Made by a program: the position numbers and the translations under genes | The notes under the pieces: generated by a model | Told to the model about the DNA's origin: nothing | Seen by the model: the letters and a program-made list of their open reading frames with translations, nothing else | Databases searched by the model: none | In this document: piece after piece, positions 1-64,000 of the stretch | Layout: each line of letters opens with the position of its first letter | Numbering within the stretch: the stretch's first letter is position 1 | Source of the DNA: Myxococcales bacterium | Lineage (GTDB): Bacteria; Myxococcota_A; Polyangia; Polyangiales; Polyangiaceae | Direction: 5' to 3' | NCBI GenBank assembly: GCA_903642325.1 | Contig: CAHJWM010000008.1 | Coordinates: forward strand, 62,001-126,000 | DNA length: 64,000 nucleotides

Positions 1-303
1 GAGCGGATGATCCTCGGTCAAAACGGCGAGCTTCTTGTCGCCCGCTTGCAGGCTCGGGCCGCGTGGCACGGCAAAGCTCTTTAGAGTGCCGCCGACCTGC
101 AGACGAACGTCATAGTGGGGGCGAGTGGCATCGTGCAAATGAACGACGAAGCGTCCAGTTCGAGTCTCCCGCTCGGCTGATGGGCGCTCCGATGCGAACG
201 GCTCATTGGTGCGGAGCGGGTCGCGCTTTTCGCGGTAGCGACCGAGGGCATCGGCGCTCTCGTCAGCAGCGGCGAGCAGCGTTTTCGCTATGGTCTTCTT
301 CAA
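1..303 (-). CDS. ligD: LigD-type 3'-phosphoesterase domain, N-terminal part (runs off left edge)
   Basis: This is the first 101 codons of a gene that continues beyond the left edge. The translation has the LigD phosphoesterase (PE) hallmarks in order: YREKRD near residue 23, then FVVHLHDATRPHYDVRL (52-68) with the His/Asp/Arg cluster of the family, SFAVPRGPS (76-84) and EDHPL at the edge. PE domains trim 3' ends during bacterial non-homologous end joining. A stop lies upstream at 337-339 and the frame has no ATG or GTG, so TTG at 303 is the best start; its ribosome site is poor. Whether ligase and polymerase domains follow, or this is a stand-alone PE protein, cannot be seen. Ku is encoded 1.5 kb away, which supports an NHEJ role. 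The domain call is firm; the symbol is inferred. Confidence 0.8.
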   Translation of the reverse strand, partial: MKKTIAKTLLAAADESADALGRYREKRDPLRTNEPFASERPSAERETRTGRFVVHLHDATRPHYDVRLQVGGTLKSFAVPRGPSLQAGDKKLAVLTEDHPL

Positions 304-401
304 GCGCTCACCGGACGAGAAGCATAGCTGATGCGCTCACATCCGCGTGGCGTTGCCTCGATATCCATCGGAAGGCGCCCTTCAGCGGGGCGGGAATGGC
401 G

Positions 402-1556
402 CTAACCGCGGCGCCGGGCAACATTCACGAGTTTACCCAGCAGCGTGCCTGAACCGCTGCCCCGGAGCCCGTTGTCCACGCCATACGCAACGCGCCCGCG
501 ACGGCTCGGCGATAAGAGCACCCCCTCGCAAGTAGTGACCGCGGACGCGCCCCAACGAGTCTTCGAGACGTCAGTGCCCGGGGACAGGTTCACGACCTGG
601 CAGCGATGCTCGATCGCCCAACGGATGGATTCGGCGACGGTCGTAGTCATGACGCTGAACGCTGCCCACTCCGGGTCGTACCCGGAGAAGTAAAGGTAAA
701 GCTCGTTTCCGAGCAAAAAGCCCAGGCGTGAGGCCACGACGGATCCCCCCACGGACAGCTCGAACACGCGAAGCCTCTCGCTGTCATTGGCGCATGCGGC
801 CAGGTCCAAAAGCAGGCCGCGAGCGCCCTGAATCGCAAAAACATCCTCGTGGCGAATCAGATGCGTCGCTTCGGCGCGCCGCTTGTGCAGCTCGAAAAAC
901 CGATGCAGGGCCGCTTGCAGCTCGGCCCGTTCAGTGACGACCCGAAACTCGAACGCGTGGCCTGCGCGCTTGAGCGAATTATAACATTTGCGAAGAGATT
1001 CTTTGATATTGCGCGACCGGCTCGCGCGAAATTCGTCCCAGGTGGCTGGCAACTGCAGCACGTAGTCGGTCGTCTCGCGGCGCCAGGAAAAGTTTTCGGT
1101 GCCACTCAGAACGGTATAGGCATCGGAACCGCGTCGCACGCCGTGCCAAACGAACCAATCCCAGTCCCCCGCGCACCGCATAAAGTGGCTCAGCACTGCG
1201 CGGGTCACCGCGCCTTCGTCTGCAGGCGCGCAGATCAAGCCGCGGAGCTCGGTCACATTCTTGTCGCTGCCGAAGAACGTCAGGCTGCGCGCCTTCAGTG
1301 GACCGACGGCGGGGCGTTCGGTGAGCAGCAATGGCGCGAGGGCAACGACTTCGTTCCGGTGGTTGCGCACCGCGTGAACGTAAAAGTGGTCGCGAACCAG
1401 CACACGCTGCTCGCGGAAATGCCGCCACCAAAGCTCGAGCCATGCATTGCTGGCAAAGGGAACCCGCGGCTGCATTTGCGCCGCGAGCCGCTGACAATCG
1501 CCGGCCAACGCACTCAGCGCCTGCGGACTCGCAATTCGCTCGAGGCTCAGTGTCAT
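402..1556 (-). CDS. CelD/BcsL-type GNAT acetyltransferase (Acetyltransf_6/BioF2-like)
   Basis: About 384 residues resembling CelD/BcsL-type (BioF2-like) acyltransferases: an N-terminal FASNAWLELWW segment, a central SRSRNIKESLRK basic helix, FFELHKRR and a C-terminal GNAT half with LYLYFSGYDPEWA and VNLSPGTD. These enzymes usually transfer acyl groups in polysaccharide, capsule or peptidoglycan-related pathways; the substrate here is unknown. The ATG at 1556 was preferred over the longer frame from 1682 because the extra 42 residues are Cys/Arg-rich and unlike the family. It ends 98 bp before the LigD-type gene on the same strand and is divergent from ku, so it may share a transcript with the NHEJ gene. 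No functional link to NHEJ is implied. Confidence 0.75.
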   Translation of the reverse strand: MTLSLERIASPQALSALAGDCQRLAAQMQPRVPFASNAWLELWWRHFREQRVLVRDHFYVHAVRNHRNEVVALAPLLLTERPAVGPLKARSLTFFGSDKNVTELRGLICAPADEGAVTRAVLSHFMRCAGDWDWFVWHGVRRGSDAYTVLSGTENFSWRRETTDYVLQLPATWDEFRASRSRNIKESLRKCYNSLKRAGHAFEFRVVTERAELQAALHRFFELHKRRAEATHLIRHEDVFAIQGARGLLLDLAACANDSERLRVFELSVGGSVVASRLGFLLGNELYLYFSGYDPEWAAFSVMTTTVAESIRWAIEHRCQVVNLSPGTDVSKTRWGASAVTTCEGVLLSPSRRGRVAYGVDNGLRGSGSGTLLGKLVNVARRRG

Positions 1557-1864
1557 GAACGGTTCAACGAGAGCAAAACATGGACAATGACCTCGACCGA
1601 GGCCACGACGCCCCGCCCCTTTCGGCGCACCACACGCCGGGCTGAAAAGTGATCGGAAGGCAGAGCATCGGCAGTGAAGCACGGCGCGCGATGAACGCGC
1701 GTCGTAATATTAACTACGGGTACGGGCCGGGATGCATAGGCGATTCCGGTCGCTTTGTCCGCTCCGCTGATCGCCTAAATCCACCGGCGGAGGCTGCTGC
1801 ACCCGTGTTCAGCTTTTTAGACAGTTCGCCGAACTCTTCTCATTGTCAGCGCGCGCGCGTTAGC
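1557..1864. other. Divergent intergenic region between acyltransferase gene and ku
   Basis: About 308 bp between the divergent acyltransferase and ku genes. It must hold both promoters. A short AT-rich patch (taatattaac, near 1706-1715) stands out in the GC-rich background, but I could not assign -35/-10 pairs with confidence. The reading frame of ku is open through part of it, but the translation there does not look like Ku. Confidence 0.4.
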
Positions 1865-2743
1865 ATGGCGACCATGGCTGCGCGCGCGACGTCTTCAGGC
1901 ACGATTTCATTTGGCTTGGTTTCGATTCCCGTGAAGTTTTACACGGCGGCATCTTCGGAACAGGCGAGCTTCAATATGTTGCACAAAAAGTGCGGCGGCC
2001 GCGTGAAGCAGCAATACATCTGCCCAACGGACGACAACGAGGTCGTCGAACGCAGTGACATGATGAAGGGCTACGAGTACGCCCGGGGCCAATACGTTAC
2101 CTTCAGTGACGACGAGCTCAAGGCCCTGGAGGCGGAGCGTAGCAACAGTATCGATATCGCGGAGTTCGTTCCGCTCACGAGCGTGGACTTCGTTTCGGTC
2201 GAAAAAACCTACTATCTAGGCCCCGACAAAGGTGGAGACAAAGCGTACCGCCTGCTCTCCGAGTCGATGACAAAAAAAGAGATGGTCGCGGTTGGGCGCT
2301 GGGCGAGCCGCGGCAAAGAGCAACTCGTCTTGATTCGGCCTTATGGCAAGGACGGCATCGTCCTTCATCAGCTGTATTACGCGACGGAGGTGCGCGCTTT
2401 CGACGAGATCGATACCGGGGCCACCTTCAAGTTCAGCGACAAGGAGCACGATTTGGCAGAAAAGCTCATCGAACAGCTGTCCAGCGAGGGTTTCGAGCCG
2501 GAGAAGTACAGCGATTCTTACAGCGACCGGGTGGCGGCCGCAGTGCAGCAAAAGGTCGAAGGCAAAGAGATCACGGTCGCACCAGAGGCACCCAAGGCGC
2601 AGATCATCGACCTATTCGAGGCGTTGAAGAAGAGCTTGTCGGCGACCGCTGCCAGTGCCAAAGACGGTGAAAAGGGCCCGCTTCGCCCGCCCAAGAAGAC
2701 GGCGCCGAAGTCCGATGTCAAAAAGAAGAGCAGTAAAGCCTGA
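1865..2743 (+). CDS. ku: Ku protein, NHEJ DNA-end-binding
   Basis: Prokaryotic Ku of 292 residues. It forms a homodimeric ring on double-strand DNA ends and recruits LigD. The family core is clear: TSSGTISFGLVSIPVKFYTA at the start, FNMLHKKCGGRVKQQYICP, the EVVERSDMMKGYEY segment, FVPLTSVDFVSVEKTYYLGP and the ELIEQLS-type helix before the dimer arm. The C-terminal tail (about 255-292) is Lys/Ala/Pro-rich, as often seen in bacterial Ku, and probably adds non-specific DNA contacts. The ATG at 1865 fits the family N-terminus; an ATG at 1874 is possible, and the longer frame from 1649 is not Ku-like. A LigD-type gene lies close by, although in the opposite direction. Confidence 0.95.
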   Translation: MATMAARATSSGTISFGLVSIPVKFYTAASSEQASFNMLHKKCGGRVKQQYICPTDDNEVVERSDMMKGYEYARGQYVTFSDDELKALEAERSNSIDIAEFVPLTSVDFVSVEKTYYLGPDKGGDKAYRLLSESMTKKEMVAVGRWASRGKEQLVLIRPYGKDGIVLHQLYYATEVRAFDEIDTGATFKFSDKEHDLAEKLIEQLSSEGFEPEKYSDSYSDRVAAAVQQKVEGKEITVAPEAPKAQIIDLFEALKKSLSATAASAKDGEKGPLRPPKKTAPKSDVKKKSSKA

Positions 2744-3050
2744 TCGGTACAAAGGTCGTTCAATCGTGCGGCCCTGGCGAGGCCCGTCGATCGCGAAGCC
2801 GTCGCGTTACGAATTGCACGCCTTAGCCAATTAGCCAATCGCGGTTGCGGGATGAGCCTCGCGCCGACGGCTATCGGTGCTTGCCGCGACGAGCGCATGC
2901 GCCCGGTGCTTCGACGCGTAGGCGATCGCCTTCGCCCTTCCACTTACGTTGAACATTGCAGGCCGCCGACGGCCGCCGGCGGCGCCGTGTTTTTGGCTCT
3001 CGGATGGGCCCATACGCGCAACGTAAATTTGCGGTAGCGTGCGCTCGTCG
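2744..3050. other. Intergenic region ku-kup
   Basis: About 307 bp without a convincing gene. Apart from the GC hairpin described separately (2962-2994) I see no recognisable riboswitch. Given the downstream potassium transporter I looked for a c-di-AMP (ydaO-type) element and did not find its conserved core. Confidence 0.4.
2962..2994 (+). terminator. GC-rich hairpin with T-run, possible terminator
   Basis: GCCGCCG at 2962-2968 can pair with CGGCGGC at 2977-2983 across an 8-nt loop. Six bases later comes a run of five T (2990-2994). It lies 219 bp after ku and 56 bp before kup, so it could end ku transcription or act as a leader structure for kup. The gap between stem and T-run is unusual for a classic intrinsic terminator. 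Confidence 0.3.
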
Positions 3051-4991
3051 ATGTCCGAACCCGTGACCGCCTCGAGCGCCGTCGTCGCGCCATCCCGTCC
3101 GAATCAGGCCCCTCCGACGAACGCCGCTGGCCACGGACACGGCAGCGGCAGTCGCTACCTGTTCAAGCTCGCCTTCGGCGCGCTCGGTGTCGTGTACGGC
3201 GATATCGGAACCAGCCCCCTGTACTCCGTCCGGGAATGCTTCGCCGGAGGCATGGAGACAACGCACGAAAACATTTTAGGCGTGCTGTCGCTGATCTCGT
3301 GGTCTCTGATCATCATGGTGTCGCTCAAGTACATCGCGTACGTGCTGCGCGCGGACAACAAGGGCGAGGGCGGAATCTTGGCACTGATGGCGCTGTCGAG
3401 CTCGAACATGCGCAAGTCACGCAGCTATTTGCCGCTGATCTTCTTGGGCGTATTCGGCTCGGCACTGCTGTACGGCGACGGCATGATCACCCCGGCGATC
3501 TCCGTGTTGAGCGCGGTCGAAGGCCTGGAGATCGCCGCGCCTCGCCTCGAGCCGTTCATCGTGCCCATCACGATTGCAATTCTGATTGGCCTGTTCGTAG
3601 TTCAAAAGCGCGGCACCGGCGGGATTGGCGCCATCTTCGGACCGATCACCTTTATTTGGTTCGGCACCATTTCTGCGCTCGGTGTGAGTCACATCGCGCA
3701 CTACCCGGCCGTACTGCAAGCCATCAGCCCTTGGCACGGGGTCTACTTCTTGGCCAGCCACGGCCAGCGCGGCCTACTCGTCTTGGGCGGCGTATTCTTG
3801 GCAGTGACGGGTGGAGAGGCACTGTATGCAGACCTCGGACACTTCGGGCGAGCGCCGATTCGCCTCGCCTGGTTCGCCGTCGTCTTTCCAGCGCTACTCA
3901 TGAATTATTTCGGGCAAGGCGCGCTGCTGATCGAACACCCCGAGACAATCGAAAATCCGTTCTTTCGCATGGTCCCGCCCTGGGCCCTTTACCCGGTGGT
4001 TTTGCTGTCGACCTGCGCCACCGTAATCGCCTCGCAGGCGCTCATCTCGGGGGTGTATTCCCTCACCAGCCAGGCGACCATGCTCGGCTTTTTGCCGCGC
4101 TTTTCCATCCGCCACACCTCTGCTCACGAGCGGGGACAGATCTACATCCCGAGCGTCAACTACGTGTTGATGCTGGCGGCTATCGGGCTCGTGCTCGGCT
4201 TCCGCTCGTCGAGCGCCCTCGCTGCCGCGTACGGCATCGCCGTCACGCTGACGATGATCATCACCACCGTACTGGCGTTCTACCTCGTACGTTACGGTTG
4301 GGGCTGGGGATACTATAAGGCCGTCCCACTCACCCTGGTCTTCTTCATTCCGGAGATGTTCTTCGTCAGCGCGAATGCGGTGAAGATCGAGCACGGGGGC
4401 TGGGTCCCGCTAGCCATCGGCGCCGTCATCTTTACGATCATGGTCACTTGGAAACGCGGCCGCGAAATTCTCTCGGAGCGCTTTCGAGAGCAGCTGCTGC
4501 CACTTTCCGATTTTTACGACGTGATCGCCGTCGAGTTGCCGGCACGGGTCCCGGGAACCGCGGTTTTCATGACCGGCGCGCGCGACGGAACACCGCCCGC
4601 GCTTTTGCACAATTTCCTGCACAACCGCGTTCTGCATCAAAACATCGTGTTGCTCACGATCGTCACCGATGACACCGCGCGTATCGCCGAAGAAGAGCGC
4701 TTCAAGTTGGAAAAGCTCGATCACGGGTTTTGCCGAATCGTCGGGCGCTACGGTTTCATGGAGCAGCCGGACGCTCCGGCGCTGCTCATCTCTTCTGGCC
4801 TTATCCACACCGTAGAGCACACGACCTTTTTCCTCGGTCGCGAGAACCTGGTGGCCACGCGGCGGCCCGGCATGGCGCGTTGGCGTGTGAGCTTATTTGC
4901 GTTCATGTCGCGAAACGCCCAGCCGGCGACCAAATTCTTCAACATTCCCGCTGATCGCGTGATGGAGATCGGAGCGCAGATCGAGCTTTGA
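3051..4991 (+). CDS. kup: Kup/Trk-D family low-affinity potassium transporter
   Basis: 646-residue KUP/HAK/KT transporter, importing K+ (with H+ in characterised members) across the inner membrane. After a 35-residue Ala/Pro/His-rich cytoplasmic leader comes FGALGVVYGDIGTSPLYSVRE (about 42-62), the family signature in the first membrane helix, then YVLRADNKGEGGILALMAL, GDGMITPAISVLSAVEG and VTGGEALYADLGHFG, all diagnostic. About twelve membrane segments are followed by a soluble C-terminal domain from about residue 470. ATG 3051 was chosen over an in-frame GTG four codons upstream. The next gene is the proton-pumping pyrophosphatase, a plausible partner in building membrane gradients. Confidence 0.95.
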   Translation: MSEPVTASSAVVAPSRPNQAPPTNAAGHGHGSGSRYLFKLAFGALGVVYGDIGTSPLYSVRECFAGGMETTHENILGVLSLISWSLIIMVSLKYIAYVLRADNKGEGGILALMALSSSNMRKSRSYLPLIFLGVFGSALLYGDGMITPAISVLSAVEGLEIAAPRLEPFIVPITIAILIGLFVVQKRGTGGIGAIFGPITFIWFGTISALGVSHIAHYPAVLQAISPWHGVYFLASHGQRGLLVLGGVFLAVTGGEALYADLGHFGRAPIRLAWFAVVFPALLMNYFGQGALLIEHPETIENPFFRMVPPWALYPVVLLSTCATVIASQALISGVYSLTSQATMLGFLPRFSIRHTSAHERGQIYIPSVNYVLMLAAIGLVLGFRSSSALAAAYGIAVTLTMIITTVLAFYLVRYGWGWGYYKAVPLTLVFFIPEMFFVSANAVKIEHGGWVPLAIGAVIFTIMVTWKRGREILSERFREQLLPLSDFYDVIAVELPARVPGTAVFMTGARDGTPPALLHNFLHNRVLHQNIVLLTIVTDDTARIAEEERFKLEKLDHGFCRIVGRYGFMEQPDAPALLISSGLIHTVEHTTFFLGRENLVATRRPGMARWRVSLFAFMSRNAQPATKFFNIPADRVMEIGAQIEL

Positions 4992-5227
4992 GCCTCGTTT
5001 GCTAGCGACGGCGCAATAGCCAGCGAGGCAACATTGCACGGCCTGCGGGGCGATCTTGCCGTTCTCTTAATTCTTTGCCCACGCTGAAATCGCGCTGAAC
5101 GGTCCGCACCGCTCGGGCGATACCTTGAGTAGCGCTCGACGTGCGTGCTAGTAGCCGAGTCGTGCTGCACCCGCAGCCGTGTCGTGCGGGATCCAGAGGG
5201 GATTCACGCCGAACTGAGGAGCCAACC

Positions 5228-7693
5228 TTGCACCGCCGATTCGGAGCTTTTGTCTCGTTGTCCGTGGCCTGCCTATCCGGCTGGGTCTTGCTGCTTTTGC
5301 CGTCAGCCGCCCAGGCGGCCCAGCCCCACCGCGGCGGGGAAGCCGACTTGATCTTACCCGACTTGGGCAGCGTTCAAGTGCTCGGCATGCGAGGCAGCTC
5401 GTTGCTGATGCTGGGGATGATCGTGGCTGCCCTCGGCTTGGTGTTCGGCGTCGTCACCCTGCTTCAGGTTAAAAACCTGCCCGTCCACAAGTCGATGAGT
5501 GACGTCTCGCAGATCATCTGGGAGACGTGCAAAACCTACTTATTCACCCAGGGCAAGTTCATCATGATGCTGGAGGTGCTGATCGGAGCGATCATCATCC
5601 TCTACTTCGGTGTGCTACAGCAGATGCCAGTGCTCAAGGTCGCGATGATCTTGGGCTTCAGTATCGTCGGCATTTTAGGCAGCTACGGCGTGGCTTGGTT
5701 CGGAATCAGAATCAACACCTACGCCAATTCGCGCACTGCCTTCGCGAGCCTCCGGGGCTCGCCGTATGCCGTTTACGCGATCCCACTCAAGGCAGGCATG
5801 AGCATCGGCATGCTGCTGATCAGCGTCGAGCTCCTGCTCATGCTGATGATCTTGTTGTTCGTGCCAGGTGATTACGCGGGGCCCTGCTTCATCGGCTTCG
5901 CCATCGGCGAGTCGTTGGGCGCATCGGCGCTGCGTATTGCGGGCGGAATCTTCACGAAGATCGCCGACATTGGCTCGGATTTGATGAAAATCGTGTTCAA
6001 CGTCAAAGAGGATGACGCGCGTAACCCGGGCGTAATCGCCGACTGCACCGGCGACAACGCCGGCGATTCGGTCGGCCCCAGCGCGGACGGCTTCGAGACT
6101 TATGGCGTCACGGGCGTCGCGCTGATTTCTTTCATTTTGCTAGCCGTGCATGAGCCCGCGACCCAAGTGCGACTCTTAGTTTGGATCTTCGCCATGCGCA
6201 TCATGATGGTGGTCGCCAGCGTGATCTCGTACTTCGTCAATGAAGCCATCCAAAAGGCGTTGATCGGAGACGCCAAGAAGATCAACTTCGAGCACCCGCT
6301 CACCTGGTTGGTTTGGCTCACTTCCTTCCTGTCGATCGGTCTCACGTTCGTGGTGTCGCATGCCATGATTTTGGATCTCGGCAACGGTCAGTTGTGGTGG
6401 GTCTTGTCGCTGATCATCAGCTGCGGCACGCTGGCGGGGGCGGTGATTCCCGAGCTGATCAAGGTGTTCACTTCGACCGAGTCGGCGCACGTGAAAGAGG
6501 TCGTGATCTCGTCGCGCGCCGGTGGGGCGTCTCTGAACATCCTCTCCGGTCTGACCGCCGGTAATTACAGCGCGTTCTGGATGGGCATCGTCATCACTGC
6601 GCTGATGGGCTTGGCCTACTTTTTCAGCATGATGGGGCTCGCGGACTTGATGCTTGCGCCCGCCGTGTTTGCATTTGGCTTGGTCGCGTTCGGCTTCTTG
6701 GGCATGGGCCCGGTGACCATCGCCGTCGATTCGTACGGCCCCGTGACGGACAACGCGCAATCGGTGTTCGAGCTATCGCTGATCACGGAAATCGCCGGCG
6801 TCGAGGCACAGATTCACAAAGAGCACGGCTTCAAGTTGGACTTTCACCGAGCCAAGGAGCTGCTGGAGGAAAATGACGGCGCGGGCAACACGTTCAAGGC
6901 AACCGCCAAGCCAGTGCTGATCGGCACGGCCGTCGTTGGCGCCACTACGATGATTTTCTCGATCGTCGTGCTTCTAACCGATGGGCTTACCAAGAACGTG
7001 GAGAAGCTCAGTATTTTGCATGCACCCTTCCTGCTGGGCCTAGTCTCGGGCGGCGGCATCATCTTCTGGTTCACCGGCGCATCCACGCAAGCGGTGGTCG
7101 CCGGCGCCTATCAAGCGGTGGAGTTCATCAAGAAAAATATGAAGCTCGACAACGCGGAGGCGGCGTCCATCGAAGATAGCAAGAAGGTGGTCGAAATCTG
7201 CACACGCTACGCGCAGCGCGGCATGATCAACATCTTCATGACCGTCTTCTGCGCCACGCTCTGCTTCGCGTGCATGGATCCGTTCCTGTTCATCGGCTAT
7301 CTGATCTCGCTCGCGCTGTTCGGGCTATTCCAGGCGTTGTTCTTGGCGAATGCCGGCGGCGCCTGGGACAACGCCAAAAAGATCGTGGAGGTCGAGCTGA
7401 AAGAGCGCGGCACCGACCTCCACAACGCGGCCATCGTCGGGGACACCGTCGGGGATCCATTCAAGGACACGTCGTCCGTCGCCATGAACCCGATCATCAA
7501 GTTCACCACGTTGTTCGGCTTGCTCGCCGTCGAGCTCGCCATTCAACTCGAACGCCAGACCAGCGCCATCCTGTCCGTCCTTTTTGGACTGGGTATGCTG
7601 TTCTTCGTCTGGCGTTCGTTTTACGGGATGCGCATCAATACGAGCCCGGAGAGCGCCAGCGCAAACGCCCCCGCCGAGGTGCCCTCGCTCTGA
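5228..7693 (+). CDS. hppA: Membrane-bound ion-translocating pyrophosphatase (H+-PPase)
   Basis: Integral membrane pyrophosphatase, 821 residues, coupling PPi hydrolysis to cation pumping. The acidic substrate site is clear: KEDDARNPGVIADCTGDNAGDS, with the later GDTVGDPFKDT repeat near the C-terminus. The GNTFKATAK motif has Lys where K+-dependent enzymes carry Ala, so K+-independent activity is predicted; the pumped ion cannot be read with certainty. The start is TTG 5228, preceded by an excellent GAGGAG site at 5216-5221 with 6-nt spacing, and the protein then begins with a plausible signal sequence or extra helix (LSGWVLLLLPSAAQA). A GTG at 5141 would add 29 unrelated residues. Downstream is a convergent gene. 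Confidence 0.93.
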   Translation: MHRRFGAFVSLSVACLSGWVLLLLPSAAQAAQPHRGGEADLILPDLGSVQVLGMRGSSLLMLGMIVAALGLVFGVVTLLQVKNLPVHKSMSDVSQIIWETCKTYLFTQGKFIMMLEVLIGAIIILYFGVLQQMPVLKVAMILGFSIVGILGSYGVAWFGIRINTYANSRTAFASLRGSPYAVYAIPLKAGMSIGMLLISVELLLMLMILLFVPGDYAGPCFIGFAIGESLGASALRIAGGIFTKIADIGSDLMKIVFNVKEDDARNPGVIADCTGDNAGDSVGPSADGFETYGVTGVALISFILLAVHEPATQVRLLVWIFAMRIMMVVASVISYFVNEAIQKALIGDAKKINFEHPLTWLVWLTSFLSIGLTFVVSHAMILDLGNGQLWWVLSLIISCGTLAGAVIPELIKVFTSTESAHVKEVVISSRAGGASLNILSGLTAGNYSAFWMGIVITALMGLAYFFSMMGLADLMLAPAVFAFGLVAFGFLGMGPVTIAVDSYGPVTDNAQSVFELSLITEIAGVEAQIHKEHGFKLDFHRAKELLEENDGAGNTFKATAKPVLIGTAVVGATTMIFSIVVLLTDGLTKNVEKLSILHAPFLLGLVSGGGIIFWFTGASTQAVVAGAYQAVEFIKKNMKLDNAEAASIEDSKKVVEICTRYAQRGMINIFMTVFCATLCFACMDPFLFIGYLISLALFGLFQALFLANAGGAWDNAKKIVEVELKERGTDLHNAAIVGDTVGDPFKDTSSVAMNPIIKFTTLFGLLAVELAIQLERQTSAILSVLFGLGMLFFVWRSFYGMRINTSPESASANAPAEVPSL

Positions 7694-7738
7694 GCCCGGC
7701 GAGCTGATCCAGGAAGCCGGCGCCGCCGCACGCGGGGG

Positions 7739-9502
7739 TCACGCCCCGGCGCGCTTGGCCGCCGCGTGCCGGCCAATTTTTTTCAGGATCACGTAATCCA
7801 GCTCCGGCCGCCTGATCAGCGGCCGATAGCGCCCGCGAACATAACGCGTCCAGTAGGAGCGCCCCGTTGGGTTGGTATGAACCTCCACCAGGATATCGGC
7901 TAGCCGCTCAGGGTCACCAAACGTTTCCCGAGCAATCTGCCGAGCGTACTCACCCGGAAAAAATCCCCACAGGATCCAGTTGCTGAATGTACGCGGTTTG
8001 AGCCGCGTCGACATGTAGCCCGCCGAAAAGTCGTCGAAAATCGTCACGCTCTTGGCCCAAGGCTGCGTGCGCTCCACGGTCCTCAAATCTCTGTCGATCG
8101 ACTCCAGGAAAACGGCAAGCTTGCGGCTCGTCTTGGCGCCGCGCATGGGGCCGGAGCGCACCCGCGTGTCGAGTTTGGCAATCTGGCTTTCTTCCCCGTA
8201 CGCGCCCGCATACAAGGCGCGAACTTGAATCGCTAGTAGGGAGAGAAAGAACGACGCAAAGACGACCCGGTACGGCACGCGGAGCTCCGGTGAGCGCTCG
8301 CTCAAAGTATCTAGATACGCGGCAAAGCTGACCACCCCGGCCAGCGTCACGCCCAGAGCCCCCAAGTAAGCCGCATAGAACTGATTGGAGCTCGTGTAGG
8401 TCAGGGTGACCATGGAGATGAACGACGGGAGCCAGATCAGAACCAACACGAAGCGGGCGTACTTCCAGGTTCGATTGAGCGCGATGCATAATGGGGCGAG
8501 CACCGGCGACGCCGTCATGCAGATCGCTCCCGCGGACGGCAAGAAAATTTTGAGGCCCTGCGCGTAGCAAAACGCGAAGGCAAACGCGGCGCCCACTGCC
8601 ACCGCGCACAGCCACACCGTGCGCTTCAAGAAGAGGCACGCAAAAGGCAAGGCAACGAACAAGGCTACGTAGGCGAAAACGATCCAATGCCAAGCATGAA
8701 CAATCATTCCGAAAACGTTGAGCCTCTGAAGCACGCCTTGGGTCCCGTAGCCCATGCCCCTCGAAAACTCGAGCAGGCGTGCAATGTCCGATTGCCCGAC
8801 TCGGATCGCTAAGGTAAGCGCGGCCAACAACGCTAGGATCGCTCCCGCTCCGAGCCCGAACAAGCCGTTGACGAACGTCTCACGCGGGGTTTCCCGGTAC
8901 ATGAAGAGCACGACAATCAGCATGTATAAGGCGACGACCGGAGCTAGCCCTGGATAGCCAAACATCGCCAACAGCAGAAACAGGCTTGCGCCGAACAGGG
9001 CCCAACCCGGTCGAGGCTCGAGGAGCGCGCGCGCCGCAAAGACGGTGCCGCAAAAAAAACCGAAGGCGCCGCAGGTGTTGTAGCTGAGCGCAAAAATGTT
9101 GAAGTAGGAAAAGCTCGTGACCAGCGCCGCTACGCAGAACGCGGCGCTCATGCTCGCTATGCGCCGAACGAGAAGCATCGCCGCAACCGAGCAACCCAGC
9201 ACGCAAATGAAGTAAAGATAGCGGTTGAACAGCACGAGCCCGTCCCCCGAGCCGTTGATGGCCAGATAAGCCTTGTAGAAAGGCATCAACAGAATGCCGG
9301 CGTTTTGAAAGACCCCTAACTCATCGACATACGGCTTGTTGCCAATGGCAAACGCATAGGGCATGGCATTGTAATAGGACTCGTCTCCGTAGCTCGTCCC
9401 ATACGGCAATCGATAGAACAGAAGCGCGCTCGTAATCGCCCAGGCCAGCGCGGCGCCTACAGATTTTCTGGCCAGGAAGGTCCGCCATCCACCGCTCGAC
9501 AT
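7739..9502 (-). CDS. Polytopic membrane protein, GT-C glycosyltransferase-like
   Basis: About 587 residues with roughly ten to twelve hydrophobic helices in the first 440 residues and a soluble C-terminal domain. The first periplasmic loop carries GTSYGDESYYNAMPYAF; an acidic pair in this position is typical of GT-C fold enzymes (ArnT/PMT-like) using polyprenyl-linked sugars. The C-terminal part (ESIDRDLRTVERTQPWAKSV and on) resembles the soluble domains of such proteins but I cannot name a family. ATG 9502 is used; a GTG at 9544 would add 14 residues. It is convergent with hppA and divergent from glyQ. The glycosyltransferase role is inference from topology and the acidic motif only. Confidence 0.6.
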   Translation of the reverse strand: MSSGGWRTFLARKSVGAALAWAITSALLFYRLPYGTSYGDESYYNAMPYAFAIGNKPYVDELGVFQNAGILLMPFYKAYLAINGSGDGLVLFNRYLYFICVLGCSVAAMLLVRRIASMSAAFCVAALVTSFSYFNIFALSYNTCGAFGFFCGTVFAARALLEPRPGWALFGASLFLLLAMFGYPGLAPVVALYMLIVVLFMYRETPRETFVNGLFGLGAGAILALLAALTLAIRVGQSDIARLLEFSRGMGYGTQGVLQRLNVFGMIVHAWHWIVFAYVALFVALPFACLFLKRTVWLCAVAVGAAFAFAFCYAQGLKIFLPSAGAICMTASPVLAPLCIALNRTWKYARFVLVLIWLPSFISMVTLTYTSSNQFYAAYLGALGVTLAGVVSFAAYLDTLSERSPELRVPYRVVFASFFLSLLAIQVRALYAGAYGEESQIAKLDTRVRSGPMRGAKTSRKLAVFLESIDRDLRTVERTQPWAKSVTIFDDFSAGYMSTRLKPRTFSNWILWGFFPGEYARQIARETFGDPERLADILVEVHTNPTGRSYWTRYVRGRYRPLIRRPELDYVILKKIGRHAAAKRAGA

Positions 9503-9649
9503 GCTGGCCGTTGGAGCAGGGAAAGAACGAGAACGCAAGCGCACTCGCGTTCCAGTCAGTGCCTTAGAACGAGCAAGGAAAACGGCGGCATCGCTGCCTT
9601 GGGGCCGGCGATTTGCAGCGGCTCTGCGGGCATGTAATCTCCCGCCGGC

Positions 9650-10555
9650 ATGTACTTTCAGGACATCATCTTGACGTTGCAGCGCTTTTGGGCCGAGCGC
9701 GGCTGCCTCATCGTTCAGCCATACAATTCAGAGGTCGGCGCGGGCACCTACAACCCAGCCACGTTCTTGCGTGCGCTCGGCCCCGAGCCATGGAACGCGG
9801 CCTATGTGGAGCCGTCGCGGCGGCCCACGGACGGGCGCTATGGCGACAATCCGAATCGACTCCAGCAGTTCGATCAGTTTCAGGTGATTTTAAAGCCGAG
9901 CCCGATCAACATTCAGGATTTGTATTTGGAGTCTTTGGCGGCCATTGGCACGAAGCCCCTCGACCACGACGTGCGATTCATCGAGGACGACTGGGAGAGC
10001 CCGACGTTGGGCGCCTGGGGCCTGGGTTGGCAGGTATGGTTGGACGGACTCGAAATCAGCCAGTTCACTTACTTTCAGCAAGCCGGCGGTTTCGACTGCA
10101 AGCCCGTGAGCGGCGAGCTGACCTACGGTCTTGGTCGCATCGCCATGTACTTGCAGGACGTCGATACGATGTACGATCTCGAGTACAACGCACACGTTTC
10201 ATTCGGGGAGCTGTACAAACGCGCCGAGTGGGAATGGTCGACGTACAATTTCGAAGAGGCCGATGCTGCCGCTCACTTCGCGGCCTTCGACAAGAACGAA
10301 GCCGAGGCCAAGCGCCTGCTCGATCGCGATACCGATCCGTTGAAGAAGCTGGTGTTGCCCTCCTACGACTTCATCGTGAAAGCGGCGCACGCTTTCAACG
10401 TGCTGGACGCCCGCGGGGCCATCAGCGTGACCGAGCGCCAGCGCTACATCCTGCGCGTGCGCACCCTGGCGCGCAGCGTCGCCGAGGCGTACTTGGCGCA
10501 GCGCGAAGCGCTCGGCTTTCCGCTGCTCGCGCGGGCGAGCAAAGCCGCTGAGTAG
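9650..10555 (+). CDS. glyQ: Glycyl-tRNA synthetase alpha subunit
   Basis: 301-residue alpha subunit of the bacterial alpha2-beta2 glycyl-tRNA synthetase, which holds the class II catalytic core for glycine activation. Signature stretches are [60 protein letters not shown], the [19 protein letters not shown] block and FTYFQQAGG. Length and N-terminus match the family, and the ATG is unambiguous. Oddly, glyS (beta subunit), which usually follows directly, is absent: the next gene is on the opposite strand 3 bp beyond the stop. The beta subunit must be encoded elsewhere. Confidence 0.96.
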
Positions 10556-10558
10556 CCG

Positions 10559-11743
10559 TCAGCTCAGACCCAGCTCTTCGCGCAACGCTTCGCCCAAGAT
10601 TTCGAATTCGCGCTCCGAGTTGTAGACCTGCGCCGCGATGCGCACGAAGCCCGACGGATATCCCGGAAGTGGGACGATCGGGACCTCGATACCGCGCGCA
10701 ATGAGGGCACCATAGAGCGCGTCTGGTGTCGGCGCTTTCGGGGGTTGCGCTGGGAACAGCGCAACCGCAAGGGAACCGAGCAGTGCGTCGGGAGCGGGCG
10801 GCGCGGTGCCCAGAGCTCTGCACAAGATGTCGCGGCCTCGCAAGGCGAGCGCCTTGTTGTGCGCGTACAGTGCGGGCAAGCCGCCAGCGAAGAGCCCGCT
10901 CAGGAATGACAACGCAACGGGGATGCTCAAAATCGCGCTCGCGTCGAGCGTGCCTGGCCAGTCGAACTCCATCAGGAAACGCGAGCGATCCGTGCGCGGC
11001 GCGGCCCAACCGTGGCTGATAATCAACGGATGAATGAGCGCTTGGTGGTCGCGACGCACCCACAGGAATGCGGCACCTTTGGGCGCGCAGCCCCACTTAT
11101 GCAAGTTTCCCGTGTAGTACGCCGCACCCAGGCGATCGAGCTCTAGGGCCAGCATGCCCGGGCCGTGTGCGCCGTCGACCAAGGTGTCGATGCCGCGTTC
11201 GTCCAGCGTAGCGACCAGGCGTTCGAGCGGCATGATGAGGCCACTCGGGCTGGTCACGTGATCGAGCAGCACGAGCTTGGTGCGGGGCGTGACTTGGCTC
11301 AGGATGGCCCGCTCGAGCTGTTCACCGGATTGAGTTGGGAATGGGATTTTTGCTATTCGCACCTCTAGCCTGCGGCGCGCGGCCCAATATTGCACCGCGT
11401 TGCGGCACGCTGGATACGTGTGGTCATTGATGACGATCTCGGCGCCGGGCTCGAATTCGAGCGCTGTCAGCACGGTATTCACGCCCGCGGTGGCGTTGGG
11501 AACGAAGCCCAGATCATCGGGCTGGGCGCCGACGAATGGCGCCAAAACCGCGCGCGTTTCATCCAACGAACGCTCCAGCTCGCGCATGAAGAAGTGCACG
11601 GGGTTGCGCTCCAGCCGCTCGCGATATTCACGCTGCGCTGCTTGCACCACGCGCGGACAGGCACCGAACGCGCCGTGGTTCAGGTAGATGACCTCCGGGT
11701 CGAGGCTGAAGTGCTGCGCGAATGCGTTGCGCGCCGGCCTCAC
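10559..11743 (-). CDS. Class V aminotransferase-fold PLP enzyme (isopenicillin-N epimerase-like)
   Basis: 394-residue fold-type I PLP enzyme of aminotransferase class V, closest in pattern to the CefD/isopenicillin-N epimerase-like group. YLNHGAFGACPR at the N-terminus, the FVPNATAGVNTVL cofactor-phosphate segment, VDGAHGPGML with the PLP-ring Asp, and GNLHKWGCAPKG with the Schiff-base Lys are all visible. Members racemise, desulfurate or lyse amino-acid substrates; the substrate here is unknown. Translation starts at GTG 11743, which overlaps the stop of the preceding phosphoesterase gene by 4 bp, indicating translational coupling. It is the last gene of a four-gene minus-strand operon that starts near 14275. 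Confidence 0.85.
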   Translation of the reverse strand: MRPARNAFAQHFSLDPEVIYLNHGAFGACPRVVQAAQREYRERLERNPVHFFMRELERSLDETRAVLAPFVGAQPDDLGFVPNATAGVNTVLTALEFEPGAEIVINDHTYPACRNAVQYWAARRRLEVRIAKIPFPTQSGEQLERAILSQVTPRTKLVLLDHVTSPSGLIMPLERLVATLDERGIDTLVDGAHGPGMLALELDRLGAAYYTGNLHKWGCAPKGAAFLWVRRDHQALIHPLIISHGWAAPRTDRSRFLMEFDWPGTLDASAILSIPVALSFLSGLFAGGLPALYAHNKALALRGRDILCRALGTAPPAPDALLGSLAVALFPAQPPKAPTPDALYGALIARGIEVPIVPLPGYPSGFVRIAAQVYNSEREFEILGEALREELGLS

Positions 11744-12795
11744 GGATATTGCCCTGGCTCGAACAGATCGGACAGCTCATTGGCGGCTATCACGCTCGGC
11801 AGCGGCGGGAGACCCAAGATCCGCTCCACGGATTTGAGCTGGGAGCTGTGATCGTAGCGTTCCGTGCCCGTATAGTGCCGCTTGACCATCGAACCGATGG
11901 CGATGAACGGCAACTTCGGAGTCGACCCCCCCTCGTCGAACGTCAAGAAAATGACTGACGCGTGCTTGTCCGCATACGCAATCAAGCGCGGCAGCTCGGA
12001 GTTGAGCCAGCGATCACCAGTTCGAACTGGATTTTCTTCGGGACATCCGCGCTCTGAATGCATGTCGTGGCATTCGTCCGGCGTGATGAACACGTAGCTT
12101 GGCAACTCTCCGGACAAGTCGCCTTCGAGCGCAGAATAAGGCTTGTGGTGGGCGGCGCAGTAGGCGGCATCCTTCGAAGGTGGGTCGCCCGAGACATCGC
12201 GAAAGAAAACGAACGGATTGTGCTTGGGCACGTAAAAGCCCGCGCGCTGAATGGGGCAGGCGCCCGACTGCCCGTTCATGCCTTCCTGATACGACCGCCA
12301 ATCGAGGCCATTTTTGGCGTTTTTGATTTGTGTCACGAGATGCTTCGTGCTGCCCGTACTCACGGATGAAGACGGCGGCGAATCGTCGTCGAACAGCGCG
12401 TCCGAAAAATGATGCGTGCCCGCCTCCATCCAGACGTAGTGGCCCTCGCTCGGGATTTCGAGCGGCAACTCGTCGTCGAAGTTCTCCGCGTGCGCATACT
12501 TCTCGACGAGCGTGTGAATGTAGGGGGCGTTCTCCGTGTCCCGATAAATCTCTTCGGCGTCGTGATTCTCCATGGCGATCACGATCACGTGCTTGATCTT
12601 CGACGGCACCGCCGGCGCCGGCGGGGAGGCAGACGTATCAGCCAAAAAGGTGGCTGGCTCGGCGATACTCGTGCGAAGGGGTGCAGAAGCGGCGGCGGGC
12701 GTCACTTTCTCGATGGGAAGCGGCTCCGGCGCTCGGTTGCAACTCAAACTGAGGAGGGTGAAAAAAACCCAATGCGATGCCTTTGTTCCAGCCAT
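11740..12795 (-). CDS. Phosphoesterase-family (acid phosphatase/phospholipase C-like) lipoprotein
   Basis: 351 residues. An N-terminal lipobox (LLSLSC, Cys about 19) marks an exported lipoprotein, followed by a Pro/Ala/Ser-rich linker to about residue 65. The catalytic domain resembles the phosphoesterase family (PF04185) shared by acid phosphatases and non-haemolytic phospholipase C: IKHVIVIAMENHDAEEIY (metal-binding MENH), a central HHKPYSALEGDL segment, FITPDECHDMH and FLTFDEGG near the end. It probably hydrolyses phosphate esters outside the cytoplasmic membrane. It starts 8 bp after the Fe-alcohol dehydrogenase gene and its stop overlaps the PLP-enzyme start, so all are likely cotranscribed. 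Confidence 0.82.
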   Translation of the reverse strand: MAGTKASHWVFFTLLSLSCNRAPEPLPIEKVTPAAASAPLRTSIAEPATFLADTSASPPAPAVPSKIKHVIVIAMENHDAEEIYRDTENAPYIHTLVEKYAHAENFDDELPLEIPSEGHYVWMEAGTHHFSDALFDDDSPPSSSVSTGSTKHLVTQIKNAKNGLDWRSYQEGMNGQSGACPIQRAGFYVPKHNPFVFFRDVSGDPPSKDAAYCAAHHKPYSALEGDLSGELPSYVFITPDECHDMHSERGCPEENPVRTGDRWLNSELPRLIAYADKHASVIFLTFDEGGSTPKLPFIAIGSMVKRHYTGTERYDHSSQLKSVERILGLPPLPSVIAANELSDLFEPGQYP

Positions 12796-12803
12796 GAGCT
12801 CTC

Positions 12804-13976
12804 CTAAGCGCTGAGCGCAAGCTCCAGAATCGAGCTAAGCTCGTGCGTTCCAAGCGCGACCAGGTTGGTCTTCAAGCTGCCACTCGGGCTGGCGATGACC
12901 CGCCCTAAGTCGATGCAGGCATAGGAAGAAAGTGCCGGCAGCTCCAGTGCAACGCGCAGCTCCGATAGCTCGCGAGCGGTATTCTTCACGGTTGCATACG
13001 GGCCTGACAGCAAGCGGGCCAGCTCGAGCAGACGCCGGCCCGCCGCCGGATCGCGCGCCGACGCCGCCTCGTTCACCAAGAGCGTCGCGGGAAGCAGGCA
13101 GGCGAGCCCGGCGCCGTGCGGGATATTCGGATACAAGCCGCCGAGCGGAGCGATCAGCCCATGGGCTGCGCCAAGGCCCGCGTTCGCCAAACAGATGCCG
13201 CCGAGCGTCGCCGCAATCGCGAGATCAGTTGCGTCTGACTCGCCCGCGTCGCCCTCGGCCAGGGCGCGCAAGGCACGCACGGCGCGCGGGATGCCATCGC
13301 GTGCGAGCGCGTCCGTGACCAGCGATGCATTGCGCGAGCAGAATGCTTCGCACAAGTGTGTCAGGGCGTCGAAGCCCGAACCGGCGCGCACGTTTTTCGG
13401 CGCTTTTGCGGAAAGCGTGGGGTCGATGAACGCGGCGCGCGGAAACAGACGCTCGGAGCGCATGCTGCGCTTGACCTGGAGATCCGTAACCTGCAAGACG
13501 GCGTTCTTGGTCACCTCCGAGCCCGTACCCGCGGTCGTCGGAACGCACACGACGGGCAAGGGCGCGGCCGTGAACGGCAGCGGGGGGTTCGACAATCCTT
13601 CCAAATAATCGCGCGCAGACCCGGGATTAGTTGCCAGCGCGGCCGCCGCTTTTGCCACGTCGAGCGCGCTCCCCCCTCCAATGCCGAGCACCGCTTCGGC
13701 ACCAAAGGAGCGCGCACGAGCCGCTGCGCGGTCTGCGAGCTCGATGTCAGGCTCGCGCGGCACCGCGAACGGGTCGAACACGAGCTCCAAGCGTCGCGCT
13801 TCGCTCGCTAATACGCTTTCCAAGCCGAGACGCGAAAGCGATGAGGCGCCGGTTACGAGCAAGACCCTGTGCCCGAAGCTCCGGACCTCCGCGCAGGCTC
13901 GTGACCAAAGGCCGGCGCCAAGCACAACGCGCGTTTGGTGTAAAAATTCGAACCCACTCGGCGCGCCCTGGTTCAT
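12804..13976 (-). CDS. Iron-containing alcohol dehydrogenase (group III)
   Basis: 390-residue member of the iron-dependent alcohol dehydrogenase/dehydroquinate synthase-like superfamily. The NAD(P)-binding half has VLGIGGGSALDVAKAAA and VCVPTTAGTGSEVTKNAVL; the metal-binding half has FDALTHLCEAFCS and AAHGLIAPLGGLYPNIPHGAGLA, which carries the expected His ligands. Substrates range from alcohols to maleylacetate and hydroxy acids; this one is not identifiable. ATG 13976 overlaps the stop of the ABM gene (ATGA), so the two are coupled. The in-frame extension to 14057 lies inside that gene and is not used. Confidence 0.88.
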   Translation of the reverse strand: MNQGAPSGFEFLHQTRVVLGAGLWSRACAEVRSFGHRVLLVTGASSLSRLGLESVLASEARRLELVFDPFAVPREPDIELADRAAARARSFGAEAVLGIGGGSALDVAKAAAALATNPGSARDYLEGLSNPPLPFTAAPLPVVCVPTTAGTGSEVTKNAVLQVTDLQVKRSMRSERLFPRAAFIDPTLSAKAPKNVRAGSGFDALTHLCEAFCSRNASLVTDALARDGIPRAVRALRALAEGDAGESDATDLAIAATLGGICLANAGLGAAHGLIAPLGGLYPNIPHGAGLACLLPATLLVNEAASARDPAAGRRLLELARLLSGPYATVKNTARELSELRVALELPALSSYACIDLGRVIASPSGSLKTNLVALGTHELSSILELALSA

Positions 13977-14275
13977 TGCCAAGGCTCTGGGAAAATACTC
14001 TCGTATTTTTGCGCCGCACGCGGCTCGGCCATCATCGGCGCGACTGTCTCGCGCCACTTCAGATAGTGCGCTGTTTGCTGATGTGCGCTGAATCCGCCTT
14101 CACCTTGGTACACCTCGTAAATGACGAAGCAATTTTGATCGTCTCCCCTGCGCAATACGTCGAACCGCACGTTCTGCGGCTCCTGGCGCGTGCCCAGAGC
14201 ATTGGCACGTGTCGCCTCCAGGAAAGCCGCTATCGCGTCGGGCTTCACGTTCACGTCTACGATTACGACGTACAT
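13973..14275 (-). CDS. ABM-superfamily (antibiotic biosynthesis monooxygenase-like) small protein
   Basis: 100-residue protein with the dimeric alpha/beta-barrel ABM pattern: VVIVDVNVKPDAIAAFLEAT, QEPQNVRFDVLRRGDD, FVIYEVYQGEGGFSAHQQTAHYLKWRE. The family includes cofactor-free monooxygenases, LsrG-type isomerases and haem-degrading enzymes. It is the first gene of the minus-strand operon with the Fe-alcohol dehydrogenase (ATGA overlap), the phosphoesterase lipoprotein and the PLP enzyme. Pairing of ABM with Fe-ADH recalls aromatic or quorum-signal degradation modules, but the pathway is unknown. Confidence 0.85.
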   Translation of the reverse strand: MYVVIVDVNVKPDAIAAFLEATRANALGTRQEPQNVRFDVLRRGDDQNCFVIYEVYQGEGGFSAHQQTAHYLKWRETVAPMMAEPRAAQKYESIFPEPWQ

Positions 14276-14464
14276 CGGCCGAGCGTAGCGCTAGCCCACC
14301 CTTGGATCGAGCCTGCGGCGCGCCGGCGCGTAAAAACACCGTCTCGCCACGAGCACTGCCGCGCTCCGGTCACGACTTCGGTTCGAGTTCATGTGCAATG
14401 AGAACGGCGGGCAGAAACCCTGAACGGCAAATGACGGAGCTCCAAGGCATCGAAAGCGGGGACG

Positions 14465-15403
14465 TTATGGCTTGCGCGGCTTGCTCGGGGTCCGACTCGA
14501 AGGCGTAACCGATTTTATGGCTGGGCGTGTGGGCGCCTTGGAAAGGCTCGCCGCGACCGTCTGCGAGGTTTTTGCTAACTTCCCGCTTGGCGGTTTCGTC
14601 GCCGGCGGCTCGCGTGCTTTCGATGGGCTGACCGCCGCCGAGCGCGCGCTCTTCGGTTTGGGGGCAGCGATGGAAGCGCGAATGAGGGAAAGGTCTGCCA
14701 TCTCGCGGCCACTCAATAGCGAAAGCAATGCTTCGGCAAACATTGGCCCGAGCACTTCGTGCTTGAAATAGGCGTGCACGGAGTGCCAGCTCTGAGCGCG
14801 GACGCGCACGCTCCATTCCCCGATGCTCGCGGGGTCGTAGTCCATACGCCGCAAGCGCAGGTACCCGAAGTCTGCGGTAGCCACGAGCGGCGGGGATTTT
14901 TCTGACTCGTCGAGGTCCCCGCCCACCAGTGCCACGTTGCGCGTCGCCAGTGCCGCGTAGACCTCGTCCACGAACCACGACGGATGGCGGAACTCCAGCG
15001 CTACCCGGCGACCTTCGGGTAAGACGGCCAAGAAAGCGTCCAGCACGCCGCTGTCTTTCTTCAAAAAGGGCGGCAGTTGAAAGAGAACTGGCCCCCGTTT
15101 TTCGCCCAGCACGTCCACGACACTGAACAGGTGCGCGACGTCTGCGCCGACGTCCACGAGCTTCTTCTGGTGCGTGATCCGGCGCGTCGCCTTCACGGCG
15201 AAGAGAAATGACTCTGGCGCGCCGTCGCGCCAGCCGGCCATCGTCTCCGGCTTTGGCAGTTGGTAGAAGCTGTTGTTGATCTCCACCGACGGTAAGCGTT
15301 CGGAATAGAAGCCGAGCATCTGCGCGTCCGGTAAGCCTGCCGGATAAAAACGCCCCTTCCATGCGGCGAAACTGAAGCCACTCGTCCCGGCGAAGATTTT
15401 CAT
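14465..15403 (-). CDS. DUF72 (YecE-like TIM-barrel) protein with basic C-terminal tail
   Basis: 312 residues. The first about 235 residues match DUF72: IFAGTSGFSFAAWKGRFYP, LPSVEINNSFYQLPK, FAVKATRRITHQKKL, LFQLPPFLKKD and VALEFRHPSWF. The biochemical role of DUF72 is not established, though the fold is a TIM barrel with nuclease-like resemblances. The remaining about 75 residues are low-complexity Lys/Pro/Ser/Ala sequence, a probable disordered nucleic-acid-binding tail that is not typical of the family. It stands alone, 189 bp upstream (in transcription, downstream) from the ABM operon, and is divergent from the pseudokinase gene. Confidence 0.85.
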   Translation of the reverse strand: MKIFAGTSGFSFAAWKGRFYPAGLPDAQMLGFYSERLPSVEINNSFYQLPKPETMAGWRDGAPESFLFAVKATRRITHQKKLVDVGADVAHLFSVVDVLGEKRGPVLFQLPPFLKKDSGVLDAFLAVLPEGRRVALEFRHPSWFVDEVYAALATRNVALVGGDLDESEKSPPLVATADFGYLRLRRMDYDPASIGEWSVRVRAQSWHSVHAYFKHEVLGPMFAEALLSLLSGREMADLSLIRASIAAPKPKSARSAAVSPSKAREPPATKPPSGKLAKTSQTVAASLSKAPTRPAIKSVTPSSRTPSKPRKP

Positions 15404-15707
15404 TCACAGCTCCTGCTTCACAGAGTAGCTGAATGCGGTTCCAGTGAGGCGCTAATGAGGCGCCTGAGTAACGTGAGGTTGGACTTGCGTCAGCCTTAAA
15501 GCGGCTCTTTAGCGCGAGTCCGGCGGGGCGGCCGAACCGACGTGTCCGTCGCACGTCGTCTGTTGCCCGCCCACTGTTGCCCGCCCACACGAGGGCGCTC
15601 CTATCCAAGTCGCGGGCTGGACGCAGGCGGTCGTTTGATGCGACGCTACACGTACACTAGGCGGTGCTCGAAATTGCTTTTCGGATCGCAGGAGACCAGG
15701 GCTTTAA
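15404..15707. other. Divergent intergenic region between DUF72 gene and pseudokinase gene
   Basis: About 304 bp. It contains a small hairpin (AGGCGC at 15447-15452 with GCGCCT at 15460-15465) and a perfect 14-bp tandem duplication (described separately). Both divergent promoters should be here; I could not assign them reliably. Confidence 0.4.
15561..15588 (+). repeat. 14-bp direct tandem repeat (2 copies)
   Basis: TGTTGCCCGCCCAC occurs twice without a gap, at 15561-15574 and 15575-15588, about 120 bp upstream of the pseudokinase start. It could be a slippage duplication or a paired protein-binding site. Confidence 0.8.
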
Positions 15708-17282
15708 GTGAGTGAAACGGTGAGTACCGGCCTCGAATCCGGACTAGTCATCAACTCGCGGTTTCGCATCGAGGGACGTGCGAGCGCCGACGGCGAGGCC
15801 GCCTATTACGTGGCGACGGACACTGATCGTGGACAACCAGTGCTCGTCCTCGAGGTCAGCGCCGCCACCGCCAAACTGCTCGGTAAAGCCAAGGACCTCG
15901 GCCATACCCACCTCGCAAACGTGCTCGCCGTCGTCGAGCTCGACGATAAGCACCTGATTGTGGCCGAGGCCGTGGGCGGTGAGACGCTAACGCAGCGTCT
16001 GTCGAAAATTGGCCACAAGGCGCCAGTAGACGCCGTGCGCTCCGCATTGCGCGTCGCGGATGCCCTATCGACACTGCATGAGGCCGGCGGTGCTCATGGT
16101 TCGATCCATCCGGCGAACGTCGTGGTCGGCCCGGAAGGCCGAGACGGACCGGTGCTCGTCGTCGCACCGGTGCCGGCCGGCGACGTCGCGTTCCGACAGC
16201 CGGAGTGGGACCTTGGGGATGGCCCTTCGGAGCCCGACGACAGTTGGGCAGCCGCCGCCCTGCTCCACCTGATGTTAGTCGGAAGAGCTCCGCCACGCGT
16301 TGGGTACGACTCCGAGAGGGGCCTTGCGGACGCGGGCATTACGGACGCGGCCTTGCAGGTCGCGCTGTTTCACGCCCTGGCTCGCGATCTCGGCGCTCGC
16401 AGCCATGACCTGCGACCGCTGAAGCGTGAGCTCGCGCGCTGGTTCGTCGAGCACGCCGGTGACGAGCCCACCGTACCCGGTCCACATTCGACACAGCCGC
16501 CGCCTTTCCCGTCGACGGTGAAGCCAAGCCAGCTGCCCCGCGATTCACGTGAACCTCGCTCGTCGCAGCTTCCGCGCATCTCGCAACTGCCTCGCGAGGA
16601 TCCCAAGAAAAAGCCATCCAAGATATTGATGCTGGCGTCATTCGGAGCGGCCGTCGGCTTGATCGGCGGCTGGGTGTTTTCACGCTTGCACCCCCGGTCC
16701 AACGTGCACGTCGTAGAGGTGGAAACGCCCGCTCCAGCCGAGGCCGCCAAGAAGGCATTCGACCTTTTGGAGGTGCCCGTAAACGGCCAGAGCCAAACGG
16801 AAAGCACGGACAAGGCTGGCTCCTGCGTATCCGGGTACTTACCGAAGGGGACTTTCGAAAAGCCACCTGACATGAGCTGGGTGTGCGACGAGAGCGACCC
16901 GCGGACCGGCGCCGAGAAGCTGCGCGTCGCCGTGATCAATGGCGGAAAGGGGAATGCCACCGAAGCGGTCAAAATCTTCGCGCGCATCGGCTGGTACGAT
17001 ATGGCCGCATTCGCCGTCGTCCGCGCAGGCTGTTGCGAAGGTCCTAAGCCGTTGAGCTTGCCTCCCCCGAGCGCAGGCTGTACGGCGATGGATCAGGCGC
17101 TGGCGGAGATCGCAAGCTCGGTCGTGGCCTCTCGCAGCTACGATGAGCCACTGAAGACATACACCGCGGCAATCCACTGCGAGCTGAATGCTGGCCGGGG
17201 CGCGTTGCTACGGCACACGACACGCCCAGTAGGCGGCGAGGACACCGCCTTCGGCGAGCTCGTGCACGCGGTCCAACCGTAA
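15708..17282 (+). CDS. Membrane-anchored protein pseudokinase
   Basis: 524 residues. The first about 245 residues follow a Ser/Thr kinase outline (INSRFRIEGR start, LGHTHLANVLAV in the alphaC-beta4 region, LIVAEAVGGETLTQRL hinge) but the catalytic elements are gone: no Lys in the beta3 strand (VLVLEVSAAT), HGSIHPANVVV replaces HRDxKPxN, and VVAPVPAGD replaces DFG. A Pro/Ser/Arg linker with repeated SQLPR motifs (about 272-300) leads to one membrane helix (about 306-324, MLASFGAAVGLIGGWVF) and an extracytoplasmic domain with six Cys. It is probably a scaffold or sensor rather than an enzyme. The start is GTG 15708. The Bat-type operon follows on the same strand after one small gene. Confidence 0.75.
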   Translation: MSETVSTGLESGLVINSRFRIEGRASADGEAAYYVATDTDRGQPVLVLEVSAATAKLLGKAKDLGHTHLANVLAVVELDDKHLIVAEAVGGETLTQRLSKIGHKAPVDAVRSALRVADALSTLHEAGGAHGSIHPANVVVGPEGRDGPVLVVAPVPAGDVAFRQPEWDLGDGPSEPDDSWAAAALLHLMLVGRAPPRVGYDSERGLADAGITDAALQVALFHALARDLGARSHDLRPLKRELARWFVEHAGDEPTVPGPHSTQPPPFPSTVKPSQLPRDSREPRSSQLPRISQLPREDPKKKPSKILMLASFGAAVGLIGGWVFSRLHPRSNVHVVEVETPAPAEAAKKAFDLLEVPVNGQSQTESTDKAGSCVSGYLPKGTFEKPPDMSWVCDESDPRTGAEKLRVAVINGGKGNATEAVKIFARIGWYDMAAFAVVRAGCCEGPKPLSLPPPSAGCTAMDQALAEIASSVVASRSYDEPLKTYTAAIHCELNAGRGALLRHTTRPVGGEDTAFGELVHAVQP

Positions 17283-17311
17283 AGCGAGCGAGCCCGCGGA
17301 GCCGTGAGCGC

Positions 17312-17605
17312 ATGGTCGAGGCGTTGATCCTCGCGCTGAGCTTCGTGCTGAATACGACGCTGCCGCTTTTGGTCGTGCGCTACGATCTGAAGCGCCTGCC
17401 CGAAGCGCAGCTCGCGCGCGCGTGGCCCGAGGCCAGCTTTTTATCGGCAGTGTTCGCCTTCGGGCCGCTGTCACTGCCAGTGCACTTCGGCAAAACGCGG
17501 CGCTCATGGGGCGGACTCGGCCTCGGGCTCGTCTGGTGTGCAATTGCCCTCTTGGCCGAGGCGCTGATCGTGGCGGGATTGAGCGAAATCTTGGGCGTTA
17601 GCTGA
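17312..17605 (+). CDS. Small hydrophobic membrane protein, unknown function
   Basis: 97 residues with two or three hydrophobic segments (about 3-20, 43-58 and 66-93) and a central basic loop (GKTRRSW). I recognise no family. It lies 29 bp after the pseudokinase stop and 83 bp before moxR on the same strand, so it may belong to the same transcript. The start ATG is the only good one. Confidence 0.6.
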   Translation: MVEALILALSFVLNTTLPLLVVRYDLKRLPEAQLARAWPEASFLSAVFAFGPLSLPVHFGKTRRSWGGLGLGLVWCAIALLAEALIVAGLSEILGVS

Positions 17606-17688
17606 CGAAGCGCGGAATAACCGTGGTTTCGCAATTGTCTCCCGCGCGCTGGCCGCGTTAGAAGCGGTGACTCGAATCGAGGAGAATC

Positions 17689-18675
17689 ATGCAGGACGTA
17701 CGCGCACTCAACGAGCTCGTGGCCAAGGAAAGCGCCTTCGTGGACGACCTTTTGGCCGAAATCGGCAAGGTCATCGTCGGTCAGTCCTACATGATCGAGC
17801 GCATCCTGATCGGTCTTTTAACCGGCGGTCACGTGCTTTTGGAAGGTGTGCCCGGGCTCGCCAAAACGCTCACCGTGCGCACGATCTGTGCGGCCATCCA
17901 TGCCAAGTTCGCGCGCGTGCAATTCACGCCCGATCTGTTGCCGGCAGATCTGATCGGCACGGTGATTTACGACCAAAAAACTGGGGAGTTCAGCTCGAAG
18001 CTCGGTCCCATCTTTGCAAACCTAGTGCTCGCCGACGAGATCAATCGCGCGCCCGCCAAAGTGCAAAGCGCCCTGCTCGAAGCGATGCAAGAACGGCAGG
18101 TGACGATCGGCGACAAGAGCTATCCGCTACCCGACCCATTCATCGTCATGGCGACGCAAAACCCGATCGAACAGGAAGGGACTTACCCCCTCCCCGAAGC
18201 GCAGATCGACCGCTTCATGCTGATGGTCAAAGTCGGCTACCCCACGCGCGAGGAAGAGCGCTTGGTGATGGATCGCATGACCAGCGTGGTGCACAGTAGC
18301 GCCGCCTCCAAGACATCGCCCGAGCAGCTCCTCGAGGCTCGAAAAGTCGTGCGCGACGTGTATATGGACGACCGCGTGAAAGACTACATCGTGGACGTAG
18401 TGTTCGCGACGCGGGAGCCTCAGAAAAAGGGGATGAAAGACTTGGCTCCGCTGATCGAGTACGGCGCCAGCCCGCGCGCCAGCATCGCTCTCAACTTGGC
18501 CGCGCGCGCGCACGCTTTTTTGCGACACCGCGGTTATGTCACGCCGGAAGACGTAAAGGCGATCGGCCCCGACGTACTTCGACACCGCGTCGTTTTGAGC
18601 TACGAAGCGGAAGCGGAAGAGGTGACCTCGGAAGACATCGTGCGGCGCGTGTTCGAGGTCGTCGAGGTTCCCTGA
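17689..18675 (+). CDS. MoxR-type AAA+ ATPase
   Basis: 328-residue MoxR ATPase, a AAA+ chaperone-like protein that remodels or metallates VWA-domain partners. Walker A is GVPGLAKT (about 51-58), the Walker B region is LADEINRAPAKVQSALLEAMQE, sensor 1 is MATQNPIEQEGTYPLPEAQ and the arginine-finger region is DRFMLMVKVGYP. The C-terminal lid ends with a DIVRRVFEVVEVP tail. It begins a run of genes (DUF58, DUF4381-like, VWA, VWA-TPR, BatD, BatE-like) typical of MoxR-Bat loci, which gives the likely clients. A ribosome site (GAGGAGA) precedes ATG 17689. Confidence 0.95.
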   Translation: MQDVRALNELVAKESAFVDDLLAEIGKVIVGQSYMIERILIGLLTGGHVLLEGVPGLAKTLTVRTICAAIHAKFARVQFTPDLLPADLIGTVIYDQKTGEFSSKLGPIFANLVLADEINRAPAKVQSALLEAMQERQVTIGDKSYPLPDPFIVMATQNPIEQEGTYPLPEAQIDRFMLMVKVGYPTREEERLVMDRMTSVVHSSAASKTSPEQLLEARKVVRDVYMDDRVKDYIVDVVFATREPQKKGMKDLAPLIEYGASPRASIALNLAARAHAFLRHRGYVTPEDVKAIGPDVLRHRVVLSYEAEAEEVTSEDIVRRVFEVVEVP

Positions 18676-18718
18676 GGAGTTCGATCGTACTCGTGTGTCA
18701 ATGTGCTGAGGTGACGCC

Positions 18719-19600
18719 GTGATCCCGAAGGAACTGCTGAAAGCGCTCCGTAAAATCGAGATCACCACCAACCGGCTGGCGACCGAGCAGCTGGCGGGCA
18801 GCTACACGTCCGTGTTCAAAGGCCAAGGCTTGGCGTTCCGGGAGGTGCGCGAGTATCAACCCGGGGACGACATCCGCACCATCGACTGGAACGTGAGCGC
18901 TCGGATGGACTCCACGCACGTCAAAGTGTTCGTGGAAGAGCGTGAGATGACCATGATGTTGGTCGTGGACCTCTCGGCGAGTCAACGCTTCGGGACGAGC
19001 ACCTCCAGCAAGGCTCGACTCGCGGCCGAGGTGGCGGCCCTATGCGCATTCAGCGCCATCAAGCACAATGACCGAGTGGGTCTGATCCTGAGCACGGATC
19101 AGATCGAAAAGCTGGTGCCCGCGAAAAAAGGCCAAAAGCACGTAATGCGCGTGGTGCGCGAAATCCTCGGGCGCTCCCCAGAGAGGACGGGCACGGATCT
19201 GCGCGTTGCGCTCGAGACCCTGGTGTCGCTGGCGCGCCGTCGCAGCGTCGCCTTCTTGCTGAGTGATTTTTTCACCAGCGGCTACGATCGGGCGTTATCG
19301 CTGGCCGCGGCGCGCCATGATGTCATTCCAGTCATGCTCGTCGATCCGCGAGACGAAGAGCTGCCGAACGTCGGGCTCAGCAGTTTCGAGGATTTCGAGA
19401 CGGGGGAGAGTGTGATCGTCGACACCAGCAGCGCCGCGGTCCGCGCACATTATGCCAAGCAGATGCGCGCGCTGCGTGCCGATCAAGTGCGCTTGTTCAC
19501 CAAGCTTGGTTTGGACTATTGCCTCGTGCGCACGGATCAACCGTACATCAAGCCACTCCGCGACCTGTTCGCGCGCCGCGCTCGTCGGGCCCGTCGATGA
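18719..19600 (+). CDS. DUF58 domain protein (VWA-like, MoxR-associated)
   Basis: 293-residue DUF58 protein. The family signature is present: GSYTSVFKGQGLAFREVREYQPGDDIRTIDWNVSARM split over about 22-62, followed by a VWA-like fold with LVVDLSASQRFG in the metal-site position (DxSxS: D-L-S-A-S) and VAFLLSDFFTSGY. These cytoplasmic proteins work with MoxR ATPases. The start is GTG 18719, 43 bp after moxR. Its TGA overlaps the next start by 4 bp (ATGA at 19597-19600), showing coupling. Confidence 0.93.
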   Translation: MIPKELLKALRKIEITTNRLATEQLAGSYTSVFKGQGLAFREVREYQPGDDIRTIDWNVSARMDSTHVKVFVEEREMTMMLVVDLSASQRFGTSTSSKARLAAEVAALCAFSAIKHNDRVGLILSTDQIEKLVPAKKGQKHVMRVVREILGRSPERTGTDLRVALETLVSLARRRSVAFLLSDFFTSGYDRALSLAAARHDVIPVMLVDPRDEELPNVGLSSFEDFETGESVIVDTSSAAVRAHYAKQMRALRADQVRLFTKLGLDYCLVRTDQPYIKPLRDLFARRARRARR

Positions 19601-20799
19601 ACCGTCGACTCACGGCTTACCTTCGAGCGCTGTCCCTCGCCGCGCTGCCGATCGCCGCGCGCGTCCATGCTGCATCGGTACCGGGGGGGGCGACCGCTGC
19701 ACCCAGCGCAGCTCCAATCGCCGCCACTAGCGCAAGCGCGGTCGATAACGCCAACGCCGAACATTGCGTCGAGCGCATTCCGGCAGGCAAGGAGCGGCCC
19801 ACGTTCACCGAAAAAATCGGGGCTCGCGCGCTTAGCGGGCACGCGCTTACCCTGGAGATCGTGGTCGAGCATGGCAAGGGCGAGACGGTGCTGCCGACTG
19901 GCTTCCACCTGCTCGGCGACAGCGCGGGGGCCAAGGCCTTGGAACGCGAGGGCTTCGTGCTCCCCGACGCAGAGGGCGCCGCGGGCCCGCAGCTCACGCG
20001 CACGGAGCAGGGTGAGCGCGCCACGACCCGCGTGCGGATCTCGGTCGTGCCCTTGCCGCCCAAGCCGGGTCGCCACGAGCTGATTCTGCCGCCGTTGCCG
20101 ATTGCGCTGTCGCGCGCCAGCGGTGAGCTTCTAACCGTTTGCACGGCGCCCCACGTCGTAACGGTCGAAGATCCGATCGCGAACCTGCCGAACCCCGCTC
20201 CGCGCGGCAACCCCGCGGCACGTCGGCAGCTGGAGATTTGGACGGCGGCCAAGCACGCCGCGTCGATCGCGTTGATCGCGTTGGTAGTCGGAGCGCTGGC
20301 GGCGCTCGTGATCAGCCGCTGGTTACGGCGTCCCAAGAAGCTGCCGCCACTGCCCCCACCGAGGCCACCTTGGGAGGTCGCCCTCGAGGCCTTGCACGAC
20401 ATCCGGCACGCTGGGCTGACGCGTGAGGGTCGCTTTGCAGAGGTATTCGATCGCGTCTCGGACGTGCTGCGCCGGTACCTGGGCGACCGCTATGGATACG
20501 ATGGCCTCGAGAGCACCACGCGTGAAGCGCTGGGGTCTCTGCGGAGCGTGACTCCCGGAATCGAGGACCTGAAAGGGATCGAGACCTTCATGCGCGACGC
20601 CGATCTGGTGAAGTTTGCCCGACTTACACCCAGTGAAGGCGAGTGTCTCGACCTCCTGTCACGCGCCGAACAGATCGTGACACGCACCATTCTGGTCGCG
20701 CCCATTGCAACGCCCTTGATGACCGACGATAGGTCCGCCGAGGAGCTCGAGGAAGCTGCTGAGCCCAGCGCTCCAACCGATGCGGGAGGGAAGCCATGA
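19597..20799 (+). CDS. DUF4381-like single-span membrane protein of the Bat operon
   Basis: 400 residues. A signal peptide (about 1-24), a periplasmic beta-rich region that includes RISVVPLPPKPGRHELILPP, one membrane helix (about 222-243, ASIALIALVVGALAALVISRW) and a cytoplasmic tail with a Pro-rich hinge and a helical domain (EVALEALHDIRHAG, DRVSDVLRRYLGDRYG). This tail pattern recurs in DUF4381 proteins and at the C-termini of BatD proteins of MoxR-VWA operons. ATG 19597 overlaps the DUF58 stop, and its own stop overlaps the next ATG (20796). It probably couples periplasmic sensing to the MoxR/VWA complex; the function is untested. Confidence 0.75.
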   Translation: MNRRLTAYLRALSLAALPIAARVHAASVPGGATAAPSAAPIAATSASAVDNANAEHCVERIPAGKERPTFTEKIGARALSGHALTLEIVVEHGKGETVLPTGFHLLGDSAGAKALEREGFVLPDAEGAAGPQLTRTEQGERATTRVRISVVPLPPKPGRHELILPPLPIALSRASGELLTVCTAPHVVTVEDPIANLPNPAPRGNPAARRQLEIWTAAKHAASIALIALVVGALAALVISRWLRRPKKLPPLPPPRPPWEVALEALHDIRHAGLTREGRFAEVFDRVSDVLRRYLGDRYGYDGLESTTREALGSLRSVTPGIEDLKGIETFMRDADLVKFARLTPSEGECLDLLSRAEQIVTRTILVAPIATPLMTDDRSAEELEEAAEPSAPTDAGGKP

Positions 20800-22061
20800 G
20801 CGAGTTGTCGGCGCAAACCGGCACGCCCGCGAGCGACGGCTCGGGGACCGCTAGCCAAGGCAAGGCCAAGCCCAGCGCGCCGCGCTTCGACCTGCGGGCT
20901 TCGGCGGCCAAGCTCAGGCGCGCCCTGCGCGCCGGCTTGCTCGCGTCATTCACGGCGCTGGCCCTGGTGACTGGGCTCGTCTATCCAGCCTTCAGCCGCG
21001 GCGATGAGCTGCTCCACGCTCATTGGCAAGCACCCTGGTTTCTCCTGGGCTTGCTGCTGGTGCCGCTGATCTTTTACCGCGCCACGCTCGGTGAGGATCG
21101 ACGCATGCCGCGGCTCAAGTTGGGCACGCTATCCGGGCTCGCCGTAGGTCCCTCGGGCGTGCGCGTCTGGCTGCGTGACTTGCCAGGCGTGCTGCGTGCG
21201 GTCGGTTTCGGGCTGTGCGTGCTCGCGCTGGCCCGCCCGGTCAACACGCTGAGGCCGCAGACCGCGGATGAAGAAGGCATCGACATCATAGTCGTGCTGG
21301 ATCTTTCCGGTTCGATGAATGCCGCGATGGCCAATCTGCCGACGGACCTCCAAAGTTACGTGCAACCCAAGCCGCGCGGGGTGCGGCCCACCCGCATCGA
21401 CGCCGCCAAAGCAGTGATTCGCGATTTCATCGCGCGCCGGAAAACGGACCGTATCGGCATCGTGGTATTCGGCGCAAGCGCCTTCGTGCTATCGCCGCCC
21501 ACGCTCGACTATCACCTGCTCGATGAGCTCGTGAGCAAGATGGAGCTGAATGTCATCGATTCGAGCGCGACCGCCATCGGCGATGCCGTGGGGGTGGCCG
21601 CAGCCCGCCTGCGGCGCAGTCACGCGCGCAGCAAAGCGATCATCCTGCTGACCGATGGCGACGCCAAGGGCGGCAAGATATCCCCGGAATATTCGGCGCA
21701 TTTAGCCAATTCGGTCAACGCACGGCTGTACACCATCCAGATCGGTCAGGGCGAAGCCGCCGAAGTTCAAGACGGTTTCGATCTGTTCGGGCAGCCGCGC
21801 TATGTCTCGGCTCCGTTCCCAGTGAACCCGAAGCTCCTGAAAGAGCTAGCGGCGAAGACCGGTGGCTCCACGTACGTCGCGGCCGATGCCCAGGCCCTGC
21901 AGGCAAGCTTTCACGACGTGTTGGACAAGCTCGAGAAAACCAAGTTCGAAGCCAACATCGCCAACTACGAAGACTTGTTCGCATTCCTGCTACTACCAGG
22001 AGTGCTGCTGCTGGCCTGCGACGCCGCGTTGCGAGCTCTCGTTTTGCGGAGGTTTCCGTGA
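20796..22061 (+). CDS. VWA-domain membrane protein, BatA-like
   Basis: 421 residues with two N-terminal hydrophobic segments (about 46-66 and 74-89), another before the VWA domain, and a C-terminal helix (about 393-412). The von Willebrand A domain has an intact MIDAS: DLSGS (DxSxS, about 168-172), a conserved Thr in SSATAIGDAVG and LLTDGDAKGG. This is the BatA type, a membrane-tethered protein-binding module that acts with MoxR. It overlaps its upstream and downstream neighbours by 4 bp (ATGA; GTGA). Confidence 0.92.
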   Translation: MSELSAQTGTPASDGSGTASQGKAKPSAPRFDLRASAAKLRRALRAGLLASFTALALVTGLVYPAFSRGDELLHAHWQAPWFLLGLLLVPLIFYRATLGEDRRMPRLKLGTLSGLAVGPSGVRVWLRDLPGVLRAVGFGLCVLALARPVNTLRPQTADEEGIDIIVVLDLSGSMNAAMANLPTDLQSYVQPKPRGVRPTRIDAAKAVIRDFIARRKTDRIGIVVFGASAFVLSPPTLDYHLLDELVSKMELNVIDSSATAIGDAVGVAAARLRRSHARSKAIILLTDGDAKGGKISPEYSAHLANSVNARLYTIQIGQGEAAEVQDGFDLFGQPRYVSAPFPVNPKLLKELAAKTGGSTYVAADAQALQASFHDVLDKLEKTKFEANIANYEDLFAFLLLPGVLLLACDAALRALVLRRFP

Positions 22062-24124
22062 AATTTGCCGTGCCCACGTGGCTGTTCGGCAGCGGCTTGG
22101 CGTTGCTGGTCGCCATTGCTTTGATCGTGGGCGGGGTGATGCTCACCCGCAGCCTGAAGCGCTTCGGCGACGAGGCCCTGGTACGCGGCCTCTTGACCGC
22201 AAACCCGACCGGGCGCCGTGCGCTCAAGGGCGTGCTGGTCGTGATCGCCGTCGCGCTCGCCTTCGTTGCCTTGGCCCAACCCCAATACGGGCGCGGCACG
22301 CGGCTGATCCCCGCCACCAACTTGGACGTAGTGGTCGTGCTCGATTACTCGAAGAGTATGTACGCGAAGGACATCGCTCCTTCGCGTATATTACGCGCCA
22401 AATCCGAGGTCGGGCGGTTGATCCAGGATCTTCCCGGCGCGCGCTTCGCCGCCGTGGCCTTTGCCGGTGAGCCGATCGAGTTTCCGCTGACGAGTGACGG
22501 CGCGGCCATTGCGCAGTTCTTCCGTCAGCTGTCCCCGAGCGACATGCCCGTCGGTGGCACCGCAATCGCGCGCGCCCTGGAAGCCGGGCGGGAGCTCCTC
22601 GACCGCGATCCAAAGTCCAAGTCTCACCGCCGCGTCATGTTGCTGGTCACGGACGGCGAAGACCTGGAGGGCGACCCGGTCGCCATCGCCGAAACGGCCA
22701 AGCAAGCCGACATCACCATCGACGTCGTGCAGATCGGCGGCCGCACGCCGGAGCCGATCCCGGAAGTGAACGAGTCCGGCGAAACGCACGGCTACCGCAT
22801 GGACGACCAGGGCAAGCCGCTCACCACATCGCTGTCCGCCGAGGGCGAAGAGCAGTTGTCGAAGATCGCCAGCGTCACCGGCGGCGTGATCGTGCAAAGC
22901 GCGCACGGCGACACGGGCGTCACCGAGATCTCGCGCCGCCTGGGGCGTCTGGTCACGGAAGAGCTCTCGGAAAAAGTCGAGACTGTGTACGCAGACGTGT
23001 ACATGTATCCGCTCGGGCTCGCCCTACTCTTGCTGTTCGTCGAGACGTTCGTGAACGAAGCCAAGCGCCGCACACGCCCGAGCGCCGTTCCGCCCCCCGC
23101 GAAGAAACGAAAAGTTGCTAAAAAACGGCTCAAAAGCGCGGCCGTGGCCAGCATGACCGGCCTGCTCTTGCCGATGATCTTGGTCATCGCGTGCGGGAAG
23201 TCGACGGACGCCCTGTTCGAGCGGCATGCGCCCAGCGTCGATCGGGCGATCAAGGACTACGATGCGGGTGATTCTGGTAGCGCAGTCTCGCTGCTCGAAA
23301 GTTACCTAGCGACCGGTAAATGTGAAAACGGGGAGATCGGCGTTCCGGACCCGGTACGCGAGCGGCCGAACGCGAGCTTTGACCTCGGCTTGGGTTTGTT
23401 CAAGCTCGCCGAACGCTTCGGCCGTCGCTTTGGTGAAGAAGAGCCGGTTGGCGACGGCGGGCCGAGCCCTCAACAAGACGCGGAGATGGGCCAACGCAAC
23501 CAGGGCGTGGAGTGCGCGCTCCGCGTATTGCGTTCGATCGCCGGCGATGCGACGACGGCGGTCGAGTTCCGCGCGCGCGCCCACTACCTGGCCGGCAATC
23601 TCGAGTTCTTGCGGCGCGACTACAAGGCCGCGGTCAAAGAATACGAATCCGCGTTGCGGCTTAGCCCAGGCCAGCCGGCAGACGCAGGCGACAGTTTGGG
23701 GACCGACGCGGCGTTCAACCGCGCTATCGCCCTCCGCCGGATCGAAGACAAGGAGAACAAAGATCGCGACGCCGCGCCTCCCGACGGTGGACAGCCAGAC
23801 TCCGGCGACCCGGATGCCGGCCCCCCCGACGCGGGCAAAGATCAGGACAAGGACGGCGGAAAAAAAGACGACAAAAAGGAGGACGACAAAAAGGACAAGG
23901 ACAAGCAGAAGGACGCCGGTCCGGACGGCTCCGCGCCCAAGCCACAGGACCAACCGCCGGATGGCGGAAGTGACAAGCCCAAGCCGCAGCCCCAGCCTTC
24001 GTCGACCGCGAATCAAGACGACCGCATGCTCGACATGCTGGAGCACGCGCCCACGATCCAAGAGCAGGATGCCAAGAATCGATCGGTTCAAGGCCGTATA
24101 CGCAACGGTATGGAGGACAAGTGA
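22058..24124 (+). CDS. BatB-like VWA protein fused to a TPR (BatC-like) lipoprotein-type domain
   Basis: 688 residues. The N-terminal half is BatB-like: membrane helices (about 9-29 and 59-74), a VWA domain with MIDAS DYSKS (about 96-100), GGTAIARAL and LLVTDGEDLEGD, and a helix at about 317-330. A basic linker (KKRKVAKKRLK) then leads to a second hydrophobic stretch ending in a perfect lipobox-like ILVIAC (Cys about 379), followed by a TPR-type helical region (about 385-560) with ARAHYLAGNLEFLRRDYKAAVKEYESALRLSPG split over it. The last about 120 residues are Asp/Lys/Pro/Gln low complexity. It looks like batB and a lipoprotein-type batC joined in one frame. Start GTG 22058 and stop 24124 both overlap neighbours by 4 bp. 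Confidence 0.88.
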   Translation: MKFAVPTWLFGSGLALLVAIALIVGGVMLTRSLKRFGDEALVRGLLTANPTGRRALKGVLVVIAVALAFVALAQPQYGRGTRLIPATNLDVVVVLDYSKSMYAKDIAPSRILRAKSEVGRLIQDLPGARFAAVAFAGEPIEFPLTSDGAAIAQFFRQLSPSDMPVGGTAIARALEAGRELLDRDPKSKSHRRVMLLVTDGEDLEGDPVAIAETAKQADITIDVVQIGGRTPEPIPEVNESGETHGYRMDDQGKPLTTSLSAEGEEQLSKIASVTGGVIVQSAHGDTGVTEISRRLGRLVTEELSEKVETVYADVYMYPLGLALLLLFVETFVNEAKRRTRPSAVPPPAKKRKVAKKRLKSAAVASMTGLLLPMILVIACGKSTDALFERHAPSVDRAIKDYDAGDSGSAVSLLESYLATGKCENGEIGVPDPVRERPNASFDLGLGLFKLAERFGRRFGEEEPVGDGGPSPQQDAEMGQRNQGVECALRVLRSIAGDATTAVEFRARAHYLAGNLEFLRRDYKAAVKEYESALRLSPGQPADAGDSLGTDAAFNRAIALRRIEDKENKDRDAAPPDGGQPDSGDPDAGPPDAGKDQDKDGGKKDDKKEDDKKDKDKQKDAGPDGSAPKPQDQPPDGGSDKPKPQPQPSSTANQDDRMLDMLEHAPTIQEQDAKNRSVQGRIRNGMEDK

Positions 24125-26025
24125 GGCTCGGGCTCGCAGCCGCTAGTGCGTGCGCGTTGTTTGTGGTCAGCCAACCCGCTCATGCGCTCGAAGTGCAGAC
24201 TCAAGTCAGCGCACGACGAGTGGGCGTCGGTGAGTCGTTCTATGTCCAGCTCACCGTCACCAACGATGGCCAAAGTGGCAATCGAGTCAGCGACGCGCAT
24301 CTGCCGCTGCCGCCTGGCATGAGCGCCGCTCAGCCCACGGCCAGCCCGCAGTCGCAGGTCAGCATCATCAACGGGCAGATGTCTCAACGTTCCGGGGTCA
24401 CGGTGACGTGGACGGTCACGGTCAGCAGGCCAGGCTCATTCCGAGTGGGTCCACCGAGCGTGCTGTTTGCGGGCGAGCACGCGCAGGGGCAATCAATCCC
24501 GATTGAAGTCGTCGACGGCGGCACCGGTGGCCCGGCGCCAGGTGCGCGGCGCGGCTTCGACCCGTTCGATTTCTTGGACCCGTTCGGGCGCGGAAGCTCG
24601 CCATTTCCACCGGGTTTCAATTTCAAGAGCCCGTTCGACGACGACACGAACGAACAGACGGAACAAGAGCCCGCTTATCCGGAAGAGCTGCGCGTCGACA
24701 AGCCACCGGACCCTGCCGCGTTCGTGCGCGCAACGCTCGCGCCAGATCGCGTTTACGTCGGTCAACAGGTCACGCTGAAAGTCTTCGCGTACGGGGGGCG
24801 CGGCGCCTTCTCCCTGAGCAACATGAACGAACCGTCGCATGCCGATTTTCTGGCGTTCGATGCTTCCCCGGATCAGTTCAAGGCGTACCTCGTGCCGAGC
24901 GGTGGCGTCCGTTACATCGCCGGCAAGCTGCGGGAGCTTCCGCTCTTCCCACTGCACGCGGGAGTCCTGCGCGCCGGGCACATGAAGATGGAATTCGGGG
25001 GCCGCGGTTACGCGAACGGCGCCAACCCGGGCCTACTGCGCGAAAGCAACTGGGCGCAGGTCATCGTCAGTGAGCCGCCGCTACAAAACCGTCCGCCTGG
25101 TTACAAGATCGGCGACGTCGGCGATTACAAGCTGACGGCTGCCGTGGAACCGCGCGACATCATGGCGGGGGAAGCTATCTCGGTGGTGGCGACGCTGTCG
25201 GGCGTGGGCAGTGTTCCGTTCAGTATTCAAACGCCCGAGCACTCCGGCGTGGAGTGGCTCGAGCCCGCCTTGACGGAAAAGGTGGAGCCCAAGGCAGGCG
25301 TCGTGCAAGGTTCACGGACCTTTCGCTACGTCGTAAAAATCAATGAGCCGGGCAAGCTCGATTTGGGCGAAGTCACCCTGCCGTACTTCGACCCGAAGCA
25401 GCGCGACTACGTGATCGCGCGCGCCGCGCTAGGATCACTCAACGTGCGGGTCAATCCGAACGCGAAGGCCGCCGCCGCGGAGCCGAAGCCCAATGACCGT
25501 CTAGCCGATGTTCTCACCAAACCTCGGCTGGCGCTGGGAGCGTATCCGAGGGCGCCGAGCCCGCTCGGTGATCGTCCTCTTTTTTGGTTGGCGCTATTAA
25601 TCGGACCGCTCGGTGTGGTGACGGCCGGGGTCGTGGTGAGCGGCGTGTCGCATGCCCGAAGGCGGCTCGAAGAGCGTGGCTCGTCGCTGACGACGCAACT
25701 GGAGACCGCGCTCCGTGAGGCGCGAGAGCTCGCCAAAACCGACCCCTCTGGCTCGGTCAGCGCCGTCGAGCGCGCGGTGTTCCTCGCAATCGAGCTGAAA
25801 CTGGGCCTCAAAGCGCGCGCGATCTTGAAGTCCGAGCTCGCCTCGACCCTGACCGCGCGCGGCTTGCGAAGCGAGCGTGCGCTAGCGCTCACGAAGGTCT
25901 TACAGGACGTCGATACGCTGCGCTTCGTTGGGTCGGCGAGCGGAGTCGATCCGGTGGAGCTCGCGCTGCGAGCGACGGAGAGCTCCACCCAAATGCGCAC
26001 GGAAAAGCTGTACGGCGCTGGTTGA
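24121..26025 (+). CDS. BatD-like protein
   Basis: 634 residues. A signal peptide ends near ALA/HALE (about 22), then come beta-sandwich domains typical of BatD/oxygen-tolerance proteins (SFYVQLTVTNDGQ, VTVTWTVTVSRPGSFRVGPPSV, DRVYVGQQVTLKVFAYG, PRDIMAGEAISVVATLSGVG). A Gly/Phe/Pro-rich spacer (about 138-172) separates the first two. One helix (about 484-506) leads to a cytoplasmic helical tail similar to that of the DUF4381-like protein upstream. Presumably the periplasmic partner of the VWA proteins. The start is GTG 24121 overlapping the previous stop. Confidence 0.9.
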   Translation: MRLGLAAASACALFVVSQPAHALEVQTQVSARRVGVGESFYVQLTVTNDGQSGNRVSDAHLPLPPGMSAAQPTASPQSQVSIINGQMSQRSGVTVTWTVTVSRPGSFRVGPPSVLFAGEHAQGQSIPIEVVDGGTGGPAPGARRGFDPFDFLDPFGRGSSPFPPGFNFKSPFDDDTNEQTEQEPAYPEELRVDKPPDPAAFVRATLAPDRVYVGQQVTLKVFAYGGRGAFSLSNMNEPSHADFLAFDASPDQFKAYLVPSGGVRYIAGKLRELPLFPLHAGVLRAGHMKMEFGGRGYANGANPGLLRESNWAQVIVSEPPLQNRPPGYKIGDVGDYKLTAAVEPRDIMAGEAISVVATLSGVGSVPFSIQTPEHSGVEWLEPALTEKVEPKAGVVQGSRTFRYVVKINEPGKLDLGEVTLPYFDPKQRDYVIARAALGSLNVRVNPNAKAAAAEPKPNDRLADVLTKPRLALGAYPRAPSPLGDRPLFWLALLIGPLGVVTAGVVVSGVSHARRRLEERGSSLTTQLETALREARELAKTDPSGSVSAVERAVFLAIELKLGLKARAILKSELASTLTARGLRSERALALTKVLQDVDTLRFVGSASGVDPVELALRATESSTQMRTEKLYGAG

Positions 26026-26035
26026 GGCACACCCG

Positions 26036-26860
26036 ATGCGGCGTTTCACCTTGCTGTCTATCTTGTGGCTGATGGCGTTTCGACCGCTCGTCGTCCTTGC
26101 CGCGGAGAGCGACGCTCGGGAATTTGCCGCGGCCAACGGCGCGCTGCAGCGCGGCGCCTTTACCGAAGCCATCGACATGCTGGAGCTACTCGCCGACCGC
26201 GGCTTCGTGCATCCTGACGCAAGCTTCAATCGGGGCGCGGCGTACGTCGGACGTGCGCGCAGCAGCGCGGCCGCTCCGGGTGATCTCGGACGCGCGGCGG
26301 CGGCGCTCGCCGAGGTCCTGGTGCTCCGCCCGGACGATGAAGAGGCCGACAAAGCCCTCGCCCGCGTGCGCGCCGAGATCTCGCGCCGGCACGTGCGTGA
26401 GGGCGCTGCGCCGGTGATGGCCCGAGCGTCGCTCGGTCGCGCGGTGAGCTCGTTGCTCAGCGAAAATGTTTGGGCGGCCACCGCGCTCGCGGGCAGTTTG
26501 CTGCTCGCGTTGGGGCTCGCGTTGCGCCGATTTCTCGCGTTCACTAGCGCGACCTTGGCGGGCGCCATCGCGATCGGAATGGGATCGGTGCTGCTGGTCA
26601 CGGGCGCCGCGCTGACCGCGAGCGCGCGCCGTCTTCGGCTGACCACGGCCCCAGCGATCATCGTAGCTGACGAAGCACGGCTGTTGGATGAATCTGGAAA
26701 GCCTTTGCCGCAACGCTCGGGCAGTGCCGATTCGGTGACTATTCCCGAGGGTGCCAGCGTGTACGTGCTCGAACGTCGGCCCGCCCTCTTCAAAGTCGAG
26801 TGGGGTGCGGGCGGGGGCTGGCTAACACCGGGCCAAGTGCGAATCTTGGCCAGCCGATGA
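26036..26860 (+). CDS. BatE-like TPR/SH3 membrane protein
   Basis: 274 residues. Signal peptide (about 1-22), TPR-like helices (EFAAANGALQRGAFTEAIDML, HPDASFNRGAAYVGRA, LAEVLVLRPDDEEADKALARV), two membrane helices (about 140-160 and 170-195) and a C-terminal bacterial SH3-like domain (IPEGASVYVLERRPALFKVEW). This order matches BatE proteins of Bat operons. ATG 26036 is 10 bp after batD; an upstream in-frame extension lies within batD and is rejected. Its stop overlaps the next gene's ATG. Confidence 0.82.
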   Translation: MRRFTLLSILWLMAFRPLVVLAAESDAREFAAANGALQRGAFTEAIDMLELLADRGFVHPDASFNRGAAYVGRARSSAAAPGDLGRAAAALAEVLVLRPDDEEADKALARVRAEISRRHVREGAAPVMARASLGRAVSSLLSENVWAATALAGSLLLALGLALRRFLAFTSATLAGAIAIGMGSVLLVTGAALTASARRLRLTTAPAIIVADEARLLDESGKPLPQRSGSADSVTIPEGASVYVLERRPALFKVEWGAGGGWLTPGQVRILASR

Positions 26861-27810
26861 GCCTCCGGCGCGCGGCAATAGGCTGGCTTTGGCTCACGGC
26901 AACGGGTTGCGCCGCAGCCCATTCCGCTCCCTCGAGCCGATCCCCCGCGCGCATGCCGGCGGCAGTCACGATCCCGATTGATGTTTCACCGAATGCGAGC
27001 TCGGTTGGGCCACCGGAGCCGCCCCCCGCGCGGCCCTGCGGCGCGCTCGACTGCCTCGCCTTTCCCACTGCAGAGGCGGCCTTCGCATTCGTGTTGCAAC
27101 GCGCCCCGCGCGTGCTCGCGGTCGGAGAAGCACATGCGCAAGAGGGCGCGCCCGGCGTGCGCTCCAGCACGCGGCGCTTCGCCGAACAGCTTCTGCCGCT
27201 ATTGGCCGGTAAGGCCAAGCACATCGTGATCGAGCTGCTGATCGCGAACTGTAAACGAGCCACGGTCGCTGGCATGAACGAAGAGACAGCACCGGTCACC
27301 GCGCATCAAGCCAAAGGCAACCAAAACGAATTTCTGACTCTCGGCAAATACGCGCAGCACCTGGGCCTCGAGCCGCAGGCGCTGAGCCCCGACTGTACCG
27401 AGTACGATTCGGTGATTGCGGCGGGTGAGGATGGCGTAGCTCGCCTGCTCGGGCTAGTTGCCGACACGACGGCGCAGGCCGTGGACCTGCTGCTGGCGCA
27501 GCCCGATGCCGCGGGCGGCGTGATCGTTACGTACGGCGGCGCTCTCCACAACGACCTTTATCCGCGGCCGGGACAAGAGGCCTGGTCTTTCGGGCCAAAG
27601 CTCGAGAAGGACAGCGGCGGCCACTACATAGAGCTCGACTTGATCGTGCCCGAGTACGTGAAGGACAGCGAAACCTGGCGAAGCTTGGCTTGGTTCGGCG
27701 CCTTCGACCGCGAGCACCTATCGGACGAGGCGCTCTTGTATCGCCCCGCGCCAAACTCCTTCACGCTGATCTTTCCAAAGACGCACGCCGCGCCGACGCC
27801 AGGGCTGTAA
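26857..27810 (+). CDS. ChaN/TIKI-superfamily-like lipoprotein
   Basis: 317 residues. A lipobox (TATGC, Cys about 18) predicts lipid anchoring, followed by a Pro/Ala/Ser-rich linker to about residue 60. The domain has VLAVGEAHAQEG (a GExH motif), HIVIELLIANC and VIVTYGGALHND; this GExH ... YGGxxH arrangement recalls the EreA/ChaN/TIKI superfamily, which includes haem-binding and metal-dependent hydrolase members. The family call is an inference from these motifs. ATG 26857 overlaps the BatE-like stop, so it is the last coupled gene of the Bat operon. Function unknown. Confidence 0.65.
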   Translation: MSLRRAAIGWLWLTATGCAAAHSAPSSRSPARMPAAVTIPIDVSPNASSVGPPEPPPARPCGALDCLAFPTAEAAFAFVLQRAPRVLAVGEAHAQEGAPGVRSSTRRFAEQLLPLLAGKAKHIVIELLIANCKRATVAGMNEETAPVTAHQAKGNQNEFLTLGKYAQHLGLEPQALSPDCTEYDSVIAAGEDGVARLLGLVADTTAQAVDLLLAQPDAAGGVIVTYGGALHNDLYPRPGQEAWSFGPKLEKDSGGHYIELDLIVPEYVKDSETWRSLAWFGAFDREHLSDEALLYRPAPNSFTLIFPKTHAAPTPGL

Positions 27811-27823
27811 ACGAAGGCGTCGC

Positions 27824-29020
27824 ATGCTGCGTCTCGAAAATACGATTCAGAACTATGCATGGGGCTCGCGGTCGGCGATCGCGAATTTGCTCGGCGGCCC
27901 ATCGCCCAGTGCGGAGCCGCAGGCCGAGCTGTGGATGGGCGCGCATCCCAAGGCGCCCTCCCTAGTGCTGCCAACGCGCGAGTCGCTCGCTGCGCTGATC
28001 GCCCGTGAGCCGGAGGCCACCCTTGGCGGGGCGCTCAGTGAACGCTTCGGACAACGCTTGCCGTTTTTGTTCAAGGTGTTGGCAGCAGAAACGCCGCTCT
28101 CTCTGCAGGCGCATCCCAGCCTCGAACAAGCGCGCGCAGGCTTCGACGCCGAACAGATCCGGGGCATACCGCTCGCGGCTCCGGAGCGGAATTACCGCGA
28201 CCGCAATCACAAGCCCGAACTTTTGTGTGCCCTGACCCCGTTCGAGGCACTGTGTGGGTTTCGAGCCATCCGAGATTCGCTCGATCTATTTCGGACCCTC
28301 GCTGCCCCCCACGTGAGTAGCCTGATCGATATCCTCGATCACCTTCCGACCGCGTCCGGGGTCTCACGGCTACTTTCGACACTGCTTAGCTTGCCGGTCG
28401 AGCACCGCGCCGAGCTGGCGCGCGAGACCCTCGAGCGCTGCTCGCTCTTGGCGGGGGAAGAAGGCACGTTTCAGCGCGAATTTTCCTGGGCGGCGCGCAT
28501 TGGCGTGCTCTACCCGGGCGACATCGGGATCGTGAGCGCTCTGCTCCTGAACTTGGTGCAGCTGGCGCCCGGTGAGGCCATCTATCTGCCGGCCGGTAAT
28601 CTGCACGCTTATCTGAGCGGCATGGGCATGGAAATCATGGCTAACTCGGACAACGTGCTACGCGGCGGATTGACGCCCAAGCACGTGGACGCACCCGAGC
28701 TCTTGCGGGTGCTCGACTTTAGTTCGGGCCCGCCCACTGTGCTTCAAGGCGAGCTGCGCGGCAGCGCGCGTGTCTATCAGACGCCCAGCGCAGAGTTCGA
28801 GCTACAAAGCTTTCGGATCGCGCCGGGTGAGCAGCCGGCGGTGACCGAGCGCCGCGGCCCCGAGATCTTATTTTGTGAGCGCGGCACGATCAGCATCCAG
28901 TGCGGGGCGCAGATGCTCACGCTGGCGCGTGGGCAAAGTATCTTCATCATGAGCGCCGAGCCCAGCTACGCTCTGAGCGGTGAGGGCACGCTATTTCGCG
29001 CCAGTGTCGGTCGCGGGTGA
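27824..29020 (+). CDS. manA: Mannose-6-phosphate isomerase, class I
   Basis: 398-residue type I phosphomannose isomerase, interconverting fructose-6-P and mannose-6-P for GDP-mannose and glycan synthesis. Recognisable pieces are ENTIQNYAWGSRSAI, AELWMGAHPKAPS, LPFLFKVLAAETPLSLQAHP with the zinc-binding Gln/His, NHKPELLCALTPFEALCGFR, and LPAGNLHAYLSGMGMEIMANSDNVLRGG split over the C-terminal cupin. It starts 13 bp after the preceding lipoprotein gene, so it may ride on the Bat transcript. Its last 30 bp overlap the end of the convergent VanW-type gene. Confidence 0.95.
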   Translation: MLRLENTIQNYAWGSRSAIANLLGGPSPSAEPQAELWMGAHPKAPSLVLPTRESLAALIAREPEATLGGALSERFGQRLPFLFKVLAAETPLSLQAHPSLEQARAGFDAEQIRGIPLAAPERNYRDRNHKPELLCALTPFEALCGFRAIRDSLDLFRTLAAPHVSSLIDILDHLPTASGVSRLLSTLLSLPVEHRAELARETLERCSLLAGEEGTFQREFSWAARIGVLYPGDIGIVSALLLNLVQLAPGEAIYLPAGNLHAYLSGMGMEIMANSDNVLRGGLTPKHVDAPELLRVLDFSSGPPTVLQGELRGSARVYQTPSAEFELQSFRIAPGEQPAVTERRGPEILFCERGTISIQCGAQMLTLARGQSIFIMSAEPSYALSGEGTLFRASVGRG

Positions 29021-30871
29021 AGCATCGTCGTTGTCGGGCACCTGGCAACGCTCGCCCGTGTGCCCAGGCATGCCTTCCGGAATACGACACGGATGCACCT
29101 CCACGCGGCGCGCGCGCGGCTTGTACGTCACCTTTCGCTGCTCTTGTTTGACCTTTCCATCGGCAAACGTGAGCGTGCGTTTCACGACCACGGTCCAGCC
29201 GATCATGCCGCCCTCGCGCGTCTTCTCCTGACCGGCATCTAGGTTACGGTTGGGGATGAGCTCGACGGGCGGCGGCACGATGTTCTGCCGCCCAGACACT
29301 TCCGCGCGTACGTGACGACCGCCGTTGTTGCCATAGACTTTGACGGTAATGGTCGTGTCCGAGTACTGGGTTTTGATCAGCGCCGCCGCATCCGTATCAT
29401 TCCTGAACACGATGTCCGGGTGCGGGTAGCTGAGGGTCGCGTCGTAACCCATCGGGTAGCGTGTGAACCAATAACTGTGCGGTTGCCGCTCCAGGATGTC
29501 GTATCCGCCGTAGAACAGCGCGTTGAACAACGTGGTCGCGAATTGACTCACGCCCCCCCCCACGGTGTCGACCATGTCACCATCCTCGATGCTCGGCGCT
29601 AGTCGAAAGCCATTCTTCGTGGTGCGCGGGCCAATGAGCCGGTTGACCGAGAAGGTTTCCCCCGCTCCTACCAAAGTGCCGTCGAGCAGATCGGCGATGT
29701 GATGAATGTTCTGCACGCGCGGCGCGCAGCAGGCGTGCCGAGTAGTGAACATTCCGACCAAACCCACGACGCCTGCGCGCTCGGCCAGAGCCGTGGTCAG
29801 CGCGGGCTCAGCGCCCGCGGAGAGCGGAAGCTCAGCGCGCTTTTCGGCAGTAGCGGCCGCACGACAGACAGCCTCGGCCACCGCTTGGTCGTCCAAAATC
29901 AGCCCAGAAACTCCGGGTTCCACGTGCACGCGGTCTTGCGCGTCGATCACGAAGCTCGCGCTCCGAGGTCGCTGCTCGAGCGACCCACGTTGCGGGTCGA
30001 GCAGTGTCTTCATGGCGTCCGTCGCGCAGGTGAGCTCCAGACTGCCTCGTTCCCTGCCAACATTCACGCGCAAAAGCGAGCCGATCTGCGCCGCGGTGAA
30101 CGATAGCCGGCGTGCGCCGTCGCCGCTGTTCAGCTCTGTCCCGTGGCTCAACATGCCCGCCGCTTGCGCGACCACGCGGTCAACGGTGGCGCGTTCGACG
30201 CCGGGGGATTCATTGCGCATCGCCAACGGCTGGCACGCATGCGCCTCGACGATCGCGCTTCGCAGTTGTTCCCGAACGCGCGGACGATCGAGACGCCGAC
30301 CCGCGCGTGGGTAGAGCGGGCCGACCGCGGCGCCGCTCACGGAGATGCCGCCTGCGAACGGCGGATCCACGATCGCGTTTTTCTCCCAAGCGTCGAGCAC
30401 GCTCTCGAGAGCCAGTGGGTCGAAGCGCGTCGCGACCTGGATCATCTCCGGGCGTACCAGGCGCGTGATCAGCGCGGCCGAGCGGGAAAGGATGCCGCCA
30501 GAGCTTCCAGCCGCGAGCGCGCGCTTCGCCGTCGTCGGCACGTCGACCTCGAAACCCACGCTTTTCGGCGCTAACACCAGTTGACGGGCCCCCACCGGGA
30601 CCACTATTTCGTGGGCAGCAAGGTGATCGCCCCAGACCCGCAATCGCGCCTCGACTCCGGCGCGGTCGAGCCCAGACACGTCGAGATTTCCGACCCGCAC
30701 TCGAGATTGGACGTGCCCGGTTGCACGCGCGGAGTAGAGGGTCGAAGCAGTTAGCAAAAGCGCACATACGGCGACGATGGAGAGCGCCCAAGAGAGCGCC
30801 CGGTGCCGTCGGATTGTCGCATCTGCAACGGGCGCAGACGTTTTCGAATCCGGACGGGACGGGTTCGTCAT
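28991..30871 (-). CDS. VanW-family protein with peptidoglycan-binding-4-like domain
   Basis: About 626 residues. One N-terminal membrane helix (LSWALSIVAVCALLLTAST), then an extracytoplasmic part beginning VRVGNLDVSGLDRAGVEARL, the usual opening of the PG_binding_4 repeat, with a second repeat near 250-320, and a VanW domain: NIHHIADLLDGTLVGAGETFSVN, GGGVSQFATTLFNALFYGGYDI, PHSYWFTRYPMGYDATL. A short tail after it contains a G5-like stretch (KVKQEQRKVTYK). Likely acts at the cell wall; the activity of VanW is not known. ATG 30871 is preferred; a GTG at 30919 with a nearby GGGA would add 16 basic residues. It overlaps manA by 30 bp end to end. Confidence 0.87.
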   Translation of the reverse strand: MTNPSRPDSKTSAPVADATIRRHRALSWALSIVAVCALLLTASTLYSARATGHVQSRVRVGNLDVSGLDRAGVEARLRVWGDHLAAHEIVVPVGARQLVLAPKSVGFEVDVPTTAKRALAAGSSGGILSRSAALITRLVRPEMIQVATRFDPLALESVLDAWEKNAIVDPPFAGGISVSGAAVGPLYPRAGRRLDRPRVREQLRSAIVEAHACQPLAMRNESPGVERATVDRVVAQAAGMLSHGTELNSGDGARRLSFTAAQIGSLLRVNVGRERGSLELTCATDAMKTLLDPQRGSLEQRPRSASFVIDAQDRVHVEPGVSGLILDDQAVAEAVCRAAATAEKRAELPLSAGAEPALTTALAERAGVVGLVGMFTTRHACCAPRVQNIHHIADLLDGTLVGAGETFSVNRLIGPRTTKNGFRLAPSIEDGDMVDTVGGGVSQFATTLFNALFYGGYDILERQPHSYWFTRYPMGYDATLSYPHPDIVFRNDTDAAALIKTQYSDTTITVKVYGNNGGRHVRAEVSGRQNIVPPPVELIPNRNLDAGQEKTREGGMIGWTVVVKRTLTFADGKVKQEQRKVTYKPRARRVEVHPCRIPEGMPGHTGERCQVPDNDDASPATDTGAK

Positions 30872-30953
30872 TCGTCGGCGCTTTTCGCATTTATCAGCGG
30901 CGGCGCGTGACCTTTTCACATGCGTCCCGCGTCATGCTACAGCTATCGGTATC

Positions 30954-31535
30954 GTGTGGGTTCGTCGCTCGGCCATTCGCCCCGTTCCGTCATACGCGAC
31001 CCTACCGGCGCATGCGCTCGAGTCGGTGCGTGATAACCTCGCCGAAGACGACGAAGAGGCGCGAGCTCAGCTCGATGAAGCATTCGAGCGTTTTGAGCGT
31101 GCCCAGCCGGCGCTGGCCTCGCACGTCGCCGATGCGTTGGGCAAACCGCTCGACGAAACAGCGCTCGCTTTGGGCTACTTTTTGGCTCTGACGGTGTGGC
31201 TCGCGTTCGAGCGCAGCCACGGCACCTACATCGATGAAGTAAAGGAAGAGGAGCTCCAAGCCACGGATGAGCTCCTCACTTTGGACGAAGAGCTGCGGCG
31301 CGCCGACCCCGCGGAAGCCCTGGATAGTGACGACGTGATCGCAATGGAGCAGCCACACGTGCTCGCTTACATTCACGAGCACATCGACGCGACGCTCGAT
31401 GCCCACGCCCAAGAAATCGACGTGGACGATGTGCACACCGTGTACAGGGTGGTTTTGGTCGAGATTCTCGCGCTTTCCTATTCGGTTCGTAAGCCGGAAG
31501 GCTACCCGGTAGCCAAGACGGAGCTGTTGGCTTAA
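30954..31535 (+). CDS. Hypothetical acidic protein
   Basis: 193 residues, strongly acidic and helical (NLAEDDEEARAQLDEAFERFE, EEELQATDELLTLDEELRRA). I recognise no domain. Codon usage matches its neighbours and the frame is uninterrupted. GTG 30954 is the best start: the ATG-initiated longer frame from 30777 runs antisense through the VanW-type gene. It is divergent from that gene and convergent with the HDOD-GGDEF gene, so it is monocistronic. Confidence 0.65.
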   Translation: MWVRRSAIRPVPSYATLPAHALESVRDNLAEDDEEARAQLDEAFERFERAQPALASHVADALGKPLDETALALGYFLALTVWLAFERSHGTYIDEVKEEELQATDELLTLDEELRRADPAEALDSDDVIAMEQPHVLAYIHEHIDATLDAHAQEIDVDDVHTVYRVVLVEILALSYSVRKPEGYPVAKTELLA

Positions 31536-31548
31536 GCGAGCACGGAAA

Positions 31549-33051
31549 TCAGCCTGGGACGGGAGTTGATTCGGGCTCGGCTGCGACTACTCGATTTCGT
31601 CCCCCACGCTTGGCAGCGTAGAGCGCCTCATCGGCGCGCAGAATGAGGTCCCGCATTTTTCCTGCGCAGCCGGGACCGCATACGCCCGCGACGCCGAAGC
31701 TGGCCGTCACCGCGAGCTCCCCCGACGGACCGGCAATCTTGAGCGCTTCAATGGTGCGCCGCAGACGTTCGGCGACGATTTTGCCGCCGACCGCGTTGCT
31801 GCCGGGCAAAATCAAGATGAACTCTTCCCCACCGTAGCGCGCGGACAAGTCGCTGCCGCGCAGCTTGGAGCCGAAAACTCGGCCCACTTGTCGCAAGACT
31901 TCGTCCCCGGTGAGGTGGCCGTAAGTGTCGTTGACCTTTTTGAAGTAATCGATGTCGCTGAGCACGACCGTGAGCCACGTTTGATCGCGATCGGCGCGCG
32001 ACAGGTCGCGCAGCAGGGCGTCTTCGAAAGCTCGCTTGTTGGCCAAGCCCGTGAGAGCGTCCGTGGTAGCCAGCCGCGAAAGCTGGGCATTGGCCTCGAT
32101 CAACTGACTGCTCAGCTGGTCTTTCTGGACCAGCAGCGCTTCCAACCGACGCACGGCAATGTCGTAATTGTGCGTCATGTCGAGCAGACAGCGGTTGACG
32201 TCGACCAGCAAGCTTTCGACGCTCTGTTGCGGGCCAATGTCTCGATCGAACGCCGTGGCCGCCGCCACCACCATGTCGGGCAGCTCTTTGGTAGCCTCTT
32301 CCAGGTCTCCCTGGCTCAGGCCGAGCGAAAGCACGGCGTCGAGCGCCAGTTTACGATTGAGGAGGGGATCCCCTCCTTCCCACATCCCTGCCAAACGTTC
32401 GGCCGCCCACGCTACACGGGAGGGTAAAGCATCGGGCGGCACGTCGGAGTGGTGTTGCAAAACTGCCGCTTCCACGTGAGCTGGTAACATGAAGCTTGAC
32501 GCCAGCGAGGCTCCGGCGGCGGGATGATCGGCGAACCCCGCGGCGCGCTCGTGCATCACGCGATGCACGGCCGGAAGCCGCGCCACCTCGGCGGCGCCAC
32601 TCAGATCCTCGCGCGCGCGAGCCAATAGGCCGACCTCGAGAAATAAGCCGGTGGTAAAATACTCGTCGACGTCTTTGGACCCCAGGCGTTGGGCAAGAAG
32701 CCGTGACGCTACGGCACGTCGCAGGGAATTCGCGAGCAGGATCCGCCCCGCCTCGCCCACCGGTATCATGTCGGACAAGGCGAGGCTCATGCCGATGCTG
32801 CGTAGGCCCCGGATGCCTACGAGTGAGACCGCTTGCCGAACGTCCGAGACGTGACGCTGCGGACCAAAAGCGGCGCTGTTTACCATGGCCATGATGCGGA
32901 GCGCGAACCCAGGGTCGCTCTCCGCAAGATGTGATAGTTTCGGTAGCGACGTATCCGGCGCCAAAGACTCGCGCACGATCTGGAGCGCTATCAATGAAAG
33001 CGGTGCCTTCGTGGACGGTTTCGCTGGAGATGATGAAACGTGCGCGGGCAT
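31549..33051 (-). CDS. HDOD-GGDEF protein, predicted active diguanylate cyclase
   Basis: 500 residues. Residues about 15-230 form an HDOD domain (LPKLSHLAESDPGFALRIMAMVNSA, VSLVGIRGLRSIG), a helical signalling module. A coiled-coil linker (LEALLVQKDQLSSQLIEANAQLSRL) leads to a GGDEF domain from about 335: TTDALTGLANKRAFEDAL, LSDIDYFKKVNDTYGHLTGDEVL, then the signature YGGEEF with an RGSD inhibitory site exactly five residues before it. Active-site and product-inhibition motifs are intact, so it should make c-di-GMP. There is no membrane segment. ATG 33051. Confidence 0.93.
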   Translation of the reverse strand: MPAHVSSSPAKPSTKAPLSLIALQIVRESLAPDTSLPKLSHLAESDPGFALRIMAMVNSAAFGPQRHVSDVRQAVSLVGIRGLRSIGMSLALSDMIPVGEAGRILLANSLRRAVASRLLAQRLGSKDVDEYFTTGLFLEVGLLARAREDLSGAAEVARLPAVHRVMHERAAGFADHPAAGASLASSFMLPAHVEAAVLQHHSDVPPDALPSRVAWAAERLAGMWEGGDPLLNRKLALDAVLSLGLSQGDLEEATKELPDMVVAAATAFDRDIGPQQSVESLLVDVNRCLLDMTHNYDIAVRRLEALLVQKDQLSSQLIEANAQLSRLATTDALTGLANKRAFEDALLRDLSRADRDQTWLTVVLSDIDYFKKVNDTYGHLTGDEVLRQVGRVFGSKLRGSDLSARYGGEEFILILPGSNAVGGKIVAERLRRTIEALKIAGPSGELAVTASFGVAGVCGPGCAGKMRDLILRADEALYAAKRGGRNRVVAAEPESTPVPG

Positions 33052-33215
33052 GATCGCTTACCTTCGCCGCGACGGCGCGCAGCAATAGCTATCATTACAC
33101 TACGGCAGATCCCCGGCTCGATAAACCGGGCCAGTCAAGCCGAGGCGATACCCAAACCGCCCTACAAGCTCCCACCTAGCCGTCGCGCCTGACGTCTCAC
33201 CCGCTCCCACCTAAG

Positions 33216-33686
33216 TCAAGTCGCAGCTTTTCGAGACGAGACGGCCAAGCGGTCGCCGATGACGCGCCTGAGCGCTACCAGATCGTACCGTGCGGGGCGA
33301 TCGTCCGAGAGGTTGGCGACGTCCTGGGCGATGCCGTCCACGATGATCCGTGGCTTATCGGGGATTTTCAGCGCATCCCCCAGCTTGTGTAGCGCCGCAA
33401 GCTCGCTCTCCGTGGTCACGCCATCCACGCGGGTGATCCAGGACGCGACGCCATATACGAATAGGCGGTCCTCCTTGGATAGATTCTTCCGGTCGATGAC
33501 GCCGATGTCTACCGGCTTCTTGGTCGCTTCTTCGATCTCCGCTATCTCGTCGATGTCGAGCCCTTCTTCGAGCGCAGTGCGCACGATGGCATCCGCCTCT
33601 TCTGGATCCAGCTGACCGTCAGCCCAGCCAACCGCCGCCAGGGCAATGTAAACATCTCGACCAAGCCCAGTCTTGCGTTCTGTCAT
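33216..33686 (-). CDS. TerB-like (tellurite-resistance/DUF533-type) protein
   Basis: 156 residues. The N-terminal half matches the TerB-like helical fold: YIALAAVGWADGQLDPEEADAIVRTA, with the conserved AxADGxxxxxE pattern, and a second half-repeat FVYGVASWITRVDGVTTESELAAL. TerB-like proteins bind metal or act at membranes in stress systems; no ter operon is present here. The start is fixed by a strong GGAGG site 7 nt before ATG 33686; the frame from 33719 has no such support. Monocistronic. Confidence 0.8.
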   Translation of the reverse strand: MTERKTGLGRDVYIALAAVGWADGQLDPEEADAIVRTALEEGLDIDEIAEIEEATKKPVDIGVIDRKNLSKEDRLFVYGVASWITRVDGVTTESELAALHKLGDALKIPDKPRIIVDGIAQDVANLSDDRPARYDLVALRRVIGDRLAVSSRKAAT

Positions 33687-33816
33687 CGACAAACCTCCAA
33701 GAGCCGAGACCAATAACACAATTCCCCATCCAGACCCGCAGGCACGCTTCGCAAACGGCGCTGAGCGGTGATGGGCGGCGCTTTCGTCAGAACGTGCCTG
33801 AGGCTAGGCTACGCCC

Positions 33817-34083
33817 TTGACCAGCGCCCCTTCTCGCGAGCTCCAGGTATTGTACTTCGCTGCGCTTCGTGAGCTCGCGGGTCTAGCCGAGGAGCGCGTC
33901 ACGCTACCCTCCGAAGTGGTGACCGTACGCGACCTAGTCCTGCATTTGCAGCGGATCCATCCTGGTTTGACGGGCAGATTGCTCTCGGTACGAGTCGCCC
34001 TGGACGAGGCTTTCGCAAACGATTCGGACGGCTTGGCTGGCGTGAGCGTGGCCGCGCTGATCCCCCCCGTCGCAGGCGGCTAG
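33817..34083 (+). CDS. moaD: MoaD/ThiS-family sulfur carrier (molybdopterin synthase small subunit-like)
   Basis: 88 residues with a beta-grasp pattern (LQVLYFAALRELAGL, VTVRDLVLHLQ) and the diagnostic C-terminal Gly-Gly (IPPVAGG) that is adenylated and thiocarboxylated. Together with AALREL near the N-terminus this favours MoaD over ThiS. No ATG or GTG is available; TTG 33817 is the likely start. There is no moaE or other molybdenum-cofactor gene nearby, so its partner is elsewhere. It is followed within 50 bp by the RNase HII-like gene. Confidence 0.83.
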   Translation: MTSAPSRELQVLYFAALRELAGLAEERVTLPSEVVTVRDLVLHLQRIHPGLTGRLLSVRVALDEAFANDSDGLAGVSVAALIPPVAGG

Positions 34084-34131
34084 CGGAGATTGCTACGTGC
34101 GGCGCGGAAGGTTACGCTCCCCCAGGCTCGA

Positions 34132-35085
34132 GTGTCTTTCGAATTTCGCGTTGGTGCAGACGAAAACGGGCTCGGCGCCCGACTAGGGCCCTTGGTGGTC
34201 ACCGCGGTGCTCGCTCGCGTCAGTGAGCGCGGGCATCGCACGCTCAGTCGTAAGCTGCCCCGCGCCATGCGCGCGGATCTAGATGATTCCAAGCGTTTGC
34301 TCACCCACACCGATGTGAGCCTCGGCGAAGCTTGGGCCCGCGTGCTGGCCAAGAAACCCGTGTCTTCGCCCGCCCAGCTGTTCGAGCAGCTTTCACTGGA
34401 GGGCTCGAGCCAGCTCAAAAAGCCGTGTGAGTCGCACGTTACCCGCCAATGTTGGAACGAGCAGGGCGAAGTATTTCAGTCCCAAGCCAGCATGCTTGCG
34501 CGCGTGGCCAAACACCGGGAGGGGCTGGCGGAGCGCGGCGTGGAGTTGCTCTCGGTGCGCAGCAGCGTCGTCTGCACGAAGCAACTGAACCACGCCCGCG
34601 ACAAGGGCACGAATCGCTTCGTGGCCGACTTGAACGCGATGGAATCATTGGTCCTCGAACTGCGCGCGGAAGCCGGCTCCGAGGTGGAGGCGGTGTGCGG
34701 AAAAGTCGGCGGAATTGGCGCCTACTCGAAATTTTTCGGCCCACTTTCCGGTCGTTTGCACGCCATCTTGGGCGAAGGGCGCGCCCGCAGTGGCTACCGC
34801 TTTCCCGGCTTGGGAGAGATCCACTTCGTGCGTGACGCGGATGCGGGTGACCCTTTGGTTAGCCTTGCCTCGCTGATCGGCAAGTACGTGCGGGAGCTGT
34901 TCATGTCGCGCATCGGCGGCCACTACGCGGAGAGCCAGCGGAGCGACGACCGCCGTCCCAGCGGGTATCACGATCCGATCACGGACGCCTTCGTCTTGCG
35001 CTCGGAGCTGCTCCGGCGCCGCCGCAAGATCCCCGATCACTGCTTCGAGCGCGAGCGTGCCTTCGAGCCCCTGGCCGAAGTTTGA
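34132..35085 (+). CDS. Divergent RNase HII-superfamily protein
   Basis: About 317 residues. VGADENGLGARLGPLVVTAV near the N-terminus and LDDSKRL after it align with the RNase HII opening (GVDEAGRG ... GP, DDSKKL), and LVSLASLIGKYVREL with the AAASIxAKvtRD helix, followed by SGYHDPITDAF. Of the four catalytic acids, the first Asp and Glu remain; the third (vDG) position reads VCGK and the fourth is Glu instead of Asp. The GRG substrate motif reads GLG. It is longer than normal RNase HII. The start is uncertain: GTG 34132, or TTG 34090 with poor spacing. It lies between moaD and a MATE gene (3-bp gap). Activity may be altered or lost. Confidence 0.68.
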   Translation: MSFEFRVGADENGLGARLGPLVVTAVLARVSERGHRTLSRKLPRAMRADLDDSKRLLTHTDVSLGEAWARVLAKKPVSSPAQLFEQLSLEGSSQLKKPCESHVTRQCWNEQGEVFQSQASMLARVAKHREGLAERGVELLSVRSSVVCTKQLNHARDKGTNRFVADLNAMESLVLELRAEAGSEVEAVCGKVGGIGAYSKFFGPLSGRLHAILGEGRARSGYRFPGLGEIHFVRDADAGDPLVSLASLIGKYVRELFMSRIGGHYAESQRSDDRRPSGYHDPITDAFVLRSELLRRRRKIPDHCFERERAFEPLAEV

Positions 35086-35088
35086 GCC

Positions 35089-36543
35089 ATGTCCGAGGCC
35101 TCTGCCAAACGCATTCTGTCGGGCCCGCTCGGAGCTGCCGTTCTGCGCTTCGGCACTCCACTTGCTTTGGGCATGGGGCTGCAAACCGCATTCAATCTGA
35201 TCGACGCATTCGTGATCTCGCGCTTGGGTGGGGCCACTGCGGGTCCCGCGCTCGGCGCGATCGGCATCTGTGACCAGCTCGCGGCGCTCGGCACGATCGT
35301 CAGCTACGGCTTGAGCGTGGCAACGGCGACCTTGATCAGTCGCAAGGTCGGTGAGAGGCAGCCAGACGCCGTCAAAGAGATTGCCTGGCAATCCGTGCTT
35401 TTGATCGCCTTCCTCTCGCTGGTTTTCGGGGTATTGGGCGGCGTCGGTGCAAGTGTCGTGCTGCGCGACATAGTTGGCGCCAAGGGTGAAGTAGCCAACT
35501 TGGGCGTGCCCTACTTGCGCGTGATGCTGAGCGGTTCGTTCACCATTTTTTTGCTCATGCACTTGACCAGCGTGCAGCGCGCGCTCGGCAGCAGCAAGAC
35601 TCCGGTCGGCATGCTGGTCGCTTCGAACGTGCTGAACTTGGTTCTAGCGGTCGTGCTCGTATACGGCCCCGGTGACGCACCGGCTATCCTGTCATGGGGG
35701 CGCCCGATCGCGCGGCTGCTCGGCATTCCGCGCATGGGCTTGATGGGCGCCGCGTGGGCCACTCTCCTCGCTCGCTTCGTCGTGCTGGTCCCGCTGATTG
35801 CCATCCTGATGAAGCGCTTCGGGCTCTTCGGCAAGAGCTCACGGCTCGCGCCTCACTCGCAAACCATCGCCGCGATCGTGCGCTTGGGTTGGCCCTCCAG
35901 CGCCCAGCTCGTCATGCGCATTTTAGCCATGCTGCTCACGCATTCGCTGGTCGCGCGCGCTTTTACGACACCCACGGACCAGACCGCGACCACCGCTTTG
36001 GGCATTGTTTTTCGCCTGGAAACCATGGCCTTGTTCGTGGGCCTGGGTTGGGGAAGCGCCGCCCAGACTTTCGTCGGCCAGAACTTGGGCGCACAAAACC
36101 ACGAGCGCGCCAAGCGGAGCGGCTGGTACGCGGCACTGTACAACGCCTTCATGATGGGTTCGCTCGCGCTCGTTTACAGCTTGTTCGGTCAGCGCATCGT
36201 CGGCTTCTTCGACTCGGATCCAGAGGTGCTGCGGCCGGCGCTCACTTACTTGCGCTGGGTCGGACCAAGCTACCTCGGCCTCGGAATCGGAATCGTGCTT
36301 GGTTCCGCCATGCAGGGGGCCGGTGCGACCCTGCGCGCGCTCGCGCTCGATACCCTAGTCATCACCGGCTTTCAGCTACCTACGAGCGTGCTCTTCATCC
36401 TATGGTCAGGTGCGACGTACGTGGGCTTGTGGCGGATCGTGGCCTCGACCTATTTTCTATCGGCGTTGGTGTACGTGATCAGCTATCGCCGCGGTCGCTT
36501 CTTGAATGCGGTACGCACGGGGGCACCCGTACCTGTCGCCTGA
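35089..36543 (+). CDS. MATE-family efflux transporter
   Basis: 484 residues with about twelve membrane helices in two six-helix bundles, the MATE arrangement. The opening GPLGAAVLRFGTPLALGMGLQTAFNLIDAFVIS, LGAIGICDQLAALG, YLRVMLSGS and GWGSAAQTFVGQNLGAQNHERAKR with QGAGATLRA are typical. MATE proteins export organic cations, drugs or metabolites by Na+ or H+ antiport; the substrate is unknown. The ATG is 3 bp after the RNase HII-like stop, so the two genes are probably cotranscribed. Confidence 0.93.
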   Translation: MSEASAKRILSGPLGAAVLRFGTPLALGMGLQTAFNLIDAFVISRLGGATAGPALGAIGICDQLAALGTIVSYGLSVATATLISRKVGERQPDAVKEIAWQSVLLIAFLSLVFGVLGGVGASVVLRDIVGAKGEVANLGVPYLRVMLSGSFTIFLLMHLTSVQRALGSSKTPVGMLVASNVLNLVLAVVLVYGPGDAPAILSWGRPIARLLGIPRMGLMGAAWATLLARFVVLVPLIAILMKRFGLFGKSSRLAPHSQTIAAIVRLGWPSSAQLVMRILAMLLTHSLVARAFTTPTDQTATTALGIVFRLETMALFVGLGWGSAAQTFVGQNLGAQNHERAKRSGWYAALYNAFMMGSLALVYSLFGQRIVGFFDSDPEVLRPALTYLRWVGPSYLGLGIGIVLGSAMQGAGATLRALALDTLVITGFQLPTSVLFILWSGATYVGLWRIVASTYFLSALVYVISYRRGRFLNAVRTGAPVPVA

Positions 36544-36587
36544 GGACGCGTCGATCGTGACGGTTGTTCCGTTGCGTATCTGCGGAT

Positions 36588-38012
36588 ATGCTCGATTGCG
36601 TGCCTGAGCTCGAGCATTTCGACCTAGTCGTGATTGGTGCAGGCCCGGCTGGCGAAAAGGCGGCTGCGCAAGCCGGCTACTTCAAGAAGCGCGTGGCCAT
36701 CATCGAGCGCGAGTCGGAGCCGGGCGGCGCGGCGGTGAACACGGGGACTCTGCCCAGCAAAACGTTGCGGGAGACCGCGCTTTATCTCTCTGGCTATCAC
36801 GCCCGCGAGCTGTACGGCGTTGCGCTCGAGCTCGACCCCAGCGCCACCTTGCCTCGTTTGATGTCGCGCAAAAACGCAATCACGTCCGCTGAAGCCCGCG
36901 CCTACCGCAGCAATCTCGCCAAGCACGACGTCCACTATTTCCATGGCCAGGGCCGCTTGCGCGATGCACACACCGTGTCCATCACGTCCGCCGCTGGCGA
37001 GCTGTGCATCAGCGCGGATTTCGTGCTGCTGAGCACCGGCTCCAAGCCGCACCGCCCCGCCGATATCGACTTCGCGGACGACTCGATCCACGACAGCGAC
37101 GAGATCTTGACCATTCACGATCTACCGACGTCCCTCGCGATTTTGGGCGGCGGAGTGATTGGCTGCGAGTACGCCTGCATGTTCGCCGCGCTGGGGGTGG
37201 GCGTCACCCTCGTCGACGCGCGCGCAGAGATCTTACCTTTTTTGGACGCGGAGATCGTCGCCCGCCTGAAGGTGGCCATGGTCAAGCTCGGCATTCGGCT
37301 GGTGCAGGGTCAACGCTGGACAACGGTATTGCGCACGCCGGCTGGTGTCGCGGCCACATTGGCCGACGGCAGCGTGCTCGAAACCCAGCAACTGTTGTTC
37401 GCCGCCGGGCGCACGGGTTGCGCCGCGGACCTCGGGTTGGAGACGGTCGGGCTCGCCGCAGATGCCCGCGGTTACATCGCGGTCGACAAGGACTATCGCA
37501 CTCAGGTGCCGAACATCTTTGCGGCGGGCGACGTCATCGGCTTTCCTGCTCTTGCCAGCGTGTCCATGGAACAAGGCCGCGTCGCCGTGTGCCATGCGTT
37601 TGGCTTCGGCTACAAAAAGTCGGTCGCGACGGAGATGCCCTACGGCATTTACACGATCCCGGAAGTCAGCTCCTTTGGCGAAACCGAAGAGACCTGCAAA
37701 GAAAAAAACATCGACTACGTAGTCGGTCGTGCCCTTTACGAAAACAACGCGCGCGGCAAAATTACCGGCGACCTCGAAGGCATCACCAAGCTGGTCGTGG
37801 CCGCTGGAACCCGAAGAATCATCGGCATTCACGTGATTGGCGAACGGGCAACCGAGCTGGTCCATATCGGCCAGGTCGCCATCCACCTGGGCGCCACCAT
37901 CGACCTTTTCATCGACATGGTCTTCAATTACCCGACGCTCGCGGACTCCTACAAATACGCGGCGTACGACTGCTTGGCCGCCTTATCGAATCAGGTGCAG
38001 CCGGTCGGCTAA
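36588..38012 (+). CDS. sthA: Soluble pyridine nucleotide transhydrogenase (flavoprotein disulfide-reductase family)
   Basis: 474-residue flavoprotein that exchanges hydride between NADPH and NAD+. It has an FAD-binding GAGPAGEKAAAQAG, a redox-loop region GGAAVNTGTLPSKTLRE in which both Cys of the disulfide reductases are missing (as expected for SthA-type enzymes), an NAD(P)-binding ILGGGVIGCEYACMFAALG, IFAAGDVIG and a dimerisation domain with IGIHVIGERATELVHIGQ. ATG 36588 fits the family N-terminus; a TTG eight codons upstream is not needed. Cytoplasmic. Confidence 0.93.
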   Translation: MLDCVPELEHFDLVVIGAGPAGEKAAAQAGYFKKRVAIIERESEPGGAAVNTGTLPSKTLRETALYLSGYHARELYGVALELDPSATLPRLMSRKNAITSAEARAYRSNLAKHDVHYFHGQGRLRDAHTVSITSAAGELCISADFVLLSTGSKPHRPADIDFADDSIHDSDEILTIHDLPTSLAILGGGVIGCEYACMFAALGVGVTLVDARAEILPFLDAEIVARLKVAMVKLGIRLVQGQRWTTVLRTPAGVAATLADGSVLETQQLLFAAGRTGCAADLGLETVGLAADARGYIAVDKDYRTQVPNIFAAGDVIGFPALASVSMEQGRVAVCHAFGFGYKKSVATEMPYGIYTIPEVSSFGETEETCKEKNIDYVVGRALYENNARGKITGDLEGITKLVVAAGTRRIIGIHVIGERATELVHIGQVAIHLGATIDLFIDMVFNYPTLADSYKYAAYDCLAALSNQVQPVG

Positions 38013-38309
38013 CGCTGGCTCGACCTCGAGCCCAGAAATAGCTCCGGGCATTGGTATTTGTCGATGATCACGCGCGGCGGCGTGGCCGTCCCAGCCTTCG
38101 GCGACCCAGGGCAAAGCGATGCCGCGACGCGACGCGCGTTTAGCGAGGTCGTGAGCGGGCCAGAGGGCGGGCTCTTCGCGAGTGACGCTTCGGACGCCGA
38201 AGGCAGGGTGCCCCTGGGTCGCCGCATGTGACCATCCACACCATTCTCCATTTTGGCAGGAAGATCCGATGGCACGCGCGAGCACGGGGGTAGTGCTGCT
38301 CGTGAGCGC
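38013..38309. other. Convergent intergenic gap sthA-proS with a repeat fragment
   Basis: About 297 bp without a gene I can support. A minus-strand 100-codon frame (37983-38285) is open but unlike any family I know. The segment 38061-38111 shares an imperfect 51-bp repeat with 57915-57966 in the decayed region near the IS630-type fragment, so this gap may hold a remnant of a mobile or repeated element. Confidence 0.45.
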
Positions 38310-39869
38310 TCAGTAGCTCTTGGCAAACACCACGCGCATGGTGCTGGGTTCGCCACAGACGATGCAGTGACCGGGCTCGTTGATGCGAGCGGCGGCTTTG
38401 GCGCCCGCGATGCCGTAGCTCGGAATGCAGCGAATGGTGACCTTGAGCGCATCTTTGAGCGTGCTTTCGCAGTTTGCGGAGCCGCACCAGTGACTGAGCG
38501 CAAGGCCGCCGTGAATTTCGGGCTTGTTGGGGTTTCGAGGCGTGAAGAAGGCGTCGAAGGCGGCGCGGTCGTCGATGGCGTGGGTGTGCGCATCGCGCTC
38601 GGCGAGGGCACGCGCAAACATATCACTTTGCATCTGCGCCAAGAGCTCCGGCACGCGCGCGGCGAGCTCGGCGAAGGGAATCGCTTGTTTGCCGGCTGGA
38701 CCGAGATCGCGACGCGAAACCAGGGCGGTGCCGGCCGCGAGATCGCGCGGGCCGACTTCGATGCGCAGGGGCACCCCTTTTTTGATCCACTCCCATTGCT
38801 TGTCGCCGCCGCTGTTATCGCGGCGATCGACCTCGACCTCGAGCCTTCGGTCCTCGAAGCTCGCAGCGCGCAACGCGCGCGCGGCCTCGTCGATCACGAC
38901 AGAGATCGCCTCTTTCGTCTCGTCGCCACGGTAAACGGGCCAGATCACCACGTGCGCGGGCGCAATGCGCGGCGGTAGCACGAGACCATCATCGTCCGAA
39001 TGCGTCATGATCAAGCCGCCCACCAAGCGCGTGGAAACGCCCCATGATGTGGTCCAGGCGAAGTTCTGAGTGCCGGTCGCATCCAAAAACTTGATGCCGC
39101 TCGCTTCCGCGAACTTTTGGCCCAAAAAATGGGACGTTCCGGCCTGCAAGGCTTTGCGATCTTGCATCAAGGCTTCGATCGCGAAGGTGTCTACGGCGCC
39201 TGGGAAGCGCTCGCTGGCGGTCTTGGGTCCGCGGATTACGGGGATGGCCATGTATTGTTCGGCAAAGACCGAATACACGTCGAGCATCTTCAGCGTCTCC
39301 TCGCGCGCCTCGGTCTCCGTGGCGTGCGCGGTGTGACCTTCCTGCCAGAGGAATTCGGTCGTACGCAAAAACAAGCGCGTGCGCAGCTCCCAGCGGACGA
39401 CGTTGGCCCACTGGTTGATGAGCAATGGCAGATCCCGATAACTCTTCACCCACTGCGCGAAGGAAGCGCCGATGATGGTCTCCGAGGTGGGGCGCACGAT
39501 CAACGGCTCTTCGAGCTCAGCCTTGGGATCTGGGATGAGCCCGCCATTGGGGCCGGCTACGAGGCGATGATGCGTGACTACCGCGCATTCTTTGGCGAAG
39601 CCTTCGACGTGCGCGGCCTCCTTCTCCAAGAAGGATTTGGGGATGAACAGCGGGAAGTAGGCGTTCTTGTGCCCTGTTTCCTTGAACATGCGATCGAGCA
39701 CGCGTTCGATGTTCTCCCAGATGGCGTAACCCCAAGGCTTAATCACCATACAGCCGCGCACGGCTGAGTTTTCCGCAAGGTCCGCCGCGCGTACGACCTG
39801 TTGGTACCACTCGGCGTAATCTTGGGCGCGAGTCGGCTGGATGGCGGTGCGCGGGGCTTTTTGAGTCAT
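38310..39869 (-). CDS. proS: Prolyl-tRNA synthetase, eukaryote/archaeal-like type
   Basis: 519-residue class II synthetase of the short ProS type lacking the bacterial editing insertion. It has MVIKPWGYAIWENIERVLD at motif 1, RPTSETIIG and LINQWANVVRWELRTRLFLRTTEFLWQEGHTAHAT (motif 2, split), GLVLPPRIAPAHVVIWP in the anticodon-binding domain, and a C-terminal domain with two Cys pairs (WCGSANCE; HCIVCGE) and a terminal Tyr, all hallmarks of the archaeal/eukaryotic-like form. ATG 39869 has an AAGGGG site about 9 nt upstream and is chosen over 39896. Confidence 0.96.
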   Translation of the reverse strand: MTQKAPRTAIQPTRAQDYAEWYQQVVRAADLAENSAVRGCMVIKPWGYAIWENIERVLDRMFKETGHKNAYFPLFIPKSFLEKEAAHVEGFAKECAVVTHHRLVAGPNGGLIPDPKAELEEPLIVRPTSETIIGASFAQWVKSYRDLPLLINQWANVVRWELRTRLFLRTTEFLWQEGHTAHATETEAREETLKMLDVYSVFAEQYMAIPVIRGPKTASERFPGAVDTFAIEALMQDRKALQAGTSHFLGQKFAEASGIKFLDATGTQNFAWTTSWGVSTRLVGGLIMTHSDDDGLVLPPRIAPAHVVIWPVYRGDETKEAISVVIDEAARALRAASFEDRRLEVEVDRRDNSGGDKQWEWIKKGVPLRIEVGPRDLAAGTALVSRRDLGPAGKQAIPFAELAARVPELLAQMQSDMFARALAERDAHTHAIDDRAAFDAFFTPRNPNKPEIHGGLALSHWCGSANCESTLKDALKVTIRCIPSYGIAGAKAAARINEPGHCIVCGEPSTMRVVFAKSY

Positions 39870-39955
39870 GTCTGCCGGCCCCTTGGTAATCAACACCGCC
39901 TAGCGGCGCAAGATCACAGGCTTGGAGCCGAGTCCGCGACGCCCGTGGCGCTGGA

Positions 39956-40885
39956 TCAGAGCTTGCCGTTCAGCGGATCGTAGGCACTGCCGCCGGACTT
40001 GAACCCAGCGGACGACGGTGCTTTCGCGCGCCGGGCCACGCCGCGAGCCGGACCTGCACTCGCCTTGGCCTTGGCGCCATGTTTGCTCGCTTGGGCCCTG
40101 TCCTGGGCAAGTAAAGCCGCCTTCATTTCGTCGCTCAGGCCGGGCGCCGCGGTGACGTCGGACGCTTTGGTCCCTACGGCCGCGACCGGCACCGGTAAGG
40201 CAACGACGGGTGCGGCAGTAACGGGTGCTGCGGCTAAAGATTCCGACGGCTTGCTCGGAAGGGAGCCGAGCGACGCTTGGCTCTCGTTTCCTGCGCCTTG
40301 CAAGGTGGAGCGGCCAGCGCTCGATAGAAGAGCGTGCGCGCCCTCGCCCCGCAGCAACGCGACGCCGCCACCGGCCACGGTCAAGGCTGCGGCAGCGAGC
40401 AGAACGCGGCCCCAACGGCGCTTCGGGCGAAACGCTTGCTCATCGTCCAGACCCGCGCTCCGGTCGTCGATATTGCTGCTGACCGGAGCAAAGCTGGCCG
40501 GCGAGGACGCGACGACGGGAGTGAGGGACGGTATCACCGTGGCAAATCGCGCGGCGGGCACCGTGTTCATCATCGGTCGCTGGCCCGGCAGGGCTGGACG
40601 CGTTTCACTGACGACCTCGACCGCGCGCTGGGGCATTGGGGGGCGGCGTTCAACCACGGAGGGCGGCACCACCTCGGGCTCGCGCTCATCACCCAAGCCG
40701 GCGACCTCACTCAGCGTGGCCCACTGACTCTCGCCTTCGCGACATACGAACGTATTGCCATGGATGTGCCCTTCTTCGAAGGCAGCCGCGAGCTCGTCGA
40801 GCGTCAGCAGCTCCACCTCGCGCGAATCGAATTGCGCGTAGAAGCGGTCTTCGGTTTCTTCTTGTGCCATGTCGAGATTGGTCAT
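39956..40885 (-). CDS. GYF-like domain membrane protein
   Basis: 309 residues. Residues about 15-62 form a GYF_2-like domain (FYAQFDSREVELLTLDELAAAF, GHIHGNTFVCREGESQWATL), a fold common in myxobacterial signalling proteins. A Pro/Val/Ser-rich linker leads to a single membrane helix (about 160-178, VLLAAAALTVAGGGVALL) and an Ala/Pro/Lys-rich tail. No enzyme domain. ATG 40885 is used, with 40870 as an alternative. It lies between proS (86 bp) and the cytochrome lipoprotein gene, all on the minus strand. A similar GYF-like module occurs inside the kinase at 42810. Confidence 0.72.
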   Translation of the reverse strand: MTNLDMAQEETEDRFYAQFDSREVELLTLDELAAAFEEGHIHGNTFVCREGESQWATLSEVAGLGDEREPEVVPPSVVERRPPMPQRAVEVVSETRPALPGQRPMMNTVPAARFATVIPSLTPVVASSPASFAPVSSNIDDRSAGLDDEQAFRPKRRWGRVLLAAAALTVAGGGVALLRGEGAHALLSSAGRSTLQGAGNESQASLGSLPSKPSESLAAAPVTAAPVVALPVPVAAVGTKASDVTAAPGLSDEMKAALLAQDRAQASKHGAKAKASAGPARGVARRAKAPSSAGFKSGGSAYDPLNGKL

Positions 40886-41069
40886 CTCAATCACGCTAGC
40901 CGACGCACCTCGGGTCGACCATCACTGTCGACCAGTATGTGCGAATCTGATCCGCAAATAGGGCGGATTAATCCATGGCCGGCTGAAGCCCGGTCGCTGA
41001 GCGCCGATTTCGAACACGATTTTGCGAAGAAATGCCATCGTTCCCTCCGCTAAAGGACTCATAGCCTGA

Positions 41070-42677
41070 TCACATTTTGGCGCGCTCGTGCCCCGGGCCG
41101 ATGATCTTCCGCCAAGAGGCCGTGACACTCCAATCGTCATTCACGTGCGGCCGATGATGGCAAGTTGCGGCGCAAAAGCTCTGCTCGGGAATGGCGATCA
41201 GCTTATCGGCCAGGGGCGCGTCAGCGTGACGCGAGCCGGGGCCATGGCACACCTCGCACTGCACATCTTCTAATTTTTCGACGTGCGTCACGTTCGAGCC
41301 ACCGGCTTTCTCGTAGCCGGTGACATGGCACCCGACGCAGTCCAAATTGAACTCCTTGTGCTGAGAGGCGAGCGTTGCATAGGCAGACGCGTGCTGCGTC
41401 CGGTTCCAAAAATCGCGCTCGCTCTTATGACAGCTGCTACAGGCTTCGATGCCCACGTAGTGGCTCTGACCCACGGGCGCCGATGGGGGCAGTTTGTCTT
41501 TGAAGACTTCGCGATTGTGGTCGTTGACGCGCACGTAGTAACCGCTCATTAGATCGCGCACGGTGGCCTCGCTGCCCAATCTTTCGCGTACCTCGACCAG
41601 ATTGTATTGAAAGAAGCTACCTTGCGTGGGCACGCTCGGTAGCTCGAGCTTGCGACGTTCGTCTCTCAAACGTGTGAGATCCTCGCGGCGAGCGGCGAGG
41701 TCTGCATCTCCACTTTTACCAGCGGTGGCCATCGCTTGCAGGCGCACTTCCAAGTCTTTGATGCGACCGGTCAAGCTTTGGCGCTCGCTCGCCGCCGCCG
41801 TATTCGAGCCGTCTGCAAAGCTGAATTTGTCGTCACGCACGAACAAATCGACGACGCCGAGGGCTTGCAGGTGATTGGGAGCCTCGATCACCAGGGTGTT
41901 GCCGATGACCTCGGGGGGCGTAGGGGGATCGTTGGCGTCACCGATATCGTACGGTTTGCCGATCACGAGCAACTGAAAGCCGGAGACTTGGTCGAGCAAA
42001 CGCAGCGCTTCCCCACGCACCATTGCGGTGAGCAGCACATGCAACTTGGCGCCTTGCGCATCGAGCGCCGCCTTGGCGCGTTTCAGCTCTAGGAGCGTAT
42101 CCAAGGCGGTGACCCCATTTGGGAGCTTGCCATCGTACGAGGGCAGGCTTACCCCAACGACTCCGATCTTGTTGCCTGCAACATCGAAGACGCGCAGCGC
42201 GGCCAGACCCGGGCCGGTCAAGTTCGACGCGAGCGGAACGGCTTCGGCTGCCGCCGCAAGCGCGGTGAAGGTGGCCGGACCCGCGGCCCAATCATTGGCG
42301 CCGGGAGCCCACGCCCGCAAACCAGCCGCACCCAGCGAGCGGGCGAGCGCATCCGCTTTCCAAGAGTCCTGGGTTTGGCGATCGGCGCCGAGCTCCGCGT
42401 TCATGAAGAACAGCGGGCCAGCAGCGAGCAGCGCGCTGTTCGGCGCCCCATCGGCTTGGCTTTTCACGTACGCGGCAACGTGATCCACGCCCCCCAACAT
42501 GTCTTTCACACAACCGCACGGCTCGAGGGCGCCCGCGGGTGACGACAGTAAATACAGGCGCACTGTCGGCGTTTTGGGCGGGACGCTCGCCGCCTCATGG
42601 CTGCCCTTGCAGCCGCCCGCGCAAGCGGCCGTCGCAAGCAGCACAAGGGCAAAAAGAACCCGAAGCACACGAGCCAT
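41070..42677 (-). CDS. Lipoprotein: metallophosphoesterase/UshA-like domain fused to multihaem cytochrome c
   Basis: 535 residues. A lipobox-type signal (LLATAACAGGC) predicts a lipid anchor. Residues about 36-280 resemble 5'-nucleotidase-like metallophosphoesterases: ALEPCGCVKDMLGG, PGANDWAAG and VGVSLPSYDG are seen, but the first metal-binding DxH motif is not. A coiled coil (about 300-350) follows, then a cytochrome part with haem motifs CSSCH, CVGCH, CEVCH and an unusual CAATCH (CxxxCH), plus several free His. It is probably a surface or periplasmic electron-transfer protein; a hydrolase role is doubtful. It is divergent from the Ser/Thr kinase gene. Confidence 0.82.
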   Translation of the reverse strand: MARVLRVLFALVLLATAACAGGCKGSHEAASVPPKTPTVRLYLLSSPAGALEPCGCVKDMLGGVDHVAAYVKSQADGAPNSALLAAGPLFFMNAELGADRQTQDSWKADALARSLGAAGLRAWAPGANDWAAGPATFTALAAAAEAVPLASNLTGPGLAALRVFDVAGNKIGVVGVSLPSYDGKLPNGVTALDTLLELKRAKAALDAQGAKLHVLLTAMVRGEALRLLDQVSGFQLLVIGKPYDIGDANDPPTPPEVIGNTLVIEAPNHLQALGVVDLFVRDDKFSFADGSNTAAASERQSLTGRIKDLEVRLQAMATAGKSGDADLAARREDLTRLRDERRKLELPSVPTQGSFFQYNLVEVRERLGSEATVRDLMSGYYVRVNDHNREVFKDKLPPSAPVGQSHYVGIEACSSCHKSERDFWNRTQHASAYATLASQHKEFNLDCVGCHVTGYEKAGGSNVTHVEKLEDVQCEVCHGPGSRHADAPLADKLIAIPEQSFCAATCHHRPHVNDDWSVTASWRKIIGPGHERAKM

Positions 42678-42809
42678 TGGGGGGCTTTATCACTTCTTTC
42701 GGTGCTCGGCCGTCGCACCTACCTTTACCCACGCGAAGAGAGGCGCAAGTTCGGCGGGTGCACGGTTTTCGCTGTCCCACCCGTCGGAAAGCCGCTCTAC
42801 TGTGAAGCT

Positions 42810-44867
42810 GTGGCAACCGACCAAAACGGGTCCGGGGCCCAGCAACCATTCGGGCCTTTCGTGCTGGAACGGCGCATCGCCGTCGGCGGTAGCGCGGAGG
42901 TCTTCCTGGCGCGTCCGAAGCTGGGCATTCAGCCCGCCCCGCGCCTGGTCGTGAAAAAGCTGCTGCGCGCCGCGCGCGAGAGCGGAGACTTCGACGCGCT
43001 CGAGCGCGAAGCGGAGCTCCATCGCGCGGTCACGCATCGGAACGTCGTGACCGTCTTCGGGGCAGGGATGGTCGGGGACGAACCGTACCTCGCCATGGAG
43101 TATGTGGACGGGGTCGATCTGTATCGGCTCTTGCGGCGGGCCGACGCCGATGCGCGGAAGTTCCCAGCAGGGCTCGCCGCGTTCATCGCACGGCGGGTGG
43201 CGGGCGCCTTGGCCGCGGTGCATGCGGCGCGCGACGCGGAGGGCAATGCGCTTCACATCGTGCATCGCGACGTGACGCCATCGAACATCTATCTGTCGGT
43301 CGATGGCCAAGTGAAGCTCGGAGACTTCGGCATCGCTCGTTTCGAGCAACGCGTGAAGCCGGCGCAGCCAAGCACTGGTTTGAAGGGGAAATTCGGGTAT
43401 TTGGCGCCGGAGCAGGTAGCGGGGGAGCCCTTCGATCATCGGGCCGACCTATTTGCGCTCGCGGCCGTGTTTGGCGAGATGCTGATCGGTGAGCGCGTAT
43501 TCCCGGGCAGTGGACAGCTGGCCGTGCTCTTGGCGATTCGCGACGTGAACATCGGGCCGCTGCGCCACGCGGCGAGCAGCTTGCCAGAGGGCGTGCTTTC
43601 GCTGTGCGAGAAGGGCTTGGCGCGTGACCCGGACGCGCGCTTTCAAGACGCCGAAGCCTTCGCAACTGCGCTCGGGCCCTTCGAGCAGCCGTCAGCAGAC
43701 TTACAAAAAATGCTGGCCGAATGGGTGAGCTGGGCGCGGGATTCGAGCCAGCTCGCCCGGCAAATCGAAGGCCAAGTCAGAGACTCGGTGCAGCGCATGC
43801 GCGCCGTGCGAGCCCGCAGCAGCGGCGCCATTCCGTCGGTTCAGGCCGTTCAAGCCGACGCGGCTCCGCCCGACGAGGCGCCGACCTCGACCTCCCTATC
43901 CAACGTGCGCCGCGGAGACGGTCAGATCGCGTTCGGGGTTCCGTTCGCGAAGTTGATCGAGATGATCGCCATTGGCGACCTCACCGCCGACGACGAAGTC
44001 GCGCTGATGGGCGCAGATTACCGGTTCATTCGCGACGTGCACGAGTTGGGCCGCCACTTGTTACCGTCGACCACCGCCACCACGAGCCGCCTGTTCGAGC
44101 CCGGGATCCCCGATTATCAGGTACTGCTGCGCGATACGCCGATGCTCGAGGTGCTCTCGCACATGCGCCAAAAGGGCGAGAGCGGCGCCCTGTTCGTGGA
44201 GCGCGGTTCGAACACGGGGGGAGCGAGTCGCAAAGAAATTTATCTCGACAAAGGCCGCCTCCTGCACGTCGCATCTTCGGAACGCGAAGAACTGCTGGGA
44301 GAATACCTGGTACGCCGTGGTCGCTTGACGCGCGAACAACTGGAGACCGCCCTCGGCAATCTCTCGAGCTATGGCGGGCGACTGGGTGACACCCTGATTG
44401 GCATCGGGATGGTGAACGCGGTCGACGTATTCCGGGCGATCCGCGATCAGGGCCGGGACCGCGTCGCGACCCTATGTGGCTGGCAAGAAGGTCTCGTCAC
44501 GTTTTACCGCGGAACATCTCCGCAAAGGGTCGAGTTCCCTTTGGACTTGGACTTGGCTAGCCCGATGATGGCCGGCGCGATCGTCCGCGCCAAGGGGGAG
44601 CCTCAAAAGCTACTCCCCGATCAGCAGAAGCGCGTCATCCCCGGCCCACGCGCGGAAGCCATGCGTCACCCGCGCGAACGCGGCTCGGCGCCCGCATCTT
44701 TGATGCACATCGCGACATTCGTGAGCGAACGCATCACCATCGAAGCCGCGCTCGAGCGACTCGTGAATTATCGCGGCAACCAAGAAAGCCGAGCGGTCGG
44801 CGCGAAGGAAGCCTCAGCCGCGCTGGTCACGGCCGAGCTTTTAGGCTGGGTGAACTGGAGCGACTGA
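42810..44867 (+). CDS. Ser/Thr protein kinase with GYF-like and DUF4388-like domains
   Basis: 685 residues. The Hanks-type kinase domain (about 12-285) is complete: AVGGSAEVFLARP Gly-loop, VVKKLL Lys, HRDVTPSN catalytic loop, LGDFGIARFE and GYLAPEQVAGEPFDHRADLFALA. A linker is followed by a GYF-like segment (IAFGVPFAKLIEMIAIGDLTADDEVALMG, about 440-475) and a DUF4388-like region (MLEVLSHMRQKGESGALFVE, EIYLDKGRLLHV, GEYLVRRGRLTREQLETAL). There is no membrane helix, so it is cytoplasmic. GTG 42810 is the likely start; the frame is open to 42597 but overlaps the divergent gene with non-kinase sequence. An active kinase is predicted. Confidence 0.9.
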   Translation: MATDQNGSGAQQPFGPFVLERRIAVGGSAEVFLARPKLGIQPAPRLVVKKLLRAARESGDFDALEREAELHRAVTHRNVVTVFGAGMVGDEPYLAMEYVDGVDLYRLLRRADADARKFPAGLAAFIARRVAGALAAVHAARDAEGNALHIVHRDVTPSNIYLSVDGQVKLGDFGIARFEQRVKPAQPSTGLKGKFGYLAPEQVAGEPFDHRADLFALAAVFGEMLIGERVFPGSGQLAVLLAIRDVNIGPLRHAASSLPEGVLSLCEKGLARDPDARFQDAEAFATALGPFEQPSADLQKMLAEWVSWARDSSQLARQIEGQVRDSVQRMRAVRARSSGAIPSVQAVQADAAPPDEAPTSTSLSNVRRGDGQIAFGVPFAKLIEMIAIGDLTADDEVALMGADYRFIRDVHELGRHLLPSTTATTSRLFEPGIPDYQVLLRDTPMLEVLSHMRQKGESGALFVERGSNTGGASRKEIYLDKGRLLHVASSEREELLGEYLVRRGRLTREQLETALGNLSSYGGRLGDTLIGIGMVNAVDVFRAIRDQGRDRVATLCGWQEGLVTFYRGTSPQRVEFPLDLDLASPMMAGAIVRAKGEPQKLLPDQQKRVIPGPRAEAMRHPRERGSAPASLMHIATFVSERITIEAALERLVNYRGNQESRAVGAKEASAALVTAELLGWVNWSD

Positions 44868-44997
44868 GCGCGGCGCGGCTCGATGCCGCGCGGATTGCCT
44901 CACGTCACAGCGAGCAAAATCGTCGGCGAGTGTCCATCGGCCTCGTTTCGGAGGGGGCACCTGGCGGGCGCGGCTGCGGCATGGCTTGTGTTTGCAG

Positions 44998-46755
44998 TCA
45001 GTCAGCCCCGCTCAAGATCTTGAACTCCACGCGGCGGTTCTTGGCGCGGCCGGCGTCGGTCGCGTTGTCGGCAATGGGCTTGGTCTGCCCGAAGCCTTGC
45101 GATTGGAGGCGACCCTTGTCGATGCCATGACCGACGAGGTAGCTCATGACGGCGGCGGCACGGTCCCCGCTGAGCTTGAGATTCATGGGGGCCATGCCGC
45201 GGCTGTCCGTGTGCCCGTAGACGCCCATCTTAATCGAGCCGCGGGACTTCATGAGCGTCACGACCTCATCCAAAATAGGAAAACTGCCGGCCTTGATTAC
45301 GGCCCGACCCGTTTCGAACTCGATCGGCTGCAGTAGCTGGACGTTCCCTTCCTCGTCCACGTGCGTGAGGCTCGGGCAACCGTTCTTCTCGGCGACGCTC
45401 GAGCGAGGGCCCGGCTGGGTCGGGCATTTGTCCTGCGTGTCCGGTACACCGTCGTTGTCGACGTCGTCTTCGGGACAACCGTCGTCGTCTTGAATCCCGT
45501 CTTTGTCCTCGGCCTTGTCTGGGCATTGATCAGCGCTATCGGGGATGCCGTCGCCGTCGCGGTCGGACGCGGCCGGGCAGCCGTCTGTGGGCTCCGGTTG
45601 CTTGCCGTCTTCCTTCTCCGTCGGGCACTTATCGATCGAGTCCGGGTAGCCATCGCCATCGCTATCGCGGTCGTAGTCGTCCACGGTGGGCGAGACGTGC
45701 AGCTTGCGTGGCGGCGACTTGCCTTCCAGATCTGCCAACGTGAGGTAAGTGCCGATGCCGACTAGCATGCGAAAATCGGGCGCGCCGTAGCCCGCGGCCA
45801 GGCGCGTGCCGAAGCCGCCTTCGGCGTACCAACGGCTGCGCTTGTCGAGCACGTAGCGGACCTGCGCCAGCCACTCGAAATCGGTGTTTCGCTCGGTGAA
45901 GAACGTAGAGTGGCCAAGCGAATTCGTGAGGCCAGTAGTACCCCAAAGCTCGCCGCCCAGCCGTACACGGCCCTCACGCAGCGGTAGGTAAAGCCCGCCC
46001 GAGTAACGAATTTCGGAGGAGATGAACAACGAGCCCTTCACCCCGCCGATGCTCCGGTCTGGGCGAAATTGCGGACCCAGATTGCCGGCCAAGAAAAACT
46101 TGCCAAAGTTGAATTCGGCCGCGCCGTATAGGTAGCCGGTCGCTTGACCGTCACTGCCGAAGGCGTCCGTATTGCCGGTCGGCAGCCACACCGCCGCGCC
46201 GCCACCGACTTTGAAGAGGTGGTTATCGGTTTCCCAGCTTCGCAGGCGAGCATCTAGCCGAATGTCATTCAAAAGAACCTTGGCGTCGCCGATGCCGCCC
46301 GTGCCCACGCCCTGACCGCTCGGATCGTCACCGGTGATCTGCAGCACCGTGAGCGGGATCATCAGATTCAGCGAGAGGCGATTGGCGATCTCGGTGCCCG
46401 CAGATAGGTATGCGGTGAGCTGGCCCTCGACCGGGTTGTCGATTCTCGACTGCGCAACCGCGTTAGTGGTGACGGTGTCGCTACGGAGCGGGTTGTGCGA
46501 GTAACCAAGGATGCCGTTGGCGTAGAAGCGCGTCTTCTCGGCGAGGTAAGGCCGCCAAACCATGAAGCCGTCATCGGGCGCGCCGGAGATCTGCGCGCGG
46601 TCCAGGTAAAACGTACCCGACTGCGCGTGCGCGGTGCCCGCCACGAAGTACATGACGAGTGCGGCCGGCGCGCTCGCCAGCCAAGGGGAGGAGTGGCCTC
46701 GTCCGGGCGACGTCTGTAAAATTCGGCCTAAGTGACGCTTGATCCGACGAAACAC
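44998..46755 (-). CDS. OmpA-family outer-membrane protein with thrombospondin type-3 repeats
   Basis: 585 residues. A signal peptide ends around GTAHAQ (about 45), then a beta-barrel-like region (about 50-360) rich in alternating aromatic strands. Four or so Asp-rich TSP3/calcium-binding repeats (DRDSDGDGYPDSIDKCP, DRDGDGIPDSADQCP, DVDNDGVPDTQDKCP) lead to a C-terminal OmpA peptidoglycan-binding domain with IEFETGRAVIK, YGHTDSRG, LSGDRAAAVMSYL and GFGQTKPIADN ... KNRRVEF. It links outer membrane and cell wall. The start is GTG 46755. Monocistronic; the kinase gene converges on its 3' end. Confidence 0.93.
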   Translation of the reverse strand: MFRRIKRHLGRILQTSPGRGHSSPWLASAPAALVMYFVAGTAHAQSGTFYLDRAQISGAPDDGFMVWRPYLAEKTRFYANGILGYSHNPLRSDTVTTNAVAQSRIDNPVEGQLTAYLSAGTEIANRLSLNLMIPLTVLQITGDDPSGQGVGTGGIGDAKVLLNDIRLDARLRSWETDNHLFKVGGGAAVWLPTGNTDAFGSDGQATGYLYGAAEFNFGKFFLAGNLGPQFRPDRSIGGVKGSLFISSEIRYSGGLYLPLREGRVRLGGELWGTTGLTNSLGHSTFFTERNTDFEWLAQVRYVLDKRSRWYAEGGFGTRLAAGYGAPDFRMLVGIGTYLTLADLEGKSPPRKLHVSPTVDDYDRDSDGDGYPDSIDKCPTEKEDGKQPEPTDGCPAASDRDGDGIPDSADQCPDKAEDKDGIQDDDGCPEDDVDNDGVPDTQDKCPTQPGPRSSVAEKNGCPSLTHVDEEGNVQLLQPIEFETGRAVIKAGSFPILDEVVTLMKSRGSIKMGVYGHTDSRGMAPMNLKLSGDRAAAVMSYLVGHGIDKGRLQSQGFGQTKPIADNATDAGRAKNRRVEFKILSGAD

Positions 46756-46854
46756 AGGCTGACGCTACTCCGCGAGTGACTACTTTGAATAGCCCGCTTT
46801 GTTGAGTTCATCGAGCGGCTGGTCGGCCCCCCGGCTGAACGACGCAGGTCAAAG

Positions 46855-48117
46855 TCAGCGGCTCACGCCGAACACTTGGCAAACCCAAAGGGTGCCGTCG
46901 AGGTCGGGCGCTACGCCAATGCCCACCAGGTCGTAAGCCGGAAACAGCAGATTTTCTCGATGCGAGGGGCTAGCCCAGAGCGCGCGCTGAGCCAGCGCTG
47001 CACTGCCAGCGTGCGCCACGTTTTCGCCGACCGCGAGCTCCAAGCCCTGGCGCTCGAGGCGCTGATTCAAGTCCCCATCGCCCGCGTCATGCGCGGTCTT
47101 TCGCACGTGACGCATGGCTTCCGCATGGGCATTCGCGAGGCTTTCGAGCCGGCGATCCAATTTCAGAGCGGGCAAGCGCTCGCGGGTCCGCGCCGCGTTC
47201 ACCATGGCGTACAGCGCGGCGGCGGGGTCCGTGCCCGCCGCCGCTTCTTCTTCGCCCGGGGCTCTCGATATCAGGGCCTCACTCGGCGGCTCGATGCCGG
47301 CGAACACGAGCGCTTCGAGCAGTGGGCGGGGACCGCCATCTACGGCGGCAAGCAGCTGAACGAGCCACGCTCCCGGCTGGTCGGCATTGAAGCGCGCGCG
47401 CACCTGGCCATCGGCGAGCGACGTTGGCACCGCGTGCGGCGCGCCGTGCGGCCCCAAAATGACGACCTTTGCCTCGCTGGCCTGCACTCGCAATGTCGCG
47501 CGGACGTCCAACCATTGTCCGACGCGCACGCGCGTAGGCAATGGCGCAAGGTCTGCGAGCGCGTCTACCGCGATCACCCCGACGCTGATGCGTGGGCCGG
47601 GGCCGTGCAGCACGGCAACTCCGCAGCGCCGCACGCCGCCATCCCCGAAGCCCGAGAGCCATCGCTGCATACGGGTTTTCGCAGCACTCGTCTCCCCCTC
47701 GCTGCCACGGAAGAGCCAGGCGCGCGGCCAGACGTACGGCGCGCCCGCGGCGCGCAGCGCGTAACCGATGCCATCTACGTCCAGCTCCGGCGTGTTGTCG
47801 ACCTGTTGCCGCGCAAGGCGCTCGGCGACGTCATCGAGTGCTTGGTCGCTCTCTCCGCACGCCGAGGTCAGCGGGTCGAGCTTGGGGTCCACGCTCGCCG
47901 TCGCGGGCCGCGGTGACGTCGTTGTGCTCGCGAACGCGCTCGGGGTTTCCTCGACCAGGGCGATTGGGGTGTCGTGGGACGATGGACTACTTACCGGCGG
48001 CCTGGCCGATTTTCCACAAGCGCTGAGAACGCCGCATAAAGTCATGCCAGCTAGACAGCAATCGCGGCTTAACGCGAATGCCGCGACGATCCGTGCAGTG
48101 ACGCCCGACAACGACAT
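46855..48117 (-). CDS. CAP/SCP-domain lipoprotein
   Basis: About 420 residues. The N-terminal signal ends in a lipobox (GVLSAC), so lipid anchoring is likely. A Pro/Ser/Thr linker and a middle region (about 80-285) with beta-rich stretches (WLDVRATLRVQASEAKVVILG) have no family I recognise. The last about 130 residues are a CAP (PR-1/SCP-like) domain: LYAMVNAARTRERLPALKLDRRLESLANAHAEAMRH (split), VGENVAHAGS, SPSHRENLLFPAYDLVGIGVA. CAP domains are secreted and sometimes bind lipids. Start options are 48117 (used) or 48045, which leaves a very short signal. Confidence 0.8.
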   Translation of the reverse strand: MSLSGVTARIVAAFALSRDCCLAGMTLCGVLSACGKSARPPVSSPSSHDTPIALVEETPSAFASTTTSPRPATASVDPKLDPLTSACGESDQALDDVAERLARQQVDNTPELDVDGIGYALRAAGAPYVWPRAWLFRGSEGETSAAKTRMQRWLSGFGDGGVRRCGVAVLHGPGPRISVGVIAVDALADLAPLPTRVRVGQWLDVRATLRVQASEAKVVILGPHGAPHAVPTSLADGQVRARFNADQPGAWLVQLLAAVDGGPRPLLEALVFAGIEPPSEALISRAPGEEEAAAGTDPAAALYAMVNAARTRERLPALKLDRRLESLANAHAEAMRHVRKTAHDAGDGDLNQRLERQGLELAVGENVAHAGSAALAQRALWASPSHRENLLFPAYDLVGIGVAPDLDGTLWVCQVFGVSR

Positions 48118-48212
48118 CCGAGTACTGGCTCGCGCTGCGCATGGCGAGACAAAAGCGGTCAGGCGTGTGCGCTTTTGCTGCTCTCCGGTCCAGGTTATGG
48201 TCAAGTGGCCGC

Positions 48213-49682
48213 ATGGGCCGATTCACCACAGCAGCGAAAGTCGGGGCGTTTGCCTTCGTCACGCTACTGGCCGGCTTCTTGATTTATCGCTTCGTCTCGA
48301 AGTCGACCCGCGCCGGCAAGGGCTATGTCGTGTACGCGCTCATGGCGGACGCAGGCGGGATTGCCAAGCTTTCACAGGTGCGGGTCGCGGGTATTCCCAT
48401 CGGCGCGGTGCAGAGCGTCAAGCTCGACCACGATCGCGCGCGCATCGACATCGGCATCAACCCGGACGTGAAGCTGTACCAAGACGCGACCGTGTCCAAG
48501 GTCGCGTCGAGCTTGCTCGGCGAATACTATTTGGCGATTGCGCCCGGCGCCGAGGGCAAGCCCGAGCTGAAGAACGGAGATCGCATCAACAACGTCGTCG
48601 AGGCGCAAACTACCGACGACATCATGAAGCAGGTCTCGGACATCGCCAAGGACGTGAAGCAAGTCTCGGCGGCGCTCGCCGCCAGCGTCGGAAGTGATCA
48701 GGGCCGCAGCGATATCAAGTCGACGCTCAAAAACCTGGCGGACGTCACGGAGGCGCTCAACGAAACCGTGCGCGAGAACCGCGAGAGCATCAAACACATC
48801 CTGACCAACGTGGAATCGATGACCACGAAGGGCGGACCCGACGTGGAGAAGATCCTCGACAACGTCAAGGTCACGACCAACGAAGTGCGCGCCATGATGG
48901 CGCAATCGCAGGCCGGACAACCAAAGTCCGAAGGCGAGATCCGTCAGATTATCGACAAGGTGAACCGCGCCAGCGACAACCTGGAAACCACGCTCAAGAA
49001 CTTGGACAGCGTGACGGGTCGGCTCGACCGCGGCGAAGGAACGCTTGGTCGGCTCAGCAAAGACGATCACTTGATCAACGAGGTCGAGGGCGTCGCCGAC
49101 GACATCGGCGACTTCGTCGGTGGGCTTTCGCGCATTCAAACCATCGTCACCATGCGCACCGATTACCAATTCCTCTCCAGCACCGTGAAGAGCTACGTCG
49201 AGCTTCGCATCCAGCCGCGTGAGGACAAGTACTACCTGATCGAAATCGTGAACGACCCACGTGGGCTAACCCACTTCGAGCAAGTCGACGTAGACACGAC
49301 CAATCCCAACGATCCGCCGCACTACCGCGAAGTGCGCACCGTCACGGCGAACTCACTCCGCTTTTCGCTGCAGTTCGCGCAAAGCTTCGGCCCGTTCACG
49401 GGGCGCTTCGGCATCAAAGAGTCGACCGGCGGCGTGGGTCTCGACACGCTCCTGTTAGACAACCGCTTCGAGATTCGCCAAGACCTGTTTGGGTTCGGTG
49501 AAGTGGTGCTGCCACGCTGGCGCGTGTCGCTGGGCTACGAGTTCGTGAATCGCGCCTGGCTCTTGGGCGGCGTGGATGACATCTTGAGCAGCTCGCGCCG
49601 CGACTACTTCGTCGGCCTGCAACTGCGGTTCAACGACGAAGACCTGAAGAGCATCCTGCCCTTCGTGCCCAAGACCAACTGA
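48213..49682 (+). CDS. MlaD/MCE-domain protein with possible beta-barrel C-terminus
   Basis: 489 residues. One N-terminal helix (VGAFAFVTLLAGFLIYRF) is followed by a single MCE domain (VYALMADAGGIAKLSQVRVAGIPIGAV, LYQDATVSKVASSLLGEYYLAI), which forms lipid-transport rings in Mla/Mce systems. A long helical region (about 145-310) with regular repeats (DIMKQVSDIAKDV, LKNLADVTEALNETV, IRQIIDKVNRASDNLETTLKN) follows. The last about 165 residues look like amphipathic beta strands (SYVELRIQPREDKYYLIEIV, WRVSLGYEFVN, YFVGLQLRF). No MlaE or MlaF gene is adjacent. ATG 48213 is chosen; it is divergent from the CAP gene. Confidence 0.83.
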   Translation: MGRFTTAAKVGAFAFVTLLAGFLIYRFVSKSTRAGKGYVVYALMADAGGIAKLSQVRVAGIPIGAVQSVKLDHDRARIDIGINPDVKLYQDATVSKVASSLLGEYYLAIAPGAEGKPELKNGDRINNVVEAQTTDDIMKQVSDIAKDVKQVSAALAASVGSDQGRSDIKSTLKNLADVTEALNETVRENRESIKHILTNVESMTTKGGPDVEKILDNVKVTTNEVRAMMAQSQAGQPKSEGEIRQIIDKVNRASDNLETTLKNLDSVTGRLDRGEGTLGRLSKDDHLINEVEGVADDIGDFVGGLSRIQTIVTMRTDYQFLSSTVKSYVELRIQPREDKYYLIEIVNDPRGLTHFEQVDVDTTNPNDPPHYREVRTVTANSLRFSLQFAQSFGPFTGRFGIKESTGGVGLDTLLLDNRFEIRQDLFGFGEVVLPRWRVSLGYEFVNRAWLLGGVDDILSSSRRDYFVGLQLRFNDEDLKSILPFVPKTN

Positions 49683-49775
49683 TCGGGGAAGTAGCTCGCG
49701 TCCCTCCGGCTCGGACTACGCAACTCCCTGACCTTGCGCCCTTCACGCGAGGGCTCTGGCGCTAAGCGCAAACCC

Positions 49776-49943
49776 TCACTTGCTGTGAGGCGGCATTTTC
49801 GCTTCTTTGAACACCACGTGCTGACGGACCACCGGATCGAACTTCTTCAGCTCGAGCTTGTTGGTCTGCGTGCGCTTATTCTTCTGCGTGTAGTAGGCGT
49901 AACCGGTGCCGGCCGAAGAAACGAGGCGGATGTTTTCGCGCAT
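49776..49943 (-). CDS. rpmG: 50S ribosomal protein L33
   Basis: 55-residue L33: [36 protein letters not shown] and [12 protein letters not shown] match the family closely. The four zinc-binding Cys are absent, so this is the Cys-free form. ATG 49943 gives the canonical N-terminus; the frame extends to 49982 without support. It is divergent from the rpmH operon. Confidence 0.95.
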
Positions 49944-50097
49944 GGTGGGCGGGTACCTATCACGCGGCATTTGGGCCTGCAATACCGATGGCGCGGGCGG
50001 CCCGCCCCCTGCGAGCGGCCGCGCGGTGGCGGCTAGGGCCGCCTCGGGCCAAAACTACCGGGGTTATGTCGGGCCATTCGACAACCGGCAGAAGGGC

Positions 50098-50125
50098 TTG
50101 ACGAATCTAAGGGCTCATGGCTAAT
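50098..50125 (+). promoter_or_regulatory. Putative sigma-70-type promoter of the rpmH operon
   Basis: TTGACG (50098-50103) and GCTAAT (50120-50125) are separated by 16 bp and lie 28 bp before the rpmH ATG. The -35 is a five-of-six match and the -10 a four-of-six match to the vegetative consensus. I saw no DnaA-box (TTATCCACA) cluster in this intergenic stretch. Confidence 0.4.
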
Positions 50126-50153
50126 TGCCGCTCCCTTTCGAGGCATCCCCGTC

Positions 50154-50303
50154 ATGAAGCGCACTTTTCAGCCCCACAACACCAGCCGGCTCCGCACGCA
50201 CGGCTTCCGCAAGCGCCTCAGCACCAAGGGTGGTCGTAAGGTGCTTGCCAACCGTCGCCGCAAGGGTCGCTGGCGGCTCGCGGTCAGCGCCTACGAGAAG
50301 TGA
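50154..50303 (+). CDS. rpmH: 50S ribosomal protein L34
   Basis: 49-residue L34, very basic: [18 protein letters not shown], then [19 protein letters not shown]. The canonical start MKRT(F/Y)QP fixes the ATG. Its stop TGA at 50301-50303 overlaps the GTG start of rnpA, the usual tight rpmH-rnpA arrangement. It is the first gene of the rpmH-rnpA-yidD-yidC-jag operon. Confidence 0.97.
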
Positions 50304-50752
50304 GCGGCGACGGGGGAAAAACCTCGGTCGCGGTGCACGCGGCAGGTCGCTTCCCATCCCGCTTCCGTGTCCGTAAGCGACCCGAATTCCTGAGCATTCA
50401 AGAGCGCGGCCTGCGGGTGGCGACTCGTCACTTCGTGCTCATCTTGAGCGCAAGCTCATCGGTCGACTCGCCTCGTTTGGGCATCACCGCATCTCGGCGG
50501 GTTGGAAACTCGGTCGTACGTACGCGCGCCAAGCGCCTGACGCGCGAAGCGTTTCGCGCGACGCGCGAGCTTTGGCCCAAGGGCATTGACCTAGTGGTGA
50601 TCGTGAAAAGCTCACCCGGCGAAAGCAAGCTCGCGGGGGTCGTCGCCGAGTGGCGCGCGGCGCGCCCGCAAATCGAGCGCCGCTTACGGACGCTGCTTGG
50701 GTCAGCCACGACGGCGGCGTCCGGGCCCGAAAAAGCCGCCTCGCAAGCCTAG
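50300..50752 (+). CDS. rnpA: Ribonuclease P protein component
   Basis: 150-residue protein subunit of RNase P, aiding 5' maturation of tRNAs. The diagnostic RNR-type motif region reads [22 protein letters not shown] (about 65-86), preceded by [16 protein letters not shown] and followed by [12 protein letters not shown]. It is a little longer than typical because of a 15-residue leader and a short Ala/Ser-rich tail. The start GTG 50300 overlaps the rpmH stop by 4 bp. Confidence 0.94.
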
Positions 50753-50788
50753 CCAAGCGACCGGCGGGGCTGCAGAATCGCATTGGAT

Positions 50789-51019
50789 ATGCTTGCGCGC
50801 GGGCTCGTGTTTTTGATCCGCATGTACCAGCTTACGCTGTCGAAAGTGCTGCCGCCGGCGTGCCGCTTCGAGCCTTCTTGCTCCCGTTATGCCGCAGAAT
50901 GCTTGCGTTTACACGGAGCTGGTCGCGGTAGCTGGCTTGCTGCTCGACGCATCTGCCGCTGCCACCCCTTCAACCCCGGGGGCTATGATCCCCCGCCCTC
51001 GGTCAAGGGCGCGGCTTAG
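50789..51019 (+). CDS. yidD: YidD-family membrane insertion factor
   Basis: 76 residues. The family signature is complete: [32 protein letters not shown] at the N-terminus (split at the Cys-rich core CRFEPSCS) and [16 protein letters not shown] at the end. YidD associates with the inner membrane and assists YidC-dependent insertion. ATG 50789 is used; a TTG two codons upstream is an alternative. It lies between rnpA and yidC, as in most bacteria. Confidence 0.93.
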
Positions 51020-51129
51020 TGCTGCTTGCTCGGTTTTAGCGCCAGCCGCCCACGGCCATGGTAGACGGCCAAGCCAGACCGTACCCGCGGCCCCAGTTTG
51101 GCCCACCGAAAAGCAGAGTCGAAGTCGAT

Positions 51130-52947
51130 ATGGACAGAAGCAGTATTGGTCGCTTGTTGGTCATGGCGGCCCTGGCATTCCTTCTTTTCCAGTTTGGGCC
51201 AAAGCTGTTCGGGGGCGGAAAGATCACCACCCAGCCGCTCAGGAACGAAAGCCGGCTGGTGCTCGGCGCGAGCCCGCGAGCGCCGGAACGAACCTGCGAC
51301 ATTTGGACGCCCGAGTTCCGCGCGCAAGCGAGTACGCGCGGGGCTTCGCTCAAGCATTTCGAGCTGATGGGCCCGAAGTACGAGAAGAACGGCAAGCCTA
51401 TCGATCTGTCGACCACACCCGACCTCGAGTTCAATCGTCAGCTTCGTTTCGACTTCCACAACAGCGCGGGCCTGCCCGCCGGCAAACAATGGAATCTAGA
51501 CGCTGACCTCGTCGATTGGACGCTGGACGGCCAAACCGGCAAAAGCTGCGCGTTCAGCTATCGCGATTCCAAGGTCGAGCTGACGAAGAACATCACCTGG
51601 ACAGGGCGGCCCTACGAGCTCCAGGCCGACGCTACGATCAAGAACCTCGCCGATCGCACTCTCTATCACGCACTCACGGTCCACAGCGACGCCTGGCACA
51701 CCGCGAAGGAGGTGAAGGGCAGCATGTTCCGGCAAAGCCCGCTCGTTACCCGAGTGGAGTGCGTGCTGGATCAAGGCAAGCCGAGACGGCTCGCCGAGAC
51801 CGACTTCGACGCCGGCAAATTCTCGGAGGCCGAGCATTTTCCGACCAGTGATATCGATCCGGGAGACTGGTACGAGGTCGATGGGAAGCCCGCCTTCATA
51901 GCGGTTTCCAACGCGTACTTCGCGCATGCCATGGCGCCGGTGAAGGCACCGGTGACGCCGGTCTGCCAAATGCTGATCGAGGAGCACAAGATTGGCGATG
52001 CGGACAACGACGGAGCGATTTATCGCACTCGCCTTGCGTATCCGGGCGTGGACCTCGCTCCAGGCACGAGCTCTTCCTACTCCGTGCTCACCTACGTCGG
52101 GCCGAAGGAGCGCAGCGTTCTGGCGACCGCGGGCGGCGGCAATCACCGCTTCAGTGAGCTGATCGACCTCGGCTTCTTCTCGATCATCGCCAAGGTGCTG
52201 GTCGCGTTCTTACTCAAGGTGCACAGCATCATCCCCAACTGGGGCATTGCCATCATCATCTTGACGGTGACCGCCCGCACCTTGCTGTTTCCACTGACCG
52301 TGCCCGGTATCAAGGGCATGATCAAAATGCGTGAGCTCAAGCCAGAGATCGATGCCCTGAACGAAAAATTCAAGGATGACGCTCAGGCCAAGGGCCTAGC
52401 TCAGATGGAGCTTTGGCGGAAACACAACGTCAATCCGGTCAAGGGCTGCTTGCCTCAGATGGCATCCATGCCCGTCTGGTTTGCGCTGTACACGACCCTG
52501 CAAACGGCGGTCGAACTCTACCATATCAAGTTTTTATGGCTGCCCGATCTGACGGCCGCCGACCCGCTTTACATTTTACCCTTCATTATCGGCGCCACCT
52601 CTTTCATGCAGCAACGCCTCATGCCGCAGCAAGGGGATCCTGCACAGCAGAAGATGATGCAGTACCTGATGCCCGGCATGTTTACGGTTTTCATGCTGTT
52701 TTTGCCGGCCGGCCTCGGGGTATACATGTTCACTAACGGCGTGCTCGGCATCCTTCAACAACAAGCAGTGGAGTGGCACGTGCGGCGCTCGATGAAATCC
52801 GGTGGTGGCTCCGGTTCTGGCAGCGGAGACATCAAGGTCAAAGTGATTGGGGAGTCGGCCTTCAAACGGAATGGCAAAAGTGGCTCGTCTTCGGCAAAGC
52901 TCGCCGGTGACAGCCCGCTCCTCGGCAAAGGAAAGGCAGAGTCATGA
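51130..52947 (+). CDS. yidC: Membrane protein insertase YidC
   Basis: 605-residue YidC/Oxa1 insertase of the Gram-negative type. An N-terminal helix (about 6-25, IGRLLVMAALAFLLFQFGP) is followed by the large periplasmic P1 domain (about 30-345) and the conserved insertase core from about 350: SIIPNWGIAIIILTVTARTLLFPLT, with the groove Arg in TARTLLFP, then GCLPQMASMPVWFALY and the final LPAGLGVYMFTNGVLGILQQ. The basic C-terminal tail is Gly/Ser-rich. ATG 51130 is preferred over the frame from 51058. Its stop overlaps the jag start by 4 bp. Confidence 0.95.
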   Translation: MDRSSIGRLLVMAALAFLLFQFGPKLFGGGKITTQPLRNESRLVLGASPRAPERTCDIWTPEFRAQASTRGASLKHFELMGPKYEKNGKPIDLSTTPDLEFNRQLRFDFHNSAGLPAGKQWNLDADLVDWTLDGQTGKSCAFSYRDSKVELTKNITWTGRPYELQADATIKNLADRTLYHALTVHSDAWHTAKEVKGSMFRQSPLVTRVECVLDQGKPRRLAETDFDAGKFSEAEHFPTSDIDPGDWYEVDGKPAFIAVSNAYFAHAMAPVKAPVTPVCQMLIEEHKIGDADNDGAIYRTRLAYPGVDLAPGTSSSYSVLTYVGPKERSVLATAGGGNHRFSELIDLGFFSIIAKVLVAFLLKVHSIIPNWGIAIIILTVTARTLLFPLTVPGIKGMIKMRELKPEIDALNEKFKDDAQAKGLAQMELWRKHNVNPVKGCLPQMASMPVWFALYTTLQTAVELYHIKFLWLPDLTAADPLYILPFIIGATSFMQQRLMPQQGDPAQQKMMQYLMPGMFTVFMLFLPAGLGVYMFTNGVLGILQQQAVEWHVRRSMKSGGGSGSGSGDIKVKVIGESAFKRNGKSGSSSAKLAGDSPLLGKGKAES

Positions 52948-53618
52948 CTGAAAACGACGACCTCGACGACGCGGCGTGGGACAGCGGGGACGAAGGAGAA
53001 GCCGAAGATGGCGAGACCGAAGGCGGAGACGTGTCGCACGCTGCGGCCGGCACCGAAGAGGTCGCCGACGGTGAACGGCCTCGCAAGCGGCGTAAATCGC
53101 AAGACGACTACGTATCGGCAGACCCGCGCGCCAACGTCGCGCTCAAGTTCGTGACGGACGTGATTCGTGAGATGGAGATGGAGTGCACCGTGCACCTCCG
53201 CCGCCCCCAAGAAGGCAATGCGGACGACGAGATCAACATCGAGATCGCCGGGCGCGACGCGGGCCGTATCATTGGTAAAAAGGGCCAGGTCCTGCAGGCG
53301 CTGCAGTTCTTGACGCATCGGATCATCAACCGTCCGGGTCTCGACCGTCGCCACATTTTGGTCGATGCCGAGGGCTATCGCAGCCGTCGAGACAATTCGC
53401 TCGCGACGATGGCGCAGCGGCTCGGCCGCCAAGCCGTAGAAGAAGGCAAGATCATCACTTTCGAGCCCATGAACCCGCGCGACCGGCGCGTTGTCCATCT
53501 GGCCCTGGCCAAATTCGAAGGCGTGATCACGCGCAGCGACGGCGAAGGGGATGACCGCCGCGTGCAGATCATCCCGGTGCGCCGCACCGCGGGAGCGGGC
53601 GCCGCCGCGCCAAACTGA
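52944..53618 (+). CDS. jag: Jag/KhpB-type KH-R3H RNA-binding protein
   Basis: 224 residues. An acidic N-terminal region (about 1-45) and a basic patch (RPRKRRK) replace the longer Jag-N domain. A KH domain follows with AGRDAGRIIGKKGQVLQALQFL (about 102-123; GxxG motif IGKKG), then an R3H domain ending with EPMNPRDRRVVHLALAKFEGV (R-x3-H: RRVVH). Jag/KhpB binds RNA and affects cell elongation and division in other bacteria. ATG 52944 overlaps the yidC stop, confirming the operon. Confidence 0.9.
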   Translation: MTENDDLDDAAWDSGDEGEAEDGETEGGDVSHAAAGTEEVADGERPRKRRKSQDDYVSADPRANVALKFVTDVIREMEMECTVHLRRPQEGNADDEINIEIAGRDAGRIIGKKGQVLQALQFLTHRIINRPGLDRRHILVDAEGYRSRRDNSLATMAQRLGRQAVEEGKIITFEPMNPRDRRVVHLALAKFEGVITRSDGEGDDRRVQIIPVRRTAGAGAAAPN

Positions 53619-53716
53619 GCCGGGCACGTCTCCAAAGCTGCAGGATGGCCCCATCACGTTGGACAACCGGCGCTTGGGGCCGCCATGCATCTGGGCGCGG
53701 CGGGAGTCATTCTCGG

Positions 53717-53737
53717 TTCGAGCGTGAAAAGCTCGAA
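53717..53737 (+). other. Perfect 7-bp hairpin between jag and the LpoB-like gene
   Basis: TTCGAGC (53717-53723) and GCTCGAA (53731-53737) form a perfect stem with loop GTGAAAA. There is no T-run, so it is a poor intrinsic terminator. It lies about 100 bp after jag and 107 bp before the next start, and may be a transcript-end or leader structure. Confidence 0.3.
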
Positions 53738-53844
53738 AATGCCTCTCAGCAAATTGCCGAGCCCGTCGGCCGCGATTACATACCCCTGACAACTCGGACT
53801 CGAGCGGGCTCTATTTCGGCCTGCGCCGTTACAGAAAGGCACCC

Positions 53845-54444
53845 ATGGCTTTGCTTCCTAAAACCTTGTTGCTCGGCGTGGCGAGCACGCTCGGGCTAGC
53901 CGCCGTCAGCTGCGGGCCCAAAGCCGTACGCGGGGAAGACGTGGCCGGCCTCGACGACCAGGCGCTCAGCACCGGGCTCGACCGCCGCGATCTGCAAAAA
54001 ATGTTGCACGACAACATGCAGGCTTTGCAGACCTCACCGGTGATCACGCGCTGGCAGGGTGAAAAGGATCCCACGGTTTCCGTGCTGCCGCTCCGGAACG
54101 AAACCACCGAGCATATCGACAGCCAGCTGGATTCGCTGATCAGCGACATCGAAACCACGCTCGTGAACGCCGGGCACGTCAAAGTGATCAGCCTCGAGTC
54201 TCAACCGCAGCTGATGGAGCAGGTGCGCCGCCAGTATCAAGACGGCTTCGATCAAAGTAAGATCGCCGCCTGGGGCAAGCAGATTGGCACCCGCTACGTG
54301 GTCACCGGCAAGGTGTTCAGTAGCGACGAACGCCAGGACAAAGAGCGCCGCGTTCAGTACTTCATGTTCATTCAAGTGCTGGAGGTCGAGACGAGCGCGA
54401 TCTTGTTCCAATACAAGACCGCGGTTACCAAAGCGCTGCTCTAA
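53845..54444 (+). CDS. LpoB-like lipoprotein (penicillin-binding-protein activator type)
   Basis: 199 residues. The signal ends in a lipobox (LAAVSC, Cys about 23). The mature domain resembles LpoB/PF13036: DLQKMLHDNMQALQTSPVI, VSVLPLRNETTEHIDSQLDSLISDIETTLVNAG (split) and GTRYVVTGKVFSSDE ... YFMFIQVLEVETSAILFQY. In enterobacteria LpoB is an outer-membrane lipoprotein that activates PBP1b; the same role here is inferred. It is followed after 18 bp by a COG3014-type lipoprotein gene, a pairing known from other Proteobacteria. The ATG is clear. Confidence 0.83.
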   Translation: MALLPKTLLLGVASTLGLAAVSCGPKAVRGEDVAGLDDQALSTGLDRRDLQKMLHDNMQALQTSPVITRWQGEKDPTVSVLPLRNETTEHIDSQLDSLISDIETTLVNAGHVKVISLESQPQLMEQVRRQYQDGFDQSKIAAWGKQIGTRYVVTGKVFSSDERQDKERRVQYFMFIQVLEVETSAILFQYKTAVTKALL

Positions 54445-54462
54445 AGCGACGCCCGAGGACGC

Positions 54463-55800
54463 ATGATCGATCGCGTCTCTTGCCTGGTGACGATCGCCTT
54501 GCTGTCGGCGTGCGCCGGGCATTCAGACAAGACCATGGCCGCGCGCAGCGCGCTCGATGCCGGTGACCCGAATGGCGCCCTTCATGCCATCAACGAGCAG
54601 CTCAACGTCGACAGCGAAAAGCAGCTGCCGGAAAAGACGGGCGGCGACAACTCGCTCCTCTTGTTGGACCGCGCCATGGTGCTGCAGGAGCTCGATCAAA
54701 ATGCGCTTTCGAGCCGAGATTTGGAGATCTCCGACAAAGAGATCCAAGTCTTGGATCTCTCGGCCAACGCCGGCGCGGATCTTGGCCGCTACCTGTTTTC
54801 GGATGACGTGGGCCCGTACAAGGCGCCCGCTTACGAGAAGTTGATGATCAACACCATCAACATGATGAACTACCTCGCCCGCGGAGACCTGAATGGCGCG
54901 CGCGTGGAGGCGCGGCGCTTGGCCGTGATGCAGAAATTCACGCGTGACACGGGTGATGCAGCGCAGGCCCTGTTCGGCCCTGGCAGTTACTTGGCGGGCT
55001 TCGTGTTCGAGAAGAGCGGCAAGCCAGAAGATGCCCTTCGCTACTACGACGAAGCGCTGGGCTACGGCATGTACGATACCCTTGCCGAGCCGGTGCGGCG
55101 CCTGACGCAGCAGGCCAGCTACTCGAGCCCTCGGATCCGCGAGCTGCTCGCCAAAACGCCCCGCGCGCCGAAGGACGACGCGCCAAAGGACGACGACGGG
55201 GAGCTCCTGGTTACCCTGAATTTCGGACGTGTGCCGGCCAAATTCGCGCGTCGAATTCCGATCGGCCTGGCCCTCACCTACGCGAGCGGCTTCATCAGCC
55301 CCATGGATCAAGGGCGCGCCAATGACCTCGCCCTGCAAGGCTTGGTCACGTGGGTGAACTACCCGGAGCTTGGTCGCGCGCACGGCGCGTACGGACAACC
55401 CACGTTCATGTTGGATGGAGCTTGGGCGCCACTCGAGGGCATCTTGGCCGTCGATGAGGAAGCCAAGCGCGCGTGGGAAAAAGCGCGCGGCGCCGTCGTG
55501 GCCTCGGCCATCACCCGCACCCTGAGCCGCGTCGTCGCTGGCGAAGCGACGAAGAAGGTCGCGGGCGGAGGCTTGCTCGGTGAGGTATTGAGCTTGGGCG
55601 CGCAAGTCACGTTGACCGCGACCGACACGCCAGACACACGCAGCTGGGCGACACTTCCTGCCCGCATCGCATTCGGCCGCATGAGAGTGCACGCGGGAAC
55701 GCACGCGGTGGCACTCGGCGCGTCTGGCGGCAACAAACGCCAAACCATTACTATCGCCCCCCACGGCTGGGCGGTCGTGAACCTCACGTCGTTGAATTAG
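54463..55800 (+). CDS. COG3014-type lipoprotein
   Basis: 445 residues. A lipobox (LLSAC, Cys about 17) leads to TPR-like helices (DAGDPNGALHAINEQLN, LLLLDRAMVLQELDQNALSSRDLE, GSYLAGFVFEKSGKPEDALRYYDEAL split) up to about 230, then a beta-rich C-terminal half (ELLVTLNFGRVPAKFARRIPIGLAL, TRSWATLPARIAFGRMRV). This matches the uncharacterised COG3014 family, encoded next to LpoB-type genes elsewhere. Probably periplasmic or outer-membrane and linked to wall synthesis. ATG 54463, 18 bp after the LpoB-like gene. Confidence 0.8.
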   Translation: MIDRVSCLVTIALLSACAGHSDKTMAARSALDAGDPNGALHAINEQLNVDSEKQLPEKTGGDNSLLLLDRAMVLQELDQNALSSRDLEISDKEIQVLDLSANAGADLGRYLFSDDVGPYKAPAYEKLMINTINMMNYLARGDLNGARVEARRLAVMQKFTRDTGDAAQALFGPGSYLAGFVFEKSGKPEDALRYYDEALGYGMYDTLAEPVRRLTQQASYSSPRIRELLAKTPRAPKDDAPKDDDGELLVTLNFGRVPAKFARRIPIGLALTYASGFISPMDQGRANDLALQGLVTWVNYPELGRAHGAYGQPTFMLDGAWAPLEGILAVDEEAKRAWEKARGAVVASAITRTLSRVVAGEATKKVAGGGLLGEVLSLGAQVTLTATDTPDTRSWATLPARIAFGRMRVHAGTHAVALGASGGNKRQTITIAPHGWAVVNLTSLN

Positions 55801-55949
55801 CTACTTGCGGCGGGCGGGATGTGCGCCCTGAGAGCGAGTCAGTGACCCTTGCGTGCTGACGAAGGCAGTGGCGGGGGCACGCGATTTTTCAGAGCCAGCA
55901 CCCGCGCACGGGCGCGAGGGGTAAGCAATGCCAGGCCGGCTACGAGGGG

Positions 55950-56598
55950 TTAGCTGTTCGCGGGCCTGTTCACGGCGAGCTGCGCCGCGAACGCTCGCTG
56001 GTAAGCGGGGCGCCCGTCGCCGCAAGCCACATAAGCAGCCAGGTTCGGAAATTCGTTCAGGATGCCCGATTGTCTCAGCCAGAAAAGACACCGACACCAT
56101 CAGCAAATCGGCTGCACTGAACGCACCATCGAGCCAGTCGGCATCGGCCAGGCGCACCGAAAGTGGCTTCAGCCGGTCGCGAATGCGATCGAGCACTGGA
56201 GGCAGTCCCTCGGCACTCCAAGGCTTGTCACCCTCGAGTAACTTCGCGTTCTGAAGCTCGAGGATTGGCGGCCCGACCGTACTGAGCGCGGCAAACATCC
56301 AATTCATCGCGCGTGCCCGGGCATTGGCGTCTTGCGGCCGCAAACCAGGATGCCGCTCAGCGATGTGAAACACGATCGCGCCCGTCTCGAACAGCGCAAG
56401 CTCGCCTTCCTAGTAGGTCGGGATCTGGCCGAATGGATGCAGTGTTAGGTGCGCAGGCTCCTTCAACGCATGAAACGAAACCAGGCGCACCTCTTAAGGC
56501 TGGCCCACTTCCTCGAGCGCCCAACGAACGCGCGTGTCCCGCGCCAAGTCCTTGCCGCCATCGGGAGAGCGTTCGAAAGCAGTGATGGTGATGGTCAT
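55950..56598 (-). pseudogene. Glutathione S-transferase pseudogene (two in-frame stops plus a frameshift)
   Basis: Read from ATG 56598 (AGGAG 8 nt upstream), the translation is a recognisable GST: MTITITAFERSPDGGKDLAR, RVRWALEEVGQP, then TAA at 56494-56496 where a Tyr is expected, EVRLVSFHALKEP, HPFGQIPTY, TAG at 56410-56412, then ELALFETGAIVFHIAERHPG and the C-terminal helical domain. Between about 56060 and 56095 the frame shifts: after MVSV the continuation LRQSGILNEFPNLAAYV ... AYQRAFAAQ lies in another frame, ending at TAA 55950. A roughly 10-bp insertion would explain the shift. With three independent lesions the gene is almost certainly dead. The open fragment from 56373 gives only the C-terminal domain. 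Confidence 0.82.
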
Positions 56599-56958
56599 CG
56601 AGCGGCTCCTCTTGCGCGAACACGGATCTTCACGGTTCTCGAAGTGCGACCCCCAAGCTAGAATCGAGCTCGCGACCTTTGCTGTAGGAAAGCCCTACTC
56701 TATGGAACTGAGATACGGGGCGGGCGGCGAGGAAGCTCTCACGGAGCGGCGCGCCGCTCAAGGGCGAAGCGCGCCACGACAGAGTGTGATCGATTTGACG
56801 TCTGCTCGTCACAAGCGCTGGATTGGGTTCTTCATCCGGTGGCGATTCCGGGGCGGGGGGATGTGACCCAGGACGAACGAAAAAGATCCTAGCCGTGCAG
56901 GAAGCGTGGGAATTTCACGCGTGCCGATTGCGGGCGAGCCCCTTTCGTTCGGGAGTCT
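56599..56958. other. Gene-free stretch holding a decayed tRNA-like sequence
   Basis: About 360 bp between the GST pseudogene and the SDR gene. Short open frames exist but none has a plausible start and family pattern. The tRNA-Arg-like sequence at 56645-56721 is described separately; in the rest I see nothing. Confidence 0.5.
56645..56721 (-). pseudogene. Decayed tRNA-Arg(CCU)-like sequence
   Basis: Reading the minus strand from 56721, the layout of a tRNA is visible: acceptor-like GCCCCGT, D-arm CTCAGTTCCATAGAG, anticodon loop TTCCTAC (anticodon CCU), AGCAAAGGTCGCGAG and a T-arm-like CTCGATTCTAGC, then GGGGG. But the D-loop GG is replaced by CC, the anticodon stem keeps only three of five pairs (GGGCT against AGCAA), the T-stem has a mismatch and the acceptor strands no longer pair fully. 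It is a tRNA-derived relic rather than a working gene. It could be an old integration site or a duplicated tRNA in decay. Confidence 0.6.
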
Positions 56959-57726
56959 TCAGGAGCTGCTGGCTTGGCGCAACATGCCTCCGTCGATGAA
57001 GAACGTGGAGCCGGTGACATACGCCGCTTCATCGGAGGCAAGGTAGGTAGCCAAGGCGGCAATCTCCTCCGGTTTCCCCCAGCGATTGAGCGGTATGGCG
57101 CTCATCAAAGCCTTCTCCAGTTCAGGCTGAGCTTGTATGTCGGCGTCGATCGGGGTGTAAGTCGCGCCCGGTCCGATGTTATTGACCGTGATTTGGTCCT
57201 TGGCGAGCTCGACTGCGACCGTGCGCATCAGCATCCTCAAACCACCCTTACTCATGCAATACGGCGCGTTCAGCGGCATGGGCAAATCCTCATGCACCGA
57301 AGAAATATTGATGATACGGCCACCCTGGCCCTGCTTGATCATCTGCTTCGCGGCGGCTTGCGAAACGATGAACGGCCCGAGCAAATTGACCTCGAGGATC
57401 CTGCGGGCTTCGTCCAAAGAATAATCGACGAACGAAGCCTTTTTCTCGATGCCGGCGTTGTTTATGACGATGTCGAGTCGGCCAAATGCTTTCATTGCGC
57501 CATCGATCAGCGCCTGAACTTCCGCGGGCTTGGAGACATCCGCCGCGATGGCAATCGCCCTGCCGCCAGAGCTGGCGATTCGTTGTTCCGTCTCGCGGGG
57601 TGCGTCCGGCGCGCCAATGTAGTCAACGACGACGGCAGCGCCTTCTTGAGCAAACCGGATCGCGATCGCTTGGCCAATTCCGGTGGCCGCGCCGGTCACG
57701 ACCGCCACCTTGTCTTTCAATCGCAT
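56959..57726 (-). CDS. Short-chain dehydrogenase/reductase (glucose-1-dehydrogenase-like)
   Basis: 255-residue classical SDR. TGAATGIGQAIA (cofactor glycine motif, about 11-22), DVSKPAEV, INNAGIEKK, and the catalytic set Ser in INISSVHEDLP with YCMSK (Y-x3-K) are all present, followed by GPGATYTPIDADIQ and the C-terminal FIDGGMLRQ. The pattern is that of glucose/ribitol-dehydrogenase-like SDRs; the substrate is unknown. ATG 57726 has GGAG 7 nt upstream, which excludes the longer frame. It is intact although it sits between two decayed stretches. Confidence 0.92.
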   Translation of the reverse strand: MRLKDKVAVVTGAATGIGQAIAIRFAQEGAAVVVDYIGAPDAPRETEQRIASSGGRAIAIAADVSKPAEVQALIDGAMKAFGRLDIVINNAGIEKKASFVDYSLDEARRILEVNLLGPFIVSQAAAKQMIKQGQGGRIINISSVHEDLPMPLNAPYCMSKGGLRMLMRTVAVELAKDQITVNNIGPGATYTPIDADIQAQPELEKALMSAIPLNRWGKPEEIAALATYLASDEAAYVTGSTFFIDGGMLRQASSS

Positions 57727-58209
57727 TGCTGGGCTCCGGGCGTGACAGTAGCCGACAATGAAGCAGACGTGGAGCCTCATTAGTCGCAGTGCCGGAGTTC
57801 GCTGCGGACATGGTGACAGTCGTGCAACGCTTTGCGGTCACGTGCCTACGAGCGACGAGCCTCCATGCCTCCGTCATCCGGGCAAGGCGCGTTAGTGGGC
57901 GAGAAGAAGAAGCTTCGATGATCACGCGTCGGCTCCCACCACGTCAAAGCCTTCGGCGGCCCAGGGCGGACGAGACCACGGGGGCGTCTACGGGCGGCGA
58001 GGTAAGCACCGGCTTCGACGCCACGCCGCTGGACGATGCCGGCGCCGACCGCTCCGAACACGGCCGAATCGCCGAACGCTCGGTTAGAAACCGTTACGTA
58101 AAACCTCGAACGCAGCCCAAGCAAGGCGCCGGCACCAGCCCAAGCGGAAACAGCGCCTAGACAACCGCGTGGGCGCCCGCGCGCACCGCGGGATTGTCTT
58201 TATCGACGC
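57727..58209. other. Gene-poor stretch next to the IS630-type fragment
   Basis: About 480 bp. Overlapping frames on both strands (for example plus 57789-58160 and minus 57846-58124) are low-complexity Arg/Gly/Ala translations without family features. The place where the catalytic half of an IS630 transposase should follow the 58210-58596 fragment contains no DDE-type motif that I can see. 57915-57966 is one copy of an imperfect 51-bp repeat also found at 38061-38111. Confidence 0.45.
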
Positions 58210-58596
58210 TCAAACCGCGCCACGTCGCCGTGCTCCGCTGGAAGCTCGACCGCGCGCGACGGATCGTTTTCGCGCGATACCGGCGCGCTGCAACGCCCGA
58301 ACGATGCTGGACCTGCTCAACGAAGATCGGTGAAGGTACACCCAGGCTTCCCTAAGCTCTTCCACGGTTGCGTCGGGGAAATCTTGCGCGAGGCGCACCA
58401 ACTGGGGCAGCTCATGGTCGGCGATTCCGCTCGGCGGGCCCGAAACTACACGCCCGCGCTCCCGCTTGAGCCTCAGCAGCCTGTACACGGTGGTCTCGCT
58501 CGCGCCAAAACGCTGCGCTAGCTCGAAATAGGTACCCTCCTTTGCTTCGTATGCTTCGACGATGCGTTGTCGCAATTGCAACGGCAATGAACGCAT
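58210..58596 (-). mobile_element. IS630-type transposase, N-terminal HTH fragment
   Basis: 128 codons. The translation has the helix-turn-helix region of IS630-family transposases: LPLQLRQRIVEAYEAKEGTY, LAQRFGASETTVYRLLRLKRERG, then ATVEELREAWVY and LSRSSIVRALQRAGIARKR. The C-terminal residues turn to Arg/Ser/Gly low complexity, and the DDE catalytic part is missing. ATG 58596 is preceded by a good AGGGAAG site. In many IS630 elements the two halves are in different frames, but I found no second half downstream, so this looks like a remnant. The terminal inverted repeats could not be placed. Confidence 0.7.
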
Positions 58597-59168
58597 AACT
58601 TCCCTAATTTCGTTTTAGACAACTAGCGCCAACTTCGATTCTGCCGCGCTTGCAACGAGTGGTCAGACGCCAACGAAGACATCAGCGGCGCGGAGCCGGC
58701 AAAACGGACCGTCTCGAAACAACCTCGGCTCCAGCCACTCGGGTTCATACACGTTTCAGGACTCGATGCGGTGTCGGCGAATTGTTTGGACCGGTCACCG
58801 TTGATCACATCCTGACATCGGACGTTTCCGGTTTCGTTCGGGTGCGCGACGCGTTCCCGAAGCAATCAGTTGTAACGAGCCGAGCGGTAACATCCGGAAC
58901 GAAGACGTATGCAAAGTAAACCTGCACGACACGGATACGACATCTCCCCCCGGCTAGTTACACTTTCACAGCCCGGTGCCTTGAAAGGTAGGTGAGGTTC
59001 GATTGCTCGGTTACTGATGCACAGGTTTATGTTGACTGAACATCGTTTTTGCCGCTGAAAGCGAGCGTTTGCAAGTTGCCGTTGGGTGCGCGTGTCGGAG
59101 CAAACACATCCGGAAAAGGTTTTCGGTCGACGCGCGCATTCTCGCTTGAACATTCAGGAAGAACACTC
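58597..59168. other. Long intergenic region upstream of urtA
   Basis: About 570 bp between the IS630-type fragment and urtA. The short frames (plus 58650-58919, minus 58623-58865) have no recognisable content. The promoter of the urea transporter operon should be here; I looked for a sigma-54 type GG-N10-GC element near the start and found no convincing one. A TTGACT at 59032-59037 lacks a good -10 partner. Confidence 0.4.
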
Positions 59169-60563
59169 ATGCAGCTATTGTTTATCGATCGAAGTCGCGC
59201 CCTTCGCGGCGCTTTTTCCACGGTCTTGTGCGTCACCTCGTTGTGGGCGGCATTCGCTGGCGCCGGCTGTAATAAGTCGAGCGCATCGACATCGAGCGAT
59301 CCGGCAGCCTCCAAGACCGACAAGGCGGCTCCGGCCAGTACCGAACGCTCCACCGAAGCAACCAGCACGGACGTCATGACGCCACCGGGTGTCGAAAAGT
59401 CGACCCTGAAAGCGGCAGATTACCCGACCGCGAAAGTGATGACCACGGGCCTGAAGGTCGACGACGACAGCGTGACGGTCGGTATCCTCCATTCAACGAC
59501 CGGAACCATGGCAATCAGTGAGACCGGCTCCGTGCAGGCTGAAAAGCTCGCCATCGCGCAGATCAACGCGCTGGGCGGCATCCTTGGGCGCCAAATAAAA
59601 GTAATTCAAGAAGACGGTGCCAGCGACTGGCCGACCTTCGCCGAAAAGGCCAGGAAGCTCTTGGTCAATGACAAAGTCGCAGCCGTGATGGGCTGTTGGA
59701 CGTCCGCCTCGCGTAAAGCCGTGCTGCCCGTTTTCGAAAAGGAAAATGGCCTGCTTTATTACCCAACCTTTTACGAAGGTTTGGAGCAGTCGAAGAACGT
59801 ATTTTACACAGGTCAGGAAGCTACGCAGCAGATCCTCGCGAGCCTCGATTGGGTGCACAAGGAGAAGGGCGCAAAGAGCTTCTATTTGATTGGCTCGGAC
59901 TACATTTGGCCGCGAACGTCCATGAAAATCGCGCGAAAACACATCGAAAACGTGTTGCATGGCACGGTCGTCGGCGAGGAGTTCGCGCCGCTCGGTAACA
60001 CCCAGTTCGGTTCGATCATCAATAAGATCAAATTGAAGAAACCAGACGTAATCTTCGCCGCCGTCGTCGGCGGTAGCAACGTTGCTTGGTTCAAACAGTT
60101 GAACGCCGCTGGTGTGACCTCCGCCAATCAGACGCTCCTCACGATCTCCGTGACCGAGGACGAGGTGCTCGGTATCGGCGGCGAGAACCTGACGGGGTTC
60201 TTCTCATCCATGAAGTACTTTCAGAGTTTGGACAACGCCAATAACAAGGCCTTCGTCGAAGCCTTCAAAAAGATGTGGGGGCCCAAGAGCGTGATCGGCG
60301 ACGTCACGCAAGCCGCCTACCTCGGTCCGTGGATCTGGCGTGCCGCGGTCGAGAAGGCAGGCAGCTTCGACGTCGACAAAGTCGTTGCTGCGTCGCCCGA
60401 TATCGAGATCAAAATTGCACCAGAAGGGTACGTCAAGGTTCACGCGAACCATCATTTGTGGAGCAAAGCGCGGATCGGAAAAGCCAAGGCGGACGGTCAG
60501 TTCGAGGTCGTTCACGAAAGCGATCTGATTGAGCCCAACCCGTTCCCGAAAGGCTACCAGTGA
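59169..60563 (+). CDS. urtA: Urea ABC transporter, substrate-binding lipoprotein
   Basis: 464 residues. The signal ends in a lipobox-like FAGAGC (Cys about 35), followed by a Ser/Thr/Ala-rich linker. The binding domain is UrtA-like: VGILHSTTGTMAISETG, INALGGILGRQIKVIQEDGASDWP, MGCWTSASRKAVLPVFEKENGLLYYPTFYEGLEQS (split) and GDVTQAAYLG. This set distinguishes urea receptors from branched-chain amino-acid receptors. ATG 59169 has AGGAAG upstream; the frame from 59049 is not used. It is the first gene of the urtABCDE operon. Confidence 0.94.
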   Translation: MQLLFIDRSRALRGAFSTVLCVTSLWAAFAGAGCNKSSASTSSDPAASKTDKAAPASTERSTEATSTDVMTPPGVEKSTLKAADYPTAKVMTTGLKVDDDSVTVGILHSTTGTMAISETGSVQAEKLAIAQINALGGILGRQIKVIQEDGASDWPTFAEKARKLLVNDKVAAVMGCWTSASRKAVLPVFEKENGLLYYPTFYEGLEQSKNVFYTGQEATQQILASLDWVHKEKGAKSFYLIGSDYIWPRTSMKIARKHIENVLHGTVVGEEFAPLGNTQFGSIINKIKLKKPDVIFAAVVGGSNVAWFKQLNAAGVTSANQTLLTISVTEDEVLGIGGENLTGFFSSMKYFQSLDNANNKAFVEAFKKMWGPKSVIGDVTQAAYLGPWIWRAAVEKAGSFDVDKVVAASPDIEIKIAPEGYVKVHANHHLWSKARIGKAKADGQFEVVHESDLIEPNPFPKGYQ

Positions 60564-60608
60564 GCTGACCGGGGGGGACGATTTTCAACCAGAGAAAGAG
60601 GATGCCAG

Positions 60609-61523
60609 ATGAGCCTGAATGAAGTTGGTTCGATGATCGCGATGCAAGGCTTTTCAGGCCTTAGTCTGTTCACGGTCCTGCTTCTGATGGCACTCGGGCT
60701 CGCCATCATCTTCGGGCAGATGGGTGTCATCAACATGGCTCATGGCGAGTTCATGGCCATTGGTGCCTACGTGGTCTACCTGTTCTCGCAGCTCACGCAG
60801 AACTACGCGCCTGGTCTGCGTGAGGTGTACTTCGTACCAGCGGTCGTCGCCGCCTTTTTCGTAGCCGGCGCGGTTGGGTACGTCGTCGAGATGCTGTTGA
60901 TCCGTCGGCTTTACAAGCGACCGCTGGATACACTTTTGGCGACGTGGGGGCTCAGCCTCGCCATGCAACAGTTCTTCCGCTCTTTCATCAACCCGAAGGA
61001 GGTTAGTGCGGAACTGCCGGAATGGCTGCTGGGCGCCTTCAATCCGACGCCGTCCATCCAGGTTCCCCGAAACGGGATCTTCGTGATGGGCCTCACTATT
61101 TTAGTGTCGGCCGGCGTCTACCTGCTGATGCTCAAGTCTCGCTGGGGGATCCGCATCCGCGCGACCACGCAGAACCGCGTCATGAGCTCGGCGGTGGGCA
61201 TCAACACCGACCGCGTCGACCGGTTCACGTTCGCCTTAGGTTGTGGGATCGCCGGGCTAGCCGGGGCCGCATTCACGACAATTGGCTCGACCGGGCCGAC
61301 GAGCGGCTCGCTGTATATCGTGGACACGTTTCTAGTGGTGGTGTTCGGCGGGGCAGCGAATCTGATCGGCACGATTGCTTCGGCGTTCTCTATCGCTCAG
61401 GCGCAATCGCTTCTGGAGTTCTTCTTGACCAGCGCGATGGCCAAGGTGCTGACGCTGATGACGATCATCGTCATTCTCATGATCCGGCCCCAGGGGCTGT
61501 TCACCAACAAACTTCGGACCTGA
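60609..61523 (+). CDS. urtB: Urea ABC transporter, permease UrtB
   Basis: 304-residue inner-membrane permease of the LivH type with eight or so helices: GLSLFTVLLLMALGLAIIFGQMGVINMAHGEFMAIGAYV (split), YKRPLDTLLATWGLSLAMQQF and the EAA-like NRVMSSAVGINTDRVDRFTF. It is the short form, without the N-terminal periplasmic extension seen in some UrtB. An AGAGGA site lies before ATG 60609, 45 bp after urtA. Confidence 0.93.
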   Translation: MSLNEVGSMIAMQGFSGLSLFTVLLLMALGLAIIFGQMGVINMAHGEFMAIGAYVVYLFSQLTQNYAPGLREVYFVPAVVAAFFVAGAVGYVVEMLLIRRLYKRPLDTLLATWGLSLAMQQFFRSFINPKEVSAELPEWLLGAFNPTPSIQVPRNGIFVMGLTILVSAGVYLLMLKSRWGIRIRATTQNRVMSSAVGINTDRVDRFTFALGCGIAGLAGAAFTTIGSTGPTSGSLYIVDTFLVVVFGGAANLIGTIASAFSIAQAQSLLEFFLTSAMAKVLTLMTIIVILMIRPQGLFTNKLRT

Positions 61524-61538
61524 GCCCCGGCGGTTAGC

Positions 61539-62699
61539 ATGAGCCATTTAACCAAAAAACTGGGTAAAGCGGACCTATTAGGGGTCGTCGTCTTATCCGC
61601 GGTGATATTGGTCCTATTCCCATCCGTGTTCGGAATCTTTCGCCTGAACCTGATTGGCAAGTATCTCACCTATGCGTTCGTCGGTGTAAGCCTGGTGCTG
61701 CTTTGGGGTAACGGCGGCATTCTGAGCCTGGGCCAGGGAGTATTTTTTGGCCTAGGGGGCTACTGCATGGCCATGTTCCTCAAGCTTGAGGCCTCCGACC
61801 CAATAGCCACGAAGATCCAGACTACGCCCGGCATTCCCGACTTCATGGACTGGAATCAGATCGTCAAGCTCCCGCTTTTTTGGCTGCCCTTCAAAAGCTT
61901 AACTTTCACGATCATCGCGATCTTGGTCGTCCCTGCCCTATTCGCTTTCTTGATCGGCGTCGCAATGTTCAAGCGCCGCGTCGGGGGCGTCTATTTTGCG
62001 ATCATCACGCAGGCAGTCGCGCTCATTCTCTCCGTTTTGATTGTCGGGCAGCAGGGTCTCACCGGCGGAATCAACGGCATCACTGACCTGAAGACCATGC
62101 ACGGCTGGGATATTCGGTCGGATTCGGCCAAGTACATTCTTTACTACGTGAACGGAGCGCTTCTCATCGGCTGCGTCGTCTTCACCCGCTGGGTGCTCTC
62201 GACGAAGTTCGGCATGTTGCTACTCGCGCTACGCGAGAAGGAAGATCGCGTACGGTTCTCCGGTTATGACGTCGCCAACTTCAAGACACTCGCGTTCTGC
62301 ATGTCGGCCGTAATGTGTGCGATCGGCGGCGCGATGTTCACTCTGCAAGTCGGGTTCATGTCACCCTCCTTCGTTGGCATTACACCGTCTATCGAAATGG
62401 TGATCTATACCGCGGTCGGTGGGCGTATGTCCGTCGTCGGGGCTGTCTTCGGTACGCTCTTGGTGAACTTCGCCAAGACGTTCTTCTCCGAGGAGTATCC
62501 CGACCTATGGCTGTTCCTGATGGGAGCGACGTTCATAGCGGTCGTGTTGTTGTTCCCGGACGGCTTGGCGGGCTTGTACGACCGTTATGGCAAACCCTTC
62601 GTTTTGCGTCGGGCAGCTCGTGCGCATTCCAAGCCGAAGGCGACGGAACCGAACGTGGCCGTAGCTACCGCGCTCGAAAGCGGAGGCAAGCATGGCTGA
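61539..62699 (+). CDS. urtC: Urea ABC transporter, permease UrtC
   Basis: 386-residue LivM-type permease with about ten helices. GNGGILSLGQGVFFGLGGYCMAMFLK, GGINGITDLKTMHGW and LREKEDRVRFSGYDVANFKTLAF are characteristic of UrtC. It starts 15 bp after urtB, and its 3' end overlaps the urtD start by 8 bp, so expression is coupled. Confidence 0.93.
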   Translation: MSHLTKKLGKADLLGVVVLSAVILVLFPSVFGIFRLNLIGKYLTYAFVGVSLVLLWGNGGILSLGQGVFFGLGGYCMAMFLKLEASDPIATKIQTTPGIPDFMDWNQIVKLPLFWLPFKSLTFTIIAILVVPALFAFLIGVAMFKRRVGGVYFAIITQAVALILSVLIVGQQGLTGGINGITDLKTMHGWDIRSDSAKYILYYVNGALLIGCVVFTRWVLSTKFGMLLLALREKEDRVRFSGYDVANFKTLAFCMSAVMCAIGGAMFTLQVGFMSPSFVGITPSIEMVIYTAVGGRMSVVGAVFGTLLVNFAKTFFSEEYPDLWLFLMGATFIAVVLLFPDGLAGLYDRYGKPFVLRRAARAHSKPKATEPNVAVATALESGGKHG

Positions 62700-63432
62700 G
62701 TTTGAGATGCTCACGATACAGGGGCTAGGCGTGTCCTTCGACGGTTTCAAGGCGGTGGACGACCTCAACTTCATCGTCGACCGTAATGAGCTGCGCGTAG
62801 TGATTGGCCCGAACGGTGCCGGCAAGACCACACTGCTGGATCTGATCTGCGGCAAGACCAAGTCGACCTCCGGCAGCATCATGTTCAAGACCATGGACCT
62901 CACGCAAATGAAGGAACACGACATCGTGCGTGCCGGCGTCGGGCGCAAGTTTCAAACTCCTTCGATCTACGAGAATCTATCGGTTTCCGAAAACTTGGAG
63001 GTATCGTTCCCGCGTGGTCGCAGCGCTTTCGGTGCACTGTTTTTCAAGCGTGCGGCGGACGTGATCGACCGTGTGCACAAGGTCGCTGAAGAGGTGATGC
63101 TACTCGAGAAGCTCGATCATCAGGCAGCGCTGCTGAGCCACGGTCAAAAGCAGTGGCTCGAGATCGGCATGTTGCTCATGCAGGACCCGGAACTGCTGAT
63201 GCTCGACGAGCCGGTCGCCGGCATGACCGTCAATGAGCGCGAGCAGACTGCGGAGTTGCTCAACCGCATCAGCAAGAACCGGTCGGTCATCGTGATCGAG
63301 CACGACATGGAGTTCGTGCGCAAAATTGCCCACAAGGTCACCGTGCTGCATCAGGGCAAAGTGATTGCGGAGGGCAGCATGGATAAAGTGACGGCCGACC
63401 CGCGCGTGATCGAAGTCTATCTGGGCCATTGA
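62692..63432 (+). CDS. urtD: Urea ABC transporter, ATPase UrtD
   Basis: 246-residue LivG-type ATPase. Walker A GPNGAGKTT (about 43-51), a Q-loop in GRKFQTPSIYENLSVSENLE, an ABC signature in the divergent form LSHGQKQWLEIGMLL (usual for UrtD), Walker B LLMLDEPVAGM and the switch His in IEHDMEFV. It pairs with UrtE at the cytoplasmic face. ATG 62692 overlaps urtC by 8 bp. Confidence 0.94.
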   Translation: MAEFEMLTIQGLGVSFDGFKAVDDLNFIVDRNELRVVIGPNGAGKTTLLDLICGKTKSTSGSIMFKTMDLTQMKEHDIVRAGVGRKFQTPSIYENLSVSENLEVSFPRGRSAFGALFFKRAADVIDRVHKVAEEVMLLEKLDHQAALLSHGQKQWLEIGMLLMQDPELLMLDEPVAGMTVNEREQTAELLNRISKNRSVIVIEHDMEFVRKIAHKVTVLHQGKVIAEGSMDKVTADPRVIEVYLGH

Positions 63433-63455
63433 GAAACGTCCGAAAGGAATCAGCC

Positions 63456-64000
63456 ATGATCGAGGTCAACGACCTGCACGTCAGCTACGGCCAGAGCGAG
63501 GTGATTCACGGCGTGAATCTCGAAGCAAAGGAAGGGCAAATCGTCGCCATCATGGGCCGCAACGGCATGGGCAAGACGACGCTCTTCAAATCTCTCATGG
63601 GCGTGATCCGCAGCACCTCCGGTAGCATCAAGGTGGGCGGCGTGGACGTGACGAAGATGCCGAGCTACAAGCGAGTCAAGCAAGGCATCGCTTACGTTCC
63701 CCAGGGCCGCATGATCTTCCCAAGCCTAACGGTTTGGGAGAACCTGCTCACCGGGCTGGAGGGGTCGCGAACCGGTAAGTTCCCGACCGACATTTTCACG
63801 CTTTTCCCGGTCCTCGCGGAAATGAAAACCCGCCGCGGAGGCAATTTATCCGGCGGCCAACAGCAACAACTGGCCATTGCGCGTGCGTTGGCGGCGGAGC
63901 CCAAAGTGTTGTTGCTCGACGAGCCAACCGAGGGCATTCAACCCTCCGTAATCAAGGACATTGCGCAAGTCTTGTTGAAGGTACGCGACTCGCGCCGGAT
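63456..64000 (+). CDS. urtE: Urea ABC transporter, ATPase UrtE (cut by right edge)
   Basis: The first 181 codons of the LivF-type ATPase, open to the edge. Walker A GRNGMGKTT, Q-loop and helical part VPQGRMIFPSLTVWENL, ABC signature LSGGQQQQLAIARAL and Walker B LLLDEPTEGIQPS are seen; about 50 more residues would complete it. ATG 63456 follows urtD by 23 bp with an AAAGGA site. Confidence 0.93.
   Translation, partial: MIEVNDLHVSYGQSEVIHGVNLEAKEGQIVAIMGRNGMGKTTLFKSLMGVIRSTSGSIKVGGVDVTKMPSYKRVKQGIAYVPQGRMIFPSLTVWENLLTGLEGSRTGKFPTDIFTLFPVLAEMKTRRGGNLSGGQQQQLAIARALAAEPKVLLLDEPTEGIQPSVIKDIAQVLLKVRDSRR

Follow-up and report, generated by a model that had tools for sequence, protein, structure and literature searches.

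What does a protein do that keeps the RNase HII fold and lacks both its substrate motif and one of its catalytic aspartates? The question is raised by a single gene in the window, the name used here for the whole 64,000-nucleotide stretch of a Myxococcales contig that was analysed. Few bacterial repair genes are kept as widely as that of RNase HII. The two-metal site of these enzymes consists of four carboxylates, DEDD in RNases HI and HII and DEDE in RNase HIII (PMC9719913). A sequence-only reading of the window had described the gene product as an RNase HII homologue with altered motifs, and had proposed a structure prediction, a check of orthologues and a search of the rest of the genome for a normal rnhB.

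The gene and its neighbours

The open frame at 34132-35085 (+) was confirmed as a genuine ORF. Its longest reading, from TTG 34090, gives a coding sequence at 34090..35085 (+) for an RNase HII-like protein of 331 aa, assigned below to the DEN clade. An equally possible start at GTG 34132 gives 34132-35085 (+) and 317 aa, and matches the start of most homologues. Residues such as Asp24 and Gly204 are counted from TTG 34090, and all residue coordinates lie on the plus strand. The window protein scored 30 bits against PF01351 (RNase_HII), above the cut-off of 25.8, and 26.9 bits against TIGR00729, below the cut-off of 123.3. All NCBIfam RNase HII equivalog models were far under their cut-offs, so that standard pipelines would hardly name the protein. 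The PADLOC defence models gave no match to it.

As described in the sequence-only reading, the gene is placed between moaD and a MATE gene, with the ThiS/MoaD-like gene upstream at 33817-34083 and the MATE gene downstream at 35089-36543. This neighbourhood is kept in close relatives only, according to rough gene calls that did not work at many loci, and it was dropped as a functional hint because it is not kept past near relatives. Two genes upstream lies an ordinary HDOD plus GGDEF signalling protein, at 31549-33051 (-).

Predicted fold and family

An AlphaFold2 model of the window protein, built with 68 relatives, reached a pLDDT of 95.4, and its core has the strands and helices of a type 2 RNase H, into which two segments are inserted. 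The structure prediction proposed earlier thus returned an RNase H2 fold, and in a Foldseek search against the PDB the first 33 matches were all RNase HII/H2/HIII, with E values from 5.6e-7 to 2.6e-2 and the RNase HIII structure 4py5 at the top. Entries of D107N T. maritima RNase H2 are among the matches. D107N is the Asn mutant of the third catalytic Asp, used for trapping substrate complexes.

Orthologues were found in 156/290 Polyangia genomes, and distant ones in Planctomycetota. In a tree of 144 sequences, two groups, called DEN and DEA, are separated by one branch with an SH-aLRT support of 100. The DEN clade comprises 104 sequences from Polyangia, including the window protein, while the 39 sequences of the DEA clade are nearly all from Planctomycetota, with four Polyangia f18 genomes and a few Actinomycetota-labelled or other records. 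A DEA protein, L079, gave an AlphaFold2 model with a pLDDT of 94.4 and the same structural neighbours. Literature searches, which covered papers readable without a subscription, found no description of the DEN/DEA family. It is a real, conserved and uncurated family, a variant of type 2 RNase H that is new to description.

Catalytic and substrate motifs

Both stretches on which the likeness to RNase HII had been founded, the opening GADENGLG..GP and LDDSKRL, are present. GADENGLG (34153..34176) aligns with canonical DEAG and holds Asp24-Glu25, the first catalytic pair, and both residues are present in 102/102 DEN members that cover the site. The GRG substrate motif is absent; it reads GLG in the window protein (within GLGARLGP), as had been claimed, and within the DEN clade its middle residue is L or M. 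The DSK motif, Asp66-Ser67-Lys68 (34285..34293), is invariant across all family members.

The third catalytic Asp had been read as Cys/Gly, and profile alignments agree. Cys203-Gly204 (34696..34701) aligns with canonical LLID, which puts Gly204 in the column of the third Asp. Position 204 is Gly in 104/104 DEN sequences, versus Asp in 38/39 DEA sequences, and Cys203 is found in 97 of 104 DEN sequences. A Gly in every sequence of the clade is neither chance nor a sequencing error, and the orthologue check thus showed that the altered positions are conserved. The fourth acid was misread as Glu. It is Asp251 in RDADAG (34840..34842), which hhalign aligned to the Asp of canonical KGDA. The Glu presumably came from VREL, whose Glu269 lies opposite the Asp of canonical "KxxRD", a position outside the DEDD four. 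Among the 104 DEN sequences, 101 have Asp and 3 have Glu at position 251; among the 39 DEA sequences, 25 have Glu and 14 have Asp there.

Further along the chain, Ser261...Lys265..Arg268-Glu269 (34870..34896) is the counterpart of canonical AASIxAKxxRD; S261, K265 and R268 are invariant in DEN, and position 269 is Glu in 103/104 and Asp once. Gly292-Tyr293 (34963..34968), which corresponds to the canonical GY(P/G)T found close to the substrate, is invariant in all sequences. The DEN invariants (D24, E25, K68, S261, K265, R268, G292 and Y293) stand amid a median column entropy of 2.2 bits over 104 sequences. The metal site has therefore stayed constant, where a dead one should have accumulated changes, and this constancy suggests that the metal chemistry is retained.

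Inserted segments, conserved cysteines and Asp180

At 331 aa, against roughly 190-220 for ordinary RNase HII, the window protein carries the extra length of about 100 residues that had been noted. The first extra segment, about residues 85-158 (34342..34563), separates the DSK region from the third core strand and appears as a gap in the hhalign comparison with canonical RNase HII. In the AlphaFold2 model it forms four short helices, and it contains Cys113 (34426..34428; 104/104 DEN) and Cys121 (34450..34452; 103/104 DEN). The lone exception at Cys121, L113, has a cysteine seven residues past its Cys113 equivalent and is probably misaligned. Two further DEN-specific cysteines are Cys162, right after the third core strand (34573..34575; 104/104), and Cys318, near the C terminus (35041..35043; 103/103). 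This four-cysteine set is DEN-wide and absent from DEA, and from its conservation the four residues probably bind a structural metal.

The second extra segment, residues 205-247 (34702..34830), is likewise an insertion relative to canonical RNase HII and bears a KxGGxxxY ... SxY signature. Its GG207/208, Tyr212 and Tyr236 are conserved in DEN and DEA, so that the window protein has the family signature together with both insertions.

Asp180 (34627..34629) is a candidate replacement carboxylate in the helix before the Gly204 strand. It is present in 100/104 DEN and 0/39 DEA sequences, the four DEN exceptions having H, T, N or L. In the numbering of the AlphaFold2 model, a helix (162-181) is followed by a strand (185-190) that ends in Gly204, with Asp180 one turn into the helix. 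On this model, no clade-specific acid other than Asp180 is plausibly placed to supply the missing carboxylate, and we take the position of Asp180 to match topologically that of the catalytic Glu48 of RNase HI. Asp295 was also considered as a replacement and rejected; it is DEN-invariant, yet it corresponds, with a shift of one residue, to DEA Asp296 and to the Asp of archaeal GYxxDP.

Comparison with known enzymes

With RNase HII (RnhB, PF01351, TIGR00729) the window protein shares the fold, the DE pair of strand 1, DSK, the fourth Asp, S..K..R, GY and the genomic niche. It differs in having GLG for GRG, Gly for the third Asp, about 100 further residues in two extra segments, and four conserved Cys. 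As GRG and the third Asp, two tested defining features, are both absent, it was not filed as RNase HII. RNase HIII (RnhC) shares with the family the fold and, in most DEA members, Glu as fourth acid as in DEDE (PMC9719913). In contrast to RNase HIII, the window protein has no GKGD motif (GLGARLGP instead), no TBP-like domain, since at most 23 residues precede the DE pair, no third Asp and Asp as fourth acid.

A GMS-type RnhB of Polyangia (DEAGMSPLAGP) is likewise a GRG-less RNase HII of the same bacteria, with a full-length PF01351 match. Unlike DEN proteins, it is of ordinary length (about 190 aa) and keeps all four catalytic acids. The DEA clade, e.g. L079, shares length, insertions and the KxGGxxxY signature with DEN and forms one family with it in the tree, but it keeps the third Asp (38/39), has DEAxG and lacks the four-cysteine set.

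Distribution against RNase HII and RNase HIII

A normal rnhB was looked for in the window's genome, which is 99% complete; no RnhB was found there, and RNase HI is present. Across 290 Polyangia genomes, 146 have the family only, 112 a PF01351 match only, 10 both and 22 neither, an exclusion with a Fisher p of about 1e-44, uncorrected for kinship. One genome tallied as having neither, G083, was later shown to have the family, and most of the others in that class are incomplete. None of the 10 genomes with both carries a GRG enzyme: nine have the GRG-less GMS-type RnhB, and the tenth has a partial sequence matching that type. Over 284 genomes sampled across the phylum, the family and PF01351 were found together in 3 versus 38 expected, one of the three (G647) being a weak partial match. 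Another of the three, G523, comes from outside Polyangia and has both a strong family match (contig C78, 7224-8156; 1.5e-67) and a PF01351 gene (2.6e-29).

A similar search of 199 Planctomycetota genomes gave a strong family match in about 179 and a PF01351 match in 68. Among the 27 genomes with both that were read, 23 showed the RNase HIII signature and none a GRG RNase HII. Of 12 genomes read that are without the family, eight had a GRG RNase HII and four the RNase HIII signature. RNase HIII and the DEA sister clade therefore coexist in this phylum, and the overall picture is of a family that substitutes for RNase HII and is compatible with RNase HIII.

Local changes follow the same line. 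Most members of f18 have a GRG RnhB, and four f18 genomes without RnhB carry the DEA form instead; these four are local switches between RNase HII and the DEN/DEA family. Their proteins (L129, L130, L131 and L133) have Cys-Asp at the third acid (CDKAGGR), in genomes without the RnhB common in f18. Within Polyangiales, DEN is missing in 7/16 fairly complete holders of another RnhB, and G184 is the only fairly complete genome that lacks DEN among those without another RnhB. GMS-type RnhB loci are L031-L046, L106, L107 and L221-L223 in Polyangiales and L101 in the same class; this type is the RnhB of the Polyangiales genomes that lost DEN, and it stands beside DEN in 10 genomes.

Shared ancestry inflates co-occurrence counts of this kind. 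Among independent pairs on a LepA tree of the order Polyangiales, 3 went the expected way, 0 went against it and 5 were tied (p = 0.25), so that the exclusivity is in part shared ancestry, and the independent-pair test is suggestive only.

Probable function and alternative readings

On balance, and with modest confidence, the window protein may be assigned to a branch of type 2 RNase H not described before, one that takes over from RNase HII in Polyangia and, via the sister clade, in Planctomycetota, and that is most likely still a metal-dependent nuclease acting on RNA-containing DNA with a three-carboxylate site. Such an enzyme would retain divalent metal binding and would cut at single embedded ribonucleotides or in RNA/DNA hybrids. 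Its four-carboxylate site (Asp, Glu, Asp, Asp) would have been cut down to Asp24-Glu25-Asp251, Gly having taken the place of the third Asp on its strand, and the missing charge would be either dispensable or supplied from elsewhere, Asp180 being the best candidate. Three essentially invariant carboxylates, the restriction of position 251 to Asp or Glu and the RNase HII niche favour a working nuclease with an RNase HII-like duty. Against it stand the strand position of the third Asp, which to our knowledge is near-universal in RNase H-fold nucleases and whose Asn mutant serves to trap substrate complexes in T. maritima RNase H2, and the four exceptions to Asp180 among 104 sequences. What the sequence-only reading had seen as a conserved fold with changed chemistry holds for the fold and for the losses of GRG and the third Asp; its proposal of a new activity or a non-catalytic binder is not the best reading.

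A one-step rewiring of the active site is a bolder version of the nuclease reading, which is put forward tentatively and is itself unlikely. The catalytic carboxylate would have left the strand, where Asp became Gly204, for the helix before it, where Leu became Asp180. This shift would have been coupled to the gain of a metal site of four cysteines, for zinc or iron-sulfur, which would hold the remodelled protein. If this were true, the four-cysteine site might tie ribonucleotide repair to metal or redox state.

It is also rather improbable that DEN proteins are non-catalytic nucleic-acid binders, which would have lost cleavage with the third Asp, would be stabilised by a cysteine-bound metal and would recognise RNA-DNA junctions or hybrids uncut, their hosts relying on RNase HI and other repair. 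The complete loss of the third Asp across DEN, the RNase HI of the window's genome and the existence of RNase HI-only bacteria (PMC1950709) are consistent with this, as is the GMS-type RnhB carried by some DEN lineages; however, D24, E25 and D/E251 are fixed while the median column varies freely, and DEN was lost in Polyangiales mainly where another RnhB is present, which a separate job would not predict.

More doubtful is a nuclease with a different substrate, whose exclusion with RNase HII would be a legacy of a DEA-type ancestor in which RNase HII had been replaced and would not reflect current functional equivalence. Two large family-specific insertions and the loss of GRG, which is known to recognise junctions, point that way, as do the sparse independent pairs and a gene neighbourhood with no conserved link to ribonucleotide repair, but replacement has repeatedly gone in the same direction, in f18, in at least three Polyangiales lineages and in several Planctomycetota. 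Least credible, and very improbable, is an alignment artefact with an intact third Asp elsewhere and nothing unusual: conserved acids do lie nearby (Asp180, Asp249 and Asp295), but Gly204 ends its strand next to the KxGG motif that also flanks the Asp of DEA, two profile comparisons agree, and Asp295, having its own DEA and archaeal counterparts, is no substitute.

Significance

In a 2007 survey, a planctomycete was one of the few bacteria listed as lacking RNase HII (PMC1950709). As a replacement, the DEN/DEA family would fill this gap in about 179/199 Planctomycetota genomes and in the Polyangia without RNase HII. For well over a hundred genomes, curated equivalog annotation would call ribonucleotide excision repair missing. 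The DEN clade would also offer a direct test of whether the RNase H fold can do without its third Asp or can replace it.

A mixed member in IMG/VR

A phage origin was considered and rejected; a single distant family member was found in IMG/VR. This member, on contig L297:3001-3849, is mixed, with the DENGYG motif and a retained third Asp (VCDRIGGR), which shows that the Asn of DEN can occur without the loss of that Asp.
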